Part shown: piece by piece, positions 1-64,000 of the stretch
How positions within the stretch are numbered: the stretch's first letter is position 1
How the letters are laid out: each line of letters begins with the position of its first letter
Assembly: GCF_026210795.1 (NCBI RefSeq)
Contig: NC_089454.1
Span: 248,001-312,000 of the forward strand
Reading direction: 5' to 3'
DNA: 64,000 nt
Source of the DNA: Rhizophagus irregularis
Lineage: Eukaryota; Glomeromycota; Glomeromycetes; Glomerales; Glomeraceae
Program-made: the position numbers and the translations under genes
The notes under the pieces: generated by a model
Told to the model about the DNA's origin: nothing
Seen by the model: the letters and a program-made list of their open reading frames with translations, nothing else
Database searches by the model: none

Positions 1-545
1 TATTTACTATAGTACTAGTATCAGAGTCAAAATTTGGGTCTTCAAAAAAAGTGCTTTCTTCAAAATTAAAATCAAAATTAATTGGATAATTAACAGTAGA
101 TTTATTCTAACAAAAAGTTAATTATTATTAGTGAATTATATATAAATTGTATAATACAAAATTTTAATTAAATAAAATAATTACCTTTAAATAGCAACCA
201 ACAAAATGATTAGGTGCAAAATAGTTAAAAGATAATAGCTTCTTGGCTTTTTTTTCATTTACTCCACCTACAGACCATAATACAGCAATTGCAACATCAT
301 ATTTTTGTTTTCTAGGTTCAATGATTCATGTAAAACCTCTTAATAATGGTAAGTTTATTGGTAGTGCTTCGATCCGTTTCTAATCCATCCGGATGAATCC
401 AGATGAATCTGGATTTTTTTTTCATCCGGATATCCGGTTTTGATCCAGATTTTGATCCAGATGAAAAATATCCAGATTTATCCAGAATCCGGATAGAAAA
501 AAAATTTTTTCTAATATTTTTTATAAATTTTGTAATAAATAAATA

Positions 546-1504
546 CAGTCAACTCCCTCTATAGTCACTCCCGTTATAGTCACATTCTACTATATAGTCA
601 CACCAGTTGAATATTCAAAACACTTTATTATTAAAAACTATCCTATATAGTCACAATCTATCTATAGTCACTATCACACCTATCCTCAAAAATCTTATAT
701 TAAAAAGAACCGTTTATAATCACAGTTATATAAAGAATATATTAAATAACTTGGCATCTAATAATCGTACAAAGATGGATCATAGCTTGTTAGAATCGTC
801 TCACTGAGATGAATCGAATGGTGGTAGTTTTATCCTTTTGCGATCACTGGCTGATGAGTTATTCAACAAAATGTTGAGCATCGGCATTATTATATTTCTT
901 AATTTACGTTTACTGCACCATTTAACATTTTGCTAAATTTCTCGGTACCTAATGATTGTAAAAAGACGATTAATAGCTCGTTGGAATCGCCTCATCAAGA
1001 CGAATCGAATGGTAGTAAGCTCATCTCTCTGTGATCAATATTGACGGAGTTACTACTTAAAAACCATTTAATAATTTTAATTTCAGAAATTAATCTAGTG
1101 ATTGAATTTCGATGTATTTATACCATTAGAACCATCTCATCAAGACGAATCAAATGGCGGTAAGATCGTCTCTCTAGGATCAATATTGGCAGAGTTATTA
1201 CACAAAAACTATTAATATTTTTTTAATTTCGGAAATTAATCTAGTGATTAGATTTCGATATATTTTATACCATTAGAACCGTCTCATCAAGACGAATCGA
1301 ATGGCGATAAGATTATCTCTCTACAATTAATATTGGCAGAGTTACGATACAATAAAGTTTTGAGTATAATTTTAGCTAAAATTATGTTAATTTTTGGCCG
1401 GAATTATGATATACTAATATAAGAAATTTTTTATATAGTCACATCTTTTTATAATCACCAAATATGGACTGTCCCAAATGTGTGACTATAAAGAGAGTTG
1501 ACTG
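546..1504. mobile_element. Non-autonomous Tc1/mariner (pogo/Tigger-like) element, TA target site
   Basis: The ends are inverted copies: CAGTCAACTCCCTCTATAG at the left and its near complement at the right, flanked by TA (544-545 and 1505-1506). The motif TATAGTCAC recurs several times near both ends as subterminal repeats. No transposase is encoded; the 66-codon ORF at 607 is only translated repeat. TIRs starting CAGT plus TA duplication point to the pogo branch (inference). Confidence 0.75.
788..1350. repeat. About 150-bp tandem repeat inside the Tigger-like element, 4 copies
   Basis: Copies begin near 789, 974, 1129 and 1278. Each carries a GTCTCATCAAGACGAATCGA core followed by ATGG-GTAAGATC-like sequence. 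The same GTCTC...GAGAC dyad core occurs in the palindromic elements at 57.3-60.0 kb and 62.0-62.6 kb, so this motif is shared between element families. Confidence 0.6.
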
Positions 1505-2091
1505 TAGTCTATTAGTTTCGCAACTGATAAATAATTTTGTAATATATAAATTTTGTCATGAACAACGATAAATTGATGATTAGTAAAAAATTATTTATTT
1601 ATTATTAATTTATTTAATATAATTAAAGTGAAAATTATTTTTACAAATCTTATTAAGTAAAATCATAATTTAAGAAGCGATATTGTTTTTTAAGTCTGAT
1701 TTTATCAAAATTTGAATAAAATTTGTAACTCAGGCCAAATTAATAGTGCCAGCCTGAATTACGATAAAATAAGCTAATTCAAATTCAATAATCAAATCAG
1801 AAAAAAGGCTACAAAATTTAAAAAAACCTACCAAATTGTATTAATAAGTACCATTATCTCTAATATGGATCGTCATATGCAATCTAAAAAATTTTATATA
1901 TGAAATCTGATTCGGATTCTGGATTTCACCCGGATTTCTGATCCAGATTTCAATCCAGATCAAACCAGATATAATCTGGATTTTTTTTTGTGTAATCCGG
2001 ATGACAGATTTCATCTGGATCGAAGCACTATTTATTGGAGGATAAATTGACTGTATTGGTCTTTCTAATACTAAAGCTAAACCATATAGAG

Positions 2092-2388
2092 AGGACCCCG
2101 GATATCTAATATAAAGGTCATAATGGACTTTTGGCCAAAAACACCCCTTTTTACTGAAACTCAAAAAATCGTTTTTTGTAAATATCTCAGCATCCAGTAA
2201 TTCAATTTTAATGAACTTTTTTTTATTTTGTAGCCCTCATTTAGCTCTACAATTTAAAAAAAAGTTCATCAAAATTGGACTACTGGATGCCGAGATATTT
2301 ACAAAAAACGATTTTTTGAGCCCCTTAAAAATGGGTCAATCTGCCGAAAGTGTGACTTATGACCTGTTTTGGAGATATTCGGGGTCCT
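2092..2388 (+). mobile_element. 297-bp hAT-type MITE, copy 1
   Basis: The ends AGGACCCCGG and GGGGTCCT are inverted, flanked by a perfect 8-bp duplication ATATAGAG (2084-2091, 2389-2396). The interior holds a near-palindrome around TTTACAAAAAACGATTTTTTGAG, which gives the chance ORFs in both strands. A second copy in the opposite orientation is at 44153-44448. It interrupts the OTU-like gene without changing frame on removal. Confidence 0.88.
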
Positions 2389-3011
2389 ATATAGAGCATC
2401 TAATGGACTTCATGCTCCTATATGACACATTTCCATAATCTCAGCAACAAATGGTGCAATATTTCTATATTCTGGTTGCTGATATCTCTTATTATTTGCT
2501 TTTGAAAATGCTCTATCTGAATACGAATAATCTTTTTCAAAAACTTCTAAGACAAGATATTTATCAGCATATGCCATCAACTCTAATATTGTAGATAGAC
2601 GAAGTTGTGTTGATAAAGAGTTTTCGTGAATAAAAAAATAGGATACTGCATTATATAAGCAATTTCCATCAGCAGTTGTATCAGCACATATATAACCATT
2701 AAATTCATCTGGTAATAATAAACATACACCTTCATCTATAACTATACCCTCAGATATATAAACATCTACATATGAAAGATCACAAGATAAAATTTGAATT
2801 TTTTTATGCTTTTGTCCATAAGATATTATCTCACTTAAACTTGGTAATTTGGCAAGGAATTTTCTAGTTTTAGTTAAAAGTTGTTTAGTGGAAATGGAAT
2901 CCATAATTAAGTGAAAAATTTCAGTAAATTTAGCAAATTTGATAACAAAGAAAAAAAGTTTATGAAAAAAAAAATTATCTTTGATTATATTTAAATCCAT
3001 TTTATTGAATA

Positions 3012-3135
3012 TTTTCCGTGTCTATAATATAATTTTCTGTGTCTATAATATAATTTTCTACGTCTATAATATAATTTTCTGCGTCTATAATATAATTTTC
3101 CGCATCTATAATATAATTTTCCCATAGCTATAATT
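3012..3135. repeat. 21-bp minisatellite, 5 copies
   Basis: The unit GTCTATAATATAATTTTCTGT is repeated five times with changes limited mostly to the last three bases. It lies just upstream of the OTU-like gene start on the minus strand, so it may overlap that gene's promoter; no function is visible. Confidence 0.8.
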
Positions 3136-4370
3136 AACCATGCAGATCATTAGAATTGTTAGAACTAATTCAAATCGATCAAAAAAAATAAAACTGGTAT
3201 TTAATTTTTTAAAAAGAAAACCAAAAAATTTAAAAATTATTTACAAGCAAATATTAAAATTACACATTTTAAAGAAACAATTTTACATTATCTAAACAAT
3301 ACCATTTAATAATTAACGATTCTGTATTACATAAATTAATATTATCAAGAAAAGTATATTATTTATTACTATTGTAATAATTACATAATATTTACCGTTA
3401 AATAATAATGGTAAATATTGTAATATGGACAATCAGGATTTTCATTACCTGTTACTTAAATTATTGTGTTACATTTGATATTTACGGCTAACTACACTTT
3501 TTTAAAATAATAATATAGTTAGCCGTAAATATCTAGCCGAAAATAGTAGATGTTGATCTAATAAAATATTCAAAAAATATTCTAGATCAACATGAATTTT
3601 TTTTGGCTGGGTGTTGTTAGCCAAAAATTTACTGCGCCTTTGGCTGAATTTTTCGGCTAACTACACCATTATTTTTTATAGACCTATCTAGATACAATAT
3701 AATTACAAAATAATAACAAAAATATAATAAAAACATTTTAATATATTAAATGTATTTTTGTAGTATTTTAAAATTATTACAAAATCATTTCAAAAAATTG
3801 GCCATTTTTAGTAAAGTCTGTAATACGCAATTTTTGAAAAATTTTAATATAAACTTTAAATAAATTCAAATGTAAGTTGTATCAGTATTGTTCAGAGTCT
3901 TATTATGATAGTAAGTTTAATATGATATTTTCCATTTTAATTATGCAACTTGTAAAAATTAGACTAATCTTAATTTTATTTTAATATATTATAGAAATTA
4001 TTATACAAGATATAATTAAATTGAAAAACATTAGAAAATATAAGTTCAATACTTTTTGTAATTTTTTATAGTACATATTATTATTTTATATTATTTAAAT
4101 ATATAAAAGTATGACTGTTGCTAACTTTTCTCTCAGGTGAAGATCGACTTAGGGTGATTTCACCCTTGATTTAGATTTCTCCATAAAAATTTAATTAAAA
4201 AAATCAGTGATTTCACGCCCTATAATAATTTAATTAAAAAAATCAGGTGATTTCACATCCTATAAAAATTTAATTGTAAATCAGGTGATTTCACTTGAAA
4301 AAAAAAATAGTCAGTAATTCACTCATATAAAAAATTTTATTATCTGTTATTATTATATGATATTTAATAA
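3130..4370. other. AT-rich intergenic stretch with short palindromes and a 50-bp tandem repeat
   Basis: No coding sequence is supported. At 3478-3535 ATATTTACGGCTAACTA is repeated inverted, followed by a hairpin around GTAGATGTTGATCTA (3549-3595) and two more CGGCTAACTACAC copies (to 3665), suggesting a small foldback element. At about 4135-4300 a unit containing ATCAGGTGATTTCAC and CCTATAAAAATTTAATT is repeated three times. Confidence 0.5.
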
Positions 4371-4624
4371 AATGGCCCATACATCTCAAAAAAATTATTA
4401 AACATTTGGACATCGTAGGATATAATGACCAGATTGATGGCATTTTTTACAATGTCTTTCCCTTATTTTACCAGCTTGAGTTGCTATAACTCTCTCTTCA
4501 TTTTCATTATTAGTGATATTAGTTATATTTCGTATATGCCTTGCTTTCTTTTTTTGGGATTCACCACATGATCTGTACCTATTAGGTTATCTACCTTTAT
4601 GTTGTACTCTTAATAGATCACCAA

Positions 4625-7209
4625 CATCAGTAAGTTAGGTCGGCATAAATTATTGTATTGAAAAGCACTGTAAAATTCGGCGCATTGATCATTGCAATGA
4701 TTTATGCCAACAAAATACTAAACAATGCACCAATTATTCAGTGCAATGATCATTGTATTGGAAAGTGCATTGATTACTGTGACATAATTCAGCACCTTGA
4801 TTAGTGTTAAAAGTTTCAGTGCAAATCTGTGACACAAAATTGCAAAGTTTATTTACCTAACTTTAAGTTTATTTTTTATTAAGTTTATTTAGGTATATGG
4901 CTTCTTTCTTCGAAGCTGAAGTTTATTTTGCTTCAGTTTCGGTATTATTACTTTGTGATTTATCTTTTTATTTTTTTTATTGCTCATACTAATTATGTTT
5001 TTTTCTTAACATTCAAACATAGAAATAACATGAAACTTACCCTTCACATTTCAAGTCCAAGAAACTGTCTATAAAAGAAAATAAAAATAGAACGTTAATT
5101 AACGCTCTTAAAGTAAAAAAAAATTAAAAATCTAAAAAAGTAAGTCTCTTTTTTATCCTTTTGTTTCTTTTAATTTTTTTAATTTCCCTTTGTTGATTGC
5201 GTTTTTTTTTGTAGAAATGGATTGATAATTTGAAAATAGTTCCGATCGGTAGTATTACTAGTCATATGACTTATGGCCAAACCGATTTAGATAATCTTTT
5301 TTTAAGAGTTTTAAGAAAATTTTTTCTTTTTTATTTTAGGTAGGGAACTCAGAATGAAAACGGGATATTAAGGTATTTTTATTAATATTATTTTATTTAT
5401 CATTATTTTTTTAGGAATGAAATTGACTTTTTCTTTTCATTTAGGAACAGTTCTTTGGCAGATTTCCTAGACTTTCTGAAAAGATAAGTGTTTTTTTGGA
5501 GTGTATGATAGCGTAATGGCGTTAGGAAACAATACTAACCCCATTTTTTTATTCTTTTAGGTCCTTGAACACTCCTGAACGCTTCCTGGAATACAGATTT
5601 GAAGGTAGGCAGGTGTGTGCTGTGTATTGGTGTTAGAAAACAATACTAACGCCTTTTTTTTATTCTTTTAGATTCTTGGACGCTTCCTAGAATATAGATT
5701 CAAAGGTAGATAGGTATATGGTGTATATTTGCATTAGGAAACAATAATAATGCCTTTTTTTATTATTTTTTTAGGTTATTAGAAGCAAAATTTGCGGTAA
5801 GTTTCTTTGAGTGAATGCGTGGTAGTTAATGGCGTTATGATAATATTAATACCTTTTATTTTTTTAGATCGTTTGTTAGAATTGAACCAACTGGGACTAT
5901 GACCAAACCATTAACAACAGGTAAAAATGGTAGAATATTTCTATTTTTTTTTAAAGAAGCGTTATATTAACATTTCTTTGTATTTTGTAGGTTCTTCTGG
6001 CTTCCCTTTACCATTGGATTCCTAGTAGGTATTTTGAAGTCAATTTTGATTTTTTTTTTGAAGTGCTATATTAACACTTTTTCTTTGTATTTTGTAGGTT
6101 TCTTTCAGCTTTCGGCATTGGATATTTGGATATCGGGTAGGCTTTAAAGACGAAAATTTGTTTTTTATTATTTTTTTTGAAGTGTTATACTAACACTTCT
6201 TTTATATTTTGTAGATTTCGTTCAGCATTGGATACTGAATACCGAGTATGCTTTAAAAATGAAATTTTTTTTATTATTTTTTTTTGAAATATTAACTAAT
6301 ACTTCTTATATATTTTGTAGGTTTCTGCTTCAATATTTGGCTGCTCATGTGGTAAGTTTCTGGAAATTAATTTCAAAATTATTTATTTATTTTTTTTAAA
6401 AGAAACGTTTACTAACGTTTCATTTTTTCTTTTTTACTCGGTATAGATTTCAGCTTTGCATTTAGGTGTTAGATTTTTGGTAAGTTTTGAAGTTATATCA
6501 TAACTTTAAAACTATTTGTTTTTTTTAAAAGAATCGTTTTATTAACATTTCTTTTTGTTTTTTCTTGTAAGAGCCAATTTTGAATTTAGCTTAAGTTTGG
6601 AAGAAAGCAATTTATTATGACACCATAGTCCCGTTCAGGTGTCTTTTTTAAAAATTTCAATTTTTTTTTTTTAATATCAGATAAATTTTTTTATTAAATT
6701 TTTTTTATTTTAGGAACGATTTAGCTTGGCAATTTCTTGGAATGGATATTTCTTGTAAGACTTGTGAGTTTTAGGAAGGATTTTTTTTAAAAATCTTAAT
6801 GAAAACGTTATTAAATTAATGTTTCTATCTTATTTTATTTTTAGGAACGGTAGATTTCTTGAAATGGGACTTATCATTATTTACAATAATGTGAGTTTCA
6901 GGGGATAATTTAAATTAAATATATACTATAATAGACAGTTAGGTATATGAAAATAAAATAAATACAGTAAAATAAATAAATTAATTAATTAATAAATTAA
7001 TAAATAAATAGAATAAAATGAAATTAAATAAATAAATTAAATAAAAAAATCTGTGCAATGATTTATGCGATGTAGATAAAACAGTGCATTGATTGATGCT
7101 ATTTTTCAACGCGCTGTTCTGTGTTGCCTTCGTAGAATCACATGATTTCACGCTGATCTGTGTTGGCATAAAACAATGCGCAGTTTTATGCGCACTTAAC
7201 TTACTGATG
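4625..7209. mobile_element. TIR element carrying microexon-like array 1, inserted in the MULE gene
   Basis: The MULE reading frame stops at both sides of this block and resumes beyond it, so it is an insertion. Its ends are inverted: CATCAGTAAGTTAGGT (4625) and ACTTAACTTACTGATG (ending 7209). Flanking AA on both sides could be a 2-bp target duplication, but is too short to be sure. Subterminal parts at both ends repeat GTGCATTGAT-like motifs and GGCATAAA, as in many cut-and-paste elements. No transposase ORF is present, so it would be non-autonomous. The superfamily is not settled (CACTA-like is one option). Confidence 0.65.
5210..6905 (+). other. Microexon-like array 1: about 17 acceptor-exon-donor units with hairpin branch sites
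   Basis: Each unit has a pyrimidine tract ending in TTTTGTAG or TTTTAG, a short block, then a GTAAGT/GTAGGT donor. Readable exons are 5561-5604 (44 nt), 5672-5705 (34), 5775-5796 (22), 5868-5920 (53), 5991-6024 (34), 6098-6136 (39), 6215-6245 (31) and 6321-6351 (31). Upstream of most acceptors lies a TACTAAC/TATTAAC branch-like site set inside a dyad, for example GAAGTGTTA-TAC-TAACACTTC (6179-6199). Exon lengths are mostly not multiples of three and joined exons carry stops, so a protein is not supported; a spliced non-coding RNA is possible. What is seen are motifs; splicing itself is inference. Confidence 0.6.
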
Positions 7210-8447
7210 AATATGCATAAAAACTATATTTTCCTGATGTTCAGATAATTCTACTTTTGTATTTTCAATAAAACATTTTACTTGATTGACAAATTCATCA
7301 ACTTTATCAGTTCAAATAGCCAAATCAAGAGCTTTTTTAGCATATTTTATACCAAATCCATACTTTTGTTTAGGACCTTACAGTTGTATAATATTAGGAG
7401 TTTGCCTAAAATTTGTGAGATGTTGAAATGATGATTGAAGTATGGGCTGTTCTAACTCACTCAACTTATTTTCTCCAATATGATATATTGGTATTACATT
7501 TTTCTCATGTTCATTATATTTACTATTATTATACCATCGTTGAGGAATAAGTGATATATGAAATTGTGCAGTAATTGAATAAGACATAACCTGAAAAAAG
7601 TACCTGCATATAATTCCTCTATTAATAAGCTAAAGACAAATACATAGATGTGAACTATCATCAAGAAGAATAACATATTGTGATTCTGATTTTTATCCAC
7701 AATGTCTAGTTACTTTCCATACTTGCTGAATACTATTGTGTGGTATATTTTCAATTAATGAAGAAAATAAAGATTGAGGTTGGTTATAATCATCTTCTCT
7801 AGCCATTTTTTGTTGATAAAAATCATCTTTAATCTAAAAAAAAAAAATATTTTTTAGTTGTTAGTAACTGTTATTACTATTATTAATGCTAACACTAAGT
7901 TCTCACTTTAATTAACTATTAGTAACTTAAGCCTAAAAGTGGCAACCAATCTTCAATCAATATTGTATCATAGCATAATGATTAAGCCATTTGATCACGT
8001 TGTTTTTGAAAAATTTGTGGTGTCAAATACTCTTGCAAAATCTTATCAAGTTCTGGAAAATATTCATCTATTATAAATGGTATTCCTTTTGTTGGAATTT
8101 CATTTTTACATTCACTTAATATTGCTTTTTTTGATTGTTGATCAAATGTTTTTTGAACTTCTCTAATAACATCAGTTAAACATGAAGTTTATCTTTAATT
8201 ATTTTGTTTATTACTTCATAGTGATGCAAGTCTTAGAACTCTAGGAAGTATACGAAGAAGCAATATAAGTATCAGTAAAGTCAAAATCCAGTTCAAGCTA
8301 GAAAGTTAAAGAGTTTGACAGCATTTTAGTTTCTTAAGTCAATGGTAATGTCTCTATACTTCGTTGGTTTATAACATTATTAGAAGCGGTTACAAAAGGT
8401 TTAGAGCGATTCGATCTAAGTGAGAATCTAAGTTCTACCCGTTATGT

Positions 8448-8455
8448 GCTTTGAA
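8448..8455. repeat. Left 8-bp target site duplication of the hAT element
   Basis: GCTTTGAA here is repeated exactly at 12849-12856, immediately outside the element. Removing the element and one copy restores MULE codons reading GIQST. Confidence 0.95.
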
Positions 8456-8963
8456 TAAGGTTGCTTGCCGAAACCTGTTTGGCCTAATGCCGAAAGGTGA
8501 AACCTCTTATATAGTGCCGAAATGCTGAAACGCCGAAACTGCGAAACCTGTCAAAATTGCGAAACTGCCGAAACATGCCGAAACCTCTATAATAGGTTTC
8601 TCTGTAGTTTCGGCATAGTTGATCATAAGATTTGCATATAGTTATGCCAAGTTACACCAATTAATAATATAATTTAAATGATCAAATAATCTACAGATAA
8701 AAGATTAAACTTCAATATTTTACCGTCGTCTTAGTTCTTTTAAGCTTTATCTAGTGTTAGAATTTTCATTTCTAACTCCCATATTAATATTATGATATTA
8801 CACGTTTTTACAGTTTTTTTTTAAGGGGCTTATATTCATTAAAGGAAAATGCGTAACATGCATTTAATAAACCCAATTCCGTCATCTCCTTTAACACTGA
8901 ACTAAAGTTTCTTTTACTTTTTTCCATTTTCTTAATAATAAAATTAATAATAAACTGTTTCAA

Positions 8964-11262
8964 ATGACTGATCACATAGAAGATTCATTCATTAAAAAGA
9001 AAAATAGAGGAGGTCGGCCACCTAATAGCATTTGGAAAGATATTAATAAAGGAGAAGCTGTTGGTTCTGGCAAATTTGCCGCCTCTTGCAAGTACTGTAA
9101 GAATACATGGTCACGCGGTGAAGTTTCAAAGCTCGAAGAGCATCTTTCAAACCATTGTTCAGATGCGCCAGCAGCAGTTGTTAGAAGGTATATGACTAAA
9201 GTAATGGAACGGCAAGATAAGTCCAAGTCATCCAAAAAAAGAAAATACTCTGAAGGTCAAAGTAACATGGATGATTACCATGATTCAACAGAGCTTAACG
9301 AACAAAGATGTACACGAATTAATCGTGCATTAGTTAAATTTTTTATTGCGTGCAGAATTGCATTTAGAGTAGTGGAACATCTCTTTTTCATTAATTTTAT
9401 AAAAAAGCTTAATGCCGGGTACAATACACCAACAAGGGAAGTATTAGTAAATCAACTACTTGAACGTGAATTAGCTCAAGTGAACTTCAAAGTTAATTCT
9501 GAGCTTGAAAAAAAAATGAATTTAACGTTAGGTTTGTTAAATTAAATAGGCTATCATACGTCATTTTTATTTAATCTTACTTACTATATAATATTAATTT
9601 ATAATTTAGCCTTTGATGGTTGGACATCTGGTACACATCGTTCAATTTGGAACTTCATTGTAATGACTCCGTCGCATAAAGAATATCTTTATCAACTTTC
9701 TGATTTGTCTGAAAATTCACACACTGCAGAATATCTAGTTACGGTAATTGAAAAGGTTATAGAAGGTATTGGAGAAGATCGAATATGTGCTGTAGTTTCC
9801 GATAATGCGGCCAATGTTTGTAATGCACGAAAAATTATACATGAGAATCATCCAAAGATTGAGAATGTGCGATGCGTTGCACATTCTATCAATTTAATTG
9901 CATTTGACATCATCAAGGAGAAGTTTGGGGAACGTTTATTAAAACGTGTTAATAATTTGACAACCTTTTTTAGAAGTTCTCATCAGGCTAATGCAAAACT
10001 TGCTCAAATAATTAAAGAAAAAGGAATTAGTGGAGGAGGATTAAAATTATATTGCAAGACACGCTGGACTACTGCTAGTGAATCCGTAAATTCAGTAATA
10101 AATTTGGAATCAGCACTAGAAGAAATGGCCAGCAATCATGATAAAGTGCTAACAAATGATAAAATAAAACTGATTATTCAATCGAGAATTTTTTTTCAAA
10201 TTTACGAGTTCTTGGATTTGTTCTGGATTCTTTAAGAAAAGCGGTACTTTCATTATAATCGAGAAGAGCTACACTTGCAGATTGTTTCCTGAGCTTGGCA
10301 AGACTTGCAGCTACATTAAAAAAGTTACCTAAATCATTAAATCCTGCATTCCAAAGTCATTGTATCAAAGTAATAAATGAAGATTTGATGAGTTCGATGA
10401 TGATAAGTATATTACTTGTTTTTTTATGGATCCCAGATTTAGAAATGCGCCACTTAAAAAATGCGCCCTCATGAGAATTATCAAATGTGCAGCTTCAATT
10501 GGGAAAAATTTAGGTTTTGACCGTTACGAAGCTGAAACTTTATGTGATCAAATACAGAAATATATTAATGAGCAAGAGCCATTTGACCTAGATATCGGTT
10601 TTGCTAAAGATAAACCTGTGAATTGGTGGAAATATATTAATACCGAACCAGAACCAGATGCCCTGCCAAGAATTGCAAGTTATCTATTTGCAATATGTCC
10701 TAACTCAGCAACTTGCAAACGTGGATTTTCGACTTTAGGATGGCTATTTCATAAACGTCGCTTAAATCTTAATGTGGATAAACTAGAATCCATGTGCAAA
10801 TTAATTTTGTATTGAAAATCCAATTCAAAAACTGAACTTGGATTTTATGGAATTGATCAAAAAAAGAATACTCGTCTTAGTGATGATGAGATCAATATAC
10901 GTATTGCAGAAGCTTTTGCAGAAGATGACGATGAAAAATATAATGAGGAGCAAGTTTCTACTCAGAGATTAACTACAAGCGGCGAAACAATACCCAAAGA
11001 CAATTGCCGTGTAGTAATCGAAAGTCTATGGATTGATCAATTTGTTAATTTATCGCATGATTCAATTACTAGTGAAATCGGCGATATTCCAAGAGATATA
11101 TTGGATGATTCAGATGAAAATAATGCAGAAGATGATGAAGTTGATGATAGTAGTAATAACAAGAGACCCGGAGAAGGTGACTATGATTATGATATAGATG
11201 ATGTATTAGGTATGGATGACGGTGATAATATTGATGATAATTATGATGATAATGAGGAATAA
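8964..11262 (+). pseudogene. hAT-family transposase (BED finger, RNase H-like core, hATC)
   Basis: Exon 1 (8964-9531) starts with a BED zinc finger, C-x2-C then H-x3-H-C near residues 42-66, after a KNRGGRPP basic stretch. A 78-nt GT-AG intron (9532-9609) joins it to LAFDGWTSGTHRSIWNFIV, where FDGW holds the first catalytic Asp. VSDNAANVCNARKII and VRCVAHSINL follow (second Asp, CAHxxNL). KTRWTT and the hATC-like end LPRIASYLFAICPNSATCKRGFS...HKRRLNL give the glutamate-bearing dimerization part. An acidic tail (DEEINIRIAEAF..., many D/E/N) runs to 11262. Lesions are a frameshift in the T-run near 10190, TAA near 10255, a frameshift near 10387 and TGA at 10813-10815 (YWKSN expected). Product would excise and integrate the host element. 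Identification is firm; activity is unlikely. Confidence 0.9.
9532..9609 (+). other. Intron of the hAT transposase gene
   Basis: GT at 9532 and AG at 9608-9609 bound 78 nt of AT-rich sequence with stops in frame. The join gives NLTL-AFDGWTSG, the expected run into the first catalytic Asp of hAT enzymes. Confidence 0.8.
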
Positions 11263-11875
11263 TAATAATGAGAAATAATTACAATAGTTAATCCAATGAG
11301 AATTAATTCTAATATCATGTGATTTAAATAATAATACTATTTAGGAAATAAATGATGTAATTATGCAGGACAAAATATTTACGATCAAAATCCAGTTAAC
11401 ATATAATTATGCAGGCAATGCAGGCAATTGTAATTTTATATTATATTTTAAAACATTGCAATTTAATTAAGGAATAAGGATAAGCATATTATATTTTAAA
11501 AATAGTGCAATTTAATTAAGGAATAAGGATAAGCATATTATATTAGAATCAATAAGTTTTAAGGACTTTGTTAATTAAATTTATTACATTAGATTAATAA
11601 ATTTTAAGAACTGCATTACAAAAAAAAATTTAGAACTGCGTTAATTAAATTTATTACATTAGAATCAAAACTGTGTTTATTTTGTTACAAATACTTTAAT
11701 TATGTAGAATGTTATTATGTTCATCAGTTCATGTTTTAAACATTATAACGAATTTTAAAATTATTATAAATATTATGAAATTTGAATTTTTTTTTCGCAA
11801 TTCAAAACCAAATTGTATTTTAATTTTCAAATTGTATTTAATTTTCAAGTTACGAAAAAATCATAAAAATAAAAA
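11263..11875. other. Spacer between the two hAT genes
   Basis: No coding sequence. Short direct repeats are present, for example two copies of TTAAGGAATAAGGATAAGCA near 11464 and 11515, and two blocks ending TTAATTAAATTTATTACATTAGA. It must hold the terminator of the transposase gene and the promoter of the Myb-like gene, but no clear signal can be named. Confidence 0.5.
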
Positions 11876-12529
11876 ATGGCAGCATTAGTACCTTTTGTCT
11901 CACCGCCACCACCAGTATTCCAATGGACGATTAACGCAGCTAGGCAATTAATCGCGGAACAAAAAAACTTACATCAGCAATTCGAAAGAATTGCAAACCG
12001 TCATCATGTAAATGCATGGACAATAATAGCAAATAGGGTGTTCGTTGCAACGGGATTTGCAGCGACACCCAGGCAATGCCAAACAAAATGGAATGCCCTC
12101 AAACGAGGTTATGAAAACCTCAGTAGGATAATAAATAATAATGATGACGACATTCCTATTATAAGCCCAAATAGTTTCGATAGAGCGTGTTTTGCTGATA
12201 TGAACGATGAATTCTGGTTACAAACCGGTAATTATTATTAATTATTATTTTAAATTAATTTTATTTAGGCAATTCATTCAATTCATTAATATTTTTATTG
12301 GATTTTAGATCTGTTTAGACGAGAGTATCGACGGCAGCATGCTGCGCATGATTGACGTCGATATGAATATAGATTGCGAAGGGAAAGAAGAAGGTCGCGA
12401 TCTAGGTCTCGATCAAGAAGTAGATCAAAAAGTAGAGATAGAAGACGAGATAGAAGTAGAGATAGAAGACGGGACAGAAGTACTAGAGATAGAAGAAGAG
12501 GTAGAAGCAGGTCCCCACATAGAAGATAA
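11876..12529 (+). pseudogene. Myb/SANT-like (trihelix) DNA-binding protein with RS-rich tail, second gene of the hAT element
   Basis: Exon 1 (11876-12227) encodes a trihelix/Myb-like domain: WTINAARQLI at residue 18, WTIIANRV, then GF-ATPRQCQTKWNALKRGYENL, the typical recognition-helix pattern of the Myb_DNA-bind_4 type. An 81-nt GT-AG intron (12228-12308) joins D-LFRREYRRQHAAHD and then, in the same frame, a tail of RS and RD dipeptides ending SPHRR and TAA (12527-12529). One TGA at 12353-12355 breaks the frame; CGA to TGA fits the neighbouring arginines. The ORF starting at ATG 12339 is an out-of-frame shadow of the RS tail. Such a protein could bind the element's ends, as Myb proteins do for PIF/Harbinger elements, but this role is inference. 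An RS tail would suggest nuclear or RNA-linked interactions. Confidence 0.75.
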
Positions 12530-12848
12530 AGATATTATTAAATTTTAATTTTTATTATATTTTTAATCGTATATTTTATTAGTTTAATATTAAATATTAT
12601 AAAATAAATATTTACATATAAAAAATCATATTGTCTTTATTCTTATAAATTGTTTAAATGCCGAAACTCTAATTAAATCATATAGAAAGTATTGCCAAAA
12701 TGCCGAAACAGTTTCGGCAAGTTATGGCAGTTTCGCGATTTTGATAGGTTTTACAGTTTCGGCATTTCTTGATGATTTCGCGAAACTAGTTTCGGCAGTT
12801 TCGCGTACGCCATTCTGCCAAAACCTCTAGTTTCGGCAAGCAACCTTA

Positions 12849-12856
12849 GCTTTGAA
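12849..12856. repeat. Right 8-bp target site duplication of the hAT element
   Basis: GCTTTGAA, identical to 8448-8455. Confidence 0.95.
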
Positions 12857-12998
12857 TCCCTGCAGTGAAATTTTGGTTGATAGCGTAACTTGCCCAACTA
12901 CGTTTACAAGGATATAAAACTCTTGTAAGATATTGTTCACAAGGTGGAAATTCGTCAGTAAGGCTGCTCCAAGCCAATTCTTTGTTTAACATAACATA

Positions 12999-13239
12999 GG
13001 GGCCCCAATCTAGGGGGGGGGAGGACAAAAAATAATACATAAAATACAATACATGACCAGAATTACCATTAATATTGGCTAAAATTTTGACCAAAAGAGT
13101 GAGCAAAAATTTTGGATGATAATTTCGGCCAAGACCTAAAGATTTGTATAATTCCAGCCTAAATTACATGTATTTTTTTTACATAAAAAATCCAAAAACA
13201 GGGGGGTTATGTTAAATGAAAAATTGAATTGGTGCGGCC
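12999..13239. mobile_element. 241-bp TA-flanked MITE in the MULE gene
   Basis: The left end GGGGCCCCAATC and the right end GAATTGGTGCGGCC are imperfect inverted repeats, flanked by TA at 12997-12998 and 13240-13241. The MULE frame breaks here and resumes beyond. Runs of G (9 at 13012) and C-rich complement stand out in this AT-rich setting. TA duplication suggests Tc1/mariner type (inference). Confidence 0.6.
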
Positions 13240-13645
13240 TAAGTGCTTTCCATTCTATTTTAAACTTTTTATAGCATAAAAAATTACGCATTACTAAAAA
13301 TTTAGCACGAAAAAGTTCAAATTGATCATGTAATTTTCCTTTAAATTTTTTTTTAAATTCAAATCTATATGAAAAATACAATAAAAATGCCGTGTTTTTG
13401 AATAATTTTTTTTTACGGCCGTTATTAAAGCCGGATCAGCATCAGAATATAGGCTGTTGGTGTTACGTCACATGAATTTTTTAATTCTTGTAAAACTCAT
13501 GAAAAAGTAGCTTCAGTTTCATCTTCCAAAACAGCTGCTGCTACTATTAAACTTATAAAGTTATTATCAACTATTATAATCAGCATCAATAACATATCAA
13601 ATTGATTAGTTTTTGATGTTGTATCAATAATTACAATATCATGAT

Positions 13646-14691
13646 TATACATGGCCTGGTAAATCATCAGCCAAAAACGTAATTCGTAATTTGAAATACA
13701 TAAATAATTACGTAATTCGTAATTAATTATGTATAACGTAAATAATTACATTTAACATAATTACTGTAAATACTATTGGTAATTAATCACATGATATGTA
13801 AAAAAAAATATGCTGAAACTGATAGTTCAGCAGTTTTACATGTAAAAATGAAAAGAAAATAGCCAAAACTGATAGTTCTGGCAGTTTTACATGTAAAAAT
13901 GAAAAGAAATCTCTGAAACTAATAGTTTTGGCATTTTACATGTAATAATAAAAAGAAAATTGCTGAAACTGATAGTTCTGGCATTTTTACTTGTAAAAAT
14001 GCAAGAAAATTGCTGAAACTGATAGTTTTGGCATTTTTTCTTGTAGAAATGAAAAAAAATGCCGAAACTGATAGTTTCGGTATTTTTACTTGTAGAAATG
14101 AAAAAAAAATGCCAAAACTAATAGTTCCAGCGTTTTCACTTGTAGAAATGAAAAAAAATGCCAAAACTGATAGTTCTGGCATTTTCACTAGTAAAAATGC
14201 AAAAAAAATACTAAAACTGATAATTCTGACGTTTTTACTAGTAAAAATGCAAAAAAATGCCGAAACTGATAGTTCTAACATTTTTACTAGTAAAAATGCA
14301 AAAAAATGCTAAAACTGATAGTTCCAGCATTTTTGCTTGTAGAAATGCAAAAAAAATGCCAAACAGATAGTTCCAGCATTTTTGCTTGTAAAGATGCAAA
14401 AAAAATGCCAAAACTGATAGTTCTGGCGTTTTTACTTGTAGAAATGCAAAAAAAATGCTGAAACAGATGGTTTTGACATTTATATATATAAAAGTGCAAA
14501 AACAATAAAATGCTGATATGACTTTATATAAAAAAAGCACATGACCCATGATCAGCCAATAATATTTACGCTAATTATATATGATATAAATAATTATGTA
14601 TTTACGTATTTTTCAAAAAATCTGGTAATTAATTATCAGGATTACGAATTACGTATTTATACGAAAATAAAAAATTACCAGGCCATGTATA
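13646..14691. mobile_element. 1.05-kb hAT-like element filled with minisatellite, in the MULE gene
   Basis: The ends TATACATGGCCTGGTAA and TTACCAGGCCATGTATA are perfectly inverted and flanked by an 8-bp duplication ATCATGAT (13638-13645, 14692-14699), which is itself palindromic. Between about 13800 and 14480 a unit of roughly 55-60 bp (ACTGATAGTTCTGGCATTTT plus a GTAGAAATGCAAAAA-like part) is repeated about 12 times. The 70-120 codon ORFs in this region on both strands are translated repeat, not genes. Confidence 0.8.
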
Positions 14692-15476
14692 ATCATGATA
14701 TCTTCCATAAGCATTTACTTGGTCAGAAGACATTCAGAATAATGAATTTAATCTTCTTTCGTCAAGATCAAAATGCAGCTTTATAATCCATCTTGGATTA
14801 ATTTCTTTCTTCAAATATAGATCAGTAAGCATTTGATATGCATCATTTTTATTAGGTTTCGCTTGTTTTTTAAATTGCTGAATAGCGTTACTTAAATCCT
14901 TTTTGTTAATTACTTTATCTGAAAACAAGACTACCAGGAGATTGTATTGAGTTGATATGCCCATTTTCCTTTGAATTGTCCAAAATTTAACTTTTTCAAT
15001 CATCTTATCAGTTAATTTTTGATATTTTGGTGCTATTTTACCAACAAGTGGGTTCATATCATGATTGTGTTTACCAATTATACTGTTAATCCAAACACCA
15101 TTTGAAGATTTAGAAAATGCAAGATTAATATGCTAAGAATATCCAATCATTTCAGAATCTCTATTCCTCCTATTTTCCACTAAGATAGTCTTTTGAGTTT
15201 CATGTGTTTGGACATGTGAGCATTCATATGTTCTGTGTCTAGTAATTGTATTATCATTTGGATCTGATATACGCCTTTTTTTACAAAAGCAGAATCCTTG
15301 TTATTTTGCATATTCGTCAAGGTATAACTCAGTAAGTTCCCATGAACTAAATTCTTTTCCTTGATTTAATTCTAATCCATTTTCTTCTTTACTTTCATAT
15401 TCACTTTCATATTCACTATCATTATATTCTTCTTCATGATGATAATTTTCAAAATGATTTCTTACGGTGAAATCTC

Positions 15477-17269
15477 CCTATTTTCTCTGTTATCAATTTA
15501 CAGAGTTGCCACATTGAATAGGCATTCTCATGGTCGAATAAATGAATAAATGAACAAACGAACAATTAAACGAATAAACAAGCAAATAATCAACGACATA
15601 ATTATCAAACAACATACAACAACAAATAACAATAACATACAGCAATAACATTCTTGGTTTACAACATAAATAGCGTTAGTAATATAAAACGTCAAACGAT
15701 ATAAAATAAAATTTAACTTCTCTAAATTTTTCCCAATTTTTATCCACTTTACCTTTAATTTCAAACTTCGATAGCTCTCGCTACGAAGTATTCTATTTAT
15801 TTCAACTTTAAAATTTTGATAATTCTCTTCACGAAAGTGTATATTTTATTCATCTTATGATTATCATTTTATTCAATTATAATTAATTAAGCGAACGTTA
15901 ATTAAAGTTTAGGGCGAACCTATTACCTTTAATTAATATTATACTTTATTAACAAATAATTAATTTTGACATATCCACCGATCCCCAGAATTAGGGTAAA
16001 ATAATTTACATCAAATTTTTTTTAATAAAAAAAGAAATTGAGTTCCACAACTCAAATTACATTATTTTGCATTATCACATGACGTTATCTATCGATATTT
16101 GTAAAAAAAATTTCAAATCAAAAATTGAAAATATGTTATTTCTCTTCGTTAAACCTTTGTTTAGTTTCCATCAACCACCCATCAACTTTCAAGCTTGGTA
16201 AACTAAAAACTTTTTGCAAGCATATGTAGGAAATATTTATAAGTAAATATAACTAGTAGTCAGTTTTTGTTATTTGAAAGATTTTATTTAGTCTTTTCTT
16301 ATAACATTGTATGTGAAAAATTAAAAAAACAAGCGCAATAAAGATTTAACGAGTGTAAATCAAGGTAACTAATTATTTTAATGAAAGAAAACATTTTTCT
16401 CAATTAAAAATGTACATTGCGTCTATTATATTAATAAATCCGCTTCTCATTTTTTTTTTGTAGATTGGATTAGGCGAAGGCGGCAAATTTCATAATGAGA
16501 TTTTTTATGAATTAACTTTATATTTCTTTTAGGTGACTCTTGTACATTTTGTTTTCTTTATTTGTGATTTATGGACAATTTTTTTTTGATTTTTTGACTA
16601 GAGTTTATGCAACTCTTTTATAATCTTTTATTTTTTTTGCGATTTATGGTCAATTCTTTGATTAGTCTTACTGATGGCTATATGAAATTTCTTGAAATCA
16701 AATCTTAATACCAGGATGTAATTGTGAATAAAAAGAAAGTATTGAAAAAAAATTGCTTAGGATTTCGCAAAGTTTTATCAAAAAAAAAGGATAAATTAGA
16801 CCAAATTTTAGACCTAAATCATAATAATTTTGATCAAAATGGGTAGGTGCTTTAGTATATTACAATTGTAAGACTGGTGGATATACACCTTGAATAACAA
16901 TATATTTAAAATTTTCGGTTGCCAATGTATATTATTTTTTCCACTCATAAGATCTTTGCTGCTTGAATGTTGATATTTGAAAATAACAGTTTTTACGCGA
17001 TAAAAAAATCAGTATATAAAAGATCTAACTTATTTTAGCATAAACATATTAAACTTTAATTGCAACGATTCAGATAATAATTTATTTTAAAAATACAATC
17101 CTGTTTATTGGCTCATAAATTTTGGGTCGCGCACATACGATTATTTGAAAGAAATTATAGATATAATTTTAATACAAAATAGAAACTATATACAAAATGT
17201 TATTGTCAGTTGACAGATAAAGTTTATACTCTAAGGTTTATTGTATTAGAACAAGTCTGTTAAGAAATA
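15477..17269. other. AT-rich intergenic region, no gene seen
   Basis: A run of degenerate GAATAAAC/GAACAAAC tetranucleotide-like repeats lies at 15535-15600. At 16455-16540 two TTTTTGTAG/TTCTTTTAG acceptor-like motifs flank a short block, resembling one isolated unit of the microexon arrays. Nothing else can be supported. Confidence 0.4.
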
Positions 17270-19471
17270 TCATTTATAGTATAATAAAGTCTTTGATTCT
17301 CAAATTCAAGAATTTGAATTATTGCAGATTTTCGATCCATACCATTACTCCCATCTCTCAAAGTCTTGCGAAAAAATTGTGACACCTGTTAGTGATTTTT
17401 CTTTTCTACTGGCGCACATAAGAAAGCTTTTAAACCCCATTCTTTTGTTTTTTCCATGAATTCATGAACATGATAGACAAGAACATGAAAATATGGTGTA
17501 AGATCATTTGGTCGGTATAAACCCTGAACAAAGTTTTCATCATTGGGAGTTCCAATAGATGGTGTAAGAAATAACCTTAACCAATATTCTGCATTTTTCT
17601 TAAATGTTTCAGAATCAGTAGCTGGGTTACGCATAGCTACATACAACTCATGGAACTCATCCCATAATCTTCTAATTATCTTTACTCGTGATAGTGGTAA
17701 CACTTTACCAAGATCAAAAAATTGCAGCACTTTTAATTTGTGTCCACCTACTAGTGATGTAAAATTCCGGGTTTTTGATTCTCTTTCTTGCCAAAATTGA
17801 AACTTCACTTTGATCCTGTTCATTTCTTTAACAATAATTTCTCTTGCAATATCATTAAAATATCCATTTTCTGTAATTTTGTGCAAAACTAGACTCCAGA
17901 GCTGATCAGTTATTCGCAACAATACATGAAGCTCATCAGGGATCTAATGATCTAACGAGATCATATCAAATAATGGCATTGAATGATGACCATCATATGT
18001 ATTGCAGTTTGCTTTTAATTCGCTCATTTCCTTTGATATAGACCATTGTTTACCAAGATCTGCAACTTGTTTCTTTGATATGCCACACCAAGGGCAAAAA
18101 AACTGGCTATTTGCGGAATTAAAACCCAAACAGCAGATGGAAAGAAATTTCCAATCAGAACTAAAATATAGATTAATAATCCAATTAACCCCTATAATGT
18201 TTATTCCAATCTCTGATAATTTACGTAACTCAGTTCGAAGTAAAGACAGTGCAACACTCAACGAATCATAATTTTCACATCCAGGATATAGTACAAGTGT
18301 ATGGTGATGATCGGGTCTGTGTAGGTTGGTTATATCATCCATAATTGCAAAGGTAACCATGACGTGTTTTACCTTCCTACCTACATTTCTACTGTCTCCA
18401 GAAATTTTCAGATAAATAATTGGTCGTTGAAGATCAAGAATTTTTCTTTCTACTAAGCTTGGTACTATAAATCTTAATATATCTTTTATACTTCTTTGAC
18501 CACCCTTACCAATTGAAGTAATTACCTCTTTAACTACTTCTGGATCAAATATATCAGGATTTTCATTTAAATCTAAATTGTTACATGATGGCATATTAAT
18601 TGTGGTAATTTTGATCCTATTTCTCATTTCTTTATTGATTTGCATTCGCTGATCAGAAATTGCCCATTCCCGTGGTAATTCACTTTCAATCGCAGCTAGA
18701 TCTCTATACATATTTCGTGAAATTTGTCCTTTATCAATTGCCATTACAATTGCTTCATTTTTTTGTTTTTTCGCTGTTGTGTTTTCATCCCAATTTTTAC
18801 TTTAAATCTGTGATCTTTTACAGAAAATTGAATTTTTTCTAGAATGGACTGATCTTCAGGGTTATAGTATAATTTTGACATATTTGTAAAGTCATTTAAC
18901 GTCTGCTTGGTAACAGTTTTGGCTTTTTTAATAAGAGTGGAACGTGAAATATTATCTACTGACTTTAAGGAACGCTTTTTTACTTTCTTACGATTTTGTT
19001 GTACAAACTTCAAGTGAAGGCCAAATAAAAATACCCCTGAGATTTGTGTATTACTTTCTGGATTAATGTTCTTTAACATTAAGTAGTAAAGTTTATTAAT
19101 TTTCTCAAGCTTAAGAACATTTACAACAACTAATCAAATTATACTTACATTACAAAGTAATGTAGCTGCATCAGAAGGAAATTTGTTTGAAGTAACTTAT
19201 TGGAAAAATTAATACCAAATTCTACTTGATACATTGGCTTATCGTTAATATAGATTATCGTACATTGAACTGGACACATGTTCTGATTCCAACTTGTTTG
19301 AACTATATACCCATGCGGAATTGGATATTGGTTAGGCTTTTTAGTTTGACATAATATATACTCCCTTGGGTATATCCCTTCTTTCACTATTTTATAGTAA
19401 AAAGTACGCTTATTGTTCTTCCATTTGATGTTTAAATTTTCAGGATAGTCTGAAATTTCTTTTCCTTCCAT
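17270..19471 (-). pseudogene. DDE-like transposase relic with CPWC zinc motif
   Basis: Blocks in order: MEGKEISDYPENL...CPVQCTI (19471), a frameshift near 19190, an intron with acceptor at about 19069, a basic linker (RKKVKKRSLKS), a frameshift in an A-run near 18760, then the core. The core has YLKISGDSRNVGRKVKH (candidate first Asp), FSSDWKFLSICCLG (second Asp), FFCPWCGISKKQ (zinc-binding insert) and IPDELHVLLRI (candidate Glu). Two nonsense codons occur in frame: TAG at 17944-17946 (LDHWIPDEL expected) and TAA at 17389-17391. After the second, QVSQFFRKTLRDG...LYYTI continues to TAA at 17270. The arrangement resembles Tnp2-type CMC transposases; I recognise it as a family repeated in this fungal group but cannot name it more exactly. 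Confidence 0.65.
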
Positions 19472-19499
19472 TGTACATTTATTTGTGTAATTTCGGGAT

Positions 19500-20110
19500 A
19501 ACTATTATTTTTTCACTGCATTAATTATCACGTATTAAATGACGCGTATACTGTATGATATTTATTTATACTGTGCAAGTTCGTGACAAATAGAGTCACG
19601 TTCTAAAACGTCATACTATATAAATAAGTCAATGATCCTATGCACAATAAACGCTGATTATTTCTATTTTTAGAAAAATACCTGATGGTTGGATCTATTT
19701 ATATATTTTTTATATTTTTGATGAACTTTCTGATAAACCGGTGATTTTCGTTAAGAAAATAATTTCTTTTTTTTTTAAATATTTTTAAAAAAAATATAAT
19801 ATTAAAAAAAATGAATTTTTTACATTTATTATTAAAATATTAAAAAACAAATATCCTTTTTCTTTCTTCGGAAATAATTCATGAACTAAGTCTAATTTTT
19901 TTTCATTTTCATTTTATTTATTAAACTAAACTAATTTTATTTTATTTTATTTTATTTTTTAGGTTTTTGTTGCTTAGACTTACTGTTCTAGATATTCAGG
20001 AGCGGGAAGTTTTTTTAACATTTTATAAGAACAGCATGGACCAAATACGTAGATAAAAGAGTACTTTACAGAAACCTTGAAAATTTGAGCGATGTTGAAT
20101 TGATATGGAT
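19500..20110. other. AT-rich spacer, no gene seen
   Basis: Long A/T runs and TTTTATTTTATTTTATTTTA near 19935. No ORF with protein-like composition. Confidence 0.4.
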
Positions 20111-20119
20111 ACGATATAA

Positions 20120-20775
20120 ATTTCATGTCATAATGGTATCAATTTCCGTGATGATATTGTTATAATGTTGATTCGATATCGTTACTTCATCACCATAATT
20201 TATCGCGAAAATATCGTGGCGATATCTATTTAAAAGAATATCAAATCGGCACAGTCTTGATATCATTACGATGTCAGTAATTTCAAAAAAAAAGATGTAG
20301 TATTTTCGATATTGATTTGATATCGTCACTTCATCACCATAATTTATCGCGAAAATATCGGGACAACATTTATTTAAAAGAATATCTGATCGGTATAGTC
20401 TTGATATCGTTACGATATTGTTAATTTCAGGGAGAAAAAAGATGTATTTACGATATTGATATGATATCGTCACATTATCACCATAATTTATCGCGAAAAT
20501 ATCGTGACGATATCTATTCAAAAGAATATCAAATCGGCACAGTCTTGATATCATTACGATGTCAGTAATTTCAAAAAAAAAAGATGTAGTATTTGCGATA
20601 TTGATTTGATATCGTCACTTCATCCCCCAATTTATCGCCGAGATATCATGACAATATCTATTCAAAAATATCTAATCGGCACAGTCTTGATATCATTACG
20701 ATGTCGGTAATTTCAAATAAAAAAAAAAAGTATTTACGATATTGATTTGATATTGTCACTTCATTGCCGCAACTC
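20120..20775. repeat. GATATCG-rich satellite, about 143-bp period, five copies
   Basis: Copies carry TGATATCGTCACTTCATC, ATTTATCGCGAAAATATCG and AAATCGGCACAGTCTTGATA, beginning near 20177, 20323, 20462, 20607 and 20750. The 143-codon minus-strand ORF over this block is translated repeat. GATATCG-rich repeats of a different period occur at 43.2-43.8 kb and singly near 41260. Confidence 0.85.
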
Positions 20776-20779
20776 ATTT

Positions 20780-21480
20780 GTGGTATCGCAACTCATCCGC
20801 AATACCGTAAATATTAAACTTTATTTTTTTACAAATTAATAAAAAACTTTTAAATGTATAACGTGCTGTCATATTAATAAAATAAAATTCTGATATTTTA
20901 TGCGATTTTGAGAAGCTATTACTGATAGAGTTGCGTTTTACCTTCTAATTTTAACATTGCATCCTTAAAACATACGAATATCGTCAAAAAATCTATGATT
21001 TCTCAATATTGATTTTATTTGTGATTATCTAGAATTCAATTAAGTAATATTTTTAAGTAATATACATTAGTTATCTCAAAAAGTAACTTCTTCTTAATAG
21101 ACTTAGAGAATACAATGTTGCAAAGCATCTTTTAACGCCAGATTGAGCTTGTGCATTCATACACCGTCATCCACCTTGTCTCCACGTACGATTTTAGACC
21201 TCCTCCTTGTATATTTTTTAATTGAATAGCGCTTTAAGTAATGCCGCGCCTATAGCCGAATTTTTGAAAAATCTTGTGAGATTACATTTGCGCATTTAAT
21301 CATGTCAGAACTGATTAAATTAACGCAGCGCGCAATGCACCGTATATCGAGAATTGATGGATGATTTTGAGAGATAATTCGGCGGTGTGGTCCCATAGAG
21401 CTGATAAAATGATCATGTGAATCTTAGAATAGATAACAAATAGAAGAAACAAAATTAAAATCAGAATATTAATAAAGAAA
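20780..21480. other. Intergenic, no gene seen
   Basis: AT-rich; the 5' part still has GATAT-like fragments. No coding sequence is supported. Confidence 0.4.
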
Positions 21481-21489
21481 TAATAATGA

Positions 21490-21735
21490 AATTTACCAAT
21501 CGTACAATTAGTTTCCTTAGCTAATTCATTATAGATTCGTAAATTTACACGAGCCAATTCAGCTTGTAATAACGTTCCACTTAAAATTTGTCGAGTTGGT
21601 AGTAGGTTGTACGCTGGTTGTAAAGTTTTAATCATATCAATAAACCAAGGTTTTCAATAACACTAAATGGGATGCTACTCAATACTCATATCAAAAGCTT
21701 TAGTAACCGAACGGTCAATAGCATCAAAATATCTC
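21490..21735 (-). pseudogene. hAT transposase fragment
   Basis: The reading KRYFDAIDRSVTKAFDMS, then after a frameshift PWFIDMIKTLQPAYNLLPTRQILS and LLQAELARVN...ELAKETNCTI, matches the block just before the intron of the hAT transposase at 8964 (FINFIKKLNAGYNTPTREVL...LAQVNFKV). Sequence beyond it has no clear homologous exon. This is a short relic of another hAT copy. Confidence 0.6.
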
Positions 21736-21739
21736 TTTT

Positions 21740-22285
21740 CCAATTTGTTGTTTTTTTTTGTTAAAATTTTGAATTGATGTATGTTCGTAATTTTGTCTTT
21801 GCTTTTATTTGGTGATTACCTCCAGTTTAATTAATCACGATATTGCAAATTAACTGTGATTAATTATGGTATTGCGGAATAATTGTAACGTTGCAGAATA
21901 AATGCGGTTGCGAAATTGCGAAAATTTAGACATCATAATTCGTAATGTTCGCAATATCATAACCGTCATCCTTAATTATAACAAAAAAAAAATTAATTTG
22001 CAAAAAATTAGACTTTTGTTTATTTTATTACTAAAAGCATCATGTGGTATATTACAAAATTTCCTTGAATATTGAACTTCACGTGATACAAACCTACAAT
22101 TAATCAAAAAAAATCTTGATATCGCTAATATCGAAGCGGTATATCACGAAGACATCCCCATGGTTTTTTTTTTGCTTTCCCTCCTACGTTCAAAAAAGAT
22201 TTTTCAGAAAAATTATAGATATTAAAAAATTGTTACGATGTGAAAACTGATAATTCCACGTGTATAAATATATATAATAATAAAA
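21740..22285. other. Spacer, no gene seen
   Basis: Contains repeated short phrases about GATTAAT and ATTGCGGAAT/ATTGCGAAAA near 21830-21960; no ORF of note. Confidence 0.35.
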
Positions 22286-22289
22286 ACAT

Positions 22290-23660
22290 ATAATACACAA
22301 TATACCTTATTTCGCAATCGTGATTTTCTTTCATCATTACTACTCTCTTCATTATCAACGGAACGTCAGCGCCTATGTAATAGCGAGATAAGTCCAATGA
22401 TCTTGCAACATTTATTTTTTCAGCTACGAGCTGTCTTATCGTCTTTTTTTTAATTAAACATATAATCCAACAACATTTCGAAGAGCTTTTTTCATTTCTT
22501 CAGGTAATTCATTTGAAACACACGTTAACCACTGACGAAATATAGCCAAAACTTCAAGGGGAAGATTGCGAAAATTAGCGCCAATACTACTACTATTTTG
22601 ATACGCGCTACCTATATTCGGCCACAATTCACTCCTCTTAAATTCCTAGCAGAATGGTCAAGATGCTGTACGAAGAAATAATGCTCTTAATTCAACGTAT
22701 ATGATGTTTGATCCCCATTTGGGAGGGAACTATAACGTTGCTTTCTAATAATTCGCTCATCTATTTCTGACTTTATTCACTAGATCTTTGCTCTTGGGAA
22801 GGACTTCTGGGTAGTGACGGTCTTTAACAAAGTAACTCCAATTATTAATTAATAGTAGTTGTTCAAATTCGTCTCTATAATAAAAATTAAAATAGGTTCG
22901 AAATATATGAATTATAAATATTACAGATTTATTATAATGATACGTAAATATATTTACCTTGGGAGTATGTGTTTGTGCATTTTCCAAACGCGGAGAACAA
23001 TATGGAGAACTAGCCGGAGAAGATTCTATCGGAGTTGTTGATAATATAGGACTTTGGCTTTTCTTATATTGCCTTCCGGCAACCATATTGACGTATTCAG
23101 GAAAACAAGCCCAAACCGACTACTTAATTGCAAGATGATCTGACGCTTTACTCGTTATGTTCTCAATTCTTTCTTTTTTAACATTTCGTCTACAATTATT
23201 AGATAGATATCGAGGTAAGTGAATTATTCATATCATAAAAAGAAAGAATACTGAATATCAACTATAAGTCACCTATTTCTTCTTGACCAATTTGAGGCGA
23301 TGATAGACGATAGAGCGATGATTGAGGTAGCGGCGACGATTGATACTCTTATAGCTATTGAGGTGTTGCGACCATTAAGGTTGAGATTGTTGAAGTTGTT
23401 GCGACCATTGAAGGTTGTTGAGGTTGTTGAGGTTGTTGAGGCCATTGAGATTGAGGTGGTTGCGGCCATTGAAATTGTTGAGGTTGAGATTGTTGAAATT
23501 GTTGAGGTTGTCGCGGCCACTGAAATAGAGTTTGGGGTTGAGATTGTTGCGGTTGTTGAGACTGAGGTTGTTGATATTGCGGTTGCGATGGCTGCCAATG
23601 TTTAATAAGCGAGCCTTTTTTACGAATTCCTTGTTCTTTATCAAAATCTTGAAAAGACAT
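22290..23660 (-). pseudogene. P/Q-rich multi-exon gene family, copy A (decayed)
   Basis: The start MSFQDFDKEQGIRKKGSLIKHW at 23660 matches the start of copy C at 29032 (MSSQDRNK...SLIKH). It is followed by about 70 residues of Q/P/W repeats. After a frameshift the exon ends QIGQEEIG before GT, as in copy C (LLSDEEIG). A second exon (about 23090-22958) reads GRQYKKSQSPILSTTPIESSP...THTPK and ends in AAG-GTAAAT. Further on come DEFEQLLLINNWSYFVKDRHYPEVLP, VELRALFLRTAS (shared ELK/RxLFLRT motif) and IGANFRNLPLEVLAIFRQWL...EMKKALRNVVGLYV. Several stops and shifts separate these pieces. Function unknown; low-complexity P/Q tracts suggest a disordered N-terminal half. Confidence 0.55.
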
Positions 23661-23828
23661 TTTAATGATAGTTAAAAAATGCAAGTCAAAAAAAAAACAA
23701 ATATCTAAATATAAAAAAAAAAAGAAATAATTAATTGAATAAAAAAAAAAAATTTTTTTTATCCCTTTTTTTTTGCGTGAAAAAAATTAATTATTAGTTT
23801 TTAAATTATAAATTAAATTACAATTTTA

Positions 23829-24875
23829 CTAATTTAATATATAAACTTGCCTTTTGGGTAATTCCAGATTTAGAATAACTTCCTTGTCCGGAAAAACTGC
23901 TTCTCTTAATAGGCAATTGGATCCCTCAGGATCTTTTGGCAAATCGTACTCAAATTTGACAAATATGAGTTTCGTATTATTAATATTTACATCAACAGAG
24001 AGATTTTTCACATTAAAAATAAAAATATCTACAATTAAACAGCTTTACCAAAAAAAAAGTAAATAAAATATTAATAAAAACAATTAATATTAATATAAAT
24101 AAACTAATATTAATACCTATTAATTTCGACTTCAAAAATATTGTAAGCTGGTAATTGTGATATTAATTTCGACTTCAAAAATATTGTAAGCTGGTAATTG
24201 TGATTGTGATGGTTGTGGTGATTGTGGTGGTGGGAGTTGTACCGGTGATGATTGTGGTGATTGTGGTGGTGGGAGTTGTAACGGTGATGATTGTGGTAAT
24301 GGTTGTGATAGGGGCGGCTGTACCGGGGATTGTAGTGATTGGTTTTGTGTATTCTAATTTTTTATAAAAAATTTTAATAAGTAATAATTCCTTCATTAAT
24401 TTATATTTCATTAATGTAATAATAGTGCTTACAGATCGTCCATCATCATCGTCGTCGTCATCATCATCATCATCATCATCATAATCATCATCATCTCCTC
24501 CTTTTGGACGTGTCTTGCGAACATGATTGTTTTACTTAGAGGTCCGATAAATTTTTTGTTTCTCACATAATTGTAAAATCTAGTTTTATCATCATCATTT
24601 TCGAAGTGCACAAATCCATGCCTAAATATAACAAATGTTCATTTAATTAAATTATTAATTAAAAATTGTATATATTAATTATTTTATTTCATTACCCCCA
24701 ATCAGGATCCTTTCTGATATGTACAAAATTGTAAGAAAATCTATTCTTTAACCATCCCTTAACGTCTTTCGATTTTATCCCTTTTAACTCTTTCGTGTTC
24801 TTACCACCGAAGAAAACTGATAATTTATGATCACGACAACATTCATGTTTTTTCTTACCTATATTATTATTAAAT
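23829..24875 (-). pseudogene. RRM-like protein with acidic run and P/Q-rich tail
   Basis: Exon at about 24870-24697 reads LSVFFGGKNTKELKGIKSKDVKGWL then FVHIRKDPDWG before a GT donor. The next exon gives HGFVHFENDDDKTRFYNYV and TIMFARHVQK. FFGG-like and GFVHF segments sit where RNP2 and RNP1 of an RNA recognition motif would be, so an RRM fold is proposed by pattern. A one-base shift in AAAAGG near 24500 separates this from GGDDDDY and a long Asp run; in the unshifted frame the run reads Met. A P/Q/S-rich exon follows (24350-24115, LPPPQSPQ repeats), then LIFVKFEYDLPKDPEG...LNLELPKRQVY ending at 23829. A 45-bp direct duplication lies at 24119-24205. Probably decayed; function beyond RNA binding unknown. 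Confidence 0.5.
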
Positions 24876-25027
24876 AAAATTAAAAATAATAAATTAATAC
24901 TTTATATTAAAAAAAAGAAAAATGATTCATTCTTGATATATACTTTTTCATATAATATATTTGATTTCAATAAAGGAATATTAAATATCATATTTTAACA
25001 AAGGAATGGGAATGTTAAAGATGAAAG

Positions 25028-25195
25028 GAAACATATTTTAGCCTTTCGGGACGAAAGGAATCTTATTTTAGCCTTTCGTGACGAAAGGAATCTTATTTTA
25101 GCCTTTCGTGACAAAAGGAATATCGATTATTTTAACCAAGGATTTAGCCTTTCATGACGAAAGGAATATTTTAATTCAGCCTTTGTGACGAAAGG
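25028..25195. repeat. About 30-bp tandem repeat built on a CCTTTCGTGACGAAAGG palindrome
   Basis: Five units contain CCTTTCGTGACGAAAGG, an 8-bp-arm hairpin, joined by AATCTTATTTTAG. The last unit is slightly diverged. No gene overlaps it. Confidence 0.85.
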
Positions 25196-25463
25196 AATAG
25201 CAAGCAAATTTACTTACCCATTTTTCTTTGTTTACTAAATCTTACGAAACCCACATTCTTATTGTAATTCGAATGCAAAATTCGATAAATTTTATTGGTC
25301 AGTTAATGTTAATCATCATGTGAAATCAAATATTTTTTTTTTAGTCATACTCAAGTTTCACAAACCCAATTATATTGCACTATACGTCATAATTACACAT
25401 CTTAATTACAAAAAAACTTTTTGTGTCACTTATCAGTCCAATCAAAAATAAATAAACCGGATT

Positions 25464-25870
25464 TTGAACAGGCATAACACGAGATTATATTTAAACGGTA
25501 CGGTAACACTATTGGCTTTAGCCTTTAAGCAATGTGACGAAAATTATACCCTACCTCCCGCTGTCAACACCTTCTTCACCAAGAATATTATATTCTTTGA
25601 GAGATGTGTTAATATCTATGACGAACAACAACTGGCTAATTCCTTACAACCATCCAGTATAAAGAGGCCTGTAAAATTTGTAAGTATTTTGGCCATTCTG
25701 TAAAAAGTTGCCCCAATTTAAAATCGCAGTTTTGATGGGGTAATTATTGTATACGCTGCTGGAAAGCTGGGCACAACAGTAGTGAATGTAAAAATGAACT
25801 GGAGGTCGTGCCGTTCAACGAAGAGTTTCGTTCTCCAGAAGAAATTGTAAATTTTTTGATTTATAAATAG
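25464..25870 (+). pseudogene. Zinc-knuckle (double CCHC) protein fragment
   Basis: An ORF from 25464 (LNGTVTLLALAFKQCDENYTLPPAVNTFF) is followed after a shift near 25640 by two knuckles, CKICKYFGHSVKSC and CIRCWKAGHNSSEC, both C-x2-C-x4-H-x4-C. One TGA lies between them. The frame ends FRSPEEIVNFLIYK and TAG at 25870. CCHC pairs occur in retroelement Gag proteins and cellular RNA-binding proteins; the context does not decide. No reverse transcriptase is nearby. Confidence 0.55.
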
Positions 25871-26139
25871 TTTATTTTTTTTAAAAAAAAATTTTGAAAT
25901 TTTTTTTTTCTTACGAAATTTACCATGAGTTGCTGGTAGCAGTGGCAAATTTCGAAAGTTTATCTGGGCCGTGGTGGCAGGGTGAACTTTTTTTTTTATA
26001 CTTTTATTGTATGAAATATTTTTCAATTTTTACAACCTAATAAAGAGTTAACGGACATTTTTTGAATATCATCTTGAATGCCAAATTGATATGGTGATAA
26101 TGTTAAATTCATATTGCAGAAAATATAAAAAAAAATTGT

Positions 26140-26618
26140 TCAATATGGAAGTCAGTAATTTGATGGATCAGTGATGTCAGAATCAACATCGGAAGTACAT
26201 ATTGAAAGATCACGTCGTATTTTGATAAATTTATTGATGTCGCGACGTTATAACCAGAAGTACTTGGAAAATCACAGTTAACTGTGTAGAGGCTTCCATT
26301 AAACGAGAAAAATTTTTCATGTGCTGCGTCATTGCTCCTCTTCCAAATTAATGATTTCTGCTTGTCTGGTTGATTGAGATTGTTGTCTCCTCTTCAAAAT
26401 GTGGACACCTGGGCAATATTGTAAACGAGGTAGTTGTTCATCCTCATAAGGATATTGCAATCGAAATGGTCTGTAATTACGTCCAAATTCAGGATAATAT
26501 TGTGATTGAGGTTTATAAATGGATTGTTGTTGCCGTTGATATTGCTGATGATGTTGTTGTAGATGTTGTTGGTGAAGTTGATGTTGATGTTGCTGTTGCT
26601 GTTTTTAAAAATAACCTT
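26140..26618 (-). pseudogene. P/Q-rich gene family, truncated copy B
   Basis: A Gln/His-rich exon starts after a TTTTTAAAAACAG acceptor (26618) and reads QQHLQQHHQQYQRQQQS, then YYPEFGRNYRPFRLQYPYEDEQLPRLQY and INLEEEQ. After a shift the sequence gives DAAHEKFFSFNGSLYTV...SGYNVATSINLSKYD, matching the copy C end (DARDRFFTHTGNLYTV...SGYNIGSSIDLSKYE). The middle of the family domain is missing, so the two ends are fused by deletion. Confidence 0.55.
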
Positions 26619-26962
26619 CACGATTAACTCAATTTAATATTTTATTATTGTATTATAAAATCCAATATACTAATAAAAATGATTTGATTTATTTTAAAAA
26701 AACACTGCATGATATCTTCGTGATATCGGTTTGTAATTGTAAAAAAATTATCTAAATGATATCGCCGTGATGTTTCATAATTGTACCAAAAAAAATCTAA
26801 ATGATATCGCCGTGTTCGATTCAGTTAAAGAATGTGAATGAATGTTCGTTAATTTTGGTTGCAAATTTAAAGTTTTATTTTGGCAATAATGTTATACAAT
26901 AGAAATAAAAATGATAAAGAATATACTATCTACCCGTCTTCTTTTAGATTGTGAAAGTAAAA

Positions 26963-26990
26963 AAATATATATATATATATATATATAGAT
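26963..26990. repeat. TA dinucleotide microsatellite
   Basis: About twelve TA repeats in a row. Confidence 0.9.
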
Positions 26991-27211
26991 ACAAAGAAAA
27001 AAATTATTGTTGTAGTAACAATGATAATTATAATCATTTGAGCTGGTTTTTAAAATGATGGTTTTTTACATAGATTTTTTTTTTTAAAAAAAAAAGAAAA
27101 ATTTGTTTTATAAATTTACATACGAACCTCTCATCAAACTTCAACACACGACCAGATACTTTACTTTTCTACGCTAAAAATTTAAATTGAAAAAAATCTA
27201 CATAATATATA

Positions 27212-29032
27212 TTATTTTTTTCGCTTTTTAGTAGATTTCTTTGATTTCGGCTTTGGTTCATCCTCAGAGCTGGAATTTGAATCATCATCATCATTATTTT
27301 CAATTTCATACTTTGATAAATCAATCGAAGAACCAATATTATATCCAGATAAATTGTTAAAAATATTATTAACCGTATAAAGGTTTCCGGTGTGAGTAAA
27401 AAAACGGTCACGTGCATCACTGTTATAAATTTCTAAACAGTGGAATCCAAAAAGAATTAAATTTTTAAGCGAATTTTCGTTTTCTTGAGATATCGGCTTG
27501 TCTGAAAATTTCAACCAAAGGTTGAATATTTCTTCAATATGACGACCTTTTAAGTACGGCTTGAAATCAAGACTTTCGTCTTTTTCTTTACGTTTTTGAT
27601 AAGTTTCATATCTAAGCTTGATGTTATCCCATAATGTATTTCTCCAGTACGACCAGGTTTTACAAAAACTTTTTGCTACATTATGTAATATGTCAGGATG
27701 ATCGTTCATAAAAGTTGGTAACAATGACGCTAAGAAATCTTCTATAATTTGATTATTGTTGCTTTTATCTAAGTTTCTTGTTCTTAGGAATAATGATTTT
27801 AATTCGTTAATCACTATTATTCTTAACCACTTTGGGATAGAGTTTTGCAACGATATAATATTAGAAATTCTCTTCTGGTTATATGATATATTTGTATCAC
27901 GATCTGTGAACTTTTCAGGAGAATTTGCATAAGGGCGAATCGATGTTGGATATCTTCGATTCTTGAAATAGAATTTTGGCAGCTGTAAGCCTGAGCTTAA
28001 GAGTTCTTCTTCCATATCATTCCTAATTTTTAAAGAAAACATTGTTATATGAAGATTACAAGATGATAAATATGAAAAAAATATATTTGTTACATTGGAT
28101 TCATCCGAGGGAGAGTTGAAGATGTAACAGAAGGTATAGCAATACGAGAAGAAGTACTAGTACTACTTTGAGTTATAAGAGGAATTTCTTCCAAGGTATC
28201 CCTAATTTTAAAAAACATTATGTTAATATGAAGATTATAAGATTATAAATATGAAAAAATCATATTCGTTACATTGAATCCGTCCGCGCGAGGAGTTGGG
28301 GCAAAAATTATTCATAATAGATGTACGACGATGGAGGGAAGCGCTTCGTACTTCACTAACGAACTTGCCTCTGTGGATCATCTGCTCGATTTGATCATGT
28401 AAATGTTCGGGGAGCGTCGTGGCAAAGCGTTCTGCAATAGATTGTCGGACATAAACAGGATTAACGGCTCTGGGACATGATGTCCTCGATTTGTAGAAAT
28501 AGTGTAGCGAGTAAATTATCTATATGATAGAAATAACGTTACAAGTTATTGTTCTGTTATTGAAGATTTCTTCAAATACCGAATATTATAATAATACAGA
28601 CCAATTTCTTCATCAGAAAGTAATTGTGTTGAAGGATGCTGCAAGTGTTGTGAGGAATACGAGGGGTATGGAAGCTGTTGTTGTGACGAGGGGTATGGAG
28701 ACTGTTGTTGTGAAGAGGGGTATGGAGACTGTTGTTGTGACGAGGGGTATGGAGACTGTTGTTGTGACGAGGGGTATGGGTACAAGAGGTATGGAGAATG
28801 TTGCCGTGACGAAAAACGTTGAGAGGGATATGGATACTGTTGCTGTGACGAACGTAAGGAAGGTAAAAGTTGAGATGATTGAGATAAATATTGTTGTGAC
28901 CATTGAGGTTGAGATTGCGATTGCGAAGGCGATTGCGAAGGCGGTTGCGAAGGTTCCCGAATGCTTAATAAGAGAGCTCCGTCTATGACTTTCTTTTTCT
29001 TGTACAGGCTTATTACGATCTTGAGAAGACAT
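27212..29032 (-). CDS. P/Q-rich multi-exon gene, family copy C (best preserved)
   Basis: Likely four exons. Exon 1 (29032 to about 28600): MSSQDRNKPVQEKES, RSSLIKH, a one-base shift near 28967, then QPPSQSPSQSQSQPQWSQQY and four tandem SSQQQSPYP units to LLSDEEIG. Exon 2 (about 28500-28275): SRTSCPRAVNPVYVRQSIAE, FATTLPEHLHDQIEQM, RRTSIMNNFCPNSSRG. Exon 3 (about 28200-28093): DTLEEIPLITQSSTSTSSRI to LPRMNPM. Exon 4 (28024-27212): IPKWLRIIVINELKSLFLRT, then SYWRNTLWDNIKLRYETYQK, LFGFHCLEIYNSDARDRFF, GNLYTV, SGYNIGSSIDLSKYE, an acidic D/S run and a KPKSKKSTKKRKK tail that looks like a nuclear signal. A single shift in exon 1 is either decay or a sequence error. No known domain recognised; a disordered N-terminus and a helical C-terminal domain are visible. 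Four related copies lie within 12 kb. Confidence 0.6.
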
Positions 29033-29089
29033 TTTTTGATAATGGTTTCTATGAGTTAAAAAATGTGGGTCAAAAAATTTTTTCAATTG

Positions 29090-30240
29090 AATTTTTTTTT
29101 TTATTTAAATAATTTTAATCTTACCACATCGATGATCGAGTAAAAATACGGTTAATTTCGAAAATAAAAATTATTTTTTGCCATTGATCTATTACATCGT
29201 GTAATACAGATTTTTTTAAGGGAAAAAAAATCTGATTAATTATTTAATATAATGATGGATATTGTGATTAAATCATGAACAAGTAATTTTTTCATATCGT
29301 GATTATATTACTTTTTTTCCTTAAAAAAATCATACGGTACAATAAAAACAATGGAAAAAAGAATTTTTTTTTCTTTTCGAAATTAAATAGATTAGATTGA
29401 GTCAATAATTAGACTTTTCTTTTTTTCGAAATTAATCTCATCATATGATTACGGATATTGTAATTAAATCATGATCGAGTAGAATCTTTTTTCAATTTTT
29501 CTTTTTTTTCTTTGTGATCGAATAAAATTCCATATCGTGTTTATACACCTATTAGCAAAAAAACTTTTTTTTGCAAAAAAAAATTGTATTGATATTGGTT
29601 TCCTAATAACACTACGGGTTCCTTGAACCCTCTCAAGCATCTAAAGTTAAACTCTCTCATAAACACAGAGAGCGCAACTTACCTTAATATGACATGAATA
29701 CTAAATATGCTTAGTAGTGAGAACGAAAAATTAAATTTTGGGGATCAACAAACTGAAATGGATTTTAACACATGAATCCTTCAGATGAAATTACTATGTT
29801 AGTAGAAAATTCAGGAGGTGGAAATAAACAGTATAATTATAATTTTGCTTCGCCACAATAACTTTTTATGATGGTAACAATCGTTATATAATTTTGATTA
29901 TTTTCTACATGACCAAAATAAGTATATTGTCTTTTTAACAAAATTTTTTAAGATCATCAAAATATTATTTTGATATTAGCAACTGAATGTTGGAACACAT
30001 GATCGGAAATCTGATTCTTCAATAATTTAAGTATAATACTTATACGAAAATTTATAGCATATTTTTTTTATTTTATATTATAGTGTATTATAAGTTTATT
30101 ATATTATTATTATCATAAAAAAAAATTGTGACCCGTCTTGCATAATTGCGCTTCTTCACTCCAATGTAAATAAAATGTGATAAAAGATAATTTTTTTATT
30201 ATAGTACCTAATATCATAAAAACGCTAACATTTTATTTAT
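29090..30240. other. AT-rich spacer, no gene seen
   Basis: Several T-runs and near-repeats around CATGATCGAGTA/ATCATGAACAAGTAA (29130-29490). No ORF of protein-like make-up. Confidence 0.4.
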
Positions 30241-30244
30241 TAGG

Positions 30245-30835
30245 GATGATATTGAAAAAAGCTTGTTGAAGCTGGATTATCATTACCATTAAAATATCTG
30301 GAAATTTGATCATTTTTCAAAATTTGATTTGACGAATCGTTCAAGTACATCGTTCCTAAATAATGGCTTCAATTCGCCGAAAATTATCTTTCTAATCCAC
30401 TTCGGTAGTGATTTGTACGACTCAAAAAGCAAACGTGCCATTTGAGCTTGAGTAATGCTGCCTGAATTGTGTGGATCGATGAATTCTTTTTAAGGATACG
30501 CTGACGTGTTACAAATTTATAATAATTTGCGTAACGTCCTTTGGAAGAAATTAGTAGAAAGGTACATTAAATATAAAAATAGTAAAGAGAAGATTAAGCC
30601 GAATGTAAATCTAAAGAATCGACAAATTAAGGAAAATACTAACGGAGGAGAATGAGAGCGCACTTAAAATCTCATCATCTTTGGGTTTTATTGTATTGAG
30701 AATTTATAAGATGCGCACGACAAATTTTTCTCATTTTACGGAAGCCTTTTCACAGTTACTTGTGATTTTCCAAAGCTCTTCGAGATATAATATTGCGGCT
30801 TCTATGGATTTATCAAATTTTTATGTAGTCTTTAA
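30245..30835. pseudogene. P/Q-rich gene family, copy D, broken by an internal inversion
   Basis: On the minus strand 30480-30300 encodes ARLLFESYKSLPKWIRKIIFGELKPLFRN, matching IPKWLRIIVINELKSLFLRT of copy C. On the plus strand 30485-30835 encodes YNNLRNVLWKKLVERYIKYK, ENESALK, and DAHDKFFSFYGSLFTVTCDF, matching the following part of copy C. The two halves of one domain lie on opposite strands and abut near 30482, so one half has been inverted. Confidence 0.6.
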
Positions 30836-31098
30836 ATAATAATAATCATACACGTGATAATACAGTGGCCATAAGTCACACGCTCCTGGGTATAATTTCA
30901 TGGGATGGTTTTTTCCCGAAGGGAAAAACCCTGAACTACTGTAGTTACTGAAACAGGAATTATACACGAGATCTTTACGTTGTACTAAACTAATTTTGAC
31001 GACAGTACAATTGGACAATTTCCAAAATTGTTGAATCCCAATAATAAATAACATCTTTTTTCGATAAAAAAAAAAGGTAATTTTCTTTTCATTTAATA

Positions 31099-31476
31099 AT
31101 GGGAAAACCATCATTACATTCTAGGAAAACGGCCTGGCGTAGACAAAAAAAACGACAATATAAAAAATTTAAACAAAAAGAAATTGAAATATCTGATCTC
31201 CAGATACAGCTCCAGGATTTCCAAAAAGCTGTTGAGACAGCCGGTGAACATGTGATTTCCAAGCTAGACAAAACTGAGCGTGAAAATGCAAATCTATTGA
31301 AGTGGATCGATATTTTTTCAAATCAAATCTCAAGTCAGGAAGAAGAGATATATAAGCTTGAATTAAAGAGTTATTTAGCACAATCATCATCGTCTCTGTC
31401 ATCTCCACCACAGCCACCATCATCATCATCATCATCATCACAATTGTCACCGACATCTTTTAAAAAGCATGGATGA
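31099..31476 (+). CDS. Small basic coiled-coil protein, bZIP-like layout
   Basis: The 125-codon ORF starts MGKPSLHSRKTAWRRQKKRQ, a strongly basic stretch (residues 8-30), then a heptad-like helix (EIEISDLQIQLQDFQKAVET and TERENANLLKWIDIF, residues 31-85), and a Ser/Pro tail rich in S runs (residues 95-118). A basic region followed by a coiled coil resembles bZIP factors, but the N-x7-R signature of true bZIPs is not evident. The ATG follows an A/T-rich leader; no intron needed. Codon use and composition look coding. The TCATCA-rich 3' part also yields a chance ORF on the other strand. Function unknown. Confidence 0.55.
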   Translation: MGKPSLHSRKTAWRRQKKRQYKKFKQKEIEISDLQIQLQDFQKAVETAGEHVISKLDKTERENANLLKWIDIFSNQISSQEEEIYKLELKSYLAQSSSSLSSPPQPPSSSSSSSQLSPTSFKKHG

Positions 31477-31734
31477 GTACTTTAAACATAATCAAGTTAG
31501 TAATTTTTTAGGTATTGTGCAATTTTTAATGATTTTTATTTTTATAATTAATGAATTGTTCTCATTTTTTAGTAAAAGAAATCTAGTAGTTCATTATTTT
31601 TTTTTACTATTCTCATTTTTTTTAAATAAAAGAAATTTTTGTAATATTGAAATAAATACATAAAATAATCAAATTCGTATTAATAATATATCGTGTAAAA
31701 TATGTTTTATTTGCCAGTAAATAATAAAAAAAAA

Positions 31735-31915
31735 TATTTGTAAAGGTTTAACTGGGAAATTTTCGCCTATCAGGAGGATATGGGGAAATTTTCGCCCGCT
31801 AGAACTCTACGATAATAATCGCCATAAGGTATACATAGTAATCGAACCAGAGACCCGCTGCGATGCGGATTTCCTATCTCAAACTACTCTACCACATGCG
31901 ATTATCTGTTTAAGG
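31735..31915 (-). repeat. Candidate tRNA-derived SINE relic
   Basis: On the minus strand TGGTAGAGTAG (A-box-like) is followed after about 40 nt by GGTTCGATT, close to the pol III B box. A full tRNA does not fold: the T-stem lacks the G53-C61 pair and the anticodon loop is irregular. Downstream on the same strand GGCGAAAATTTCCC is repeated twice before a T/A-rich end. A tRNA-headed SINE fits; a chance match is possible. Confidence 0.35.
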
Positions 31916-31919
31916 GATA

Positions 31920-32618
31920 TTTATTGATTACTCTTTATTACTAAATTACTGGATTATTGATTGTGCTATTCCCTAATAAGGTTTGTACGATCACTGTAAG
32001 ACCTGTTATGTATGTATATATACATGTTAATTGTTACTGCGTTAAGAGATTGTTAATTTTTTTTTTATCAAAAATTAAATGAGAAAACGATTACAGTTAT
32101 GATAATTGATGATTATAAGGTCAAGGTTACGATAAAAAAATAATTTTTAGAGAATGACATAAATAACAGATTAATAGTTATATTTTAGCGTCAAATTGTG
32201 TTAGTGAAGTTATTACGACATTAACTTATTAACTTGTGAAGTCACATTCTATAAACTTTTAAAACAATATGATATATTGTAATCTTTATTATAATAAAGG
32301 AATAAAAAACATATCAATGTTATCACGGTCTTTTATGTGATATGTACTGTATTTATGAAAAAAGATGGAGTTTTAAAGAGCTAGCAATGTTTCTTCCGCT
32401 ACGGGAAGGAATTTCTAGATCTTCTGTAATAACATCTAACTCCTTAACCTTTTCTTTGATATTTGCGCTTTCAGTTTCAACCCAGACTATTTTGAAGCAT
32501 TTTCTGGAGAATTCTATTAATTTATCTAGTGAAGTTTCCGATAATTTTGTAAAATCGATGGCTGAAACGTATCGGCTTAAGATTCTCTTTAAAACCACCT
32601 CACGTGATATGAAGTTGT
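31920..32618. other. Spacer with one short minus-strand ORF
   Basis: An 81-codon minus-strand ORF (32598-32353, LSETSLDKLIEFSRKCFKIV...DLEIPSRSGRNIASSL) looks protein-like and lies directly downstream of the stop of the gene at 32619. It may be a former C-terminal exon of that gene or a small separate gene. The rest is AT-rich with no ORF. Confidence 0.4.
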
Positions 32619-33930
32619 TTACTTCTCGTCGGTAGGATCTGAACTTTCCGTATATTCACTTTAATAGAAAAAAATTTTAAATCATTAAATCATTGTAGTA
32701 AAAACAACATAACGATATGAACGTATCGATCACCTTTCTACAATTTGTCGAAATTCTTTTACTAATGTTGAAAGTACATTTTTCAATTGATATCGATAGT
32801 CGGAAAATGATTTACGATATCGTTTGTTAATTGACTTCGCCACGCTTTGATAAGCATCATGCCCAAAAATTTTTTGTGTTATTTTATCAAACGCATGATC
32901 GGGCGGATTTCTAGTTCGCAAAAAAAGACATTTCATTTCTTCGTCAATAAGACGATAATTATCCTAAATAGTAATAATATCAATAATACATAATACATCA
33001 GTAATTCTGCTGTGTAATAACGATTGTTCTTAATTGGTAAGAATGTAACAACCAAAATAAGAAATGGACTTTACGTTGTCAGATGATGACGAAGTCGAGG
33101 TGGTTAGTGGCAAATTTGTTGATGGCTGCTTCGTCGAGACATCAAGCATTTTGTTTGCCAAATGTAGCACACTTGGATGTAAGACCAACCAATTGCAAAT
33201 TTGCAATTGATTGGTCATTGCGCCAAACTGAACCGGAATTTCTTCTTCACTCTCTAGAAGTAATATTAAATGAGAATAAAATTATATTCATTAATTATGT
33301 TCAGATTTTATGTTTTACCGCTTTCATCATTTTCATTTTCTTCTTGTTCTTTATCTTGCTCTCTATCCTCTCCCTCTCTCTCTATCTCTCTCTTTCTCTC
33401 TTTCTCTTTTTCTTCTTCTTTCTTTTTCTCTTCTTTCTTTTTCTCTTCTCTCTTTATCTCTCCTCTCCATCTCTTTCTTCTCATTTTCTCTTCTTTCTTT
33501 TTCAATATTTCTTTCTTCTTGCTCTGGAAGCATATCTTCATTATAACGAAGTAAATTTATTTTTAAATAAATTCGCAGAAATATCATTTCAATTGAATAA
33601 TAAAACAATTATTATAAGGTATTTACCCAAAATAATTCTTTCAATATCATCATCTTGTCTATTATTACCTTCTCCAATATCTACATCTTGTCCATGTAAA
33701 TTATCTTGTTCATGTTCACTTCCTTCCTCTCTCCTTTCATCTCTTTCCTTATTATAATCACGTGAAGAGTTGGCAACATATGTACGAATAGTTTTTGTAG
33801 TCTTTGCAGCTTTTGTTGCCTTGTCTTTTAGGTATCATTATAATAGTATTAGGCGCAATTACTATATAAAATTTCAAATCAAAAATATAATTTTATTACC
33901 TTTTCCTGTTACTCCTCTGCGTTTAGTCAT
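32619..33930 (-). pseudogene. Six-exon gene with charged repeat region, LFLRTRN family, copy E
   Basis: Six exons join by clean GT-AG introns: 33930-33900, 33824-33627, 33535-33319, 33253-33075, 32963-32734 and 32658-32619. The product starts MTKRRGVTGKDKATKAAKTT, then EHEQDNLHGQDVDIGEGNN, a long K/E/R-rich tract (EKERRENEKKEMERRDKER and on), EQEENENDES-ESEEEIPVQFG, a Ser/Thr-rich linker, DNYRLIDEEMKCLFLRTRN and SINKRYRKSFSDYRYQLKNV, and ends ESEYTESSDPTDEK. The LFLRTRN and YWRN/YRYQLKN-like motifs link it to copies A-D. Frame is lost twice, near 33720 and in the purine tract near 33370, so it is a recent pseudogene or has sequence errors. Function unknown; the long charged tract suggests a single alpha helix. 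Confidence 0.55.
33340..33530. repeat. Polypyrimidine/polypurine tract inside copy E exon 3
   Basis: About 190 bases are almost only C and T on the plus strand (A and G on the minus), with CTCTTTCTTTTTCTCTTC-type repeats. It encodes the K/E/R tract of copy E. All six chance ORFs over this stretch come from its low complexity. Confidence 0.8.
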
Positions 33931-34049
33931 GATAAACAAACAAGATGGTACTTATTGGTATTGTGCTAGTAGCAACGTAAAGAAATAGGTGATTCCTGAC
34001 GAAACGAATACAGCATTATCTTTATTTATTTATAGAGATTTCTCCTAAT

Positions 34050-35820
34050 ATTAAGAAAAAATTACATCGTGACCGCAGCACATAAAAGGAAATTGGGTTA
34101 GCATTCTCGAAAAAAACGTTCATGGTTACATTAAATCTTGGATAGTTGATCGGAAGAATTTGTTAATGGTTACATCGATTCTTTATGAAGAAAATTTTGG
34201 GAAAATTTGATGTCTTAACGGTTACATGTAAAGAAATTATATATGAGTATCGTAACCGTAGGACATAAACGGAAATTTGGCCAACAAAATTTTCAAATTA
34301 TTGGAATAATTGATCGGGAAAATCCTTAATGGGTATATTAGCTCTTTGTCGCAGAACATTAATGGTAATTTCGAGCAATATTAACGGTTACAAGTAAAGA
34401 AGCTATATATGAATATCGTGATCGCAGGACATAAACGGATTTTCGGGATAATTGATCAGGAGAAAAAATTTGTTAATGGTTACATAATCAGGGTTGAAGA
34501 ATTATACTGTACGTACTATATTATGCTGTCCTAATACTTAAATAGAGTACATTTTTTATATGTTTAATATATTATATATTTATTTTAATAATTAGGATTG
34601 ATAATAAATTATTAACTATTCTTTTAATCTTAATAGAAAAAATATTATATTAAATATTTAACAGTGCAATATTAATGGGCAATGGAAAAATTGCGGTTAC
34701 ATGTAAGGTGATCGCAGGACATAAAAGGAAATTTAGATTCAGATTTGGGGATAATAAAAATTATTAATGGTTACACATTGATTTTTTATCTGCAGCGCAT
34801 TCGATAGAATTCAGGGGTAATCTGAAAAATTTGACAGAAATATCGTGATCGCAGGACATAAACAGAAATTTAGATCAAAAAATTGATCAGAAAAATATTT
34901 GTCAACAGTTCTGTTGATTCTTTATCTGCAAAAGATCTTTATCTGCAGCACATTGGTGGAATCTAGGGTAATGATCTGAAAAATTTGATATGAATATCGT
35001 AGTCGCAATAAATAAATAGAACTTTAGGTCAATAATTGATCGGAAAAAATTATTAATGGTTACATTGATTTTTTATCTGCAGCGCATTGATAGAATTCAG
35101 GGGTAATCTGAAAAATTTGACAGAAATATCGTGATCGCAGGGGACATAAACGGATTTTCGGGATAATTGATCAGGAGAAAAAATTTGTTAATGGTTACAT
35201 AATCAGGGTTGAAGAATTATACTGTACGTACTATATTATGCTGTCCTAATACTTAAATAGAGTACATTTTTTATATGTTTAATATATTATATATTTATTT
35301 TAATAATTAGGATTGATAATAAATTATTAACTATTCTTTTAATCTTAATAGAAAAAATATTATATTAAATATTTAACAGTGCAATATTAGTGCAATGTAT
35401 ACAGTAAATTAATGAATTTTGGGCAATGGAAAAATTGCGGTTACATGTAAGGTGATCGCAGGACATGAACAGAAATTTAGATCAAAAAACTGATCGGAAA
35501 AAAATTTTGTCAACAGTTCTGTTGATTCTTTATCTGCAAAAGATCTTTATCTGCAGCACATTGGTGGAATCTAGGTAATGATCTGAAAAATTTGGCATGA
35601 ATATCGTGGTCGCAATAAATAAATAGAAATTTAGATCAATAATTGATCGGAAAAAATTGTTAATGATTACATTGATTTTTATCTGCAGCGCATTGACAGA
35701 ATTTGTTACATTAATTCTCTATCTCGGAATTATTTTAAAAAAAAACTTTTACAAGTTGTTGACCCAAATTTCCTTTTATGTAGTGCAGTCATGATATCAC
35801 AGTCGTAATATTATAAAAAA
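34050..35820 (+). repeat. Left satellite array (GTGATCGCAGGACATAAAC family)
   Basis: Degenerate units of about 115-170 bp carry three marks in order: TTAATGGTTACATTGATT, TTTATCTGCAGCGCATTG and ATATCGTGATCGCAGGACAT. A segment of about 240 bp (34436-34672) recurs almost unchanged at 35153-35391, so part of the array was duplicated recently. The array lies immediately upstream of the 63-codon gene. Confidence 0.75.
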
Positions 35821-35898
35821 AATTACTTTGTACTTTTTTCCCAAAGAATTCAATTGATATTTTTTTAAAGTTTGACTGTCCATATCTTATCAGTTACA

Positions 35899-35906
35899 TA
35901 TAAAAA
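35899..35906 (+). promoter_or_regulatory. TATA box candidate of the 63-codon gene
   Basis: TATAAAAA lies 57 nt before the ATG at 35963, in the only stretch here not made of satellite repeats. Position and sequence fit a fungal TATA element; the start of transcription is not known. Confidence 0.5.
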
Positions 35907-35962
35907 TACCACATCTCAGATCAGAGTTTTTAGATTTCTAATAAAAAAAAGTTAGAAAGAAA

Positions 35963-36229
35963 ATGTCCTCTCCCAAACCTAGTAGAGAAGAAACAGGTAT
36001 AAAAAAAAATACCTCATATTAATTCATTAAATAACGTATGATAATATTCATATAATTTCTTTCATATATAGATAATACGATATTGATCTCGCTAGACGAT
36101 CTAATAAAAGAACAAACCCGATTGAACGATCTTCGCCAAACCAACATTAAAAAGAAACGGCAACGTCCATCTCGTAACAACCGAACGAAGACCATGGGAG
36201 ACTGGGCTCAGATGGTGAAAAAAGTATGA
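35963..36229 (+). CDS. 63-aa basic protein with UAP56-binding-like motif
   Basis: Exon 1 (35963-35996) and exon 2 (36072-36229) join across a 75-nt GT-AG intron (35997-36071) to give MSSPKPSREETDNTILISLD, then DLIKEQTRLNDL, a basic patch (KKKRQRPSRNNRTKT, residues 38-52) and MGDWAQMVKKV, TGA at 36227. ISLDDLIKEQ resembles the UAP56/DDX39-binding motif of mRNA export adaptors (SLDDIIK in ALY/REF type proteins), and the basic patch could bind RNA. No RRM is present, so it would be a mini-adaptor at most. No stop or shift is seen, and a TATA box stands upstream. Both neighbours are satellite arrays in opposite orientation. It might be an accessory gene of a mobile element that also holds the transposase at 37602. 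The motif call is from memory of the family; the function is inference. Confidence 0.65.
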
Positions 36230-36499
36230 TCATTTGATTCTTTAATATTTTGTGATAATTTGAAATATTTAACACTTTAAAATTATTTGTTAGAATTGAT
36301 ATTGCCATTATATGAAGTTATATCTCATTACAATACCGCACAATATTACTATATTCACCTTCTTTTCAATTTATTTCAATAAAAAAATAAATCTTATGTA
36401 ATTTTATAATTGTATATATCCGTAAAGCTCACCACTAGTGATTTTATCATAATAATTGATCGTAATAATTTAAAATCATAAAAATCAAAATTTCATATA

Positions 36500-37475
36500 A
36501 ACCGGAACACGAATTGCTAACAATTTTTTTCTGATCATTTGTCTTGTCTAAATGTGCTGCGATCACGATATTCTTAAAATGTAATGTCAATTTTTCAGAA
36601 AAGCTTTGTTAACCCAATTTCCGTTATGTCCAGCAGCCTATATAAATTTCTTTATATGTAATCGTCAAAACATCAATCAAGAGCTTTGTTAACCCAAATT
36701 TCTATAGTTACGATGTTGTTCATTATATAATTCATTAACAGTTAATGTAACTAACTATTAACGAATTTTTTTTCCGATCAATTATCCCAAAATTTGATGA
36801 TCTAAATTTCCGCTTATATCTTGCGGTCACAATATTCATATAAATTCCTTTATATATAACCGTTAAAGAAGTCAACTCATCAGATCATTGCCTCAAAATT
36901 TCGTCAATGCATTGTAAGTAAAGAACCAATGTAGCCATTAAGAAAATTTCCCGATCAATTCAAATTTCCGTTTATGTCCCGCGGTCACAATATTCATACA
37001 AAATTTCTTTGCACGTCAATTTTAGATCATTTTACCAAAATGTACTGTGGACAAAGAACTAACGAATGTAACCATTGACATTTTTTTCTGATCGATTTTC
37101 CCAAAATTTAAGAAATTAGTAATCTAAATTTCCGTTTATGTTCTGCAGTCACGCACGATATTCATACAAAATTTCTTTGCATGTAACTGTTGTTAACACG
37201 TCAATTTTAGATCATTTTCCCCAAGATTTCCATTAATGTACTGTGATCCAAGAACTAATGTAACCATTGACATTTTTTTTTCTTGAAATTTCGTGAAATT
37301 CGTAATATAAATTTCCGTTTATGTCCTGCGGTCACGATTTCATACAAAATTTCTTTACATGTAACCAGATCATTGCCCAAAATTTCCGTTAATGCACCAC
37401 GGACAAGGAACTAATGTAACCGTTAAGAAATTTGTTAACCCAAAATTTCCGTTTATGTGCTGCGGTCACGATACT
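36500..37475 (-). repeat. Right satellite array, inverted relative to the left one
   Basis: Units read AAATTTCCGTTTATGTCCTG, CGGTCACGAT-TTCATACAAAATTTC and TTAATG-ACTG-GGA on the plus strand, the complement of the left array marks. The outermost right unit (GTTAACCCAAAATTTCCG...GCTGCGGTCACGAT, 37434-37470) mirrors the outermost left unit (ATCGTGACCGCAGC...AAATTGGGTTAGC, 34063-34100). Confidence 0.75.
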
Positions 37476-37601
37476 ATGATATCCAATTGAAAATATTATA
37501 AAAGCAGTTAATGAATTAAATACACAAACGCGCATGGACATTTTTTAAATTTATGATTTTATTTCATTTTATTATTCCTTATTATAATTATTGTCATAGC
37601 C

Positions 37602-40600
37602 ATGTTACGAAATAAACCTCGAAAAGCGAATATTGCTGCAATACCTTTTCGTATCCGTAATAATTTTAGAAGGTTGCCCAACAGATTTTTATTATCGGAT
37701 AATGATGACAATGAAAAAATGGTACAAAAAGATTTTGAAGATGATAATATTAGTGGCGAAGAGTATAATGAATATGGCGACGGAGATGATGATTTAGAAC
37801 AACGAAGTGATGATGATCATATAGAACAGCGAAGCGATAATGGTGATGATTTAGAACAACGAAGCAATGATGATCATTTAGAACAACGAAGCGATAATGA
37901 TCATTTAGAACAACGAAACGATAATGATGATGATTTAGAACAACGAAGCAATAATGAAGAAGGTGATACCAACATGATTTCAACATCATCAGAGAATGAA
38001 ACAGAAAGCGATTATATAATGTCCTTAGAAAGTGATGAAGATTATGAAACAATGTCGTCAGATAATGAAGAAAGACATGATTCTGATATCTCAGAAGAAA
38101 AGCTATTCGTTGATGAAGCATTGGCTAAAGATAAGTTACCATCTTTTGATGGTGATTTTGCTCCATATTTTCAAAATTTAACTACTGCTGCCTTATTTTG
38201 TTGGATTTATAAACATAATATTTCAACAAATGCATATGAAGATCTTGTTGACATTATCATGAGACCAGAATTTAATAGAGATCGTATTGTAAAGAATATT
38301 CGGAGATTTCGATCATGGAGGGAGCGTCTTCCTCTTCCCTCAATATCAGCAAAATCTATCTCAATTTCATCAAAAAAAACACCATCAACTTTAAAGGATT
38401 CAAAGATGGCATATCAACTTTCAATAAGTGATATCATTTGGAATGTTCTTAACAACCCATCACTATTAAAGGAAATGTATTTTGGTGCTGGTGTCGATTC
38501 AAAAACAAAATCTGAGTACTGGCATGGTACCTTATGGGCAGAGTCACCTCTTTTCGGTCAAGAACAATTAATGATATCAGGGGGTAATTATTTATTAAAT
38601 GCAAGCTGATGGTAGAGAGGCGAAGCAATAAAGTACAAGAGACTAACACTTTTTTCATATGTATATAATAGAGATATACCAATGCGGCGATTTTGTTTAC
38701 TATTACGATAATGAGCGAAAACTTGGCAGATTGAGAGCGATATTATTAAATGAAGAGAACCAACAGTATCGGCTGAGAATCCAAAAAGTTCTAGATTATA
38801 GTGACTTGCCTGGAAATTTTAAGGGAGAATTAAAACAAAATCGCTCTCTTTTCGGAGAAGTTTGGTTACAAGATGAACCATTCTTGACAATAACAACATC
38901 ACAAATTTCCGAAAAGGTTGCTGCAGATACACTACGAATTACCGAAATACTTTATAAACATCATACACACTGGCGCATTCGTGATGCAACGTTCTCTTAT
39001 CAACATCCTTCAGAATATATTTCCATAAGGCAGCCACCATCTCCAACAATTCCGGTTTATAAGCTGTTTTTGGACGATATACTACGATGATTTTGGAACA
39101 TTTAGGAATGTTTATCATTCGTTAGGAGGTGTTTATGTGCAGTTTGGAAATATGCCTGCCCGTCAAAGAAAGTTGCTCAAAAATCACTTTGTTCTCGGGT
39201 TTGTTCCTTTCGGTGGTAATTTCAATGAATTCATGTTGCCATTCATTTCTGAAATGAAAGAATTCGAACAAGGAAAATTAATGGAAGTGAATGGCCAAGA
39301 TGCTTGGGTGATAGCCGGTTTAGGTGTCGTAACTGCTGATTTACCACAAGGGAATGACATGTGTGGTGTATTACGACATAATGCCAATAAAGGTTGCCGC
39401 ACTTGTACAGCCTCTCGAGAATCACTTACCAACTTCTCTCAGGATGTACCAGCAACATCAAGATATCATCACATCACTGACGATCAATTTAAAGAGATAT
39501 TTGATGAACCTGCTACCACAAGGCAAAGACGACTTTGTACTGAGTTCGGACTAAGAACAAGGCCTAGCATTTTGGATAGGCTGCTAAGAGAAAGGCATCT
39601 ACAGACACCTCAAGATGTATATCATGCAACTGCTGGGAAGATTGGACGACTTCTTAAATTAACGTATGATCTTAGAATTTAATTAACTTTAGCTAGATAT
39701 GTAACGAACAAAATCTTTTAATAAAGCTTTTTGATTTCCACAGGTGCGAATTATTTTCACAAAAAGGAGAGGACGAGTTTATCAAAGCCTGGAAGAACTT
39801 AGAGAAACCAAAAAAATGGTCTCGTTTGCCAAATCCAATTAGCCACAATGCTAGTTTCATGATGTCTGACTATCTTAGGCTCGCTATGATAATGCCTTTT
39901 ATACTTAATAGTTTTTTAGAATCATCAAGCTTAAAGGAAAATGAATCCAGAAGCATTCTGCGACGAATTCAAGAATCACGCATTAACATGGCGAAAAATG
40001 TAATAATTGCTTGTTGGGTATATGTAGCAAAAACAATGAGGATAGTTTTTGAAAGCAAGTTTACATTAGATTCGTATGACGAATTACAAAAATGCCTTGA
40101 AGAAGAAATGAAAATTCTTCCAAAGGTACAATTATTCATAATTCTTATATAATTTTTTATTTTTTATTTATCAATATATAAAATATTATTTAATAATGTG
40201 GCTTTAGGTTTTCCCTGAATTTGCTAACTTACCAAACCTGCATATCAATATCCACTTGCTGGTGCATGCAAGGACTTATGGTACTCTTATAAACACTCAA
40301 GTTGGTATCAAAGAGATGGTGCATCAGATCTTTAAAGCAATGGTACCACGAACAAATTGCAAGAATGTCGAGCTAGACTTGTTAAAGCGGTATACTACGC
40401 TCTTTGCAATTCGTCATTTAGTAGATGGAGGCGCAGATCAAAGATTATCACAACCTTGTAGAGGTTTCGCTACTATGTCCTCAAATTTTAGAAATTTATT
40501 GACTAATTGGTATATTACTGAAGACAAGGTATCGAAATGAACAAGAACTGGAAGGAAATGAAGAAGGTTTGTATTACAATTTTATAATAATAATATTTCC

Positions 40601-41172
40601 GCAATTATTAACGTATTTTTATTTTATATAGCGATTTCATCTCCAGTGGATTTTATTACAAATATTATCTTAAAGAGGAGCTTATCCCGTCAGGATCGCG
40701 AAAATATCATGAAAAATTTGCCAAATTTCAAATCTGAGCTGCTTCTTTCATTTATGGACATTGGACAAAAGTCAGCTCTTATATATTCTCAAATGAGCTG
40801 GTATGAATTGGCGACATACACTATGGAAGAAAGCGATGGCGTATTTTCCAAAGTACATCTTCATATTGGTGACGTCGTAACAATACACGAGGAAGACAGT
40901 GGTGAATGTTATGCGATTATAAAAGGGATCTTCAAATACAAAGGCAATGATGATAAATATTATGCCTTTATTACTATTGATTGATTTGACAATATTAACA
41001 GAATTCACAACGTATTGAAATGTCCTCTTTTTCGCATTCAGACAAGCCAAGACATTCGCTGGAGAAGAATCTTCCCGATATCAATAATTGACCACGTACA
41101 GAAAGTTCACTTTGTCTATGATACGAAAATTGATTTGTGGATAAAAAATAATTATTATTTTACGGCTATATA
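37602..41172 (+). pseudogene. Tnp2/Plavaka-like (CMC class) transposase gene, nearly complete
   Basis: Exons joined by GT-AG introns 38584-38671, 39664-39743, 40126-40207 and one about 40566-40630. The N-terminus is acidic with five to six DDDLEQRSN-type repeats (residues 65-115), then YEDLVDIIMRPEF and VKNIRRFRSWRERLPL. The core reads IYQCGDFVYYYDNERKLGRL, QHPSEYISIRQPPSPTIPVY, YYDDFGTFRNVYHSLGGVY, FVLGFVPFGG, VTADLPQGNDMCGVLRHNAN then KGCRTCTASRESL (zinc-binding pair), YRHHITD-like, SILDRLLRERHLQTPQDVYH, WSRLPNPISHNASFMMSDYL and INIHLLVHARTYGTLINTQV...LLKRYTTLFAIRHL. The C-terminus continues past TGA 40982-40984 (IDWF expected) through WRRIFPISIIDHVQKVHFVY to TAG at 41170-41172. Frame is lost near 39075 and 40537. 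Only three lesions in about 1,070 codons make it young. The product would catalyse transposition of a CMC-class element. Confidence 0.75.
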
Positions 41173-41800
41173 GCTTTATTATGCAGTACAATGATTCTTT
41201 TTGGTATATTTATTTATGATAACGTGATTTATTAAATAAATAAAGATAACGATATCGTTACGATATCGTTTGATATCGTATTCATGAATTTATTAGGCAC
41301 GTGACTTTGCAATTTTTATCCAATCAAATCATTGTTTGTTAGACATGTTAAACATTCGCACGATTATGTTTACGTCTACATCTCTCTATTCAATTTTTTT
41401 AAATTTTTTTTTAATACCGAAAAACATTTTGACAGTTTTTGTTATCAACAGTATAATTTATTCAAAAAAATATATTCATATTAACAATTACAGTCAGACC
41501 ACTGTATATGCGTGTCTATTTTTATTCCGGCGTACGACAGGTACATATTCTGCTCTCGCTGGGTTATGTTAAACTATCTTTGACATTTATATAACGCGTC
41601 AAAAATAATTACGCGTTCAGTTTTAATAGTTTTTACCTTTTTATAATAATTTTTTTTTCATATCAATACCCAAAGAAAAAGAATAAAGGGAAAGAAGAAG
41701 AAAAAGAAAAAAACCATTGTGAAAAAACGAAAAAGAGAAAACAAAGGAACGAAAAGAAAGAGAGATTATCCTGAAATTTTTTCACAAAAGGTACTACTGT
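41173..41800. other. Spacer, no gene seen
   Basis: A GATATCG cluster sits at 41250-41285, which may be a satellite fragment. A purine-rich run (AAAGAAGAAGAAAAAGAAAA) lies at 41670-41770. ORFs here are of low complexity. Confidence 0.4.
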
Positions 41801-41829
41801 ACTTGGGGGATCATTCGAGGGTTTTTTTT

Positions 41830-42070
41830 TCCGTGATGAAATGCACCATTTTTAAGACCTCTATATGGTAGGCCGTATCATGGAGGCAGGGTATGCACAT
41901 AGCGAAAGCGCCGTGCTCCTATGTAATACTTGGGATCTTGTGGTATCAGAAGGTAGTGGTGATGTATCATTGGTCATAGGCAGTTGGGTGCTAATGGCTG
42001 ACGACCTAAGGGACACTCTAATGAGGTAGGCCCCGCCGGATGAGCTCAACCCACTTATTGCATTTTTTGA
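41830..42070. repeat. GC-richer island, candidate SINE or non-coding RNA
   Basis: About 240 bp of near-balanced base composition stand out sharply from AT-rich flanks. Marks are GAGGCAGGGTATGCACATAG, CGAAAGCGCCG, GGCTGACGACCTAAGGGACA and GTAGGCCCCGCCGGATGAGC. A 62-codon minus-strand ORF covers it but has no protein-like signature. A RTGATGA-like box at 41834 and CTGA near 41998 are too far apart for a C/D snoRNA. No pol III boxes of good quality are seen. Confidence 0.35.
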
Positions 42071-42379
42071 TTCTTAAGGTTGAAAATCTTGGTCAAGTGT
42101 TCTGAGGCCAATTTTTATTTTAAAAAAAAATTTCGTTTGATTTCTATAAATGCAGTACTTTAATTTATGCATCTTTTTTAGGATTAACAACCAGCATTTG
42201 CAATGACTTTAATAAATCTTAAGAACTATCATTTAATTAGGTTGGTTTGTATCTTCAACTCCTGTATTTTCTCATGGACAACTATATGTTGCATGTTCAA
42301 GAATAACATCAAGAAAAAATTTAAATAATTAAATTTTTACTTTATTTCAAGTTTAGGTTTTAACCATTAACTGCTAATG

Positions 42380-42965
42380 TAGTTAACAGGTGAATCCTAG
42401 TAGTATTTAATATTTGTGACGAAATCCGATAATGTTGTGCGTAACTACTCCATTATGTTATAACGATATCGTCACGTTGGTTTATGTTAACCATCCGGGG
42501 AGAGAGAGATGTGTCTAATTTACCAGGTACGATCGTATCTTTAATTTCGCAGAAACTTGCACCATAATCCGTGTACTTATTAATTTAACAATTGTCACAA
42601 AGTTTCGATACAATATTAGTGTCATAACAGTTAACCATCTGGAGAGAGAGAGATGTCTAATTTACCAGGTACTTATCTTTAATTTCGCAGAAACTTGCGT
42701 TGTATGTAATACAGACTCTTGTCAATTCAGTATTTGGTATAATATTAGTGTCTTATGTTAACCGTCGGAGAGAGAAGTAATTTACCAGGTGCGTCGTAAT
42801 CAGGAAACTTACATCAATTCAACATTTATAATATTATTGTCATACCGATATTGTCGCATTGTTTTATGTTACTAGAGAGGGATGCGCCTACATAATTTAC
42901 CAAGTACGATTAAACTTCGCAATACTTATCAATTCAACAATTGTGAATCAATAATGACAGAACGT
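42380..42965. repeat. About 110-150-bp tandem repeat with GAGAGAGAGATG and TAATTTACCAGGT marks
   Basis: Four diverged units begin near 42486, 42631, 42758 and 42868, each with a GTTAACC-like start, a GAGAGAGAG run, AATTTACCAGGTAC and TTTCGCAGAAACTTG. No coding sequence. Confidence 0.7.
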
Positions 42966-43209
42966 GACTACTTCAAGCTGTAATAACAATGATATCGATA
43001 CGTTGTTTTTATTTTTCATTTTGACCATCATAATTGCATATTAATAATATATACGGCATTATCAATTAATAAAAATTATTGAATGTACTAGTACCTACGG
43101 TTCACAATTTTTTCATGACCCAAAATTCTTGTCAAATATCATCTTGATACTGTGTAAATGTCGTCCTGATATCTTAATAATATTTTTAAATGAAATAATA
43201 TTTTTAAAT

Positions 43210-43625
43210 GATATCGTAACAGTACGGTTTGATAATTATATCGATACATTTTCAACATCATCGCAACATCTTCACGATAATATCATGATTTTTAAATGAT
43301 ATCGTAACAATACGGTTTGATAATTATATCGATACATTTTCAACATCATCGCAACATCTTCACGATAACATCACGATTTTTAAATGATATCGTAACAATA
43401 CGGTTTGATAATTATATCGATACATTTTCAACATCATCGCAACATCTTCACGATAACATCACGATTTTTAAATGATATCGTAACAATACGGTTTGATAAT
43501 CATAACGATACATTTTCAACATCATCGTAACATCTTCACGACGACATCACGATTTTTTTGAAGATATCGCGACGATATAGTTATGATAGTCTTAACGATA
43601 CCTTTCCAACATCTTCGCGATATTA
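43210..43625. repeat. GATATCG satellite, 86-88-bp period, 4-5 units
   Basis: Units begin GATATCGTAACAATACGG near 43212, 43298, 43386 and 43474 and contain ACATTTTCAACATCATCGCA. Three are almost identical, so amplification is recent. The last, diverged unit forms the left arm of a large hairpin. Confidence 0.85.
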
Positions 43626-43785
43626 AATTACGAAATCAATATGATATCGTTCTGATATCAAAATGTTACCGATTTTAATATCGCGAAGATGTTGGAAAGG
43701 TATCGTTAAGACTATCATAACTATATCGTCGCGATATCTTCAAAAAAATCGTGATGTCGTCGTGAAGATGTTGAAAATGTATCAT
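43503..43785. repeat. Large inverted repeat, arms about 110-120 bp
   Basis: The left arm (about 43503-43624) reappears reverse-complemented at 43677-43785, with AGACTATCATAACTATATCG against CGATATAGTTATGATAGTCT as the best part. The spacer is about 50 bp. It borders the satellite and the poly(A)-ended ORF block. Confidence 0.85.
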
Positions 43786-44152
43786 TAAAATATTGTGGCA
43801 AATTTGAAGATTTCAGCAAAGTAATTTATTCCGCCCAAGAATATAGTAATGGGACGAGGCAAAATATCTTGTTTAAAATATTTAGAGGAGATATTACATT
43901 AGAAGAGATTTGAAGTTTAAGTAGATGGAAGACGGAAATTCTTGTAGATTGGACAAGTGCACCAGTGGATCCCGTAGATTTCTTTTTTGACGATCCTATA
44001 GCAGGAGAAATCAGAATTAACTCATAAACCAACAAGTGATTAGACGACTGAATTACGATACAAAGCGGTTAGAGACAGTGATCCTTGCGTATTATCGAAT
44101 AGAAAAGGATATGAAACAGGCGATGGAGAAATTTAATTCAAATATGTCACGC

Positions 44153-44448
44153 AGGACCCCGGATATCTCCAAAACAGGTCATAAGTCACACTTTCGGCAG
44201 ATTGGCCCATTTTTCAGGGGCTCAAAAAATCGTTTTTTGTAAATATCTCGGCATCCAGTGGTCCAATTTTGATGAACTTTTTTTTAAATTGTAGAGCTAA
44301 ATGAGGGCTACAAAATAAAAAAAGTTCATTAAAATTGAATTACTGGATGCTGAGATATTTACAAAAAACGATTTTTTGAGTTTCAGCAAAAAGGGGTGTT
44401 TTTGGCCAAAAGTCCATTATGACCTTTATATTAGATATCCGGGGTCCT
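44153..44448 (-). mobile_element. 296-bp hAT-type MITE, copy 2
   Basis: Same family as 2092-2388, in the opposite orientation, with ends AGGACCCCGG and CCGGGGTCCT. The flanks TGTCACGC (44145-44152) and CGTCACGC (44449-44456) are a near-perfect 8-bp duplication. It splits the ORF block of 43.8-45.4 kb. Confidence 0.87.
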
Positions 44449-45417
44449 CGTCACGCTTAATGAAACTAAGGAAATGGACCAGTATCTTGAATGGAGGTCA
44501 ACGCGTTGATAAGACGGAACAAGCAATAAAAGATAACAAGCCTCTCTTTGGGAATATTAGGGACAAGCATAATTTGGTTTATGAAGGAAAGACACAACCA
44601 AGAAATATGAGGGATAACATGTTAGCAGATTGAGAGTTTAACGAGCTGAGTACATCGAGCAGATTACCAATAAACGAATAAGAGACGGTAAAGCCGATAG
44701 AAGATAATGTTGAGAATATGAAGTCAATGGATCATATTGATAAAGAAGAGACGCCGTCTGTTGAAAAGACTGATATTACAGATAAAGAGTGGGATATTTT
44801 AGAAGAATATTATTTTGGATCACAAGAGTTGAAAGATTTATTTGATGAACGAACAATTCTACAAAGTAAGACTCTTACAACAGCTTCCAAGTGATGTGCA
44901 GATGATCAGGAACTGCAAAACAAGAACTAGACCGCTTGCAAGAAGTAGAGACAGCATATACAGATTTACTGGAAAAACTGATGAACGCTAAGAAAGAAAA
45001 GGCAATGGAGATAGAATCCAAAAAAACTGGATCAAGAAAAACATTGGATTAAAGAAAGAGAGAAGATCGATAAGTTTAACAACGTGAACAAGTCATGCGG
45101 CCAAAGGTTAGCACCGCTGGAGGAAAGAGTTTACGAACGGATAAATGACAATTATAAAAGAGTATTAGTTATGGATGATCCTAAAGCTAAATCGAAGTTT
45201 TTAGCAGTTGCACGGAAAAAATAAAAAAATTACAAAAACATCGTAAAATAGGTAAAAATCAAAAATATTAGTAAATTAGGTAAACGTTGATTAGGATAGT
45301 TTAAATAGTTATAGTTATAGTTTATTCACATAAGTATAATGGTATATAGGGTGCGTTAGTGTACTCTAATGTATAGATTGATATTGTATTATGTTCCTTT
45401 TATATACTAAATATACA

Positions 45418-45445
45418 ATAAAATTATGCGTTTACCAAAAAAAAA
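45418..45445 (+). terminator. Polyadenylation signal plus genomic poly(A)
   Basis: CAATAAAATTATGCG is followed by 14 A. The spacing of signal and A-run is that of a processed mRNA end. Confidence 0.5.
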
Positions 45446-45474
45446 AAAAATTTTATAAGAACATTCTTTTACTT

Positions 45475-46081
45475 TCTTTTTGTAGATTCTAGACAAAATT
45501 GGAGTTGATAAAGGAGAGAGTTAGAGGTAATTCAAAATGGGGGTTGGGTCGTCTTAATATAAGAATACTTAATAATATTCATTTTTTTTTCTTTTTGTAG
45601 AAACACGTTACAGGTCTTTTGATGCACCTAGGTAATTCAAAGTGTGGTTGAGAGGATTATAATTTTAATATAAGAACATTTAATTTTCTTTTGTAGATTT
45701 CAGATCAAAACCTTGGAATTGGAGTGAACATATAGGATATATAAAGGAGAGACGAGGGAAGTAATAATCCAAAGTGGGGGAGAGTATAATTCTGACATAA
45801 GAATATTTAATAATGTTTTTCTCTTTTTTTTTCAGGAACTGACATTATGACACATTCCTGGATCTGGAGGTAATTCAAAGTAGTATAATTTTAAAATAAG
45901 AACGTTTAATAATGTTCTTTCACTTTCTTTTTGTATGTTCAAGATTCCCGGAATCTTAAAATTGAGTGGGTATATAAAGGGAGGGAACTGGAATTTTTTT
46001 TTGGTTTAAGAATGGTATCAACATTCCTTTTTAATAAAATTCAAGACTGAAATCTCAAAATCCCGAAACTCTAGAACTGGG
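45475..46081 (+). other. Outer microexon-like array, left part
   Basis: About five units are seen with acceptors TTTTTGTAG near 45485, 45600, 45697 and TTTTTTCAG near 45836. Exons include AAACACGTTACAGGTC... (about 31 nt) and GAACTGACATTATGAC... (about 34 nt). Introns start GTAATTCAAAGT and contain dyads such as AAGAACGTTTAATAATGTTC. The array breaks at 46082 and resumes at 53431, so the 7.3 kb element was inserted into it. Confidence 0.5.
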
Positions 46082-46109
46082 CACTGGTCGAAAACAAAAA
46101 AATCGGACA

Positions 46110-46900
46110 TATGGAAAATCAGCTAAAAATCAGACCAAAATCGACTGACATTACAAATCGGCACATCTGATTGATGCCAATCAGACAATTTAATAAAAAT
46201 CCAGCAAAAAATCATCATATTTGATTGACGGCTGATTGATGCTAGTTGAAATCAAAAAAAAAATCAGACAAATGGCAAATCAACCTAAAATTTGCCCAAT
46301 ATTCAAATATGCACTTCCAATTTATGGAAAATTGACAATTCAATAAAAATTCAATAAAAATTCAGCAAAAAATCATTATATTTGATTGATGGCTGATTGA
46401 CGTTGGTTGAAATTAAAAAAAAAAATCAGACAAAATGGCAAATCAACTTAAAATTTGCCCAATATTCAAATATGCACTTCCCATTTATGGAAAATTGACA
46501 ATTCAATAAAAATCAATAAAAATTCGATAAAAATCCAGCAAAAAATCATTATATTTGATTGACGGCTGATTGATGCTGGTTGAAATCAAAAAAAAAATCG
46601 GACAAAATGGGCAATTCAACCTAAAATTTACCCAATATTCAAATATGATACTTCAGATTTATGGAAAATTGACAATTCAATAAAAATTCAATAAAAATTC
46701 GGCAAAAAATCATCATATTTGATTTACGGCTGATTGATGCTGGTTGAAATCAAAAAAAAAAAAATTGGATAAATGGCAAATCAGCTTAATATTGTTTGAT
46801 TTATAGTACTTTTATATCAAATTAACACATTAAAATTCAATAAAAATCAGTAAAATTCGGCAAAAAATCCATATTTGATTGATAATTCAGAATATAACAA
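46110..46900. repeat. About 168-bp tandem subterminal repeat, 4-5 units
   Basis: Units carry TTGATTGACGGCTGATTGAT, GGCAAATCAACCTAAAATTT and CACTTCCAATTTATGG, at about 46269, 46435 and 46605, with partial units either side. Confidence 0.75.
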
Positions 46901-47329
46901 ATCAGCTAAATTTTGGTTAAAATTGAGCTAATATGTAATACAATTCAGATCAATTTAAGAATGAATCAACCAAAAATTGACTTAATGATTTGTGGTCGAA
47001 TCTTTTCATTTATTGGAACAGATTTTATAATGAATTCGTATTTCAATCCAAAGTTTTTGGTTGAAATAGCTTAATTTTGACTCATATGATTTTCTGAAGT
47101 TCTTTCTGAATTTCTGATCATGTTTCCAAGAGTAGTTTTTATTACGATCGGGCTATTAAAGTTTAAATAAAGCATATTCAAAGTTTTCGACTTATGCAAT
47201 TATTTTAAAGTTTTTTTTTCATGATCTGCAGTTTGCAGATTTTTATTTGATTTAGATCAGATGATCGGATCGGATAGTCTTTTTTACTTCTACCGGTTTG
47301 GATGAAGTAAAATGGAGAGTTTCGTAGCA

Positions 47330-50300
47330 TTTTGTTATGAAACTTGGATTTTTTTTAAAGAAAATGTTATATTAACGTTTTCTTTTATTTTGGAAGGGTT
47401 TGGGTGGTAGATGGTGAGTTTTGTAACCTTTTAGGTTACAAACTTAATTTTTTATTTAAAGTTTTTTTACTTTATTTTTTGTAGGGACTTTGGTTCCGAA
47501 GTGGACACCAAGTTCCCAAGTAAGTTCCGAAAAAAAAGTACAAAACTTTTATTTAAAAAAACAATTTTAACGCTTTTTATATATATATATTGTAGGGACT
47601 TTGGCTCTGACGTGAATAGTTCCCAAGTAAGTTTCGAAGAAAAAGTTCAAAACTTGTATTAAAAAAAAGTTGGTTTTTTTTTTTTATTTGTAGGGACTTC
47701 AGCTCCGACACGGATACCGAATTTCCAGCATTTCCAGTTCCTTCAGATAAGTTTCGAAAAAAAAAATCAAAACTTATTAAAAAAAAGTTAAAAGTATTTA
47801 TATTTTGTAGGGATTTGAATACCCAAGTAAGTTTCAAAAAAAATTCGAAACTTTTTTTATTTAAAAAAACGTAGTTCAAAACTTTAATAAAAAAAAAAAG
47901 AAACTTTTGTTTTTTTCTTTTTTGTAGGGACTTCGGCTCCAACTTGGTACTGAATTCCAGATACGTTTCGAAAAAATGTTTCGAAACATTATTATAAAAA
48001 CTTCTTGCTATTTTTTATTTTTGTAGGAATCCCCTTCGGACGGGTAAGTTTTGAAGTTTTAATAACTTCGAAATTTTGAACTTTTTGTTTAAGAAACGGT
48101 TTATTAATCGTTTCCTTCCTTTTTTGTAAAGTTCGGCATCTCCTTAGTTAGGTTTTGGGGCGAGTTTGGATATGAAAAAGATAAGTTTCATAATTTTTAT
48201 GAAACTTTTTCTTTAATTTTTTTTTAAAGGAAGCGTTATACTAATGCTTCTTATTTTCTTTTGTAGAGTTCGGGACAGGTTTGAATATGAAAAAGGTGAG
48301 TTTTGGGATGAGTTTGAATACTGTTACAAATTTTTTGAAGGAAACGTTGTACTAACACTTCCTTTTTTATTTTGTAGGTTCCAGGTCAGGTCTATGGTAA
48401 GTTTCGTAATGTCTCGTTACGAAACTTTTTCAATTTTTTTTTTAAAGGAATCGTTATACTAACGTTTTCCTTTTTTATTTTATAAGTTTCGGGATGAATA
48501 GTGAAAAAGGTGAGTCTCGTAACATTTTGTTACGAAACCTTTTTTTAACTTTTTTTGGAAGGAAACAGTTTATTAACGTTTCCTTTTATTTTATAGGATT
48601 CGGACAGGCTTGGAAAGGCGAAATGGTAAGTTCCGTTACGAGACAGTTTTTTTTTATTAAAAAAAAAATTAATATATTTTTTTATTTTATTTTTTTGTAG
48701 GGACTTCGGCTCTGACTTGATACCAGATTTCCATGTAAGTTTCGATTTTGAAACATTAATAAAAAAAAGTTTATTTTAAACGTTTTTTATTTTTTTGTAG
48801 GAAATCGGCTCCAATTCAGATACCAATCCCATTCTACAGGTAACGTTTCGATTTTCAAAACTCGAAACTTAAAAAAAAACGTTATTTTAACATTTTTTTC
48901 TTTTTTTTCTTTTTTTTGTAGGGAATCGGCTCCGATTTGGATACCAAGAATCCCAATAGGTAAAATTTCGAAGTTTCGTTTTTCAAAACTTAATAAAAAA
49001 CGTTTATTTTAACGTTTTTTTATATTTTTTTTTGTAGGAAATCGGTTTTGAGATTTTAATACCGGATTCCCATGTAAGTTTTGAATTAACTTTACGAAAC
49101 TAAAAAAAAATGTTATTTTAACGTTTTTTATATATTTTTTTTATATTTTTTATAGGAAACTGACTCCGATTTGGATACTGAAATCCCGCAGGTAAAGTTT
49201 CGAATTTTCGAAACTTTATTAGACTTAATAAAAAAATGTTTAATTTTAACATTTTTTTATTATTTATTATTATTTTTTTTTTTTGTAGGGAATCAGCTCC
49301 GATTTGGATACCAAGAATCCCAATAGGTAAGTTTTCAAAAATTTGAAACTTAAAAAACTTAAAAAAAAATTAACGATTTTTTTTTTTTTTGTAGGAAAAT
49401 CGGCTCCAAATTGGATACCGAAATCTTGCAGGTAAAGTTTTTAATTTTTCGAAACTTTACACAACTTAATAAAAAAATGTTTAATTTAACGTTTTTTTAT
49501 TATTTTTTTTTATTATTTTTTTTTTGTAGGGAATCAGCTCCGATTTGGCTACCATTCCCACAGGTAAAGTTTTGAAGTTTCTTTTCAAAACTTAATGAAA
49601 AAACATTTATTAACGTTATTTTTATTTTTTCAGAGTATGGTAAATCGAAATCTGAAACTTGAATCGAATTCCAGGTAAGTTTCGAAATAAAATTTTCAAA
49701 ACTTTATTTAAAAAAACTGTTAACTTTTTTCTTTTTTGTAGGCTGACATGGGTGGCAAAATCTCCTCGGTCAGGTTTCAGGATGAGTTCAACGTGGCATT
49801 TCGAAGGTAAAATCGAAAGATTTTATTAATTTACAGTATCTAACAAACGTTACTAATGTTCGTTCTTATTTTTTGTAGGGCCGGAAAGCCGAAAGACAAA
49901 TTTCGGTCTTCCATTCCGAAGGTATAAACCAAAATTTTTTATTTTGTTTACTCTATTTTAACGAACGCTAACTAATGTTCGTTCTTACTTTTGTGTCAGT
50001 GAAACACTTAGGGCGGCATTTCGAAGGTAGAAAAATTTTTTTTTCTTTTTTTATTTACACGAAATGTTGAATAACTTTTGTTTATTTAAATTTTTCTTTT
50101 TTGTAAGTACAGAAATCTGAAAACAGATCCTGAACTCCTTGATTTTTTTTTAGGTTTTCAGCTCTCCAGTTTCTGTCTATCTGGATGGAATTTCGAAGGT
50201 AACTCTTCGAAATTCTATGTTTTTTTTTTCTTTTTTTTATTTGAACGAAACGTTACTAATGTTTCAATTTTCTCTTTTTGTAGGACCAGAACACGAAAGT

Positions 50301-51360
50301 ATGGTCCCGGGCTCTATTTCGAAGGTATACCCTTTGAAAATTATTTGTTAATTTTATTTTATTTAACGAACGTTATACTAATGTTTGTTTTCTTTTATTT
50401 TAGGTCCCGAGTTCCCATTTTGAAGAACTTCAAAGATACACACGTCAAATGACCAAAAACAGGCAAAAAAAATGGCTAGAATTGCATAAACTATTTGCAA
50501 ATTTATATAAACTATTTACAAATAGTATAGGTTAATTCGCAAATAGCCAAAAACAGCCAAGAATAGCCAAGAATAGCCAAGAATAGCCACTGCTTTTCGT
50601 GCCATTTTTTTTGCCAATTTTTAGCATTTCGACCTGTGATAAATATTTCAAAGTTCTTTTTTACTTTTTTTAACGAATGTTATACTAATGTTCATTTTTT
50701 TTATTTTAGGTTTCAGGTATTCAACTCTCTGTTAAATTTATGGACAGAATAGGTGAGCTTCGATGTGTTTTTTTTGTTGGTTTTTTATTGAATTTTGGTA
50801 TTAACATTTTACACTTTTTTTGTAGATTTTCAGTTGAATCTTCTTGGTTTATGAGTAAGCAAACGAGATTCTTCATTATTTTTTGCCGAAACGTTATCAT
50901 TAATTCTTATTTATAGATCTTTTGACTTTAGGTCCAGATGGATTCGGATTTTGGAAATTGTAAGTTTTTTGCACATCGGTATTGAGCTTAGAATTTGAAT
51001 TCAGTAAGTTTCGCAATGAATGAAACTTGTTTTTTTTGGCTTTTTCTTTATTATTAAAAATGCTTTCTAACGTTTCCTTTTATTTTGTAGGAACAGACTC
51101 TGGCCATGGTAATGAAATGTAAGTCCATTGGGGAAGAGCTTTTTCGATATTAACTTAAAGAAACGTACTAACGTTCCTTTTTTCTTTATTTTGTAGGAAT
51201 TGTAGACATTTTTTTGCGGAATTCAGATTTTTAGATAAAAATGGTAAATTTGAAATAATTTATAGTTGAGTTTCGAAATGTTATTAGTTGATGATGATTT
51301 TTTGCCTAATTTTTTATTAATTCTTTTTATTTTTTATTCATTAGGTTAAAAATGGCGAAT
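47330..51360 (+). other. Microexon-like array 2: about 35 acceptor-exon-donor units with hairpin introns
   Basis: Repeats of 95-140 bp each have a T-rich tract ending in TTTTGTAG, a block of 17-55 nt, and a donor GTAAGTTTCG. Related exons are 48922-48959 and 49289-49326 (38 nt, GGAATCGGCTCCGATTTGGA type); neighbours are 34, 36, 37 and 39 nt, so no fixed reading frame. Donors often sit at the base of a hairpin: 48400-48409 pairs with 48417-48426 (AGTTTCGTAA/TTACGAAACT) and 48183-48193 with 48197-48207 (AAGTTTCATAA/TTATGAAACTT). Branch-like TACTAAC sites sit in a second hairpin (GAAGCGTTA-TAC-TAATGCTTC near 48233). Between repeats both arms change together. Splicing and RNA product are inference. 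No long ORF is present. Confidence 0.6.
50441..50637 (+). mobile_element. About 197-bp MITE, copy 1
   Basis: The ends CACGTCAAATGACC and GGTCGAAAT-type complement (ATTTCGACCTGTG) are imperfectly inverted. The interior repeats AATAGCCAAGAATAGCCAAG and a TTTGCAAATAGT-like dyad. The same sequence, inverted, is at 56517-56702. It interrupts array 2. Confidence 0.7.
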
Positions 51361-52039
51361 TTAGAATGACATATGTGCCGATTTTTGGAATTAGTCTAAA
51401 TTAAGATTTTTATAAAAATTTAATATTTTAGTAAGATTAACATTACACAAATCTAAATTAAATATGTGTTACATATTTACGTAACTCAGATTTAATAAAA
51501 AATAAAAAAAATTTTTTTAATCAATATTCAAAAATAACGGTAATAACCACTTCTTTTTCCCCATCACTCCCATCACTTTTCCATCATTTTTCTATTCACT
51601 TTTATTAAATATGACAAAAAAGTTTATAAGCAAATATAGCAGTTATTTTTAAGTGGTAAGTAAAAGAAAAAACTTAATATTTTATATACATAGATAAGAC
51701 ATATTTTTTCATAATTTTTAGCTTTAATTTATTGTTTTTTCTTTGTAAAAAATACATGCAAATAAAAAATAATTATGATGTAAAATAGTTGTAAAATGAA
51801 TAATAAGATATTCTTTTTTTTCAAAATAACTAATTATATATTTGTTTTTTATCTTTTAAAATTATTTTATTAGATTTATTCTACTAAAATCCTTAAATTG
51901 CAAATAAAATCTTTTAAATAAAGTAAAAGAATTTGGGATTCTCTTATGAAAGCATTTTTTGGTAAGAAATAAAATTTTCAGATCGGACTTTATGCAGGTG
52001 ACAAAATCGTGCATTATTATTCCTGGAGATATGCTAACG

Positions 52040-52640
52040 TCATCATTTTACATTCATTTGAAAGCTGAGAATTTGCTCTATCGTAAGAATCAAAGATCAG
52101 GAAAATTGGATCACTGGATGAGGCGTAATTAACGATCAAAGTCAAATCAAATTTAAAAATTAAAAATAAATATATTAGACGTAATTATTCACAATCCAGT
52201 GATTCAATTCATTCGATTTTAGGCTTATTAGATAGACCTCAATTTTCTCTTTCAAATGAATATAATTTCATTCGTGTAGCTTGCATCTACAGGTATTTAA
52301 TAAATTTTTTTATATCAGATTTTATCAAACTTATAAAATTTTATATTAATAATATAATTGATGATTCCTAAACATCTACATATAATAAACGAATTATTTT
52401 AAATTTATTTTAAAGATAAAAGTTGGCATCACCTTAGGGAGCAAAGATCATTCAAATTGAATCACTATATGTGAAGTAATTAATGATCAAATTTAGATAA
52501 AATTCAATAATATACTGAACGTGATTACTGAACAACTAGTGATTCAATTCACTTGATTTTAGATTCATTAGATAGATCTCGATTTTCTCTTTCAAATGAA
52601 TGTAAATTTATTTGTATAGCTTATTTCTACGAAGAATTAT
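52040..52640. repeat. Two tandem foldback units
   Basis: Each unit runs from AAAATTGGATCACTGGATGA-like sequence through ATTAACGATCAAA to AATCCAGTGATTCAATTCAT and ends GATTTTCTCTTTCAAATGAA. The inner ATCACTGGAT and ATCCAGTGAT parts form inverted pairs. Copies at about 52045-52290 and 52430-52625 are diverged. Confidence 0.6.
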
Positions 52641-52964
52641 CAATGATTTTGTCATGAGAGTTATATTTGATCTTTTAAATTTTAATGATATCTTATATTA
52701 AAAAAAAATTAAAAATTATATAATTAATTAGTTTTTTTTGCATTATCTGGTATAAATTTATTATTCTTATATAAATGATAATTTATATTTGCTTTAATAA
52801 AATTATTTTTGTGTAAAAAAATTAGATTCCAAGGATCGGCCCATATGATTTATTATAGGTATTATAGATGTATTTTAGATTAGAAATAATTAAGGAATAT
52901 ATATATATTAAATGTAATATTTAACAATAATAATGTAATTTGAAATGTCTAATAAAAATCGAAT

Positions 52965-53310
52965 AAAATTAAACTAAATTCGGAAAAAATTATTCACATT
53001 CAATCTAAAATTTGCCATAATTCAGACAAAATTCATCAACAATTCAGAAAAAAATTATCTAAAATTTGCCGTAATTCAGACAAAATTCATCAACAATTCA
53101 GATTAAATTCAGAAAAAATTATCTAAAATTTGCCATAATTCAGATAAAATTCATCACAATTGGTTAAACAATTCAGATTAAATTTGGAAAAAAATATCTA
53201 AAATTTGCCATAATTTAGACAAAATTCATCACAATTGGTTAAACAATTCAGATTAAAATTACTAAACAATTCAGAATAAAAAATATATTCAATTCGGACA
53301 TTCTGATCAG
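52965..53310. repeat. Right subterminal tandem repeat of the CACTGG element
   Basis: A unit of about 60-65 bp with AATTCAGACAAAATTCATCA and ATCTAAAATTTGCCATAATT is repeated four to five times. AATTTGCC and AATTCAG motifs match the left subterminal zone. Confidence 0.7.
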
Positions 53311-53430
53311 TGTCGATCAGCCTGCCAATCGGAACTTTTCCTAAATTAATAAATCGGCCATCTTTATCACCAAATTCAGCCTAAAATCGGACATCCGATT
53401 TCTAGCTGATTTGGACTATTTCGACCAGTG

Positions 53431-53590
53431 AGGTGAGTGGGAATAGGAAAGGAGGAAAGGTGCCTTTTTTTTTAATCCAAGAATGTTTATTAACATTCAT
53501 TATTTTTTTTATATAGATCTGAATCAGTTCCAGGAAGTTTCAGTTTTGGCTTCAATATCGGAAATTGAAAACAGTTTTAGGTAGCAACAT
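53431..53590 (+). other. Outer microexon-like array, right part
   Basis: GTGAGTGGGAATAGG (donor-like) at 53433 is followed by AAGAATGTTTATTAACATTC, a dyad with a branch-like site, then TTTATATAG and an exon of about 60 nt ending before GTAGC. The dyad matches the left outer array, supporting one array split by the element. Confidence 0.5.
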
Positions 53591-53997
53591 TAATCATACT
53601 AATAATTTTAAATAAAATAAAAAGGATATAACATCAAAATACCAATGACATTATTACTCATACAATTAAACAAATTACTTTCGCTTTTAATGCATTATTT
53701 TTTTCATTAATTAGTTTTTTTTATTTGTAGATTTTATTTGTTTAAGTTGATTAAATCAGGAAATTTTTGGTGTAAATTAATAATTCATTTTTTTAAAAAT
53801 TTAAAGAATTTCTTATTTTAAAAGAAAGTGTGAAATTTTGATTTGATTTTTGCATTTTTGTTTCTTTATTTACTTTTTTTTTTACAAACACTATTTTTAA
53901 AGGGGGTATAATATTCGTGATTTTTTACATTTCTATTTTATTAATCTACATGATACTTCTATTTTAATTATTTTTAACGTCAGTTATATTTTTTTTT

Positions 53998-54674
53998 TTA
54001 AGAATTTGAAACTAAAATGTGCGCTTGTTTCGTGTAAAAATGAAAATAAACAAATTCTGCAGTACATATATTTCCGTTGGCTTCCTTATCACGCCTATAT
54101 TTCCATTCTACCATCACGTCACCATACTGGCATTTGGTGGGAGACTTTTTTGATTTTATTATAGTAATATTTTTAGCAGTAGCTAATGCCAACGGGTTAA
54201 GCTCACGTGACGAGTTATGGTTATCAGTTAAAACAACATAAGTTTTTTGATTTTGGTCGTAGTTTTTTGTCCTCCAATCTGTCCTTTCAAATATCTTGTT
54301 TAACTTTTTTCCTCCCTCTTTTTCTCGAAACCAACACTTGTAAACACCAGATTTTTTAGAGTAATAGTGTATATGATTTTTAAAAATTGCATGAAATTGA
54401 CTTTCACTGCATGGAACCGAGACTATCTTTTTTCCAGAATTTTTTAAGCCATTTGGCAATCGACGATGGATGAAATAGATTAAATCATTTTTAAAAAGTT
54501 TAGTTATATTTTTTGGCACCACTGGGAGTCCTTTACGAAGAATATTATACTTTCGGATAATAGTATTATGACGAGCTAATCCTGCATTACTTTTAAATAG
54601 TTTTTGGCATACGTTACATTTATATTCGCTTGCGTTTGTAGGTGAAGGTGTATTTGGAGATGAAGGAAAAGCCA
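53998..54674 (-). CDS. Zinc-finger-like protein of unknown role, intact ORF
   Basis: MAFPSSPNTPSPTNASEYKC begins at the second in-frame ATG (about 54674), chosen because the upstream MQICNHGH part is less protein-like and a TTTTTTTACAG acceptor lies just before it. Next is KCNVCQKLFKSNAGLARHNT, a C2H2 finger start (C-x2-C-x12-H) whose second His is not at the standard spacing. The rest (LFKNDLIYFIHRRLPNGLKN, ESQFHAIFKNHIHYYSKKSG, YKCWFREKEGGKKL, YGDVMVEWKYRRDKE, ICTAEFVYFHFYTKQAHIL) is basic and aromatic-rich with no domain I can name. No stop or shift is seen, unusual in this window. It may be a host gene or a young element gene. The upstream region (54760-54860) has CCAAT in both orientations. 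Confidence 0.6.
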
Positions 54675-54679
54675 TTGTT

Positions 54680-56510
54680 CTGTAAAAAAATTGTATAAAA
54701 GAGTTCAAGTTTTTTATGTGACCATGATTGCATATTTGCATGCATTAAATCGTAAATAAAATTCCTGGTAGATCATCACATGATTAAAATAATTTTCATA
54801 GTACAATGAGCCAATCAAGTATAAGTATCGACTCAAAAGTATAAGCGGGTGGACAGCAGACATACATAGTCCTTACTCCTTCACTATGTTCTGGACTAAT
54901 TATTATAGAAAGTTTTGGCCTGGTACAAAATGCAAAATTCTGGAATCCCAGTATCGGGTAACATTATGTTTAATGCCAGCCAATTTTTTGGATTTCGTGT
55001 CAGTCTGGAATTTGACTGTGGGATTTTGTGCAGATTTCAAGATTCCGAAAAAGGTTACGACTAAGCGAAAAAATTGCATTTTATAAATAAAATAATTTAA
55101 AATAAAAAAAAATATTTTTTTTTCTTAATTCCGCCGTAATAACCGAAAAATACAATAAAATAGAATAAGGATAAATAATTAACCGATGGGTAAATAATTA
55201 GCCAATAAAATTATATTTATAGTTTAGTTTAGTGTAACGAGATAGTCATATGATAATAGATCTTCAAATTTTATTAGAAAAAATAGTAAATATGAGAAAT
55301 ATTTTTCTTAAAATGTATAAATACAAATGGATTTCGATAGGAAATTCTGCAGTCAATTTTTGGCTCAAATAAAATAATATTAAAATATTAATTATTAAAA
55401 AGTTATTTAAATATGAATATGCTCATTGTACGCTTGAGAATTAATTAATATTATATTATTAAGTTCGAGAATTTAAAATAATATTTGGTAAGAAAATAAT
55501 GTTTTTGTAATTTTTGTAACTAATTTTTATTTTTAATCAAGCATAGATATTATACGAACTCAACACGTCGGTGGCAACATACGATATTTTATTTTAATAT
55601 CTTATGGGCGGTGTGTCACACCGCAGATCTGCCCATATGATATAACTTTTATTATATTATACTTATAAATTTATATATTATAGTAATGATATTTATATTA
55701 TGATAGAATAATATCTTAGTATAATATATATAATATTATATAATAATTATAATACTAGTTAAATTTATTGTGTAATAATTATAATTTTGATCAAAATTAT
55801 AATAAAAAATTTTCAATTGTAATCAGTATAACAATTTCTTTTAATTTTTTATTAATGGTAAAATTTTTTTTTTTGGCAATTATATAATATTACATAATAG
55901 TGACCAAAATTAAAAATCATTTATTTACTTAATTTTGACTAATTACAGTAAATTAATTTTGGCTAATTTTTGTTATATATAATATATTTTTTTTTATTCT
56001 GCAATGCATTTGCCAATTTATTAAATTAAATTTTTATAAAATAATGAAAATTACAAAAAAAAAATAATCTAATATTATTACTAATAAACTGCTTGTTATA
56101 TTATAAAAAATATTTATATATATTAATATATACTGAGTTAACTAATTGTATTTAGTAAATATTGATATATAAAATATCACATTTTTAGTATATAATATTT
56201 TACTTTCTATAACTTAAAATACTAAAGAACCTATTACATTACAGTATTTTGTAATTTAAAGTTCTGTAAAATAAAAATGTAAAACAATTTATTTACTTTA
56301 TTAAATTTCTTACTACTAATCTTTAAAAATATTCAAATCCATATTATAAAATCTACCAATATAAATTTAAAATAGAAAATAAATTAATAAGTTATTTAAG
56401 TATCTGTAAAACTATTGGTATACAAAATAGCAAGGTAAAAAGTAATTCTATTATATTAAATATATTAAGTTACAAAAAAAAATCTTTTATCAGATATATG
56501 CCAACTATAT
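54680..56510. other. AT-rich intergenic region, no supported gene
   Basis: A 66-codon plus ORF at 54886 (MFWTNYYRKFWPGTKCKILE) has ordinary composition but no recognised feature. At 55603-55641 a nested palindrome, GGGCGGTGTGTCACACCGC then GATCTGCCCATATGA, stands out as a GC-rich hairpin. The rest is A/T with many TATA-type repeats. Confidence 0.4.
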
Positions 56511-56516
56511 ATATTA

Positions 56517-56702
56517 CAGATCGAAATACTAAAAATTGGCAAAAAAGATGGAGTGAAAAGCAGTGGCTATTCTTGGCTATTCTTAGCTATTTTTGGCTAT
56601 TTGTAAATTAACTTATACTATTTGTAAATAGTTTATACAAATTTGTGAATAGTTTATGCAATTCGCACCATTTTTTTTGCCTGTTTTTGGTCATTTGACG
56701 TG
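56517..56702 (-). mobile_element. About 186-bp MITE, copy 2
   Basis: Reverse-complement relative of 50441-50637: AGTGGCTATTCTTGGCTATT, then TTTGTAAATAGTTTATAC and ATTTGACGTGTG at the end. Divergence from copy 1 is modest. Confidence 0.7.
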
Positions 56703-57307
56703 TGATATATAAATCATAATATTAAAAGACTGTTTAATATCCAGTAAATACTATAATTCAACTTATAAGTTCTATTTATAGTAAAAGAAATATATGAAAT
56801 ATAAAATAAAAAAAAAATCTATATAAAAAAAATAAAATGAAAATAGAATTCTAAATCTATATAAGGTTTTAAGAAGTGATTTTTCTTCACTCTTGATATA
56901 TATAAGTTAAAGTATATAAGACCAAGTTATTTGTTTATTTAATATTTAAAAATAAATAAAAGATCTACTTTACAAATTAGAAAAAAGTTAAGCTAATAAA
57001 GATATTATATTAGCCAATAAAATTCAAAAATAATAATCTATTAATATACTAGAACCCCAAACAATATATATATAGGTCAGATGAAAAATTCAAAATTTAC
57101 TAAGGTCAATAAGCAAATATTTTTCATGTCTGCTAAGTAAACTTTTATCTAACTCATAAATTTTTTACACTGCTAAGCAACTTATTTTATAACATATATA
57201 TATTTATATATAATTTTTTTTATAAAAATATGTATATAAAAAAAAACTAAAAAGACAAAAATTTTTAAAATAATGTATGGATTAAGCTATTATAATTTTT
57301 TTGTAAT
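56703..57307. other. AT-rich spacer, no gene seen
   Basis: Only A/T-rich sequence with TATATA runs. Confidence 0.4.
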
Positions 57308-57321
57308 ATTACAACTAAAGC

Positions 57322-57323
57322 GG

Positions 57324-57357
<34 letters not shown>

Positions 57358-57365
57358 AGGTTAGG
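57322..57365 (+). repeat. Interstitial telomeric repeat block
   Basis: About seven units, mostly TTAGGG with one TTTAGGG and one TTAAGG variant, lie between TAAAGC and ATTCCGAATAG of the element's left terminal repeat. Confidence 0.9.
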
Positions 57366-57704
57366 ATTCCGAATAGTTTGTGCTAAACCGGGGAACCGAT
57401 CCGAAACCAGCTCAAAATTCGGTTCGGTTCGATTCGGGTATTAGAACCGAAAAACTGGCAGTTCGGTTCAGTTTAATCTGATTTTTATAAAAATGCGAAA
57501 AATCGAATAGCCGGCCATCTAGTGATTGTATAAATTCGAGCCATATATCATTAGATTCGTCTCGACGAGACGCGTCGAATGGCGGTAAGATCATGTCTCT
57601 AGCATCGATAGATCACACGTTAACCCACGCTAAATGATTTATAAATAATTGGAATTAGCAAGCTATCTATTGGTGCTAGAGATATGATCTTAGTACCATT
57701 CGAC

Positions 57705-59159
57705 TAGGGCTCCGATCGGTTTGGTTCGGTATGGTTTTTGCCAAAACTGAAACTGACCGGTAAATACCGAAAACCGAACTGATTTACCGATTCATTATCG
57801 GTTCAGTTTTTAACATTTTCGCAACATTTTTTATTAAAAAAATGTGCGAAAACGTTTTTTTTAATTAAATTAACTAACAAAAACATTTTGCAACGTTTTT
57901 ATTAAATTATCAAAAAAAAATGTTGCGAAACGTTTTTTTTTAATTAATTAACTAATAAAAAACGTTTCACAACATTTTCTATTACTAAGTTATTGAAAAA
58001 AAACGTTGCGAAACATTTTTTTTAAAATAAATTAACAAATAAAAATGTTTCGCAACGTTTTTATTAAATTATCAAAAAAAAACGTTGCGAAACATTTTTT
58101 TTTAAAATAAATTAATTAATAAAACCGTTTTGCAACATTTTTATTAAATTATCAAAAAAAAAGCGTTAGCGTTTTTTTTTAAATAAATTAACAAATAAAA
58201 GCGTTTCATAGCGTTTTTATTAAATTATTGAAAAAAGCGTTGTGAAACATTTTTTTTAATTAATTAACTAATAAAAAACGTTTCGCAACGTTTTCTATTA
58301 AGTTATTAAAAAAAAATGTTGCAAAACATTTTTTTTTTAAATAAATTAACAAATAAAAACGTTTCGCAACGTTTTATTAAATTAAATTAATTAACTAATA
58401 AAAAACATTTTGCAACGTTTTCTATTAGGTTACTGAAAACAAACGTTGCGAAACGTTTTTTTTTTAAATAAATTAACTAATAAAAACATTTTGCAACGTT
58501 TTTATTAAATTATCAAAAAAATGTTGCGAAACGTTTTTTTTAAATTAATTAACTAATAAAAAACATTTCACAACGTTTTCTATTAAGTTATGAAAAAAAA
58601 CGTTGCGAAATATTTTTTTTTAAAATTAATTAACAAATAAAAACGTTTCGCAACGTTTTTATTAAATTGTCAAAAAAAACGTTGCGAAACGTTTTTTTTT
58701 AAAATAAATTAATTAATAAAAACGTTTCGCAACATTTTTATTAAATTATCAAAAAAAACGTTGCAAAACGTTTTTTTTAAATAAATTAACTAATAAAAAC
58801 GTTTTGCAACGTTTTTATTAAATTGTCAAAAAAAATGTTTCGCAACGTTTTTTTATCAACGTTACGAAATGTTCGGCAAATCAGTTCGGTAAATTTACCG
58901 AAATGATCAGTAAAATTTACCAAAGTGATCAGTAAAATTTACCGAAGTGATCGGTAAAATTTACCGAAACTGATACCGAAAATATCAGTTCAGTAAATCG
59001 GTTCATTAAATCGCAAAACTGATACCGAAACCGAAGTTACTGAAACCGATCGGTAAATTTACCAAAAGGTTTAGTTCGGTAAATCAGAATACCGAAACCG
59101 TTCTGATACCGAAACTGATCGGTTCGGTTCGGTAATTACTGAAACCGATCAGAGCCCTA
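57705..59159. mobile_element. 1.46-kb hAT-type element filled with satellite, nested in the palindromic element
   Basis: The ends TAGGGCTCCGATCGG and CCGATCAGAGCCCTA are inverted, flanked by CATTCGAC (57697-57704) and CATTCAAC (59160-59167). Subterminal zones are dense in GGTTCGGTA, ACCGAAAC and TTTACCGA motifs. The centre (57815-58860) is a satellite array. No transposase is encoded. Confidence 0.85.
57815..58865. repeat. Hairpin satellite, GTTTCGCAACGTT / AACGTTGCGAAAC, about 88-bp period
   Basis: About 12 units each contain AACGTTTCGCAACGTTTTTA, an AAATTATCAAAAAA spacer and AACGTTGCGAAACGTTTTTT, so each unit folds on itself. Variants such as GTTTTGCAAC and GCGTTTCATAGCG occur. Confidence 0.85.
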
Positions 59160-60464
59160 CATTCAACGCGTCTCAGTGAGACGAATCCAATGAATATAAA
59201 TTCGTTCGTGTACGACCACTGGATGGCGAATAATATCAAGTTTCGCATTTTTTTAAAAATTTCAAGCGTTTAAAATTAAAAATTCCGATACATGAATTTA
59301 TTCATCGTCCAATGGTCATACAAATATGAATTAGGACTCATTGGATTCGTCTCAATGAGACGAGTCAAATGGTGGTGAGATCACGTCTCTAGCATTGATA
59401 GATAGCTTGCTAATGCTAATTTTTTATAAATCATTTAGCGTGAATTAACTTACGATCTATTGATGCTAGAGACATGATCTCACCACCATTCGACTCGTCT
59501 CATTGAGACGAATCCAATGAGTCCTAATTCATATTTGTACGACCATTGGACGACGAATAAATTCATGTATCGGAATTTTTAATTTTTAATGCTCAAAAAT
59601 TTTAAAAAAATGCGAAACTTGACATTATTCGCCATCCAGTGGTCGTACACGAACGAATTTATATTCATTGGATTCGTCTCACTGAGACGCGTCGAATGGT
59701 GCTAAGATCGTATCTCTAGCACCGATAGATAGCTTGCTAATTCCAATTATTTATAAATCATTTAGCGTGGGTTAACGTGTGATCTATCGATGCTAGAGAC
59801 ATGATCTTATCGCAATTCGACGCGTCTCGTCGAGACGAATCCAATGATATATGGCTCGAATTTATACAATTACTAGATGGCCGGCTATTCGATTTTTCGC
59901 ATTTTTATAAAAATCAGATTAAACCAAACTGAACCGCTGGTTTTTCGGTTCGGTTCTTACAGATTTTGGCTCTAATCCGAACCGTCTATAATCCGGACCA
60001 AACTGACCCATTCGGAGCTTTAATTACAACTTATAAATGTTTCTTATTAATATTTTCGTATATCTGTTCTGTGACTTCAGAGCATAATTTAGGCACTTTA
60101 GTCAAAGGAAACATCCAAATCCTTCTTAAATAAAGTTGTTCAGCAGGTTCGAATCTACTTATGTATAAATTTTATCATGTTTGAATAGATATTTATGGAT
60201 TTATTCATGTTTTTTGTAATGCCACCAATACACGGAATTTTTATTTTTAAAATTTACTGTAAAATTTATCAAAAAAAAAAATTTCTAAGTAAAAATGAAA
60301 TAACTTTTATTGATTATTACAAAAATTATAGTGTAAAATTATAAAAAACAGAAAACCACTTATTTTTCCCTTTTCACCTACCCGTTGCTTTCATTTTTAA
60401 TATATATTTTTTAAATATTATACAGACGCGTATATGATTTATAATTTTAATGTTATGCAGACAC

Positions 60465-60708
60465 TAAGGTTGCTTGTTTAAACCTATTCAAAATCCTACA
60501 ATTAGTTTCATCAAAATTTTACTATAGATTTATTATAGTTTTGGCAGAATTTTGGCAGTTTCGGCATTTATAATAAGTTTCGGCAGTTTTGCTTTTCTCC
60601 AAAGTTTTGCCAGTTTTTTAATATAACTTTAATATAGTTTCGGCAGAATTTCGCTTTTCGGCGAAATGCCATCTTGCCTAAACCCTTAGGTTTCAGCAAG
60701 CAACCTTA
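60465..60708 (-). mobile_element. 244-bp hAT MITE, twin 1 (related to the 8.5-kb hAT element)
   Basis: Starts TAAGGTTGCTTGTTTAAACC and ends TTTCAGCAAGCAACCTTA. Flanks GCAGACAC (60457-60464) and GCGGACAC (60709-60716) match in 7 of 8. Termini match the hAT element at 8456-12848. Confidence 0.88.
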
Positions 60709-60778
60709 GCGGACACGTATTTGTTTTATCAAAAATATATTACACAATCACGTCTAAAAATGTTTCCTGTATTACGTA

Positions 60779-61022
60779 TAAGGTTGCTTGTCTAAACCTC
60801 TTCAAAATCCTACGATTAGTTTCGTCAAAATTTTACTATAGATTTATTATAGTTTTGGCAGAGTTTCGGCAGTTTCGGCATTTATAATAAGTTTCGGCAG
60901 TTTCGCCTTTCTCCAAAGTTTCGCCAGTTTTTTAATATAACTTTAATATAGTTTCGGCAGAATTTCGCTTTTCGGCGAAACGCCATCTTGCCTAAACCCC
61001 TAGGTTTCGGCAAGCAACCTTA
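60779..61022 (-). mobile_element. 244-bp hAT MITE, twin 2
   Basis: Starts TAAGGTTGCTTGTCTAAACC and ends GGTTTCGGCAAGCAACCTTA, whose complement equals the first 20 bases of the hAT element at 8456. Perfect duplication ATTACGTA at 60771-60778 and 61023-61030. Same length as twin 1 and about 95% alike by eye, but at its own target site 70 bp away. Confidence 0.9.
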
Positions 61023-61205
61023 ATTACGTATACAATTAACTTAATCTTTGTATTAAAAATAGATAATTTTTTTACACAAACATGTTTATAACTTTGTTTA
61101 CATATTTTATTAGATTTTTTTAATGTGAAAAATGTAAAATATATTAAAAAATTCTATCCTGCTACGCAAATATATATCTGACTATTAATAATTTAATACT
61201 CTGCT

Positions 61206-61376
61206 ATGTATTAGTTATTTACTAATCTAGTAGTATATAAATGGGTTATCATCCGAAGGATGATGGCCCATTTATATACTAAACTAGATCAGTAAATAAC
61301 TTTTTTATCATCCTAGATATACTAATTGGTCCGCCAGTTTATAACTGGCGGAAAAAATCCTAAATACCAATTAGTA
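61206..61376. repeat. Two adjacent perfect-type hairpins
   Basis: First: TATAAATGGG..ATCATCC and GGATGAT..CCCATTTATA around GAA (61206-61300). Second: ACTAATTGGT..GCCAGTT and AACTGGC..ACCAATTAGT (61319-61374). They look like one foldback element; ends not defined. Confidence 0.6.
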
Positions 61377-61379
61377 GCC

Positions 61380-62037
61380 AGGTGATAAACATAATTATAT
61401 CTGACTATTTTAAAATTATGTTATCATATAAGTAATAATAAATCTTATATAGGAAAAATTTTTATATGTTGGTTAAGCAAACTCAAAACCTACATTTATA
61501 TATATTGTTTGGGATCCTAATATACTCCTACTAAAATAGAAGGATTCTTCTATATTAGTTAATTGTTATTGTTGAAGTAAAAGTAACTAAAGTATTATAA
61601 AAAAAGTGTTTTTTTAATATATTAGAAATTATTTGATATAAGATTTTTTAGATAGTACTATATATATATTTTTATTTTAAAATTAGATTTAAAATATTGT
61701 AAAGCTGAGTTATATTTATCTTAAATATAATATTATGAAATAAATTGATCCACCTTTTATAAAATATATTATTTTTAATATATTTGAAGAACTGTTTATT
61801 TAAAAACAATTCATTTAGAGTCTCTTTTTTTATAATTCTGCTTTTTTTCAGAAGTCTGTATATTTAATAAATTTTTTTTATAATAAAAGTTGAATTGGAT
61901 ATATTAAAGTATTTTTTTATTAAACTATTAAACTGAATTTTATAAAAAATATTTTTGCAGAATTTAAATATATATGAAAATTTTACAATATATATTTATT
62001 CAAATATAATATAAATTATTTTAAATATATTCATGCA
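61380..62037. other. AT-rich spacer, no gene seen
   Basis: No ORF or strong repeat; A/T runs only. Confidence 0.4.
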
Positions 62038-62570
62038 TAAAGCTCTGAACGGTTCAGGCTAAACTAGAGAACCGATCTGAAAACAGCTCAAAATTCAGTT
62101 CAGTTCAGTTTGGGTATTAGAACCGAAAAACTGGCAGTTCAGTTCATTTTTATAAAAATGCAAAAAATCAAATAGCTGTCCATCTAGTAATCGTACAAAG
62201 TTGATCCATATATCATTGGATTCGTCTTGATGAAACGCGTTGAATGGTGCTAAGATCATGTCTTTAGCACCAATAGATGGCTTGTTAATTTTAATTATTG
62301 ATAAATTATTTAGCGTGGTTTAACTTCTGATTTATTGATGCTAAAGACATGATTTTACCACCATTCGACATATTTCGTCAAAATGAATCTAATGATATAT
62401 GGCTTAACTTTGTACGATCACTAGATGGATGACTATTTGATTTTTTGCATTTTTATAAAAATCAGATTAAATCGAACTGAACCGCCAGTTTTTCAATTCG
62501 GTTCTTACGGATTTCATCTCTAATCTGAATCATCTATAATCTGGACCAAACCGACCTGTTAGGAGCTTTA
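62038..62570. mobile_element. 533-bp palindromic hAT-type element, simple relative of 57316-60022
   Basis: Starts TAAAGCTCTGAACGG and ends GTTAGGAGCTTTA; flanks TTCATGCA (62030-62037) and CTCATGCA (62571-62578) agree in 7 of 8. The body folds on itself (GTCCATCTAGTAATCGTACA against TGTACGATCACTAGATGGAT) with a GATTCGTCTTGATG core. Confidence 0.82.
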
Positions 62571-62578
62571 CTCATGCA

Positions 62579-63191
62579 TAGTTCATCTGAAAGTTAATTA
62601 ATGTTTATTAATAATTAAAATAAAATATATTTAAGAAAACTATTTAAGTTTGAAGATAAAATAAATAATAATAAAGTAAAGATTAAATTATTACAATTTG
62701 AAAAATATAAAAAAGATAATAGAGAAAATGCTTTCTTTACAGAAACTTAACATTTTTAATCAATATAGAATCAATATCGTTAAGTTTATCTTAATGGTAT
62801 CATTTCGATATCATTTTTATTTCAATATTAAATCAATATCAAAATGATATCAAAATGATAATTAAAATGATATTGAAATGACATCTTTAAATTAACTAAT
62901 CAGCCATTTTATTAGCTGCGGCAAGTTAGTACAAAGAATAATTACATCATAAATAATCATATTACATAATCATAAACAATTAAACTATTATTTTACTATA
63001 TATAGATTACAATTCCCATACAAGCCTCTTTAGGCCGTTTTTACTAAACTAGTAAATAGAAGTGGGTAAAATCAGGAAGTAGCGTGGATTATACTGTTCT
63101 ACGTTTATTCATTGATTTATAAATGCATTTCGTTAAAACTCATACATTTACTTAAATCAATTTCATAACTTTGGACAAGTATAATCACGTG
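62579..63191. other. Spacer, no gene seen
   Basis: Contains ATCAATATC/GATATTGA and TGATATCAAAATGATA dyads at 62760-62890. Otherwise featureless. Confidence 0.4.
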
Positions 63192-64000
63192 CTACTGCAG
63201 GGAATCATTAATGACTTCGTCTAAAGAATCGTGACCCACACGTGCTTCCGATAAAATCAACGAAGAAACCTGATTACGTTCTAACATCAATTTAATACCC
63301 CTTTAGTAGAAACGGTGATAAACTGAATTACTAGACCAATTGCCAAGTGCTAGTACGGTCTCCAATCCAGCCCCAGCATTTTGAGCGAAAAAAGCTGCTA
63401 ATACACGCATATCTTTAGCTGTTGAACCTGGAGAGGAAATCTTTAAAATAGATTTTATCCATCCGGCAATAGTATCCACGGAAGCTGGTAAATGAGGTTC
63501 TTTTGTAATAAGAAAAGAGCGCATTTTTGATCGGCAGATACACGCCATAGGGAAGTTCTTGATAACAAAGAAGTAACGGCTTTATATGGACAAAGATGTC
63601 TTTCATCTGGGTAAACACCAACAAAAATCCTTTTTAATCAGGATTTTGTAGTGAAGGCTGAATGTGCAACTGCAATATTATATTCCTTGGACATGACACA
63701 ATTGAACGAAATAGAAGACCTTGTCTTGGTATAATCAAAAGCATTAATCCGATGAAGATCTAATGGACAACACACTGAAATCAAAGCCAATAAAAAGGCT
63801 GTTTTGCAAGTAAGTTCTCTAATAGACATGGTTGAATTGTCACCCAAGGAAACAATAAATTCTAACGAAGGAATAATATCAATAGCGTCATCTGACTTTG
63901 AAGTAGGAGGTTTATCGATCTGAATAGCTTGCATAGCTTTTAAAATGTTTGGGTGAGTTCCAATTGAGAAACTATCGATTCGTTCGTGGATTTCACAATG
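63192..64000 (-). pseudogene. Tyrosine recombinase (Crypton/DIRS-like), decayed, 5' end off window
   Basis: From the right edge inward: RIDSFSIGTHPNILKAMQAI, LTCKTAFLLALISVCCPLDL-HRINAFDY, SKEYNIAVAHSAF, TGA (63638-63640), then RIFVGVYPDERHLCPYKAVT, a shift near 63510, HLPASVDTIAGWIKSIL, STAKDMRVLAAFFAQNAGAG, LGNWSSNSVYHRFY, TAA (63303-63305), and RGIKLMLERNQVSSLIL to TAG at 63192. GNWSS..FY is the C-terminal active-site region with the nucleophile Tyr; DMR carries the HxxR-type Arg (His not seen). The family box usually read CRPSDL is CCPLDL here, so the first catalytic Arg is replaced by Cys (consistent with CGT to TGT). Such enzymes integrate Crypton or DIRS elements; no reverse transcriptase is visible in the window. 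It is inactive. Confidence 0.75.

Follow-up and report, generated by a model that had tools for sequence, protein, structure and literature searches.

Judged from its sequence, array 1, a run of intron-like units in the genome of Rhizophagus irregularis, is the cargo of a young non-autonomous DNA transposon related to Plavaka. The window, that is the whole stretch of DNA that was analysed, comprises 64,000 nucleotides (contig C26, positions 248001-312000; the genome searched consists of 146.7 Mb on 32 contigs), and the transposon occupies positions 4625-7209 of it on the + strand. The explanation that we favour, with a probability of about 0.55, is that a Plavaka-related transposon carries an array of spliced non-coding introns, that it is the splicing that is selected, and that the host would handle the transcript much as one of its own. 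An earlier sequence-only reading, which had raised the idea that the repeats mimic splice sites, came close to this but did not recognise them as the cargo of a transposon; it also overlooked the transposon ends, the hairpins on the donor side and the genome-wide family of arrays.

The element is 2,585 bp long and is present in the window and at four further sites in the genome, the five copies aligning end to end with pairwise identities of 97.4-99.5%. Homology of all five ends at most one base from 4625 and 7209, and terminal inverted repeats with sharp ends are common to all of them. In the window copy the left repeat, which starts CATCAGTAAGTTA, lies at 4625-4649 (+ strand) and pairs with the right repeat at 7185-7209 (- strand), the 25-nt arms being 88% complementary. 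Every copy has matching 2-bp flanks, AA in the window (a target duplication at 4623-4624 and 7210-7211) and GT, TT, GA and TA at the other sites. The copy on C27 (L012) is internally shorter, at 2,414 bp. Longer elements on C20, C29, C15 and C11 share these ends; wherever an end is available, its identity is 75-77% for the left one (about 131 nt compared) and 84-86% for the right one (105 nt). The 6.55-kb relative on C20 (L018; left end 77% identical over 131 nt, right end 86% over 105 nt) encodes a protein that matches the Plavaka transposase PF18759 with E 5.3e-35, and a 2-bp target duplication is also seen in both of the coding relatives for which both ends are available, L018 and L019. Presumably a longer relative with these ends supplies the transposase that mobilises the array-1 transposon in trans. 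Searching with R1, a covariance model of the array introns, gave no match in the coding relatives on C20, C15 and C11 (L018, L021 and L022), while the one on C29 (L019) gave six, the best at 58.2 bits. L019 also contains a stretch of about 3.3 kb that is missing from L018, and its array sits in this insert.

Array 1 itself (5140-6890, + strand) is made up of about 15 intron-like units, recognised by splice-type sequence patterns, between 16 exon-like blocks of 22-53 nt, where the start of the first block is our choice. The sequence-only reading had counted about 17 units; the consecutive array on the + strand stands, though not the number. Its blocks of 22-53 nt with donor and acceptor signals are borne out by the one-stranded patterns, some sites being weak. 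Donor, branch-plus-acceptor and T-tract acceptor patterns occur 6, 22 and 55 times on the + strand against 0, 6 and 9 times on the - strand, and this strand bias recurs in seven further arrays, where it is weakest in L016 (2/25/80 against 0/14/54). The G+C content is 35% in the exon-like blocks and 22% in the introns. Support for a resemblance of the array-1 units to spliceosomal introns is indirect, coming from such patterns and from the splice dinucleotides conserved in related arrays. The weak sites include ATAAGT at 5484, GTAGTA at 5249 and GTTTGG at 6595, and because a few splice sites are as poor as the one at 5484, the array-1 chain may not be fully functional. An Rfam search of window positions 4500-7400 returned only two matches to MIR161, far below the gathering score, and no match at the gathering score was found in the arrays at L073 or L078.

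The branch-like sites of array 1 lie in short dyads on the + strand. These are GGCGTTAG/CTAACCCC at 5518-5542, with one mismatch, GGTGTTAG/CTAACGCC at 5629-5653, with one G.T, TGCATTAG/ATAATGCC at 5730-5754, where six of eight positions are paired, the imperfect GGCGTTAT/TTAATACC at 5831-5853 and GAAGCGTT/AACATTTC at 5956-5976, and the perfect GAAGTGTTA/TAACACTTC at 6179-6199 (z 6.5). Further along the same strand, the intron at 6352-6446 holds a perfect dyad, GAAACGTT/AACGTTTC, at 6402-6421 and matches R1 at 6352-6441 with 41.4 bits, and the intron at 6480-6571 carries a donor hairpin, AGTTTTGAAGTTAT/ATAACTTTAAAACT (donor stem z 6.3; R1 38.6 bits). CpG-to-TpG or CpG-to-CpA change on both arms also turns GCGTTA/TAACGC into GTGTTA/TAACAC or GCATTA/TAATGC. 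Stems were scored in a type-blind manner as z against dinucleotide shuffles, with the introns of arrays 1 and 2 delimited by hand as the script segmentation missed weak units. The branch-site stems of array 1 have a mean z of 1.87 and exceed 2 in 5 of 15 introns; for 37 kinase-gene introns of the same genome the mean is -0.11 and a single intron exceeds 2 (these come from 40 loci, less one whose acceptor was doubtful and two in which no intron could be recognised). The placing of branch-like sites in dyads, as had been proposed, is therefore above chance. The donor stems of array 1 show no clear excess over shuffles (mean z 0.63; 2/15 above 2).

It had further been claimed that the arms of these dyads vary together and that such paired change is the mark of a selected RNA or DNA hairpin. 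The ten curated dyads of array 1 form two groups with different arms, one long-loop and one short-loop. When arms were swapped among all ten, the dyads' own arms gave 66 of 80 pairs against a mean of 43.1, with 8 of 20,000 swaps as good, a result that is inflated by the slightly unlike registers in which the two groups were cut. Within the groups the same comparison is not significant, with 25 of 32 pairs against a mean of 24.5 in the long-loop group (fraction as good 0.46) and 41 of 48 against 37.8 in the short-loop group (0.07). The arms do vary together between the groups but not clearly within them, so that the covariation in array 1 arises because two groups of units differ. A cruder anchor test gave a pairing of 0.500 against 0.353 (sd 0.052) over 17 anchors, many of which are not true branch sites. 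The dyads quoted in the sequence-only reading are real but are the better ones, as just two of the ten curated dyads are fully Watson-Crick over the eight counted pairs, the other eight having one to three pairs of other kinds. The mismatches in the ten comprise four G.T and five A.C; with G.T about as frequent as A.C and several of the changes fitting CpG decay, paired change is not a sure mark of a selected RNA hairpin here.

Array 1 is assigned, on shared patterns, to a large class of tandem introns of about 60-120 nt with exons of about 20-50 nt that is borne by several transposon families. The donor-hairpin pattern GTAAGTTTCG-N4-24-CGAAACTT has 652 matches in the genome and its reversed control has none. 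The 100 matches listed, all on C1 to C4, reduce to 58 different inner strings, of which 47 have 9 nt or more, and to 28 distinct arm pairs; left untyped were repeats, self-complementary rows that occur on both strands and a few short ones. All 14 pattern loci taken from these 100 matches (13 picked as isolated matches and one a cluster) hold at least two array-type introns by R1, with differing exons and hairpins, L092 having two R1 matches and the other 13 three or more. Lone array-type introns in host genes were not found among the 14. In L088 array introns adjoin a mitochondrial-carrier exon, in L085 a WD40 exon. R1 was derived from 23 introns, none of which is from array 1; a script had selected 29, and six were removed by eye as mis-segmented, atypical or near-duplicate, a step that favours structure. 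As the model also scores non-intron dyad-rich repeats at 13.8-14.4 and 57.9-58.9 kb of the window with up to 37.3 bits, R1 alone barely separates array 1, at 41.4 and 38.6 bits, from these.

The hairpins of the class are real and regularly placed, and in the alignments its covariation is found mainly in the donor hairpins and is weaker at the branch site. In the 23-intron alignment 96% of the cells of the donor helix are paired, 30 cells show a double change against 9.4 in shuffled alignments (none of 500 as high), one stem position is seen as C-G, A-U and U-A, and RNAalifold unaided returns the donor helix only. In the branch helix the double-change cells number 11, against 4.8 after shuffling (2 of 500 shuffles as high), but the pairs that contain a double change only three, against 2.1 (171 of 500). 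Donor arms on constant flanks, in 36 distinct pairs from the arrays retrieved, match at 0.764 against 0.593 when permuted (sd 0.027; 0/5000), and the inner donor stems of the 28 arm pairs from the matches listed at 0.759 against 0.442 (sd 0.041; 0/10000). For branch-like anchors over all loci the values are 0.444 and 0.363 (sd 0.016), which points towards pairing in a test that is noisy, many of the 611 anchors not being true branch sites. The mean z of the branch stems is 1.37 in array 2 (10/25 above 2), 2.83 in L013 (16 introns), 2.39 in L016 (17) and 3.90 in L017 (only 4), and that of the donor stems lies above shuffles at 1.57 in array 2 and 3.44 in L016. Were a fold of the sense RNA selected, G.U should exceed A.C among the imperfect pairs. 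No such asymmetry was seen: the 141 distinct donor stems hold 40 G.T and 31 A.C mismatches and the 392 branch-site stems 77 and 75 respectively, counts that include decayed copies and chance stems (many among the branch-site stems).

Two CACTA-like families are likewise filled, by their intron patterns, with arrays of the array-1 type. The first is represented in the window at 46081-53429 (+ strand) by an element with the ends CACTGGTCGAAA...CGACCAGTG. It carries array 2 (47315-51196, + strand), whose introns have both donor and branch-site hairpins and match R1 with up to 77.6 bits (48397-48486), three of the 23 training introns being from this array. The flanks of the window copy, GGG and AGG, are unmatched; 3-bp target duplications match in all five CACTA-like relatives with both ends seen, namely L016, L017 and L065, for which the outermost of two left ends was used, and L073 and L074. 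The last two are elements with CACAGGTCGAA ends, and these, like the CACTGGTCGAAA ends of the array-2 family, are CAC termini. A 360-base piece of the array-2 element has 288 matches in the genome and a 621-base piece from its middle part has 114, L073 and L074 included. The L073 element interrupts a retroelement frame that reads through once the flanks are rejoined to the empty site, with RNase H on one side (E 1.3e-5) and a weak match to reverse transcriptase, below the cut-off, on the other (E 0.0035).

What is conserved in these arrays seems to be the property of being spliced and not the content of the exons. In five pairs of diverged copies, one of the 212 splice-dinucleotide (GT/AG) positions differs, compared with 517 of 5531 other positions in exons and introns. 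Counted in both directions, which brings in the sites lost from either copy, the figures are 6/422 and 1161/12379, with p 2e-4 even against half the rate, which was used to allow for site calling; this value is optimistic because the same alignments are reused, L073 is in two of the pairs and gaps count as differences. Exons diverge more than introns in all five pairs (406/3322 against 755/9057 overall), an excess that is gone at non-CpG G+C sites (92/789 against 154/1325) and that, on global alignment, is not significant for L078/L079 (5/295 against 6/763) and absent for L081/L082 (38/262 against 137/838). Between the five copies of array 1, 40 of 557 exon positions vary, as do 24 of 1214 in introns and 24 of 814 in the flanks, and the exon excess was not reached in any of 5000 permutations within base context. 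Splice dinucleotides vary at 3 of 60 positions among these copies, with no visible protection, and two acceptors are gone from the copy at L010.

The sequence-only reading had called the units microexon-like and had pointed to the microexon genes of animals. Array 1 is not a gene of that type because phase is not kept and there is no reading frame: the lengths of 108 exons of array 2 and related arrays fall 17/45/46 modulo 3 (not a random sample, as related exons recur and L067 and L016, poorly segmented by the script, are excluded), and the longest ATG frame in the predicted 577-nt spliced product of array 1 has 18 codons. A microexon protein gene was accordingly rejected, the exons also evolving faster than the introns. 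An SP7-like effector, with a signal peptide and in-frame hydrophilic repeats (PMC11333574), was tried as a candidate and rejected likewise, array 1 being without an open frame. L016 is the only array in which most exons are 36 nt long; these are mostly free of stops in all three frames and differ, by eye, mainly by transitions.

Several other explanations have to be weighed against the preferred one. The dyads might be the product of template switching between imperfect inverted repeats, which copies arm onto arm; there would then be no selection on an RNA fold, though splicing would still be possible. We regard this as a sizeable possibility but lean against it. Dyads can arise and be maintained through template switching during replication, as described in the available parts of PMC8794818 and PMC3820800, and the similar numbers of G.T and A.C mismatches, the transversions among the paired changes at one stem position and the dyad-rich repeats of the window that are not introns speak for this reading. 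Against it stand hairpins that keep fixed places relative to the donor and branch site across families, the rarity of branch stems in ordinary introns, and donor and acceptor motifs that are one-stranded. An unlikely alternative is that hairpins impede splicing and the arrays feed the production of small RNAs, either as a trap set by the host or as a signal of the element. Donor and branch sites often lie inside stems, and stalled introns in Cryptococcus feed small-RNA production. Introns and splicing are linked to RNAi in that fungus (PMC5851062, available part), and parts of the R. irregularis genome where young genes abound give rise to many small RNAs (PMC10234402, available part). A trap would, however, leave the conserved splice sites of mobile copies unexplained unless the host gains from them.

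Less probable again is that each unit is an introner-like mobile intron which multiplied within transposons and spreads from them into host genes. The accessible text of PMC8469720 ascribes stable folds or inverted repeats to fungal introner-like elements, and the array introns next to host-type exons in L088 and L085 would be consistent with such seeding; against this, all 14 pattern loci from the matches listed, a small sample, hold two or more array-type introns, kinase-gene introns with a branch-site stem are rare (1/37 above z 2), and single units are without visible target duplications, their multiplication looking tandem. Most improbable, and already largely refuted, is the capture by a transposon of a microexon-repeat protein gene, such as one for a secreted effector, that has decayed or evolves fast. 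The stop-free 36-nt exons of L016 would suit it, as would the SP7-like effectors of the same fungus, which are repeat proteins (PMC11333574, in the part available); but phase is not kept, the frames close, the exons change faster than the introns, and the same part of that source places a conserved intron of SP7 ahead of the repeats rather than one in each repeat.

If, as we favour, the Plavaka-related transposon carries a spliced non-coding array, its transcript would contain a dozen or more introns and a chain of exons of no fixed content. On transcription of the element, all its units would be taken for introns and cut out, and only a string of small exons without an open frame would remain. 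Splicing itself would be the selected trait, as the sequences of the CACTA-borne relatives suggest and as we infer for array 1, and the hairpins may bring donor and branch site close together or time their use. The probable gain is that the host would treat such a multi-intron transcript as it does that of a normal gene, so that the element would go on being transcribed and able to transpose where intronless foreign DNA would be silenced; this step is the weakest. With such an array, mobile DNA may be able to pose as a normal gene that is spliced. That non-coding hairpin-intron arrays fill several transposon families of this arbuscular mycorrhizal fungus as a camouflage, repeated splicing marking the transcripts as host-like and shielding the element from the silencing of intronless or unspliced foreign DNA, with selection keeping splice sites and folds while the exons drift, is a tentative and rather doubtful extension. 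The camouflage step rests on an analogy with HUSH in animals, and we know of no HUSH-like system in R. irregularis. In the available part of PMC8770142, HUSH is a silencing system that spares transcripts containing introns.

It is known that introns shield genes from some silencing systems and that transposons make introns; transposons that consist for the most part of numerous small non-coding introns were not met with in the literature searched. The hundreds of natural units, with their differing hairpins and exons, make two questions testable, namely whether mobile DNA in fungi gains protection from silencing by being spliced, and whether the splicing of short introns is steered by folds at the donor and branch site. 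They also carry a warning for annotation, as gene models with many tiny exons in the R. irregularis genome may be transposons.

In a limited open-access literature search, no description of transposon-borne arrays of small non-coding introns was found, by title or start of abstract, among the records listed, and the main text of an introner survey, in the part available (PMC9860276), is without the word Rhizophagus. Animal microexon genes have many very short coding exons in a row, and the arrays share with them a run of very short exons; here, however, there is no reading frame or keeping of phase, and the arrays are repeated on transposons. Introners and introner-like elements are similar in their multiplied introns, stable predicted folds and link to DNA transposons, but introner-like elements are single introns spread over genes, whereas here many introns stand in tandem on each transposon, the exons are non-coding, and introns and transposon have different ends. 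The symmetrical stwintrons of Hypoxylaceae resemble the arrays in having inverted repeats within proliferating fungal introns and differ in having one long inverted repeat across the intron, in being nested introns and in lying in genes (PMC8469720, available part). As for the carriers, the array-1 element has both terminal repeats and the 2-bp duplication size of its 6.55-kb PF18759 relative, and differs from Plavaka in that its 2.6 kb are without a transposase and are filled by intron-like units. Plavaka transposons are placed near EnSpm/CACTA. L073, L074 and the array-2 family are like non-autonomous CACTA elements in their CAC termini and 3-bp duplications, and unlike them in carrying about 10-20 small introns and exons. 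The container is thus ordinary, consisting of Plavaka-related and CACTA-like non-autonomous elements, and it is the content that differs from known systems.

The array in L016, a relative of the CACTA-like element that carries array 2, lies on the minus strand of C9:4009500-4016500 and contains about a dozen similar units of ~129 bp, each consisting of a 36-nt exon and an intron of ~92 nt with a near-perfect donor palindrome. This array is a tandem expansion. A further array is found in L019, a Plavaka-coding relative of the transposon that contains array 1, where six matches to the covariance model of the array introns fall on the minus strand at 4610-6074, within a 3.3-kb insert. Its exons are similar to those of array 1 when compared by eye, and it may be either the source of array 1 or a nested element. 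In L010, one of the five copies of array 1, two clusters of changes lie at 5344-5354 and 6570-6590 (window numbering), at and next to exon blocks. Transitions predominate in these clusters, which could be due to local hypermutation or to conversion.

The donor of array 1 at window 5484-5489 is ATAAGT, where the other units have GTAAGT or GTAGGC. ATAAGT is also present at donor places of array 2 (~47747) and, in the array-bearing loci L013 and L017, within long 'exons'. These sites are possibly AT-AG introns or decayed donors. Some units have a further hairpin register, in which the 3′ end of the exon (GGAATTTCGAAG) pairs with CTTCGAAATTCC of the intron and the loop contains the donor; it is seen at 1650-1830 of the locus L067 (reverse-strand numbering) and at window 50187-50220.

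Elsewhere in the window, an intron-like match (53437-53516, 26.8 bits with the intron model) lies immediately to the right of the element that carries array 2; this element may have landed beside another array or a gene. Dyad-rich tandem repeats are found at 57836-58854 and 13802-14506; they are of 79 bp (with AAACGTTTCG...) and 49 bp, and the intron model recognises them in part. An interstitial telomere-like repeat of GGTTAG occupies 57322-57365.

At two other loci arrays adjoin exons of host type. In L088 (574-1000, plus strand) the last intron of an array ends immediately 5′ of a mitochondrial-carrier exon (PF00153, E = 5.1e-12) and a second hairpin motif lies 3′ of the stop of the carrier gene, so that the array exons are possibly within a host mRNA. 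In L085 a WD40 exon fragment (873-1052, minus strand) is flanked by array units and abuts an array donor directly; either a host exon has been captured or the array is within a host gene. The first PDB match of this fragment is PkwA, with PWP2 also among the best.
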